Shown: positions 1 through 25,511 of the stretch, piece after piece
How positions within the stretch are numbered: the first letter of the stretch is position 1
Layout: each line of letters begins with the position of its first letter
DNA from: a virus
Virus record (IMG/VR): IMGVR_UViG_3300044823_000214
Span: 1 to 25,511 of that record
Strand: one strand, 5' to 3'
DNA: 25,511 nt
The notes under the pieces: model-generated
Seen by the model: only the letters and a program-made list of their open reading frames with translations
What the model was told of the DNA's origin: nothing
The model's database searches: none
Position numbers and translations under genes: made by a program

Positions 1-267
1 GAGGTCGTGGAGTGGTACCAGCAGTTTCGGCCCAAGGAGTTCAAGATTCGCTACGGCGTGCAGGGTTTTGCCACACAGCGCGTGCGGCAGGTGGACGGCG
101 CCGGCAATCCCGCCTTCGACAAGAAGACCGGGCAGCCGGTCTTTGAGACGCGCAAGCACGTGCTGGTGGCGATGCGCAAGACGCATCTGACCGTGCTGCC
201 CAACGGCTCGGAAATCTGGGAGGACGGCAAGGGTCCGGAGACGCTGGACGAGGGAGGTGACGAATGA
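1..267 (+). CDS. C-terminal end of an upstream gene, possibly portal (partial)
   Basis: The frame is open from the first base of the window and stops at 265-267, so only the last 88 residues are seen. They are hydrophilic and rich in charged residues, with an acidic end (GPETLDEGGDE). The stop overlaps the ATG of the scaffold gene by 4 bp (ATGA, 264-267), which indicates a shared operon and translational coupling. In T7-like phages the gene before the scaffold is the portal (head-tail connector), so a portal C-terminus is the most likely identity, but I see no motif that proves it; a small accessory head protein is the alternative. The GTG at 7 is an internal codon or at best a weak start; there is no reason to take it as the true start. 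Confidence 0.6.
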   Translation, partial: EVVEWYQQFRPKEFKIRYGVQGFATQRVRQVDGAGNPAFDKKTGQPVFETRKHVLVAMRKTHLTVLPNGSEIWEDGKGPETLDEGGDE

Positions 268-1181
268 GCGGCGAGGCCACAACTGCCACCGCCACCACGG
301 CTGCAACCACTACGGCGGCAACGACCGAAACTACGGCCACAATAGCCGAGCCGTTCTACAAGGACCTCATCATCTCCGACGGCAAGATCAACGAGAAGTC
401 GTGGGAACGCCTGCCCGACCATCTCAAGCCGCACGCTGACACCTTCAAGAAATACAAGACCGTGGACGAACTGTTCGCGGGCTTCGGCAACCTCTCGCAT
501 CTGGCCGGCAAGAAGGCGCTGGCCCCGCTGCCCGAGAACGCCCCGCCGGAACTGAAGGCGGAACGCGACCGGCTGCTGGACTCGCTCATGGAAGTGCCGG
601 ACAAGCCCGAGGGTTACGGCTTCAAGCGCCCGGATGATCTGCCCGAGGAAGTCTGGGACCCGGAGTTTGCCGGGGAGGCCGCGAAGATCATGCGCGAGGA
701 GCACATGGGCCGCAAGGCCGCGAACCGGCTCCTTGAACTCAACATCAAGCAGGCGCGGGCCGGCATCGCGGAGGCGCAGGCCCGCATGGCGGCCGAGGCG
801 CAGGCCGAGGAAGGCAAGCTGCGCGAGGCGTGGCCCGCCGACCAGTATGACCGCAATCTGGCGCTCGTGACCCGGCTCATCGCCACGGCCGGGCTGGACC
901 CGAAGGATTCCATGCCGCCCACCGCGGCGGGCCGGATCGGGCTCCTCAAGATCGCCTCCATGTTGCAGGAGGACAAGCTGGTGGCCGGGGGCGACGATCA
1001 CGCGCTGGCGGCCGGCAACGACCGGGCGCGGGCGCTGGACATCGTGAACAACGAGGCCAACCCGCTCTACAAGGCGTATCACGACGGCAACGACCCGCGC
1101 CACAAGCAGGCGCTGGGGCAGGTGATGGCGCTCAACGAGAGCTACGCCCGGCGGATGAAGGCCGCGGGCCGGCCGATCTAG
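264..1181 (+). CDS. Capsid scaffolding protein (T7 gp9-like position)
   Basis: The 305-residue product would help assemble the procapsid and then leave it. Supporting features are its place directly before the capsid gene, an acidic and helical composition, and a run typical of podovirus scaffolds: a short LKPHADTFKKYKTVDELF segment (about residues 54-71), a KALAPLPENAPPE linker, a PDKPEGYGFKRP segment (about 112-123), then a long Ala/Glu/Arg-rich helical region (about 140-195) likely to form a coiled coil. The C-terminal 40 residues are basic, as in scaffolds that bind the capsid through a positively charged tail. The start at 264 overlaps the previous stop (ATGA). Residues 5-28 are almost only Thr and Ala, a low-complexity tract not expected in this family. 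Identification rests on sequence character and synteny; no catalytic site applies. Confidence 0.8.
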   Translation: MSGEATTATATTAATTTAATTETTATIAEPFYKDLIISDGKINEKSWERLPDHLKPHADTFKKYKTVDELFAGFGNLSHLAGKKALAPLPENAPPELKAERDRLLDSLMEVPDKPEGYGFKRPDDLPEEVWDPEFAGEAAKIMREEHMGRKAANRLLELNIKQARAGIAEAQARMAAEAQAEEGKLREAWPADQYDRNLALVTRLIATAGLDPKDSMPPTAAGRIGLLKIASMLQEDKLVAGGDDHALAAGNDRARALDIVNNEANPLYKAYHDGNDPRHKQALGQVMALNESYARRMKAAGRPI

Positions 1182-1197
1182 GGAGGGGGTGAGCGAC

Positions 1198-1317
1198 ATG
1201 CCATTCGCCTCAGAAGCGCAACGCCGGTTCATGTGGTCTAAACATCCCAAAATCGCCCGCCGTTGGGCGAATGAGAGTAGGGGAAAGAAAAAGCTGCCCT
1301 ACCACAAGAAGAAGTGA
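1198..1317 (+). CDS. Small basic phage protein, MPF-SEAQRRFM family
   Basis: This 39-residue protein begins MPFASEAQRRFMWSKHPKIA and ends in a Lys-rich tail (KKKLPYHKKK). Very similar short proteins with the pattern MPFxSxAQRRxxxxxHPxIAxxW occur in many tailed phages, often near head genes; I know of no established function. The sequence predicts a small, strongly basic helical protein, which could bind nucleic acid, but that is inference. It follows the scaffold by 16 bases, with a GGGAGGGGGTGAG ribosome-binding stretch (from about 1181) directly upstream of the ATG at 1198. It is the last gene before the terminator at 1341-1374, so it is probably transcribed with the scaffold rather than with the capsid. 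Confidence 0.75.
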   Translation: MPFASEAQRRFMWSKHPKIARRWANESRGKKKLPYHKKK

Positions 1318-1340
1318 TTTTCGGCGTGATTCATGGCGGA

Positions 1341-1374
1341 CGCCGGCTCGCTCGCGGGGCCGGCGTTCTTTTTG
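1341..1374 (+). terminator. Rho-independent terminator before the capsid gene
   Basis: A perfect 7-bp stem CGCCGGC (1341-1347) / GCCGGCG (1359-1365) with an 11-base loop is followed at once by TTCTTTTTG (1366-1374). The strand is set by the T-run. It separates the scaffold genes from the capsid unit and implies that capsid transcription starts again downstream or depends on read-through. Confidence 0.8.
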
Positions 1375-1424
1375 TGCTTGTAAAGTTTTGACGACCGCCC
1401 ATTAGCTTGCCCCAGCCGAGGCGG

Positions 1425-1534
1425 CGCAGGGACACTTCCCAGCGAACCCACTCACCAACTCGGATAGTGTCCGAGCTTAACCCCGAATATCGGGAGACTT
1501 GAGTGGAGGACGAACAGGTAGTTAAACCGTTCGT
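1425..1534 (+). promoter_or_regulatory. Structured 5' leader of the capsid gene (five helices)
   Basis: Reading the RNA by hand gives five helices with almost no free sequence between them. P0: CGC-A-GGGA (1425-1432) with TCCC-A-GCG (1437-1444), an A-A mismatch and a CACT loop. P1: 1448-1454 with 1500-1506, 7 bp, enclosing P2 and P3. P2: CTCGGA (1459-1464) with TCCGAG (1470-1475), 5-base loop. P3: CCCGA (1482-1486) with TCGGG (1490-1494), 3-base loop. P4: ACGAAC-A-GGT (1510-1519) with ACC-GTTCGT (1526-1534), one bulged A, 6-base loop. P1-P3 form a three-way junction. Its closing strand takes up the first two bases of GGAGG at 1505-1509, and P4 begins at the next base. No tRNA, known riboswitch or ribozyme core was recognised. 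Upstream, 1375-1424 contains TTGACG (1388-1393), which resembles a -35 box, but no matching -10 box, so I do not call a promoter. Confidence 0.6.
1505..1509 (+). promoter_or_regulatory. Shine-Dalgarno GGAGG of the capsid gene, separated from the start by a hairpin
   Basis: GGAGG is the only good ribosome-binding sequence upstream of the capsid ATG at 1549, but it lies 39 bases away. Hairpin P4 (1510-1534) fills most of that distance. If P4 is folded, 14 bases remain to ATG 1549, or 8 bases to the in-frame TTG at 1543. The bases just before the ATG (ACTTGTTT) have no Shine-Dalgarno match. Confidence 0.5.
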
Positions 1535-1548
1535 TACATAACTTGTTT

Positions 1549-2475
1549 ATGGCTAGTAGTATCCCTGACCATTATCGGATCGTGTTTGACGATAACTGGC
1601 GGCACTTGCTTCAGCAGGAAAAACACATTCTGGAGGGCACCTACGAAATCAAGGACTGCCCCGGTGAAGTGGCGTACTTCGACCAGATCGGCCTCGCCAC
1701 GATGAACCAGATCACGACCCGCACGGGCCGTTCGACCCCGCAGGACCCGACTATGCCCAAGCGCGCGGTCTTCCCGCTCCCCTACGACTGCGTGATGTGG
1801 ATCGACGAGTTCGACAAGGTGGCGCTGGGCGACCTGCCCAACCCGCAGGGCGCGATGGTGCAGTCCCACGCCTACGCGGCCAACCGCACCAAGGACAAGA
1901 TTCTGATCGACGCTGCGCTCGGCACCGCCTACACGGGCAAGGCCGGCAACGTGCCGATTACCTTCGACGCCAATCAGGTGGTGGCCGTGACGTACGTGCG
2001 CACCGGCTCGGCGGTCAACTCCGGCCTCACGCTGGCCAAGATTCTGCAAGCGAAGTACCTGATGGACACGGCCAACGTGCCCATCGTGACGAGCGAGCGG
2101 GTCATGGTCGTGTCGCCCAAGCAGGTGCAGGATCTGCTCAACGACGTGGAGCAGGTCAGCAACGACCGCTACGTGGAGGTCAAGGCGCTGATCGACGGCA
2201 AGGTGAACGTGTTTGCCGGCTTCGAGTGGCGCGTCATCGCTGACATCTCCAGCACCGTGGCCATGATCCCGCTGACCTCGGGCGGCATCCGTTCATGCTT
2301 CGCCTACCACAAGATGCAGGCGCTGGCGTGGGCCAAGGGCGAGGACGTGAAGGCAAAGATCGACATCCTCCCGCAGCAAAACGACGCGATTCAGGTCCGC
2401 ACCACCCTCATGGGCGGGGCGACCCGCAAGGAAGAGGCCCGGGTCGTGGAAATCCTCTGCGACGAGTCTCCGTAA
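1549..2475 (+). CDS. Major capsid protein (HK97-fold, Phage_capsid_2-like)
   Basis: This 308-residue protein forms the icosahedral shell. It has the N-terminal pattern of a podovirus capsid family: FDDNWRHLLQQ (residues 13-23), a short basic/Gly stretch, VAYFDQIG (41-48), a RxGRSTPQ segment (about 58-65), a PxRAVFPLPYDCVMWIDEFDK block (about 70-90) and the helix RTKDKILIDAALG (113-125). Length is usual for the family. I chose ATG 1549; the frame is also open to a TTG at 1543 that would add MF and would sit better relative to GGAGG if the leader hairpin is folded. The gene is isolated between two hairpin-T terminators (1341-1374 and 2994-3042), which fits a separately and highly expressed capsid unit. 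The decoration-like gene follows after 30 bases with its own AAGGAG site. Confidence 0.9.
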   Translation: MASSIPDHYRIVFDDNWRHLLQQEKHILEGTYEIKDCPGEVAYFDQIGLATMNQITTRTGRSTPQDPTMPKRAVFPLPYDCVMWIDEFDKVALGDLPNPQGAMVQSHAYAANRTKDKILIDAALGTAYTGKAGNVPITFDANQVVAVTYVRTGSAVNSGLTLAKILQAKYLMDTANVPIVTSERVMVVSPKQVQDLLNDVEQVSNDRYVEVKALIDGKVNVFAGFEWRVIADISSTVAMIPLTSGGIRSCFAYHKMQALAWAKGEDVKAKIDILPQQNDAIQVRTTLMGGATRKEEARVVEILCDESP

Positions 2476-2505
2476 CCCTCAACCACAGAAAGGAGAAAAA
2501 CCAAC

Positions 2506-2967
2506 ATGGCTACTCAACTCTATACGGATGTGGCAGGGACCTCCGGCCAGTCGGGCGTGCAGTTGTCCGACCGGCAGGATTCCGAGGTCGTGTGCGGCGT
2601 CGTGCTCATTGCGACGGCCACCTACACCTTCACGGGCGCCGAAGTGGCGACCAATGTCATCAATATCGTGGAGCTTCCGGCCGGCGCGGTCGTGATCCCG
2701 CATCTCTCGCGGGTCACGGGCTCGGCCAGCATCGCCTCGACGCTCACGATTTCCATCGGCAACGCGGACGGCACGCCCGTGGCGACGAAGTTCTCTTCGG
2801 CGCTTTCCATGCAGAACTCGTTCGATGCCGTCCTGACCGGCGGCACGGCCTCGCTCACGCCGTACACCCTCACGGCGCAGTCGTTCATCACCGCCACACT
2901 GACCACCGCCAGCACCATTACGGCGGGCAAAGTGCTCGTTTTCCGCATCGCTTACAAGGTCTCCTGA
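2506..2967 (+). CDS. Probable capsid-associated (decoration-type) structural protein
   Basis: This 153-residue protein follows the capsid gene with a good AAGGAG site. It is rich in Thr, Ser, Ala and Val, with alternating hydrophobic residues throughout (for example VVCGVVLIATATYTFTG and SFITATLTTASTI), which predicts an all-beta fold. It has no signal peptide and no catalytic motif. Position directly after the capsid gene and inside the same two-terminator unit suggests a protein needed in similar amounts, such as a head decoration or head fibre protein. I do not recognise the family, so function is inferred from place and fold alone. Its stop (2965-2967) lies in the same frame as the next gene, with no stop in the 75 bases between them. 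Confidence 0.75.
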   Translation: MATQLYTDVAGTSGQSGVQLSDRQDSEVVCGVVLIATATYTFTGAEVATNVINIVELPAGAVVIPHLSRVTGSASIASTLTISIGNADGTPVATKFSSALSMQNSFDAVLTGGTASLTPYTLTAQSFITATLTTASTITAGKVLVFRIAYKVS

Positions 2968-2993
2968 TCGTGTGGGCTGACGGAACTTGAAAG

Positions 2994-3042
2994 GCAGGCG
3001 CCGGGGAATAGGGGTGTTCTCCCGGCGCCTGCACCCCTTTTT
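2994..3042 (+). terminator. Strong hairpin-T terminator between capsid and tail genes
   Basis: A perfect 12-bp GC-rich stem (2994-3005 with 3021-3032) can be extended by three pairs inside the loop (3006-3008 with 3017-3019, T3020 bulged). It is followed by ACCCCTTTTT ending at 3042. It stands where T7 has its T-phi terminator, between the capsid gene and the gene for tail tubular protein A. The T-run abuts the GTG start at 3043, so terminated transcripts would end at the start codon. Confidence 0.85.
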
Positions 3043-3783
3043 GTGTCCACCCTGACCCAAGTAAATATCGCCAATCTGGCGCTCTCGCGCATCGGCGCCA
3101 AGGCCATCACGACGATGGCCGACAACACGCCGACCGCCCTCGCAGTCAACACGTGGTGGACGCAGGCCGTTTCCATCGTGGCGCGCAGCGCCCCGTGGAA
3201 TTGCCTGATGAAGCGGATGATGGTGGACCCGGTGGCGGGCTACCCGCCGGCCGTGGTGGACAACGTGGTACCCGAATACCTCTACGAGTGGTCCGCCGAA
3301 TACCAGCTCCCGGCCGATTACGTGCGGCTGGTGGAACTCAACGGCAACGACGTGTGGGATGCTGATGGCACGTTCAACGGCGACCAGTACGAAATCTATG
3401 GGCAGGCCCGGCTCAACCCGGCCCCGCCCGCCAGTTCGTCCGCTCCGGCCCTGTACGGCCCGGCCCTCTTTGCCAATCCCGACCCGGACCCGACCACCGG
3501 AGACCCGCCGCAGGCGGACATGAAGTACGTCTGCTACACGGACGACACGACGGTTTATGATTCGCTCTTCATCGACTCGCTCATTTGCATCTTGGGCGCG
3601 CGCGTGGCGACTGGGCTGCGCAAGGACGACGCGCAGATGGCCCTCGCGCTGGAAAACGAGTTTACGAAGGTTTTGCTGCCCAAGGCGATTCGCGTCAATT
3701 TGAACGAGGGCAAGCCGGTGCGCTACGATCTGGCGAGCGAGAGCCGGTTTGTGGCGTCGCGCTGGGGCAGCACCAACGGGTAG
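3043..3783 (+). CDS. Tail tubular protein A (T7 gp11-like)
   Basis: This 246-residue protein would sit between the portal and the tail nozzle. The N-terminus is typical of the family: TLTQVNIANLALSRIGAK (about residues 3-20), a short DNTPTALAVNTWW segment (about 27-39), then ARSAPWNCLMKR (about 46-57). A Pro/Asp-rich loop (about residues 126-155) is followed by the conserved helical C-terminal part (SLFIDSLICILGARVATGL and following). Homology at the very N-terminus leaves little room for a later start, so GTG 3043 is favoured even though it lies at the end of the terminator T-run and lacks a nearby Shine-Dalgarno. The only candidate site is GAAAGG (2989-2994) on the far side of the hairpin; folding would bring it to about 10 bases from GTG. 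It ends three bases before the next gene. Confidence 0.88.
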   Translation: MSTLTQVNIANLALSRIGAKAITTMADNTPTALAVNTWWTQAVSIVARSAPWNCLMKRMMVDPVAGYPPAVVDNVVPEYLYEWSAEYQLPADYVRLVELNGNDVWDADGTFNGDQYEIYGQARLNPAPPASSSAPALYGPALFANPDPDPTTGDPPQADMKYVCYTDDTTVYDSLFIDSLICILGARVATGLRKDDAQMALALENEFTKVLLPKAIRVNLNEGKPVRYDLASESRFVASRWGSTNG

Positions 3784-3786
3784 GCC

Positions 3787-6700
3787 ATGCCCCGCAATCT
3801 CAAGAGCATCGTTTCCCTCAATGCGGGAGAACTCTCGCCCCTTGTTGATTCGCGGGTTGACCTCGCCAAGTACGCCAGCGGTTGCCGGGTGATGCAAAAC
3901 GCCGTGGCGCAGAAGTACGGCGGCGCCACGCGCCGTCCCGGCCTTTATTACCTCGGGACCTCCAAGTACGGCGACTCGGGCTACACCGTGCGCTTGCAGG
4001 CGTTCAAGCTCTCGACCGAATCCAATTACTGCGTGGAGTTCGGGCACGAGTATTGCCGTTTCATCAAGGGCAGCGCCTACATCATGGACGGCGATTATGC
4101 GTATGAGATCGTCTCGCCTTACACCGCGCTGACCGTCGATGCCGTGCCGCAGGTCAACGCGCTCCAAGTCTGCCAGATCGGCAACGTGATGTACCTCACG
4201 CACCCGGACTGGCCGCCCTACAAGCTGACGCGGGTGAACGACACCAACTGGACCTTGGCGGCGGTGGCCTTCGACGTGCCGGCGCTCATGGATCAGAACC
4301 CGAGCGAAATCACCATTGCCGCCTCGGGCACGACCGGCACCGTCAGCCTGACCGCCTCGGCCGCGGCTTGGGTCACAGCCACCCACTACCAGCCCACCAA
4401 CGCGGTGGCGGTCGCCGGCATCCTCTACGTCTGCCTCGTGGATCACGTTTCCGGTTCGTTCGCCGCCGACCTGTCCGCCGGCTATTGGGAGGATCAGGTC
4501 ATCTTTGACTCGACGCATATCGGCAGCACGTGGCAGCTCAACTACCTGCGCGACGCCAACGAGGTGGACTACGATCTGACTGGCGACGGCACCTCTTCGA
4601 CCATCTACTGCCTCGGCGCATGGGAGGTCCGCACCTATGGGGTGTGGTCGGCCGACATCACCGTGGAGCGCAGTGACGACTACGGGACCACATGGAAGAC
4701 GGTCCGCTCCATCACCGGCCGGGCCGACCGCAACGTGGACCTGACCGGCACGGCCGAGACCAACGCCCTCTACCAGCTGGTCGTGACCAACTACGCCGTG
4801 CCGGACGTGCCCGGCGTCACGACTCCGCGGGTCATCTTCGAGGCGGTGGACGCCTTCCTGCCCGGACTGGTCAAGATCACGGCGGTAACCGATTCCTACC
4901 ATGCCACGGCCACGGTGGTTTCCACGCTCTACGCCGCAGCTTCCGTGCCCGACGCCACGCCCTACTGGAGCGAGGCCGCGTGGAGCGATTTTCGCGGCTA
5001 CCCGGCCGCCATCACCGCCCACGAGCAGCGCGTCATCTATGGCGGGAGCGCCTTCCAGCCGCAGCACCTCTGGGGCACCTACATCTCCGACATCGAGAAC
5101 TTTGACCAGGGCGACGGGACGGACGCGGCTGCCGGATTCTCGCTCGACATCGCCACGGTGGACAACAGCCCGATTCGCTGGCTGGCCTCGGGCGACGACC
5201 TCATCATCGGCATGTCCAACGCCGAGTGGGTGGCCTCCGCTCCCGACTCCAATCAGGTGCTCTCCGCCACCAATTTCAAGGTGCGCCAGCAGTCGGATTT
5301 TGGCAGCAACACCATGCAGGCGGTGATTGTGGGCGATGCCCTCATTTACGTGGACCGCTTCGGGCTCACCGTGCGGCAATTCCTTTTCTCCATCGCCACG
5401 AGCAAGTATATGTCCAGCGACCTGACGGCGCTGGCCGAGCACATCACCTATCCGGGCATCTTGCGCATGGACGTGCAGAAGCAGTTTGAGAAGTACCGGA
5501 TCATCTGGTTCATCGCGGGCGGGCAGTTGCTGGGGCTCACCTACGATTTGGAGCATGAGGTGGTGGCGTGGCACCGGCATCTCGGGCGCCCCGACAAGGA
5601 TGAGTTTGTGGCGGTCGCCTGCGTGTACGGGGCCACCTCCGCCACGGCGGACGACGTGTACGTGGCGGTCCGCCGCACGGTCGGGGCCTCGACCTACATC
5701 TTCATTGAACACATGGCGGACCGCCTGTGGGAGCACGCAAGTTTTTTTGACCCCGCCCCCGGGGTGTGGGGGCAAACGTGGGGCGGTCCGGCCGGAGCGG
5801 ACGGGACGTTCCAGTGGTACGGTTACAAGCCATTCACGTGGGTCGATGATGGTTCGATTCCGGTCTACTATCTGCTCGACACCGGAAGCGGGTTCTCGAA
5901 GCGGCAGGACTGGTTTGCGATGCCGTACGATTCCGGCACGACGGTGGGCTCCATCTCAGCTCAGGATTTGGGTGGGGCACTCTTGGTCAACCAAACGACG
6001 GGATTGGTCACGGGAAACTTTGCCGCCATCTGGATGTACACGGGCAATTTTTGCACCGGCAGTTCGTGGCGGGGTTCGTATGGGGGTTACACCGGCGATA
6101 CGTTCGTCACCTATTCGTCATTGGTCTTTTCAGACCTGTTGCCATTTGTGTGGGTTGTCGTAACGACGCCGACCCAGCGCATCTATTCAACCCCGGATTA
6201 TCCGACTCCTCCGGGAGAACTCATTACCTACTGCGGAAACCCCATGTGGGGCAACCCCGGCGACTCTGCGCAGGAAATCCTCAGCAACCAGATGACGATT
6301 TCACAGGCCGCCGCCAACGGGACCGCCGTTGCGCAGCAATTTGACGCCACCACGAGCATTGTCTCGCATGACAATTCCACCAACCAGACGGTCGGGCGGA
6401 TCAGTTCGGTAAACGTGTCCACGACCGTGCCCAATCGGACGGGCTACGTGCTGGCGACTTTCAATTACTCACGAATCCCGCTGTCCGGTGGCGCGCCTGT
6501 GACGCTCTCGGAAAGCATCAGTTATCCGGTGGCCAAGGGATCAACCCTATCCTCCACCCAGGCCGTTCCGGGCTTGCTCGGTTACGCAACCACGTGCATG
6601 GGCATAACCTATCAGGATATAGATCTGTCTGCCGAGGATTTCTCCGGGCTGGTGGATGGCTGGTACGGCGATACCACCGGCGGCAACGACCCCGGCGGGG

Positions 6701-7152
6701 ATTTTGGACCGCCCGCGAGCATGGGGATGGAAGGATCGTGGCTGAGTGTGGACGATTTTTCCGGCATGGCCGACGGGGTGATCCTAACAATGATGACCGG
6801 GGAAAATTGGGCAGGTCCCGGCACTTTTGGCCAGAGCGACTATGCCCAATGCTATGATGATTTCTCATCCTATCCCGATGGCGATCTGCCGCTGGGCTAC
6901 GCCGGAATCGGCTGGGCTTTTGCCGGCACCTTCGGGCTGAATGTGTATGTCGCCTCGGCGGATGACTTCAGCGGCTATGTGGATGGCACCTATGACACGC
7001 TCGCCAACCTCGACCTGTCGTGGGCGGACGTGGGCACCTTCGGGCTCAACGATTACGTTCGCAGCACCGACGATTTTTCCAGCTACGCCGACGGCACCTA
7101 TGCAAGCCTTGACGGCGGAACCAATTGGGCTGGACTTGGCACCTTCGGATAA
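3787..7152 (+). CDS. Tail tubular protein B body with C-terminal repeat module (T7 gp12-like)
   Basis: This 1121-residue tail nozzle protein starts with the family signature: SLNAGELSPLVDSRVDLAKY (residues 10-29) and GGATRRPGLYYLG (45-57). The beta-propeller-like middle includes HEQRVIYGGSAFQPQHLWGT, IRWLASGDDLIIGMSNAEW and the block from VYVAVRR to FIEHMADRLWEHASFFDPAP (about residues 624-658). In relatives that last block leads directly into a conserved C-terminal domain (ITGLDHLEG-type). Here it is replaced by about 460 other residues, while the missing domain is a separate gene at 7933. The end of the protein (residues 950-1121) is five repeats starting (E/D)DFS at 950, 989, 1024, 1059 and 1095. 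ATG 3787 follows the previous stop by three bases, with only a weak GGGTAGG site, so coupling is likely. GC falls somewhat in the inserted part. Confidence 0.88.
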   Translation: MPRNLKSIVSLNAGELSPLVDSRVDLAKYASGCRVMQNAVAQKYGGATRRPGLYYLGTSKYGDSGYTVRLQAFKLSTESNYCVEFGHEYCRFIKGSAYIMDGDYAYEIVSPYTALTVDAVPQVNALQVCQIGNVMYLTHPDWPPYKLTRVNDTNWTLAAVAFDVPALMDQNPSEITIAASGTTGTVSLTASAAAWVTATHYQPTNAVAVAGILYVCLVDHVSGSFAADLSAGYWEDQVIFDSTHIGSTWQLNYLRDANEVDYDLTGDGTSSTIYCLGAWEVRTYGVWSADITVERSDDYGTTWKTVRSITGRADRNVDLTGTAETNALYQLVVTNYAVPDVPGVTTPRVIFEAVDAFLPGLVKITAVTDSYHATATVVSTLYAAASVPDATPYWSEAAWSDFRGYPAAITAHEQRVIYGGSAFQPQHLWGTYISDIENFDQGDGTDAAAGFSLDIATVDNSPIRWLASGDDLIIGMSNAEWVASAPDSNQVLSATNFKVRQQSDFGSNTMQAVIVGDALIYVDRFGLTVRQFLFSIATSKYMSSDLTALAEHITYPGILRMDVQKQFEKYRIIWFIAGGQLLGLTYDLEHEVVAWHRHLGRPDKDEFVAVACVYGATSATADDVYVAVRRTVGASTYIFIEHMADRLWEHASFFDPAPGVWGQTWGGPAGADGTFQWYGYKPFTWVDDGSIPVYYLLDTGSGFSKRQDWFAMPYDSGTTVGSISAQDLGGALLVNQTTGLVTGNFAAIWMYTGNFCTGSSWRGSYGGYTGDTFVTYSSLVFSDLLPFVWVVVTTPTQRIYSTPDYPTPPGELITYCGNPMWGNPGDSAQEILSNQMTISQAAANGTAVAQQFDATTSIVSHDNSTNQTVGRISSVNVSTTVPNRTGYVLATFNYSRIPLSGGAPVTLSESISYPVAKGSTLSSTQAVPGLLGYATTCMGITYQDIDLSAEDFSGLVDGWYGDTTGGNDPGGDFGPPASMGMEGSWLSVDDFSGMADGVILTMMTGENWAGPGTFGQSDYAQCYDDFSSYPDGDLPLGYAGIGWAFAGTFGLNVYVASADDFSGYVDGTYDTLANLDLSWADVGTFGLNDYVRSTDDFSSYADGTYASLDGGTNWAGLGTFG
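6634..7149 (+). repeat. Five tandem coding repeats of 35-39 residues, DDFSxxxDG...W...GTFG
   Basis: Copies begin at 6634, 6751, 6856, 6961 and 7069 (spacings of 39, 35, 35 and 36 codons). Starts read EDFSGLVDG, DDFSGMADG, DDFSSYPDG, DDFSGYVDG and DDFSSYADG. Copies 2-5 share a Trp about 17-24 residues after the start and a GTFG motif near the end. The protein stops exactly after the last GTFG. The motif resembles the first strand of concanavalin-like (lectin/LamG) domains, but each unit is far too short to be a whole domain. Confidence 0.85.
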
Positions 7153-7165
7153 CTAGGAGGCTACT

Positions 7166-7936
7166 ATGGGACTGGGCATCAAATGCACGCTCACCGGGAT
7201 TGCGCAGGGCATCCCCCCGGCCCGCGGCAACTATCACCGGCAGTCGAACGTCACGACGACATGGAATGAGGTCCGCATGGGAATGCTGTTCCAAGTCATT
7301 CCGGCCACCGCGTTTGGAGGCACCAATGACGGGGCCAGTGTGGTCGAGACCGTGACGGTGGCGAGCAATCTGGACTGGATTTGCATTGGCATGATGAACA
7401 CCCGGGCGAATTCCTCCATTATCCCCGGCACCGCTGGAGCGCAGTTTGCCGGCACCGGTTATGGAGTCGTCAATGGCCAGACCGTCGCGGCCGGATCAAA
7501 TTCTGGAGGATCGTCGTCATTGACTGGAAGTTACCGGAAAATGATAACCACCAACGGAGTGACAATCATCGGTCAGGATACTGCTAGCGGTGGAGGTCTG
7601 GCCATTCTTTATGCCCAATACGCGGCGGCCAGCGGTTACAATTATGCTTCATTTTATGGCATGAAAATCGTGGTGGGTAATGCCGGCCTGTCCACCCAAA
7701 CCCTGACTATCCGTGATGGCTCGGATCTCGGACCATTTTCTCTCACTACCCAAGCATCGGTGATTCCAAAGCTGTTGGAACGTCTGACTAATGTAAGTTG
7801 GGACACATACAGCACTCCGATCGCATGGAATGCGGGCGGAGTGGCGCTGCCGCTGCCCGATTGCATCTTTGTGCGCCTGCCCTTCTACAACAACTGCCTG
7901 CGGATGCTGGCCTACGAGGCGGTCAAAATCTCGTGA
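7166..7936 (+). CDS. Unrecognised protein, inserted between the two parts of tail tubular protein B
   Basis: I do not recognise this 256-residue protein. It is rich in Gly, Ala, Ser, Thr and Asn with regular hydrophobic spacing, predicting a beta-rich virion or adhesion protein; there is no signal peptide, membrane segment or catalytic motif. It has the best ribosome-binding site in the region (TAGGAGG, 5 bases before ATG 7166). GC in its central part (about 7501-7680) is roughly 47% by hand count, clearly below the neighbouring structural genes, which suggests a separate origin. Its stop overlaps the GTG start of the tail tubular protein B C-terminal gene (GTGA, 7933-7936), so the downstream product is probably made by coupled re-initiation. 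Together with the repeat module it forms the insertion that splits tail tubular protein B. A tail-tip or receptor-binding role is possible but unproven. Confidence 0.75.
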   Translation: MGLGIKCTLTGIAQGIPPARGNYHRQSNVTTTWNEVRMGMLFQVIPATAFGGTNDGASVVETVTVASNLDWICIGMMNTRANSSIIPGTAGAQFAGTGYGVVNGQTVAAGSNSGGSSSLTGSYRKMITTNGVTIIGQDTASGGGLAILYAQYAAASGYNYASFYGMKIVVGNAGLSTQTLTIRDGSDLGPFSLTTQASVIPKLLERLTNVSWDTYSTPIAWNAGGVALPLPDCIFVRLPFYNNCLRMLAYEAVKIS

Positions 7937-8484
7937 ACATCGGGCCGGGCACGCCCAACATAGTTGACGCCATGTTCGCCGATTCGGCGGTCATGCTCAC
8001 CAACCAGATGGCCACGCACATCACGGGACTTGACCGGCTGGATGGGGAGGTGGTGGTCGTGACCATCGGGGGTCTGCTTTCGACGGGAGGCGCCAATGGC
8101 CGTTACACTGTGACCGGCGGGGCAATTGACGTGCCGGACGTGCCGACCGGCGGGGCCAATGTGGTCATTGGGTTGGACTATACAACCGTCATCGAGCCCA
8201 ACCGGCTGCCCGAGGAACTGACCAAGGCCATCGGGCGAGTGAACCTGCGCCTCTACAACAGCCTCGGGGGGACAGTCGCGGCCGGGCAGAACGCCACCGC
8301 CTTTGCCATCACCTACGACGGGACCGGAATTGCGCAGGAGGGAGGGGTCTATACCGGCGAGGTGGAACTGGACACCCTCGGCGACTACGGCCTCGACGTG
8401 CCGATTGTAATTTCCCAACCCGACCCGCTGCCGTTGACGATCCTCGCCATCGTGCCGCGCTTTGATCAAACCGGGACTCCCTGA
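7933..8484 (+). CDS. Separate C-terminal domain of tail tubular protein B
   Basis: This 183-residue protein matches the usual last domain of podovirus tail tubular protein B: DAMFADSAVML...ITGLDRLDGEVVVVTIGG corresponds to the family's DAFFVDSGL...ISGLDHLEGxTVxVLADG, followed by a short strand with VIGLDYTT and then AIGRVNLRLYNSLGG, equal to the family's RVxLRLYxxLGG. In relatives this directly follows the block seen at residues 639-658 of the upstream gene. Here it is a free-standing gene starting at GTG 7933, overlapping the preceding stop by 4 bp. No in-frame ATG occurs before the homologous region, and the frame upstream of GTG gives non-homologous sequence. The two parts probably assemble together in the tail nozzle. 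Assignment is from remembered family patterns, not an alignment. Confidence 0.78.
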   Translation: MNIGPGTPNIVDAMFADSAVMLTNQMATHITGLDRLDGEVVVVTIGGLLSTGGANGRYTVTGGAIDVPDVPTGGANVVIGLDYTTVIEPNRLPEELTKAIGRVNLRLYNSLGGTVAAGQNATAFAITYDGTGIAQEGGVYTGEVELDTLGDYGLDVPIVISQPDPLPLTILAIVPRFDQTGTP

Positions 8485-8485
8485 C

Positions 8486-8989
8486 ATGGCCGGACCTTGG
8501 CTGATTCCTATCGCACTCGCCGTTTCCGCCGCTGGCACCGCGGGAGCGGGTGTGATGCAGGCGCAGTCCTCGCGTCGGGCCGCGGCCACCGCCCGCACCG
8601 TGGCCGACTACAACGCTGCGCAGGATCAGGCGCAGGCCCGGCAGGCGGAAATCGACGCACAGGAGAACATCCGCCGGCAGCGCGATGCCAACAAGACCTA
8701 CCTTTCCAAGCAGCGGTCCGCGATGGCGGCAGCCGGCGTGCTGGAGACGGGCAGCGAACTGGACCTGCTTGCCACGACCGCCGGGCGCATGGAGCAGGGG
8801 ATTCAGGATCAGTGGCGCGGGACCGAAATCGGCACCCAGAACCTCTATGCCGCCGCCAAGGTGGGACAGCTTGAAGGCTACGCGCAGGCTGACTACTACT
8901 CCAGTCAGGCCACAGCCTCGCTGTTTTCGACCGGGGCCAAACTGGCCGATACTGCCTTCAGGGCCCAAGACGAGGGGGTTTTCGGATGA
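8486..8989 (+). CDS. Internal virion protein, T7 gp14-like
   Basis: This 167-residue protein has a hydrophobic N-terminal segment (WLIPIALAVSAAGTAGAGVM, about residues 5-24) followed by a long Ala/Gln/Arg/Asp-rich helix (QSSRRAAATARTVADYNAAQDQAQARQAEIDAQENIRRQ) and a C-terminal part with QNLYAAAKVGQLEGYAQADYY. This is the usual layout of the smallest ejected core protein in T7-like phages, thought to form a pore in the outer membrane during DNA entry. It is the first of three size-ordered core protein genes, as in T7 (14, 15, 16). ATG 8486 follows the previous stop by one base, and its own stop overlaps the next ATG (8986-8989). Confidence 0.72.
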   Translation: MAGPWLIPIALAVSAAGTAGAGVMQAQSSRRAAATARTVADYNAAQDQAQARQAEIDAQENIRRQRDANKTYLSKQRSAMAAAGVLETGSELDLLATTAGRMEQGIQDQWRGTEIGTQNLYAAAKVGQLEGYAQADYYSSQATASLFSTGAKLADTAFRAQDEGVFG

Positions 8990-10581
8990 GCAATATCCCC
9001 GCTGTCCCGGGCGCCGAGTCCGCCCAGACGCCTTCCAACCGCCCCAAGCTGGATATGGGGGCCATGACTGCTCCGGCGCGCGGGCGCATGGCCATTGCCG
9101 GGGCGGTGGGCCAGTTGGGCGACGTGGCGGGGCAATTTGCCTTCAAGATGCAGGAGGCGCGCAACAGCGCGGCCATCTCGCACGCGGACTTGGTGATGAG
9201 CAAGGCCAAGGACGATTTCCAGCAGTACATGGCGCAGAACCCGGACGACTGGAAGAATTGGGGCGCCAAGTGGGAGGACACGGCAAACTCGGCGCGGGAC
9301 AAGGTTTTCACGGACATGGACGGGCGCACGGTGTCCCCCGTGGTGCGTCGCCGGCTGGAACAGGCTTTCCCGGCGTGGAACCAGATGGTCGGCTCCGAGG
9401 TGGGCATGGCCTCGACCAAGGCGGAAATCGGCGACATCCGCAGCACGGTCAATCTGGCGGCCACCCTCGCCGCCCAACAGGGCAACGAACCGAAGGCGAT
9501 TGAGACGTGGAACAGCCCGGCCGCCAAGCGCGCCTTCCCCGAGGCGGAACGCAACGCCAATCTGGAGCAGGTGGGGCAGGTGGCCGACCTTGCGGCGGCC
9601 GTCAACGGCATCAACGCCAACCCGGCGGCGACGCTCTCCGATCTGGAGGACAAGACCGACAAGGGCAATTACCGAAACTTCAAGCGGCTCACGGAGGAGC
9701 AGCGGTATTCGTTGGTGGGCGAGGCGCGGGAGCGCGTCAACCAGCAGCAGGGCGAAAATCTGCAAGGCTTCATCGACCGCGTGGCGACCAACCCGATGAG
9801 TCCGCCCGGCGATGCCGAGCTGCAGCAGGCGGTCAAGGCCAAGGCCATCACCGCCCGGGGGGCCAACAGCATCCGGGCGCTCGTCAAGAAATCCAATATC
9901 GAGGAGTCCCCCGACTGGGCGCTCATCCTCGACATGCAGGTGCACGACCACGATTTCACGACCGACCCCGAGCCGGAGAAGAGCGCGAGGGAGTTCCGCG
10001 ACGAGGCGGCGGCGCTGCCGATTGCCCTGCAAAAGCCGATTCAGGATTTCCTTTCGACGCGGATGAAAGAAGCCCGCGCCAAACAGGCCGCGGATCCAAC
10101 CGGCACCGGTCCGTCTGTGATTGCGGAGATGGACCGGGAAGATAGGTCCAATGGTGCTTTTCTTCCTTCCTTCACTACCCCAGCCACGACAGGAGGCTTT
10201 TTGTGGTCTAGCTATGTCAAGCCCGGAACAGTTCAGAAACCGCCTAAATTGTCCGTAGTTAGTTCAAAGGACATGACTGATGCGCAGGTGCAAGAGTGGT
10301 ATGGCGAAGGGATGACGGTCAAGAAGTTGCTTTACTCAGAGCAACTCCACTATGCCAAATACAAAGACCGGATGCGAGCCATCGAAAAGGCGCACCCGGA
10401 TTGGACCGTGGAGCAGTTGTTGCGGGCGAGACATGAGCTTTTGCAGACGGATTCCACTATACGCGCCGGGTCGGGAAATTCATCCGGCCAACCAATTCCT
10501 CCGGTTGAGGGCAAAATTTATGTCGATGGAAATGGTAATCGGGCGATGTGGAAAGATGGTCTTTGGCAGGAAGTGAAGTGA
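8986..10581 (+). CDS. Internal virion protein, T7 gp15-like
   Basis: This 531-residue, mostly helical, hydrophilic protein lies between the gp14-like and gp16-like genes. It has no membrane segment and no catalytic motif; it contains stretches typical of ejected core proteins (QLGDVAGQFAFKMQEARNSA, KAKDDFQQYMAQNPDDWKNW, RRRLEQAFPAWNQMVGSE). In T7 such a protein forms part of the periplasmic channel for DNA entry. The C-terminal third (from about nucleotide 10100) changes character: GC drops to about 51% by hand count for 10141-10320, and the segment before it ends in AKQAADPTGTGP, like a domain boundary. The last residues (GKIYVDGNGNRAMWKDGLWQEV) look like a small separate beta motif. Start overlaps the previous stop (ATGA). 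Confidence 0.72.
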   Translation: MSNIPAVPGAESAQTPSNRPKLDMGAMTAPARGRMAIAGAVGQLGDVAGQFAFKMQEARNSAAISHADLVMSKAKDDFQQYMAQNPDDWKNWGAKWEDTANSARDKVFTDMDGRTVSPVVRRRLEQAFPAWNQMVGSEVGMASTKAEIGDIRSTVNLAATLAAQQGNEPKAIETWNSPAAKRAFPEAERNANLEQVGQVADLAAAVNGINANPAATLSDLEDKTDKGNYRNFKRLTEEQRYSLVGEARERVNQQQGENLQGFIDRVATNPMSPPGDAELQQAVKAKAITARGANSIRALVKKSNIEESPDWALILDMQVHDHDFTTDPEPEKSAREFRDEAAALPIALQKPIQDFLSTRMKEARAKQAADPTGTGPSVIAEMDREDRSNGAFLPSFTTPATTGGFLWSSYVKPGTVQKPPKLSVVSSKDMTDAQVQEWYGEGMTVKKLLYSEQLHYAKYKDRMRAIEKAHPDWTVEQLLRARHELLQTDSTIRAGSGNSSGQPIPPVEGKIYVDGNGNRAMWKDGLWQEVK

Positions 10582-10584
10582 CCG

Positions 10585-13500
10585 ATGGCTTTCGATCCAG
10601 CAACGGCGGTTCCCGAAAGCCCGGCGACCTTCAACCCGGCGACCGCCAAGTCGGCGGAGGAGGGATGGAATCCGTTTACCCAGCCGGATTTTGCCCGGCG
10701 GATGACCCAATTAAGTGAGAACATGCCGACGACCCATTGGGGGTTGATCAAGCGCAACTTCTCCATGTTATCGGAGTTTGCCCAAAAGCCGATTGCAGAA
10801 CTGCCCGACCTTCCGGCCATGCCCGACGTGCCGGGGATGTTGCAGTATAATCCCGCGCTTTGGGGCGGAGTTTATCGTGGGGCAATCAAACCACTCATTG
10901 AGGGAGTGGAAAGTCCGCTGGGGATTGCCACTTTGGGAATTTTCGGAGAAATGCGCGCCGCTGCAAAACTTGGTTCTCCCGGCGCTATCCGAGCCTATAA
11001 ATCAATGGTAGGGGGGTTCTGGGCTTTGATGACTGGGCAGACAGTAATGCAGACGCCGGACGTGATTAAGACTATAAAAAATCCTGCGGCTACTCTTGAG
11101 GACAAGGTTAGTTCGGTGGCTGGAGCCGCTTCATCGGCTTCGATGGCAGTGGTCGGTGCGCTGGGGTTGGTCGAGCAATTTCATCCCGATACCTTGCCGG
11201 CAATCGAAGGGAAGAACATCGCAGAAGTACCCCCGATTTTACGCAGTCATGCCGAAGCGGCTCTTACCCCCCAAGCCAAAGCCGCGCTTGAACTGGCTGC
11301 CGACACGATTGAGCGGGCCACCACGGCGACGGAAGAACCCAAGCCGATGCCTGCCGGTGCGGTCTATTTAGGGAAGAAACCTTTGGTGATGGAGGGGGAA
11401 CCCCCTGTTGACCAATGGCAGATTGACCAGACGCCCGATTCTCCCCGGGGCCGTACCGTTGACCGGGCGACGCTTGAAAAAGAAGGCTATGTGGTCCCCG
11501 ATGAACCCGGTGCGCCGGGAACGGTGCCGCCGATGCCGGGAGAACCAGTGACCTGGGGTCCAATTCCGGGGCAGGCAAAAGAACATGTGTTTGGGCAGGA
11601 AGTGCCGCTGACCTTCGACCCGCAGAAGGCGGTTCCTGAAATCGCGGAACTTCGCCGTAAGGCCACGGTTTTTGCCGCCAAGATGGCAGATAGCGAAAGT
11701 GCGCTGGACGCGACCGCGATCAAATCCAACCTGCTGGATATGGCCAAGGGGTTGCCACCGGCCGAACGCGGCCGTTTTTCACAGGCCATCGCCAACGCAA
11801 TGGAACGCCCCGTGATCGGCAAGCCCCGGGAGGGTATGTATCGCAACGCCATGACGGTGATGTTTCGGATGCTCAACCGCGGAGATGAGATTCAGCGCAA
11901 TGGCATCATCGCCGACATTCAAGGGACGATGCAAAAGGCGTTGGATTCGCCAAGCGTGGACGTGGCCTATAAGCGGAAGATCGAGCAGGTCTTGCAGCGC
12001 GTGGCTTTCAAAGGTATTACGGACGTTACCCGGAGTTCGCTAGAGGGGACGCGGGAATACATCGCCTCCAAGGGAGATGCGCATGGCGTGCCGGATGATG
12101 TGGTGCACAAATTGGAGCAGTTAACCAAGACGCCGGCGCGGGAATTGCCGCTCAACGTCCTTGAATCGCTGCGTGAGCAGGTGGATTCGCTGGTCCGGCT
12201 AGGTAAAACCACCGTGCGCAGCCGTCAGGCGCTTTACGATCTTGAGCAGGGAAGGCTGGCGGATGAAATCAAGGCTGGCAACGCCAGCGCTCTTGACGAG
12301 CGGACCGTGACGCGCACGCCCGGCGAACAAGTCTCCCTTCCGGTGCGGGTCAGCCGGGCGGTCGAACAGAAAGTGGTCAAGGGGTTGGACTACGCCCAGA
12401 AGATTGAGCGGTCGGTCTTGGTGCGCGACGTGATGCTGGATATTCTGGATGGTGACGCCAACTACACCGGACCGCTCAACAAGATTTTCGGGGGTCGGAT
12501 TGACGCCGATTACAATGCGGAAATGAATCTGCGGCGGTCGCTCCATGAACCACTAGAGAAGGTGCTTGAGCGCCAGAAGTTTTCGGACGTGGAACTGGAG
12601 CGGATCAGCATCTATGCCATCGCCCGGGAAAAGAACGGCGTGCAGCGGTTACTCGATAGCGGCGTTTCTCCCCAGACCATCGCCAGCGTCAACGAGACCA
12701 TCACGCAGAAGGAACTGAAATTCTACGGGACGGCGCGACAGTTGTTCGACGAGACCGTTTACCCGGCGCTCAAGAAGTTCATGCGGGACAACTACAATGT
12801 GGAGGTGGCCAAGGTGGATAACTACTGGCCGTTCCAGCGTGACTATACGTTGGTTGAACCCAACCTCAAGACGCCAGAGTTGAAGGCGGCCAAGGGTGAT
12901 GAAATTGGCTTTGACGAAATGGCCACATGGCGCTCGCTGGAGCAGGATTTCATCCCCCGGTCCACCACCAAGACAGAGCAAGGCATGACGATTGCAAGGC
13001 TGCCCGAGGCGCATGGCGCGGTTCGGCTTAACGCCGTCGATGTGATCGACCGCCATTTGCGTCAGGTGGCGCATTTACTTTCCTATCAGCGGGACATGAA
13101 GATGCTGGGGCAGATCGCCCGGGAGGATTGGTTTGGTGAACGGTATGGCAAGTTGGGCCAGAAATATGTGCTGGACCTGCTGGACACGGTTTCCCGGGAT
13201 TCGGCGCCTGCCGCAGCCACTCGCACGGCATGGATAGACTGGCTGACCAAGAATACTTCCGTTGGAATCATCGGCCTGCGCCTGCTTTCCCAGATGAAGC
13301 ACGCGCCCAACGTCGCCTTTTCGTTTTTGAAAAACGTGCGTCCCGACTACATGATCCGGGGATATGCCGAGGCGTTGAGCAGCGAGGGTCGCGCTTTTGT
13401 GCGAAACAATTTTGCCGAGATCAACCAGCGGTTTGGCGGAGAGCCGGCGATTGCCGATGTGGCCAATGGAAACCTGTGGCGCAAGGTGCAGGGCTCATCC

Positions 13501-14268
13501 TTCTTCTTGGAGCGGGCGCTCGATTCCTTGGACGCCCGGGCCGCGGTGCTGGGCCGATACTTTCAGGAACTTGAGAACCGTGGCATCGATTCCAAAAACT
13601 ATTCGGGCCTTCCGGTGGATAAAGAGGCGCAGCGAATGGCCGTCCTGATCTCCCGGCAGGCGGTCACCTCGCCGTTACGTAAGGACATTCCACAGGCGAT
13701 TTCCCGTGGCGCCCTGACCGGGAAGCAAATGTCGTGGGCGCGGGCGCTGTTTCAATTTCAGAACACCATGTTGCGACAGTATGGGTTTGTCCGGCATGAT
13801 ATTTGGGACTTGGGATTGAAGAAACTCAACCCGTCTCAATTCGCCACCGCCACGCTGGCATTCCTGTCCATGCTCGCGGGTGAAACCTTGATTGTTGAAA
13901 CTAACCGCAAGCTGATTGGCGCCGCTTCCACAAACAAAGAGGAGGAGAGTTTTGCCAAGGGGATGGCCACGGAGGCGTTGCGGCGGGTGCCATTCGCGGG
14001 CAACCTGGTCACTGCAGCCACCTATGGCGATACCGGAATGCCAGTGGTGGACACAATGGTTGGAGGAATCAGGGCCGGCGGGAAACTCGTCACCCAGAAG
14101 GGCCAATTTGGCCAGAAACTTAGCCAACGTGAAGCCGCCAAGGCCAAAGTGGATGTAGCTGCTTTTGCCGGCGAAGTGACCGGCATCCCCGGAGCCTCGA
14201 CCGCCGCGCAGATTTACAAGAACAAGATCATGCCCAAGCGCAACGCCTTCACCCTGCGCGCCCAATGA
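10585..14268 (+). CDS. Large internal virion protein, T7 gp16-like
   Basis: At 1227 residues this is the largest gene of the window and stands where T7 has gene 16, whose product is ejected and helps thread DNA through the inner membrane. Visible features: a Pro/Ala-rich N-terminus; hydrophobic helices around residues 110-130 (PLGIATLGIFGEMRAAAKLG), about 140 (GGFWALMTG) and about 185 (ASMAVVGALGLVEQF); a Pro-rich linker (about 300-330); a long helical middle; VDNYWPFQRDY near residue 744; and a last hydrophobic helix (FATATLAFLSMLAGETLIV, about 1086-1104) before a basic end. I do not see a convincing lytic transglycosylase domain of the kind found in T7 gp16. The first 700 bases are lower in GC than genes further left. 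ATG 10585 follows the previous stop by three bases. Identification is by size, layout and synteny. Confidence 0.72.
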   Translation: MAFDPATAVPESPATFNPATAKSAEEGWNPFTQPDFARRMTQLSENMPTTHWGLIKRNFSMLSEFAQKPIAELPDLPAMPDVPGMLQYNPALWGGVYRGAIKPLIEGVESPLGIATLGIFGEMRAAAKLGSPGAIRAYKSMVGGFWALMTGQTVMQTPDVIKTIKNPAATLEDKVSSVAGAASSASMAVVGALGLVEQFHPDTLPAIEGKNIAEVPPILRSHAEAALTPQAKAALELAADTIERATTATEEPKPMPAGAVYLGKKPLVMEGEPPVDQWQIDQTPDSPRGRTVDRATLEKEGYVVPDEPGAPGTVPPMPGEPVTWGPIPGQAKEHVFGQEVPLTFDPQKAVPEIAELRRKATVFAAKMADSESALDATAIKSNLLDMAKGLPPAERGRFSQAIANAMERPVIGKPREGMYRNAMTVMFRMLNRGDEIQRNGIIADIQGTMQKALDSPSVDVAYKRKIEQVLQRVAFKGITDVTRSSLEGTREYIASKGDAHGVPDDVVHKLEQLTKTPARELPLNVLESLREQVDSLVRLGKTTVRSRQALYDLEQGRLADEIKAGNASALDERTVTRTPGEQVSLPVRVSRAVEQKVVKGLDYAQKIERSVLVRDVMLDILDGDANYTGPLNKIFGGRIDADYNAEMNLRRSLHEPLEKVLERQKFSDVELERISIYAIAREKNGVQRLLDSGVSPQTIASVNETITQKELKFYGTARQLFDETVYPALKKFMRDNYNVEVAKVDNYWPFQRDYTLVEPNLKTPELKAAKGDEIGFDEMATWRSLEQDFIPRSTTKTEQGMTIARLPEAHGAVRLNAVDVIDRHLRQVAHLLSYQRDMKMLGQIAREDWFGERYGKLGQKYVLDLLDTVSRDSAPAAATRTAWIDWLTKNTSVGIIGLRLLSQMKHAPNVAFSFLKNVRPDYMIRGYAEALSSEGRAFVRNNFAEINQRFGGEPAIADVANGNLWRKVQGSSFFLERALDSLDARAAVLGRYFQELENRGIDSKNYSGLPVDKEAQRMAVLISRQAVTSPLRKDIPQAISRGALTGKQMSWARALFQFQNTMLRQYGFVRHDIWDLGLKKLNPSQFATATLAFLSMLAGETLIVETNRKLIGAASTNKEEESFAKGMATEALRRVPFAGNLVTAATYGDTGMPVVDTMVGGIRAGGKLVTQKGQFGQKLSQREAAKAKVDVAAFAGEVTGIPGASTAAQIYKNKIMPKRNAFTLRAQ

Positions 14269-14399
14269 GCGAACGACCGACAGAGGACTTGCTGGCAGAC
14301 CCCGCCGAGACGGGGAGGCATGGTTGCCTGTTGCCGGAGATTGAGGATGACCAAGGCCACTGCGATGCCGCCTCCGAGGAGGAGGAGGAGGAGGACTAG
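14265..14399 (+). CDS. 44-residue acidic peptide ending in Glu6-Asp
   Basis: ATG 14265 overlaps the stop of the large core protein (ATGA, 14265-14268) and the frame runs to TAG 14397-14399. The peptide starts MSERPTEDLLADPAETG and ends ASEEEEEED; it has two Cys (residues 21 and 33), two His and about a third acidic residues. The six Glu codons are all GAG, so the stretch 14376-14393 is also a run of Shine-Dalgarno-like GGAGG for the ATP-grasp gene that begins at 14408. It may be a real small protein, a coupling leader, or a substrate of the neighbouring ligase; the sequence cannot decide. The junction type (ATGA) is the same as at many real gene pairs here, which supports translation. Confidence 0.5.
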   Translation: MSERPTEDLLADPAETGRHGCLLPEIEDDQGHCDAASEEEEEED

Positions 14400-14407
14400 G
14401 GTTGACC

Positions 14408-15673
14408 ATGAAGTATCCCGACGAAACCGTGATGGTGGTCTGCAACCCGCTTTTTGTCTCGCAGGCGGCGCGGCTGGCGCGCGACTTCGGGCACGTCCTG
14501 CTGCATGTTCCGCCCCACGGGAGTTTCGTGACCATGAACGCCGGCATGGTGGGCCACGGGTTGCCGGGGGTCGAGCGAGTCGAATCCATCTTCTGCCCGC
14601 AGTTTGACGAAATCGGCACGTTCGTTTTCGCCGATCTGGGCTTTGCCGACGTGCAGACCTACCTTGAATCCATCGGCAAGAACGTGTGGGGCTCGCGGCA
14701 GGGCGAGGAACTGGAGTTGCACCGCGAGTTGTGCAAGCAGGCGATGGAGGGGGTCGGGCTGCCGGTCCAGCCGTGGAAGAAACTGACCGGCATGGATGAC
14801 TTGCGCGCCCACCTCAAGGCGCACCAAAACCAGTACGTCAAGATCAACCAGTGGCGGGGCAACTTCGAGACCTTCAAGAGCGCCAACTACGAGCTGTCCC
14901 GCGTCAAGCTGGACGAGATCGAACATGGGCTGGGTGGCTTCCGCGACCTTGCGGAGTTCATCTGCGAGGACGAGTTGCCCGACTGCGTGGAGGTGGGCAT
15001 TGACACTTACATCATCGACGGCCGCTATCCCGCCTCGACCCTACTCGGCATCGAGGTCAAGGACTTGGGTTTCTGCGGGCAGTTCATGGAGTGGGGGAAG
15101 ATTCCCGAACCCGTCCGGCGGTGGAACGAGAAGATGGCCCCGCTGCTGGGGCAATACGGCTACCGCGGGCCGATCAGCAACGAGAGCAGGATTGGGCGCG
15201 ACCTTGAACCCATCATGATTGATGCCACCTGCCGCAGCCCCTGCCCGCCGTCCGAGTTGTGGCAGGAGCTTTACACGAACCTGCCGGAGATCATCCACGA
15301 GGGCGCGCGGGGCAACGTGGTGGACCCAAAGCCGGCGGCGAAGTTTGGCGTCGAGGTGATCATGAAATCCTCGTGGGCGGAAAAGAACTGGCAGCCGGTG
15401 GCCTACCCGGAGGAATACGCGAACCAGATCAAGCTGTTCAACGCGGTGGACGTGGACGGGACCCATTACGTCGTGCCGCAGGACGAGGAATTGCAGGAGA
15501 TCGGCGCCGTGGTGGGCTGGGGCGACACGCTGGAGGCGGCGGTGGATCACATGCAGGAGGCGGCTGACGCAATCGAGGGCTTCGGGATTCAGATTCCAGA
15601 AGGCTCCATTGACAAGGCACGGGAACAAATGGAAGAACTTGCCGATTTTGGGCTGAAGCTGTTTGAGGAATAA
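14408..15673 (+). CDS. ATP-grasp enzyme, PurD-like architecture
   Basis: This 421-residue protein has an ATP-grasp layout. An N-terminal Rossmann-like part (VMVVCNPLFVSQAARLARDF, residues 8-27) leads to a segment like the one before the ATP site of glycinamide ribonucleotide synthetase: IGKNVWGSRQGEELELHR...GVGLPVQPW (89-123). YVKINQWRGNFETF (143-156) carries the expected ATP-binding Lys. EVGIDTYIIDG (195-205) gives the Glu/Asp of the adenine side. PIMIDATCRSPCPPSE (268-283) occupies the place of the metal-binding E-x-N-x-R motif, with Asp and Thr substituted. GAVVGWGDTLEAAVDHMQEAADAI (366-389) resembles the PurD C-terminal domain. The first 60 residues lack the Gly-rich start of true PurD, so the substrate may differ. 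ATG 14408 is preferred; TTG 14402 in frame is possible. Such an enzyme would form an amide or related bond using ATP. Confidence 0.7.
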   Translation: MKYPDETVMVVCNPLFVSQAARLARDFGHVLLHVPPHGSFVTMNAGMVGHGLPGVERVESIFCPQFDEIGTFVFADLGFADVQTYLESIGKNVWGSRQGEELELHRELCKQAMEGVGLPVQPWKKLTGMDDLRAHLKAHQNQYVKINQWRGNFETFKSANYELSRVKLDEIEHGLGGFRDLAEFICEDELPDCVEVGIDTYIIDGRYPASTLLGIEVKDLGFCGQFMEWGKIPEPVRRWNEKMAPLLGQYGYRGPISNESRIGRDLEPIMIDATCRSPCPPSELWQELYTNLPEIIHEGARGNVVDPKPAAKFGVEVIMKSSWAEKNWQPVAYPEEYANQIKLFNAVDVDGTHYVVPQDEELQEIGAVVGWGDTLEAAVDHMQEAADAIEGFGIQIPEGSIDKAREQMEELADFGLKLFEE

Positions 15674-15685
15674 GGAGAATTTATT
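15672..15685 (+). promoter_or_regulatory. Shine-Dalgarno AAGGAG with ATT as probable start codon
   Basis: AAGGAG (15672-15677) lies directly after the previous stop, with 5 bases to ATT at 15683. No ATG, GTG or TTG in the fibre frame is near this site; the first conventional start, GTG 15707, is 29 bases away from it. The added N-terminus (ITTTNTDKVTVTD) reads as natural protein continuous with what follows. ATT starts are rare but known (infC of E. coli). Confidence 0.5.
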
Positions 15686-18655
15686 ACCACGACCAACACA
15701 GACAAGGTGACAGTGACGGACCGGCAGGTGTCCGGCCAGCCGGCGGATGGCACGACCGGAGGAACCAATCCGATTGGCGGCACCTACGAGCCATACCTCG
15801 GCACGCCGGCCTCGGATGGCCTGTTCCTCAAGTCCACGGCGGCGGGGGCGAGGTCTTGGGGCGCCGTGCTGGCAAACCCCATGTCCGCACTGGGCGACAC
15901 GATCTACGGCGGGGTGGTGGGCGCAGCGACCGCACTCTCCGGCAACACCACCGCCGCCCGCAAGTTTCTTCGCCAGACCGGTACGGGCTCCGCCAGCGCG
16001 GCTCCGGCGTGGGACACTGTGACGATTGCGGACCTTGGCGGAACGACCGTGGGCGGAAATTTCCTGACGCTCGCCAACCCCTCCGCGATCGCCTTCCCGC
16101 GCATCAATGCGGATAACACGGTGACGGCGCTATCGGATTCGGCGTTCCGCACGGCCATCGGTGCGGGCACCAGCAGCTTTGACGGCACGTGGGGCAGCCT
16201 GAGCGGCAAGCCGGCCAACGTGGTGTCGTTTGGCTCCCTCGCCAACGCCGCGGGCTGGCTGCACAACGACGGGGCGGGGACGCTGGCCTACTCAACGCCG
16301 ACCGCGGCCCAGATCGGGGCCGAACCTGCCTTGGGAAATCCCGGGACTACGGGTTGGGTCCTGTCTTCGACAACCGCCGGGGTCAGATCATGGGTCGCGC
16401 AATCCGGCGGCGCTTCCGGGGCAAACCCAACTGCATCCGTCGGTCTGAGCGCCGTCAATGGAAGTGCAGCAACCTTCATGCGAAGCGACGCGGCCCCATC
16501 GCTGGACGTCTCAATTTCGCCAACATGGACCGGCACACACACCTTTGGGTCAGGCAAGCTAATCGGCACCAATCTGACGGGGCCGGCCGCCACCGACCTG
16601 TCGCTACTCGCGGGCAGCGGCAACCAGAATGTCATCCTCACACCCTCCGGCAGCGGCATCGTCAGCATTGGCACCACTGACTTGGTGCTGACGGACAACA
16701 CCACTTACAGGACCTGGCAAGGCCGCTCGACCGCGGTCGGCTGGGGTTACATGGTCCAACGCACGGGTGCGACAGCCGGCTTTGCCGGATTGGGCGTGGG
16801 CCAAAGCGTCTACTATGAGGGCCAGCTTGCCAGCGGCGCCTACTCCGGCCTGACCGCCGTGGTGGCGAGCCGGGTGGTCCAATACATCCTGCGCGGCTAT
16901 GACGGCGCTAACTGGCAGGCGGGCGCCTCCATGCAATTCAACGTGCTCGAAACATGGAGCGGAAGCGCCCGGGGCTGCGAGATCAACTGGACCGCCTACA
17001 CATCCGCCACCACGACGGCTGTCACGATGAAGTTCAGCAACGCCGGGAACCTGCTGATCGGCGGGACGGCGGACACCGGGCTGACCGGGGCGGGGGGATT
17101 GTCAGTGTTCTCCACCACGGCCTCCAGCAGCAAGACCACCGGCTCGGCGATCTTTGGCGGGGGTGTCGGCATCGCCGGGGCGGTGTACGCCAACAGCGCG
17201 GTCCTGACCACGGCGCTGGCGATCAGCAGCGGCGGGACGGGGCTTACCTCGACCTCGCAAAACTATGTCTTTCTCGGGCCGGTCAGTGGGGGCAGCGGGG
17301 CGCCGACTTGGCGCGGGCTGGCCTTGGCCGACTTTCCCTCCATCGCCAACAACACCATCCTCGGCAACACCTCGGGCGGGAGCGCGGCGCCGAGTGCGCT
17401 GACTGGCGCGAATGTGCGCACGATTTGCGGGCTGGCCACGACGGACAGCCCGACGTTTGTTGCTCTGACGACTTCCGCTGTGGCCGCCCTGACCACGGCA
17501 GCGGAATCTTGGGTGGGGCCGTCGAGTACGGCAGGGATCTACTTCAAGGGAGGCAACGTCGGCATCGGGACGACGGGACCGGGGGCAAGTCTAGAAGTAT
17601 TTGGGAGCGGGACAACTGTTCCACTTCAAGTTGATGCAAATTCAAACGCTCAAACTTTTCGGGCGTATAGAAATGGTAATACTGTTGGATGGGGAGTTGA
17701 CGGTTTTAGTTTGTATATGAATAACAGTGCTGGAACTCCTACTCAATATGCTTTAATTGGTGCGGGAATACTTAAGAATACAGCCGGTTCAGAGGGTGGT
17801 AGATTATCTTTCCATGTTGATGAATCAGGAACATTGACTGAGGCAATGAGGATAGATAACCACGGCAACGTCGGCATCGGGACGACGGCTCCGGCCTACA
17901 CGCTGGACGTGGCGGGAAACTGCAACATCTCCACCGGCTCACACTTCAAGGTCAACGGCGTGAACCTCGCTGCGGCTGACGTGGGGGCGGCTGCTTCCAC
18001 CTCATTCATTGCTGGGGCTGGTGCGCTTACCGGCCCTGCATCTCCGCTGACCATAGGCACGGCAGCAGGTCATGCGGATTCGTATTTTCATCTTGCTGCC
18101 ATTGCGGCCAACGAGGTCACGCTGGCGATGATGGCCAGCCTCGCGGCCAACTCGATCCTCGGCAACAACACCGGCAGCGCGGCCACGCCCCTTGCGCTCA
18201 CCATTGCGCAGACCAAGACGCTGCTCGCCCTCGCGCAGGCGGACGTGAGCGGGCTGACGGTGACGGACAGCCCGACATTCGTCAACATCACCATGTCCGG
18301 CTCCCTGTACTTTACCGGCGCGAATTTCACCTGGACGCCAGTGACCGCCGGCACGCTCAGGTTCACGGCCACCCAGGCATACAACTTCATCCAATGTTAC
18401 GACGGGTCGGGCAGCTATGCGATCTCCCTCTACGATGGCGCAACGGAAAAAGTTAGAATTTGGGCCGGAAACCAGTATTGGTTTTATGGCGCTCCGGTGC
18501 TGTTGGACAATTCGATCACGACCGGCGCTCCCGCGGGTGGCACGGCGGGGGCGTGGAAAATGGGCATCTGGGTCAATACTCCTACCATTCCCACCGGATA
18601 TATTCAGGTGGATGTTGCAGGTACACTTTACGAAATTCCGGCCAAGGTTCACTAA
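15683..18655 (+). CDS. Tail fibre / receptor-binding protein
   Basis: This 990-residue protein (if ATT 15683 is the start; 982 residues from GTG 15707) has the composition of a trimeric phage fibre: Gly, Ala, Ser, Thr-rich with short beta repeats throughout. Visible modules include ALGDTIYGG, FRTAIGAG, GTWGSLSGKP, two GNVGIGTT motifs (residues 624 and 728), and a duplicated module ILGNTSGGSAAP...DSPTFV (about 17345-17460) and ILGNNTGSAATP...DSPTFV (about 18150-18280). Between the GNVGIGTT copies lies a low-GC cassette (17581-17860, about 42% GC by hand count) with FRAYRNGNTVGWGVDGFSLY and AMRIDNHGN, like fibre modules found in many phages. No intramolecular chaperone or endosialidase motif is seen at the end. 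It probably gives host specificity. The preceding ATP-grasp gene ends ten bases upstream. Confidence 0.85.
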   Translation: MTTTNTDKVTVTDRQVSGQPADGTTGGTNPIGGTYEPYLGTPASDGLFLKSTAAGARSWGAVLANPMSALGDTIYGGVVGAATALSGNTTAARKFLRQTGTGSASAAPAWDTVTIADLGGTTVGGNFLTLANPSAIAFPRINADNTVTALSDSAFRTAIGAGTSSFDGTWGSLSGKPANVVSFGSLANAAGWLHNDGAGTLAYSTPTAAQIGAEPALGNPGTTGWVLSSTTAGVRSWVAQSGGASGANPTASVGLSAVNGSAATFMRSDAAPSLDVSISPTWTGTHTFGSGKLIGTNLTGPAATDLSLLAGSGNQNVILTPSGSGIVSIGTTDLVLTDNTTYRTWQGRSTAVGWGYMVQRTGATAGFAGLGVGQSVYYEGQLASGAYSGLTAVVASRVVQYILRGYDGANWQAGASMQFNVLETWSGSARGCEINWTAYTSATTTAVTMKFSNAGNLLIGGTADTGLTGAGGLSVFSTTASSSKTTGSAIFGGGVGIAGAVYANSAVLTTALAISSGGTGLTSTSQNYVFLGPVSGGSGAPTWRGLALADFPSIANNTILGNTSGGSAAPSALTGANVRTICGLATTDSPTFVALTTSAVAALTTAAESWVGPSSTAGIYFKGGNVGIGTTGPGASLEVFGSGTTVPLQVDANSNAQTFRAYRNGNTVGWGVDGFSLYMNNSAGTPTQYALIGAGILKNTAGSEGGRLSFHVDESGTLTEAMRIDNHGNVGIGTTAPAYTLDVAGNCNISTGSHFKVNGVNLAAADVGAAASTSFIAGAGALTGPASPLTIGTAAGHADSYFHLAAIAANEVTLAMMASLAANSILGNNTGSAATPLALTIAQTKTLLALAQADVSGLTVTDSPTFVNITMSGSLYFTGANFTWTPVTAGTLRFTATQAYNFIQCYDGSGSYAISLYDGATEKVRIWAGNQYWFYGAPVLLDNSITTGAPAGGTAGAWKMGIWVNTPTIPTGYIQVDVAGTLYEIPAKVH
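17552..17576 (+). repeat. 25-bp direct repeat, left copy (fibre GNVGIGTT)
   Basis: This segment, starting GGCAACGTCGGCATCGGG, is identical over 25 bases to 17864-17888. The copies are 312 bases (104 codons) apart, so recombination between them would keep the fibre frame. They bracket the low-GC cassette. Confidence 0.95.
17864..17888 (+). repeat. 25-bp direct repeat, right copy (fibre GNVGIGTT)
   Basis: Exact copy of 17552-17576 on the same strand and in the same reading frame. It marks the return from about 42% GC to the high GC of the rest of the fibre gene. Confidence 0.95.
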
Positions 18656-18672
18656 TCTCAACCAAAATATTT

Positions 18673-18942
18673 ATGACAACCGCACAACAAAAAACAGACT
18701 TCCTAAACATCACGCAGGCATGGGCCACCATTTTCTGTCAGACCATGGAAATGGCTACCCGTATTTCGGACACCTACACCTCCCGGGGCTATCAAGCCGC
18801 GGGGGCAAACCCGATCACCGACACGGACGCTGCTACTATCAATTGCACGGCGGTCACGCCCGCCGCCACGTTCAACGCCTTCTTGCAGGCGGCCCGCAGC
18901 CTGACCTACCAACGCTGGTTCCCGGAGGCGGACCGCACATGA
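18673..18942 (+). CDS. Small protein downstream of the fibre, unrecognised
   Basis: This 89-residue protein (MTTAQQKTDFLNITQAWATI...) is soluble and helix-rich in the first half; it has no membrane segment or known motif. ATG 18673 is 17 bases after the fibre stop; the sequence before it (CCAAAATATTT) is AT-rich and has no Shine-Dalgarno, so initiation may depend on coupling to the fibre gene. Its stop overlaps the next ATG (18939-18941). Small proteins in this place in other podoviruses can be fibre assembly or attachment partners, but nothing in the sequence shows that here. Confidence 0.7.
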   Translation: MTTAQQKTDFLNITQAWATIFCQTMEMATRISDTYTSRGYQAAGANPITDTDAATINCTAVTPAATFNAFLQAARSLTYQRWFPEADRT

Positions 18943-19493
18943 GCGATATTAACTATCCGCCCGGCGACTTTGCGGATAAGGATGGCATCACGGTCAAGGA
19001 CCTGATGCTGATTCCTCCGGGTGGCGGAGTAGGCTACGCCGACATCTTCAAAAACAGCCACGTCACCAACTCGACCTTTGACGGCGTGACGGTGGTTGCC
19101 GGAAAACAGTCAGAAAACGCTTGGGATGCCAACAACGGATGTTCGGGCAACACCTACCGGCGGTTGAAGCTCTGGCCGGGGTCCGAGAGCGCCGTGCTGC
19201 TCAAGGACGGGTTTTGTGGAAACACAGTTGATGACGTGGAAATCGTACTGCATGGTGGCCACTCGGACTGGTACGAGGGCGACTACTCAGACCAAGGAGG
19301 CACCCGCAATACCGGCAATGCCTACAACAACGTGCGCATGACGGACGGTTCCCCGATACGGGTGAGCTGGACTTTCTTCCGCGCCGAGAAGCCGCGCTTC
19401 ACTGATAGTGTTGTGCGCTACCAGTATCTCCTCAGCTTTTTCAGAACTTGCTATGTGGAGGCGAAATATCTATTCCCGGGGCTAATCCCATGA
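18939..19493 (+). CDS. Beta-helix-like virion protein
   Basis: This 184-residue protein has the spacing of a right-handed beta-helix: NSHVTNSTFDGVTVVAGKQSENAWDANNGCSGNTYRRLKLW and later NTVDDVEIVLHGGH, GNAYNNVRMTDGSPIRVSWTFFRAEKPRF. Similar short proteins with an N-x-F-x-x-V-x-V rhythm and a late dG-x-P-x-x-V-x-W motif are found near fibre genes of other tailed phages; I know of no fixed function. Position after the fibre suggests a tail-associated or receptor-related part. No lyase or hydrolase catalytic set is evident. The start overlaps the preceding stop (ATGA), and the gene ends just before a small soluble protein with its own AAGGA site. Confidence 0.75.
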   Translation: MSDINYPPGDFADKDGITVKDLMLIPPGGGVGYADIFKNSHVTNSTFDGVTVVAGKQSENAWDANNGCSGNTYRRLKLWPGSESAVLLKDGFCGNTVDDVEIVLHGGHSDWYEGDYSDQGGTRNTGNAYNNVRMTDGSPIRVSWTFFRAEKPRFTDSVVRYQYLLSFFRTCYVEAKYLFPGLIP

Positions 19494-19500
19494 AGGACCC

Positions 19501-19800
19501 ATGAAGGAAATCCCGAACAAATCCACCGCGCTCCCGCCCGCCAAGACTGACGGACTTGCCCCCACCTACGCCGACCTCCTCCGCAACGCGCTCGACTTCC
19601 CGCCGCAGGGCGGCTTCACCCTGGAGGAGATGCGCAAGCGCGGGCGCATCGACAAGGCGCTGACCGACGTGAAGGCCGGCGATGTCATCAAGCTGGAGGA
19701 TGCCGACTACACCGCCGCGCAGGAGGTCATCCGCGCCGTGCGCTGGAATGGCCGCTCGCCGGAACTGCTGGCGTTCGCCGAGGCGTTTGGAGTGACCTGA
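19501..19800 (+). CDS. Conserved-type small phage protein, function unknown
   Basis: This 99-residue protein has a pattern seen in several T7-like phages between fibre and lysis genes: a short N-terminus, YADLLRNALDFPPQGGFTLEEMRKRGRIDKAL (about residues 23-54), then a VIKLEDADYTAAQEVIRAVRW block (about 62-82) and a helical end (PELLAFAEAFGV). It is soluble and probably helical. The pattern of a Leu-rich segment, 'eMR.R', and 'LED.D' suggests a small regulatory or assembly protein, but no role is established that I can name. ATG 19501 has AAGGA a few bases upstream; a nearby ATG at 19490 opens only a four-codon frame and is not used. Confidence 0.72.
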   Translation: MKEIPNKSTALPPAKTDGLAPTYADLLRNALDFPPQGGFTLEEMRKRGRIDKALTDVKAGDVIKLEDADYTAAQEVIRAVRWNGRSPELLAFAEAFGVT

Positions 19801-19801
19801 C

Positions 19802-19897
19802 ATGACCCTGCGCAACCACCTCCCGCTGTCGATGCAACTCGCCCTGCTGTTCACGGGCATGGCGGTGGGCGCGGCCTTGGTGTGTCTCTGCCTATGA
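19802..19897 (+). CDS. 31-residue single-span membrane peptide
   Basis: Frame MTLRNHLPLSMQLALLFTGM AVGAALVCLCL: seven mostly polar or basic residues, then one continuous hydrophobic helix to the C-terminus with two Cys at the end. It starts one base after the previous stop, with a GGAG sequence about ten bases before the ATG. The layout (short positive N-terminus, one membrane span) is that of small phage membrane proteins such as holin-like or antiholin-like peptides. The Cys context (ALVC) is a poor lipobox. Being so short, it could be chance, but the hydrophobic run and tight packing between two genes support it. Confidence 0.5.
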   Translation: MTLRNHLPLSMQLALLFTGMAVGAALVCLCL

Positions 19898-19940
19898 CCT
19901 TCCGCTCCCAAGGTCGGGTGGACAAAGAGAAGACAATCCA

Positions 19941-20834
19941 ATGCGTTTCAATTCACAACGGGGCTTAATTGATCCGCTAACCCTCGGGCTGGTGCTGGGG
20001 TTGGCCGGCGGGGTGTTCTTCGGCAAGTGGGCGCCATTCTCGTTCTTGAAGCCCAAGCCGGACACGGCGGCGCTCACGGCCGCGCAAGCCCAGCTTGCCA
20101 CCGCCAAGACCGATGCTGCCGCCAAGGAGGCCGCGCTGCTGGCCGCCCACCAAGCCGAGCAAGCCCGCCTGATGGAACAGTTGCAGGCCGCCCAGCAATT
20201 CACGGTAGGCGCCGAGAACGCCCTTGTACGGGTCCCGGCGGCGCAGGCCACGCCCGAGGTCAAGGTGGGCGCGGCGCTGCTCCTGCGGGGCAACCTGCGG
20301 CTCGCCACGGCCATCGGCAAGCTGCCGCCGGGCCTCCAAGACGAGATTGTGACCATCGTTGACCAGATGCTTTCGGCGGACGCGGGCGAACTCGCCAAGG
20401 CGCAGGCGGCGCTCGCCTCCAAGGATGCTGATTTCAAGACGCTCACCGCCGAGCGCGACGCCATCAAGGCGCAGATTCCCAAGCTCCAGCAGCAGGCCGA
20501 TGCCGCCAAGGAGCAGGTGGCAGTCAAAGAGCAGGCCGTGACCAGCCTCACCAATCAGGTCAAGGATTGGGCGGCCAAGAAGTTTGCCAGCGACCAGCAG
20601 GCGGGTTCGCTACTCGGCGCTCTCGCCAGCCTGCGCAACCTGTGCCTGTGGGTAGCGGGCGTGTGGGCGTTCCTCGCGTTCGTGCTTCCCGGCATCATCA
20701 AGCACATGGACAGCGGCGTGCTCAAGAACACCCTGCGCGCCGTGAGCGGTTACGCCACCTCACCGCTGCTGTTCCACGATGCCAGCAAGAAGATTTCCAG
20801 CCTGTCCGCAACCTCAACCCCGCCCTCCAAATGA
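19941..20834 (+). CDS. Membrane protein with two spans and a long coiled coil
   Basis: This 297-residue protein has an N-terminal membrane helix (LTLGLVLGLAGGVFFGKW, about residues 13-30), a long Ala/Gln/Lys/Glu-rich helical region (about 40-90 and 150-220) with heptad-like spacing, and a second membrane helix near the end (LCLWVAGVWAFLAFVLPGII, about 233-252), then a Ser/Pro-rich tail. With both anchors likely in the inner membrane, the coiled coil would face one compartment. It stands in the lysis region; a spanin-like or membrane-organising role is possible, but it lacks a lipobox Cys and is longer than most spanins. The ribosome-binding site is weak (AAGAGAAG). Its stop overlaps the next ATG (20831-20834). 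Confidence 0.75.
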   Translation: MRFNSQRGLIDPLTLGLVLGLAGGVFFGKWAPFSFLKPKPDTAALTAAQAQLATAKTDAAAKEAALLAAHQAEQARLMEQLQAAQQFTVGAENALVRVPAAQATPEVKVGAALLLRGNLRLATAIGKLPPGLQDEIVTIVDQMLSADAGELAKAQAALASKDADFKTLTAERDAIKAQIPKLQQQADAAKEQVAVKEQAVTSLTNQVKDWAAKKFASDQQAGSLLGALASLRNLCLWVAGVWAFLAFVLPGIIKHMDSGVLKNTLRAVSGYATSPLLFHDASKKISSLSATSTPPSK

Positions 20835-20971
20835 CTACGTTCCTGATGATGCTCGTTCTGATGATACTGTCCTTTGTAGCCGGCCTGCTGGTCGGCCGCA
20901 AGAACCCCAAGGTGGCCAACGCCGCCGAAACCCTCGCCCAAGGCGCGGAACAACTGGCCTCAAAAAAGTGA
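20831..20971 (+). CDS. 46-residue membrane peptide with basic tail
   Basis: ATG 20831 overlaps the stop of the coiled-coil membrane protein (ATGA). The peptide has one strong membrane helix (FLMMLVLMILSFVAGLLVG, residues 4-22) followed by RKNPK and an Ala/Glu helix ending in KK. One span followed directly by positive charges indicates the N-terminus outside and the C-terminus in the cytoplasm. The layout fits a small holin, pinholin or accessory membrane peptide; no family was recognised. Confidence 0.65.
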   Translation: MTTFLMMLVLMILSFVAGLLVGRKNPKVANAAETLAQGAEQLASKK

Positions 20972-20975
20972 TGCC

Positions 20976-21293
20976 ATGACCGACGTGGAACAGATGATCC
21001 TCGGCATGGTCCGCGATATTAAGGTGGCGCAGGAAGCCACCGCTAAGGGAATCGTCACAATCCGCGAGTGTCTGGTGAAGCTCTCCACGTCGATGCAAGC
21101 CGTTCAGCATCAGCTGTGTCCCTCGCCGGGACTATGCTTGGAGCTGGAGCTGAGCCTCAAGAAGCTGGAGATGACTGATGCGCGGAATAAGGGGGCAATT
21201 GCGGCAACCACGGTCCTGCTGTCGGCCCTGTCGGGGATTCTGGGTGGAGCCGTGGTATTTTGGCTCAACCACGGAGCGCCGCTGCCGCACTAG
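20976..21293 (+). CDS. Tail-anchored membrane protein, XhlA-like layout
   Basis: This 105-residue protein has an amphipathic helical N-terminal part (DVEQMILGMVRDIKVAQEAT, residues 3-22), two Cys-containing loops (REC and QLCPSPGLCLE), a charged helix (ELELSLKKLEMTDARNKG) and one membrane helix near the C-terminus (AIAATTVLLSALSGILGGAVVFWL, about residues 74-97). A cytoplasmic coiled part with a C-terminal anchor is the layout of XhlA-type phage lysis proteins, which cooperate with a holin; the sequence match is too weak for a firm family call. It is the last well-supported gene of the rightward unit. Confidence 0.7.
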   Translation: MTDVEQMILGMVRDIKVAQEATAKGIVTIRECLVKLSTSMQAVQHQLCPSPGLCLELELSLKKLEMTDARNKGAIAATTVLLSALSGILGGAVVFWLNHGAPLPH

Positions 21294-21295
21294 TC

Positions 21296-21472
21296 ATGGC
21301 CATCCCCGGAACCCATACAATCGCTCCTTTTCTGCACAAAGCCAAGCCCTTCACGAGCTGGCGGGACTGGTTGGCCGGCGCCCGCCTAGCGTTGGCGGGG
21401 GTCAACGCTCGATTCAGCCGTCGCTGCCGTCCCAATCATCGTCGCGCTCGTGGCGTTCCTTGGCGCAAATGA
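21296..21472 (+). CDS. Possible 58-residue Arg-rich protein at the convergent junction
   Basis: ATG 21296 follows the previous stop by two bases. The frame begins MAIPGTHTIAPFLHKAKPFT and continues SWRDWLAGARLALAGVN before a strongly Arg-rich end. The first 40 residues look protein-like, but the last 20 lie over the 3' end of the opposite-strand membrane peptide gene (21414-21548) and their Arg richness is what antisense reading of that gene would give. It may be real, a truncated remnant, or chance. Confidence 0.3.
   Translation: MAIPGTHTIAPFLHKAKPFTSWRDWLAGARLALAGVNARFSRRCRPNHRRARGVPWRK
21388..21409. other. Hairpin at the convergent gene junction
   Basis: AGCGTTG (21388-21394) and CAACGCT (21403-21409) form a perfect 7-bp stem with an 8-base loop. 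It sits between the ends of the rightward and leftward units and could slow either polymerase, but no T-run follows on either strand, so I do not call it a Rho-independent terminator. A competing 6-bp stem (21381-21386 with 21394-21399) overlaps it. Confidence 0.35.
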
Positions 21473-21548
21473 TGATCTGGTCGGCGATGAAGAGGATGAC
21501 GATGAGGGCGGCGAGGCCGGCGATGAGGAGGTAGGGGTGGGCGCCCAT
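21414..21548 (-). CDS. 44-residue membrane peptide, last gene of the leftward operon
   Basis: On the minus strand an AGGAG site lies 8 bases before ATG (start at 21548). The peptide MGAHPYLLIAGLAALIVILF continues IADQIIICAKERHERDDDWD and ends GSDG: one membrane helix (residues 6-28) and a charged, acidic C-terminal tail. Good ribosome-binding spacing and position 11 bases after the stop of the upstream gene support it. Function unknown; small single-span proteins in early phage operons may be antiholins, exclusion factors or host inhibitors, but no feature selects one. Confidence 0.65.
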   Translation of the reverse strand: MGAHPYLLIAGLAALIVILFIADQIIICAKERHERDDDWDGSDG

Positions 21549-21559
21549 CGGTTGTTCTC

Positions 21560-21823
21560 CTAGCGTTGGAGCTTGCGGAACGTGTCCTCGATGAAGCGGT
21601 GGTCCGCCTGCTCGTTGACGGCATCCTGCGCGGGCGTGTAGGGGCGGCGCCGGATGTAGCCCTTGCGGACAGGAGTGGCCTCGCCGTCGTGGGTGAAGCT
21701 GACCCTGCCGGCCGCGACCAGGCGGGCCATCTCGTCCTTGGTCATCACGGGGGCCGGCTTGGGGGCGGGGTGGCGGTCGGCGAGCGCAGAGATGTTGTGC
21801 ATGGTTTCGGTGACGGTATTCAT
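21560..21823 (-). CDS. 87-residue soluble protein, unrecognised
   Basis: ATG at 21823 overlaps the stop of the upstream gene (ATGA, 21820-21823). The product (MNTVTETMHNISALADRHPA...) has a Pro-rich linker, then TKDEMARLVAAGRVSFTHDGE (about residues 28-48), a basic KGYIRRRPY segment and a helical charged end (DHRFIEDTFRKLQR). The KDEMARLVAAGRV stretch resembles a short helix used in DNA- or protein-binding domains, but I cannot assign a family. Confidence 0.65.
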   Translation of the reverse strand: MNTVTETMHNISALADRHPAPKPAPVMTKDEMARLVAAGRVSFTHDGEATPVRKGYIRRRPYTPAQDAVNEQADHRFIEDTFRKLQR

Positions 21824-22197
21824 GGTGAAAGTTGCATCTCCTGCTGTCCCTGTCCCGGCGCCGGAAACTGGTTGCGCTCCAGCCACGTCAGCGCCTTGGC
21901 GCGCTGCCCGATGTGCCACAAGTTCACCCAGCAGCCATTGCGCGACGGCGCCGGGCTCTTGCACCGCCCCGCCCGCTCCAGCAGACCCATGCCGGCGAGG
22001 CTGCCAACCGCGATGCCCGCAATGTGGGTATCATCCCCCACCAGCTCGCCGGGCAGGGCCGCGTCCGCCGTGAAGTCCTGCGCCGGCTGGCGCAGCGCGT
22101 AGTAGAGCAGCGCCGCTTGGCACTTGCGCAACGGGACCGGGCAGAAGGCAGTCTTGAGGACGACTGCGCGCAGGAAGTCAAGGCTGTCGGCACTCAT
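21820..22197 (-). CDS. Probable winged-helix DNA-binding protein
   Basis: This 125-residue protein has the order of a winged helix: a helix KCQAALLYYALRQ (about residues 25-37), FTADAALPGELVGDDTHIAGIAVGSLAGMGLLERAG (about 42-77) as helix-turn-helix with the 'gsLa.mGLi...g' recognition pattern, then a wing RCKSPAPSRNGCWVNLWHI (about 78-96) and a closing helix AKALTWL. Small proteins of this pattern are common in early phage operons, where they may regulate transcription or load replication proteins. Both ends overlap neighbours by 4 bp (22194-22197 and 21820-21823), so it is coupled on both sides. Confidence 0.65.
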   Translation of the reverse strand: MSADSLDFLRAVVLKTAFCPVPLRKCQAALLYYALRQPAQDFTADAALPGELVGDDTHIAGIAVGSLAGMGLLERAGRCKSPAPSRNGCWVNLWHIGQRAKALTWLERNQFPAPGQGQQEMQLSP

Positions 22198-22496
22198 GGT
22201 ACGTTGTGCTCGTCCTCCGTCAGATGGCTTTCCAGCGCAGCGCTGTTGTTAAAGGCGGGATGCGGTCGCACGGTCGGCGCGTCGGCGTAGGTCGGAGCCG
22301 CCGGCAGGCTGGGCCGGCGCTTGACCTGATCCCACCAGGCCTCGATCACGTCCCAGCTTTCCACCTGATTCACGGGCCGGCTGGTGGCCAGCGTTTGCGC
22401 GTTGATCGCCACATAGCCCTGCAGCCGGTGGTTTTCGTCCCACTCGCGGAAGAGCGTCCAGTGGCGGTGGGTGAGGTATTTTTCCTGAATGGTCAT
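22194..22496 (-). CDS. 100-residue soluble protein, unrecognised
   Basis: The product starts MTIQEKYLTHRHWTLFREWD and is rich in Trp, His and Arg in the first half (HRHWTLFREWDENHRL, VESWDVIEAWWDQVKRRP), followed by a Pro/Ala-rich, less ordered second half ending in acidic residues. No catalytic or membrane motif. Start and stop overlap neighbours by 4 bp (22493-22496 and 22194-22197). It may be a small nucleic-acid or host-protein binding factor; nothing stronger can be said. Confidence 0.65.
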   Translation of the reverse strand: MTIQEKYLTHRHWTLFREWDENHRLQGYVAINAQTLATSRPVNQVESWDVIEAWWDQVKRRPSLPAAPTYADAPTVRPHPAFNNSAALESHLTEDEHNVP

Positions 22497-23044
22497 GGGG
22501 CGCACATCAGAAGGAGCAGGGCGAGGGCGGATTCGAGCTTGTCCTCCTGTTGCCAGCATAGCTCTTGATACTCGGTCCAAGTAAGCAATCGGCTTTCGGG
22601 GGACATGTCTCCACCAAAGGTAGGAACGTCGGTTTTGGTGACGGCACCTGCCGATTCGGCGCGTCCACCAAGCAGGGAGAATTGGTGTTTCCACCTATCC
22701 CGCCTCAACCGCGCCGCGGCGAGGGCGGATCGCAGCTTGTCGCGTTCTGCCTGCACCCGCATCGCCCACCCGTTGATCCCGTCGGTCGCGTCGGGATCAT
22801 CCTTCGCGGCGCAGTCCAGCACGTCCTTGTGCTCGGCCACCAGTTGCCGGTATTCCAACCGCGCCTTTGCCTGCCAGACTTTCAGCGCGGCGAGGTCGGT
22901 GGTAAGGCGGGCGAGTTCGGTCCAAATCAGTGAGGCGTCCTGCCAGTCTTGATTTGTGTAGGGACCATATTCTCCTTCGCGTCGGTTAGATACGCGGTCA
23001 TTCTGTCGTTTCCATGCAGCTCGTGCTTCCGGTGTGATGCTCAT
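22493..23044 (-). CDS. 183-residue helical (coiled-coil) protein, unrecognised
   Basis: The middle of the protein is a long charged helical region (LARLTTDLAALKVWQAKARLEYRQLVAEHKDVL and VQAERDKLRSALAAARLRRDRW, about residues 45-76 and 96-118) with Leu/Ala heptad spacing, so it is likely to dimerise. The N-terminal part (MSITPEARAAWKRQNDRVSN) resembles the starts of other small proteins in this operon. The C-terminus has a Trp-rich segment and ends hydrophobic (LALLLLMCAP). No enzyme motif. ATG 23044 overlaps the upstream stop, and the stop overlaps the next ATG. Confidence 0.68.
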   Translation of the reverse strand: MSITPEARAAWKRQNDRVSNRREGEYGPYTNQDWQDASLIWTELARLTTDLAALKVWQAKARLEYRQLVAEHKDVLDCAAKDDPDATDGINGWAMRVQAERDKLRSALAAARLRRDRWKHQFSLLGGRAESAGAVTKTDVPTFGGDMSPESRLLTWTEYQELCWQQEDKLESALALLLLMCAP

Positions 23045-23235
23045 TTCGTCTCCTTTCGGGCGCGGTCGATGGACTCACCGATGGTTTTGCCACTCAGCGC
23101 GGACAGGGCGGCGCGGGCTGTGCGCGTAATGCCCGTGCGGCATCTGTCGCTCACTTTATCCCATTGCCAGCCGCGGTTCTTGCAAATCGCTTTCGCCGCC
23201 CGCTCGAGGATTTCGGTGCGTGGGTATATGCTCAT
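23041..23235 (-). CDS. 64-residue basic helical protein
   Basis: I chose ATG 23235 (MSIYPRTEILERAAKAICKN), four bases after the upstream stop; an earlier in-frame ATG at 23313 would lie inside the upstream gene. No Shine-Dalgarno is seen, so re-initiation after the upstream gene is likely. The protein is helical and basic (RAAKAICKNRGW, CRTGITRTARAALSALSGKT), with a Cys on either side of the middle. The pattern 'ERAAKAIcknrGwqWdkvs' is common in small phage proteins of unknown role. The stop overlaps the next ATG (23041-23044). Confidence 0.62.
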   Translation of the reverse strand: MSIYPRTEILERAAKAICKNRGWQWDKVSDRCRTGITRTARAALSALSGKTIGESIDRARKETK

Positions 23236-23239
23236 GGAG

Positions 23240-23590
23240 TCAGGTATTGTTCCAACGCTCAATCGCCGCAATGAGCGTGGGGTGACGGGTGTATATGGCC
23301 CCCGTCGTTCCATCTCGGGGATGGAGCATGATTTTCAGCGCTCGCGGCCCCCCGTTGATAATTGAGACGCGGATACAAAATTCGTGCGCGGCGAAGACTA
23401 ATCGCGTAAGTGTATCGAAATCGTAGGTCGAAAGGTCGCCACTGGGCTCGCAAGACCAGTAGAGTGGCTCCTTTCTTGCCGAATAGACGTGGTGCATGCC
23501 GCCAAACACCTTGCTGAGCAGCTGCTCGGCGCGTTCTTCAAATGGAGCCAGTTTAATTTTCTGATCTGACTCGGGGATTGTTGTACTCAT
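23240..23590 (-). CDS. 116-residue soluble protein, unrecognised
   Basis: The product (MSTTIPESDQKIKLAPFEER...) is mixed alpha/beta: a helix FEERAEQLLSKVFGGM, a segment with Trp/Cys (EPLYWSCEPSG), a helix DFDTLTRLVFAAHEF, then strands CIRVSIINGGPRALKIMLHPR and a closing helix PTLIAAIERW. It resembles a compact single domain. No catalytic set is clear. Base composition around 23240-23590 is lower in GC than its neighbours. Start overlaps the upstream stop (23587-23590). Confidence 0.66.
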   Translation of the reverse strand: MSTTIPESDQKIKLAPFEERAEQLLSKVFGGMHHVYSARKEPLYWSCEPSGDLSTYDFDTLTRLVFAAHEFCIRVSIINGGPRALKIMLHPRDGTTGAIYTRHPTLIAAIERWNNT

Positions 23591-23886
23591 GGTGAAATCT
23601 CCTTCCCCTCCCCCGCCTTGCGCGGCTCCGGCTGGACCTTCTTGAGGGCGGCACAAAGCGCACGCCGCAGGGAGCGCGAGCGGCTGTAATGGTGGTTGGC
23701 GGTGCGGACATACCAATTGCCCTTGTCGAAATAGACCGCGATGAAGGCTCCCTTCTCGCAAAGCGAGTCAATGAAGTCCACGGGGCAAACGTAGCAGATA
23801 ACAGGGATGGCCCTGATGAAGAGCCACAGATAAGCCTTGGCGCACCACGCCAGCGCGACGCGAAGGAGGCGGGGAAGGGTGTTCAT
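23587..23886 (-). CDS. 99-residue membrane-associated protein
   Basis: The N-terminal 40 residues are hydrophobic with basic residues between (RLLRVALAWCAKAYLWLFIRAIPVICYVCPV), likely one or two short membrane helices or an amphipathic membrane anchor; four Cys occur in the first 45 residues. The second half is soluble and basic (DKGNWYVRTANHHYSRSRSLRRAL). It starts one base after the upstream stop, and its stop overlaps the next ATG. Function unknown. Confidence 0.65.
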   Translation of the reverse strand: MNTLPRLLRVALAWCAKAYLWLFIRAIPVICYVCPVDFIDSLCEKGAFIAVYFDKGNWYVRTANHHYSRSRSLRRALCAALKKVQPEPRKAGEGKEISP

Positions 23887-23887
23887 G

Positions 23888-24061
23888 TCAGTTCTTCCAT
23901 TTCCGGGGATCGCCCCATTCGTTTATAACTGCCGTCCGACTCATGTGCTCCCATCGGCATTTGGCGCGGAGGCGTTTTTCAGCGGAGGCGTTTTTCTTTC
24001 GGACCTCTCGGGAGATGGTCAGCAATCGCTGCCATTCTTCGGGTGTGATATATTCGCTCAT
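23888..24061 (-). CDS. 57-residue basic helical protein downstream of the exonuclease
   Basis: ATG 24061 overlaps the exonuclease stop (ATGA, 24058-24061). The sequence MSEYITPEEWQRLLTISREV is followed by RKKNASAEKRLRAKCRW and ends NEWGDPRKWKN. It is strongly charged and helical, like many small accessory proteins next to phage recombination genes. No function recognised. Confidence 0.62.
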   Translation of the reverse strand: MSEYITPEEWQRLLTISREVRKKNASAEKRLRAKCRWEHMSRTAVINEWGDPRKWKN

Positions 24062-24684
24062 GTCGTTCCTTTCGGCAGCAGCGAGCGCACGCGGGTTAGC
24101 GCAGCGTCGAAGTCGGTTGCGAACTGGGCGAGGGTTGAGGCGATGGCCGCAATGATCGCTTCGTCGCGCCGCACCCGCACGAGCAGCTTGGGCAGAAACG
24201 GGTGGTAGGACAGGAAATCCCACCACGACCGGCCCGTCACGAACAGCGAGAAGTGGACTTGCGGAAGGTAAATGCGCGGCATCCCGCCGTCGAGCAGGTA
24301 GCCGATGTGCGTGTGCGACTCCGGGCTTTTGATCTCCAGTCCGCCGTCCTCGCCCACGAGCGCGTCCGGGCTGCACCCGGTTAGACCGTCATCGCTCAGG
24401 CACAGGCCGACGTGCTGGACGGTGCAATTCTGGCTGAACTCATACCAGCCGGCGGCGGAGCCTTCCTTGACGGTGCCCTGTTCCATTGACCAGCTTCCGC
24501 CGGTCTGGCGCGGGGAACCCATGATCTTCTCCGCCACCTTCGTAAGCAGGTAGGTTCTGCGCCCTTCGCCCGTGGTCGGCTTCCAGCCCGGCGTGATGAT
24601 CGCCTTGGCCTCGGAAGCCGTCACGACGCCGCACCTAGCCAGCGACCATTCCGTGCTGCCCTGCTCACAGTGGAGAATCTTCAT
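24058..24684 (-). CDS. YqaJ/lambda-exonuclease-family recombination nuclease
   Basis: This 208-residue protein fits the YqaJ-like viral recombinases, which chew one strand of double-stranded DNA from the end to make single strands for annealing. It has QGSTEWSLARCG followed by TAS (residues 8-24; W13, R17), E68 in a MEQGTVKEGSAAGWY segment, SPDALVG with D107, and LEIKSP with E117 and K119, together the D-x(n)-E-x-K metal site of the PD-(D/E)XK fold. Length is normal. It directly follows the ERF annealing protein gene with a 4-bp overlap (24681-24684), the usual pairing of nuclease and annealing protein in a two-component phage recombination system. Confidence 0.88.
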   Translation of the reverse strand: MKILHCEQGSTEWSLARCGVVTASEAKAIITPGWKPTTGEGRRTYLLTKVAEKIMGSPRQTGGSWSMEQGTVKEGSAAGWYEFSQNCTVQHVGLCLSDDGLTGCSPDALVGEDGGLEIKSPESHTHIGYLLDGGMPRIYLPQVHFSLFVTGRSWWDFLSYHPFLPKLLVRVRRDEAIIAAIASTLAQFATDFDAALTRVRSLLPKGTT

Positions 24685-25415
24685 CGGTGGAGGCGCTTCT
24701 GCAATTCGGCGAACAACTCGTCATAGCGAGCCGTCCCGATTTCCTCGTAGGTCTTAGCTCCGGCATAACGCAGGAACTTAACCTCGTCGCTGCCGGTTTC
24801 CTTGACCATCTCGGCGAGCGTTTGTGCCTGCTCGGGAGAGATGGGGGAGCCTTCGTTTCGGGCGTCCGTGTCGCGCTCGACTACGATGTTGAGCGCGTTG
24901 CAGAGCGCATACCGCTTGGCGTAGGTCATGGCGGCGCCGTCAGCCTGCGTTTCGGTAGCGCCGTAGGGACCGGAGCCGGCGCGAGCAAATGCCTTGTAGT
25001 CGCGGTGGTGCCCAGCGATGTGCTGAAGGGTGCAGGTTTGGACAATGCGGCCGTCTTGAAAGTCAGTTGAGAAGCTGATGGAAAACCCGTATCGTTTTGC
25101 CAGAGGGTCCACGGAGGCCATGATTTCCTCATAGGGAAGATAGGCGAACTTGACCCCTCCTGCCTTGGTGGGAACCTCGCGGGTGGCGCGAAAGGTTTTG
25201 AGTTCGCCCTGTAAAGCCGAAAAGGCGACCGCGAACTCTCGCTCGGCGCTCTTCTCTGCCATGTGCTCTTGCAGCGCCACAAGTCGCTCGACCACGCCGA
25301 CCGATTCGGCGGTGAGCTTGCCCGAGTCGATCAGCTTGGCGATGAGGGAGAGCGGGGAGGCGGTTTCTGGCACCACGAGGGCCAGCGTTGCCTGCGGGGG
25401 GGTGTCGGGGCTCAT
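24681..25415 (-). CDS. ERF-family single-strand annealing protein
   Basis: This 244-residue protein matches the ERF family of phage recombinases (P22 Erf), ring-forming proteins that anneal complementary single strands. Evidence: a helical N-terminus, then EREFAVAFSALQGELKTF (about residues 58-75), KFAYLPYEEIMASVDPLAKRYGFSISFST (about 89-117) and the conserved GATETQADGAAMTYAKRYALCNAL block (152-175). A charged, less conserved C-terminal region (about 185-244) is typical. ATG 25415 overlaps the stop of the gene upstream, and its own stop overlaps the nuclease start, so the proteins are probably made together. Confidence 0.88.
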   Translation of the reverse strand: MSPDTPPQATLALVVPETASPLSLIAKLIDSGKLTAESVGVVERLVALQEHMAEKSAEREFAVAFSALQGELKTFRATREVPTKAGGVKFAYLPYEEIMASVDPLAKRYGFSISFSTDFQDGRIVQTCTLQHIAGHHRDYKAFARAGSGPYGATETQADGAAMTYAKRYALCNALNIVVERDTDARNEGSPISPEQAQTLAEMVKETGSDEVKFLRYAGAKTYEEIGTARYDELFAELQKRLHR

Positions 25416-25511
25416 GGATCAGTCCTCACTTCGTCGGTCGGGCGCAGGGTGCGACGCGGGGTCTGCTCGCGGATGTCACGCAGAGCCTCGTGGTAATCAT
25501 CGAGCAGACCC
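25412..25511 (-). CDS. C-terminal end of a gene upstream of erf (partial)
   Basis: On the minus strand the frame is open from the window edge and stops at 25412-25414, overlapping the ATG of the ERF gene by 4 bp, as at most junctions in this operon. The visible 32 residues (GLLDDYHEALRDIREQTPRR followed by TLRPTDEVRTDP) are hydrophilic and helical. The product cannot be identified from this fragment. Confidence 0.55.
   Translation of the reverse strand, partial: GLLDDYHEALRDIREQTPRRTLRPTDEVRTDP

Follow-up and report, generated by a model that had tools for sequence, protein, structure and literature searches.

In the 25.5-kb IMG/VR virus record analysed here (the window, a podovirus fragment), the 110 bases in front of the gene at 1549-2475 are predicted to fold into a dense set of helices. 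The question raised by this locus is what such a structure does there. The gene matches PF19821 (Phage_capsid_2) and PHROG 3437 and encodes the major capsid protein; PF19821 is the coat family of Pelagibacter phage HTVC010P, and the window protein shares about 38% identity with the HTVC010P counterpart. The upstream gene (264-1181) belongs to PHROG 3742 and is called scaffold here because its relatives in HTVC204P and EXVC032P are annotated as capsid assembly protein. The reading favoured below, with a probability of about 60%, is that the leader is a divergent member of an undescribed element of PF19821 capsid leaders, whose internal loops bind a trans-acting factor and so control translation.

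The original prediction, made from the letters alone, had placed five helices with 34 Watson-Crick pairs in this leader. Both the minimum-energy and the centroid structure given by RNAfold for 1425-1534 agree with it to the base, and one additional G-U pair in P2 brings the total to 35 (all features of the window are given on the + strand). P0 (1425-1444) is a hairpin of 7 pairs. P1 (CCACUCA 1448-1454 / UGAGUGG 1500-1506) encloses P2 (1459-1475, CUCGGAU AGU GUCCGAG) and, behind it, P3 (1482-1494). Its 3' strand takes the first two bases of GGAGG (1505-1509), and after the three bases AGG the hairpin P4 (1510-1534) begins at 1510, all as had been claimed. What the original prediction did not mention is that this GGAGG is 39 bases away from the capsid ATG (1549) and is the sole Shine-Dalgarno sequence ahead of it. 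The terminator proposed upstream is also present, as a hairpin with a U run (1338-1372) that resembles an intrinsic terminator and parts the scaffold-side genes from the capsid leader; the relative L092 has a similar hairpin in the same place. Between the window's terminator-like hairpin and the leader, a stem CCGCC/GGCGG (1395-1424) carries an AUUA x C internal loop and a bulged A. In the ensemble of 1391-1548 nearly every pair of the leader has a probability above 0.75.

The leader is also more ordered than expected by chance. Its folding energy is -44.3 kcal/mol, compared with -27.2 +/- 3.2 kcal/mol in 200 dinucleotide-shuffled controls (z -5.3), none of which is as low; with 50 extra flanking bases z is -3.1 and a single shuffle of 200 is as low. 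When the + strand was scanned in 242 tiles of 110 nt, none was lower than 1425-1534 (z -4.5 with 40 shuffles) over a background with mean z -0.06 and sd 0.99, the runner-up being a tile at 2945 (z -4.4). No family of Rfam 15 reached its gathering score in the window or in 20 relatives, a relaxed threshold gave nothing credible in the window, and a search of the window for tRNA and tmRNA found none, in line with the earlier statement that no known RNA was recognisable.

More than 200 leaders of relatives were fetched from phage records and IMG/VR via their capsid proteins, and several of these are unusually structured as well. Most relatives carry two hairpins which share one asymmetric 4x1 internal loop. 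Hairpin A, at about -130, has the form 5'-stem-[RNAR]-stem-loop-stem-[Y]-stem, for example GCAGG[GUAG]CGGUGAGGACCG[U]CCUGC in L079 and AGUAAG[ACAA]UUCGAAAGAA[C]CUUACU in L035. In hairpin B, at about -60, the four-base side of the loop is on the 3' strand, opposite to A (GUGAAUG[U]CCAUAUAUUUGG[GUAG]CGUUCGC in L014). The A and B loops are often capped by GNRA tetraloops.

The first scan for 4x1 loops was limited to GGGUAGC/GUCC-like loops and was broadened after the pelagiphage leaders. A non-redundant set of 102 leaders, at most about 85% alike, contains 60 with a strict A, 33 with a strict B and 26 with both, while random places of the same loci give 4.1%, 2.3% and 0.2%. About a third of the leaders have no strict match, some matching only through variant loops. 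Since the strict loop list was derived from the same sequences, all 1024 classes of 4x1 loop were also counted without selection. The most enriched were ACAA x C (23 leaders, 0.2 expected) and GUAG x U (20, 0.4 expected); AUAA x C (16, 0 expected) and ACAC x C (7, 0 expected) were enriched too, together with register-shifted readings of the loops.

The two sides of the loop covary: GNAG is found opposite U 24 times and opposite C never, whereas ANAA is found opposite C 41 times and opposite U three times. Among the 23 pairs of one sequence-aligned cluster, 12 show double changes, and the covariation score is 0.357 compared with 0.158 after shuffling (0/500) and at most 0.09 in slid controls. 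A covariance model built on that cluster (R1) finds the capsid leaders of other clusters, pelagiphages included, with E-values of 1e-7 to 1e-3 and one clear false match in 347 kb (L031 at 4256, treated as false for lying inside the tail-tube-B coding sequence). A 15-base A pattern run on IMG/VR, blind to capsid genes, returned 80 loci, some on contigs that were already known. In 16 of the 80 a PF19821 capsid gene lies about 100-145 nt downstream, and all loci that combine an inner stem of 3 or more with a B hairpin are capsid leaders. The family-wide covarying RNA element is almost certainly real. It also seems to be previously undescribed: a literature search found no description of it, an earlier listing in the CSBJ 2023 catalogue of viral structured RNAs being possible.

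In several lineages the same hairpin is also found at the start of the scaffold gene. In 75 loci, the interval from 0 to +50 of the scaffold start holds 11 matches to the 4x1 hairpin, and other 50-nt bins mostly hold 0-2. Some copies have the A orientation (+15 in pelagiphages L002 and L006, +12 in L031, L050 and L090) and others the B orientation (+21 and +24 in L015 and L016), and the scaffold hairpin of L131 runs up to and includes the start codon. A strict scan of the complete HTVC010P genome gave four + strand matches, namely the scaffold start (L252 4766), capsid hairpin A, and two B-like hairpins inside the scaffold and capsid genes. A shared translational operator would be expected to look like this, with a hairpin in the leader of one gene and inside the footprint of the ribosome on the other. 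The window has a weak candidate copy of B at its own scaffold start (267-284, AG[C]GGC-GAG-GCC[ACAA]CU); such matches arise about once per kb by chance, so about 0.05 would be expected at that place.

No close relatives of the window were found via the capsid protein alone, the tail-tube B protein or bacterial genomes, and the leader had no DNA similarity in phage records. As the element requires, the start of a PF19821 capsid gene follows the leader at a distance of no more than about 150 nt, and in the interval where B is expected (about -85 to -40) the window has a hairpin with a 1x4 loop of a variant kind. This hairpin (1475-1504, GCUUAA[C]CCCGAAUAUCGGG[AGAC]UUGAGU) has C1481 opposite AGAC 1495-1498, at -68. 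Its 5-bp inner stem (CCCGA/UCGGG around AUA) is P3, and its 6-bp outer stem excludes P1 and costs 7.3 kcal/mol to fold relative to the best fold. Outside leaders, 377 kb contain 6 B hairpins with stems as long as these, a count that favours the window in that AGAC was put on the loop list because of it. An exact parallel to the loop AGAC x C is lacking; ACAC x C, common in near relatives, is the only one that comes close. In the interval given for A (about -150 to -85) there is a candidate hairpin A (1430-1449, GG[ACAC]UUC-CCAGC-GAA[C]CC, the last CC being common to P1) with its loop at -117, as in L093. It has only 2 outer pairs, and forming it makes the fold 15 kcal/mol less stable than the minimum-energy structure. 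The bulged stem at 1395-1424, whose AUUA x C loop lies at -148, is a weaker alternative candidate; in L097 this loop serves as both A and B.

The window could instead carry a structured spacer that evolved separately and is unrelated to the family element. This would suit the non-canonical B loop, the missing strict A stem and the weak model scores: the broad model R1 gave no match to the window leader, and a model of the near relatives (R2, window not in training) matched it at E 1.1 over 51 kb, both strands. That R2 match, 1426-1516, nevertheless ranks second in the whole window and is aligned as by eye. The candidate A loop at -117, then P1, then B at -68 within P1 match the near relatives in position and layout, which makes a separate origin unlikely, and the window leader is very probably a divergent member of the element. 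The individual helices of the original prediction fared unequally in this comparison. P1 and P3 have clear counterparts (for P1 GCUCCC/GGGAGC in L172, CCAGCGGC/GCCGCUGG in L093 and AUCCGA/UCGGAU in L094) and P4 a possible one, but the sequence of P2 is not conserved, with L094 having a hairpin in the same place. For P0 no counterpart was found in the relatives; it overlaps the candidate A of the window and the place of hairpin A in the relatives.

The relatives closest to the window (L172-L199, L214, L233, L234 and L093) suggest how the element could act. Their hairpin A has the form GCAG[ACAM]CUCCU...GAG[C]CUGC, and its strand CUCCUUGUUGAG is complementary to the Shine-Dalgarno region (CUCAACAAAGGA). 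Over 20 distinct pairs the duplex has a mean energy of -13.0 kcal/mol, as opposed to -8.5 kcal/mol with the A loop shuffled and -10.4 kcal/mol with the flank shuffled, and the native value was reached in 0/200 of each control. Permuting the partners across sequences gave -12.2 kcal/mol, a weak contrast with 36/2000 as low. When A was forced to fold, the predicted openness of the Shine-Dalgarno sequence rose from 0.01-0.36 to 0.42-0.63 in 8 of the 10 members tested and was unchanged in L182 and L093. P1 of this group directly follows A, has bases in common with its 3' strand and encloses B; its covariation, measured on A8, is modest. Because A is complementary to the Shine-Dalgarno region, its folding is predicted to free the site in this group. 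With A folded the ribosome site would be open, and with A unfolded the A strand would pair with the Shine-Dalgarno region and close it.

Such a switch cannot work in the same way in all members, since the capsid gene of many near relatives is without a Shine-Dalgarno sequence. None is found near the capsid start in 22 of 37 non-redundant near leaders (window counted) versus 4 of 66 other leaders. Leaders of this kind include L092, L094, L097, L098, L178, L196, L200, L201, L203-L206, L211, L216, L217, L219, L220 and L228.

The element probably controls translation of the coat protein and, in some lineages, of the scaffold as well. The 4x1 loops (R-N-A-R opposite a pyrimidine) would be putative binding sites for one trans-acting factor, and the other helices lie between or around A and B. 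The factor would most simply be a head protein of the phage, either scaffold or coat, with translation controlled by its binding; a head protein as the ligand has somewhat less than an even chance. Where relatives have a copy at the scaffold start, binding there would obstruct the ribosome site of that gene. P1 of the window takes part of GGAGG, and B and candidate A compete with P1. A tentative extension, rather doubtful, is that the head protein reads the same loop twice: it would block translation of the scaffold and, by holding the capsid hairpin A folded, free the Shine-Dalgarno sequence and raise coat synthesis, such that free scaffold sets the coat-to-scaffold ratio. The original prediction had named translation level and feedback by a virion protein among its guesses, and both are consistent with the covarying loop repeated in relatives and its copy at the scaffold start, as far as sequence comparison can tell.

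It had also suggested stabilisation of the mRNA, in which a compact 5' structure protects the very abundant capsid message from decay with no ligand. Transcription signals fit this in part. Downstream of the capsid gene a very stable hairpin at 2994-3042 (GCAGGCGCCGGGGAAUAGGGGUGUUCUCCCGGCGCCUGC, then ACCCC and five U) lies just before the tail-gene start at 3043, in the second most structured tile of the window, and is likely a terminator. With terminator-like hairpins on both sides (1338-1372 and before 3043), the capsid gene seems to form a separate transcription unit together with its neighbour of 153 aa. Some members of the family have a -10-like hexamer whose end is 0-10 nt ahead of A (10 seen, 2.2 expected), for example just upstream of A in L036, L019, L025, L014 and L015, and the leader of Alteromonas phage ZP6 (L009) has TTGACA-17-TATAAT. 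The capsid mRNA may therefore start at A, and A may cap the 5' end. For a stabiliser, however, there would be no need of a base-specific, covarying 4x1 loop that appears twice with its orientation reversed, or of a further copy shortly after the coding region of the scaffold gene begins, and protection without a ligand is an improbable explanation.

P4 may have a separate role in the window. GGAGG lies 39 nt upstream of the start codon, and the hairpin would shorten this spacing to 14 nt, the layout of a split ribosome-binding site in which a distant Shine-Dalgarno sequence is brought near by a hairpin. In L225 a GGAGG at -44, the same position as in the window, is likewise followed by a hairpin and then AUG, and ordinary Shine-Dalgarno sequences precede most of the other window genes that were checked. 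Precedents are known from T4, where, according to PMC3014915, which cites Nivinskas 1999 and Malys & Nivinskas 2009, an intervening hairpin cuts the distance from the Shine-Dalgarno sequence to the start codon from 22 to 5 nt in gene 38 and from 27 to 11 nt in gene 25. Two things set the window site apart from those of T4: its Shine-Dalgarno sequence is in contact with P1 as well, and conservation within the element falls on A and B rather than on the hairpin that bridges. If bridging were the entire function, with the upstream helices merely isolating the P4 site, the conservation of A and B would be left unexplained; moreover, the window GGAGG may be unused, given the 22 of 37 near leaders without a Shine-Dalgarno sequence near the capsid start. 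In the window P4 may serve as such a bridge, but it is quite improbable that the leader does nothing else. A small-molecule riboswitch or a tertiary-contact module, with loops binding a metabolite or each other, would accommodate the two identical, often GNRA-capped loops and the two-state pairing with the Shine-Dalgarno region in one subclade, but is very improbable given the single scaffold-start hairpin that has no partner, the lack of a linked metabolic gene and the lack of an Rfam match.

Translational control of the kind proposed for the repeated loop has counterparts in known systems. The MS2/R17 coat hairpin and the autoregulation of the P22 scaffold are examples of autogenous regulation in phages. 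In ribosomal-protein operators, for example the S8 site, an asymmetric internal loop in an mRNA leader is recognised by a protein; the capsid leaders have such a loop too, but at phage head genes only, with neither a ribosomal-protein gene nor rRNA mimicry. T4 gp32 and gp43 have autogenous operators as well (PMC3014915). Like the autogenous phage operators, the element is short and structured, sits close to where a structural or replication gene begins, and is expected to bind the product of that gene. Unlike them, it has a 4x1 loop repeated in permuted orientation, before the coat gene and at the scaffold gene, and its binding is a prediction. The manA, wcaG and PhotoRC-II RNAs of cyanophages are also phage-borne structured mRNA leaders from marine sequences (PMC2864571), but they belong to other genes, and no Rfam model, theirs included, matches the capsid leader.

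HTVC010P-like podoviruses are widespread in the ocean, and the phage family is large and mostly marine. How coat and scaffold are proportioned in tailed phages is known for few systems. That phages of Pelagibacter and Alteromonas and uncultured phages have one loop conserved at exactly the two main genes of head assembly makes this question testable, and the element adds an RNA family that is absent from Rfam.

Two further features of these loci were observed. In the window a small basic ORF of 39 aa (1198-1317, PHROG 1375) lies between the scaffold and capsid genes, and in other lineages this place is taken by unrelated small ORFs whose 3' ends overlap hairpin A. The small ORF before the capsid gene was considered as the binding factor and rejected because it is not conserved between lineages. 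In L092, a terminator-like hairpin at 1418-1460 (CCCGAGAGUAUUGAAUGCUCUCGGG then UAUAUUUUUU) is followed by a second copy of CCCGAGAG able to pair with the same strand, an arrangement that is possibly an attenuator.
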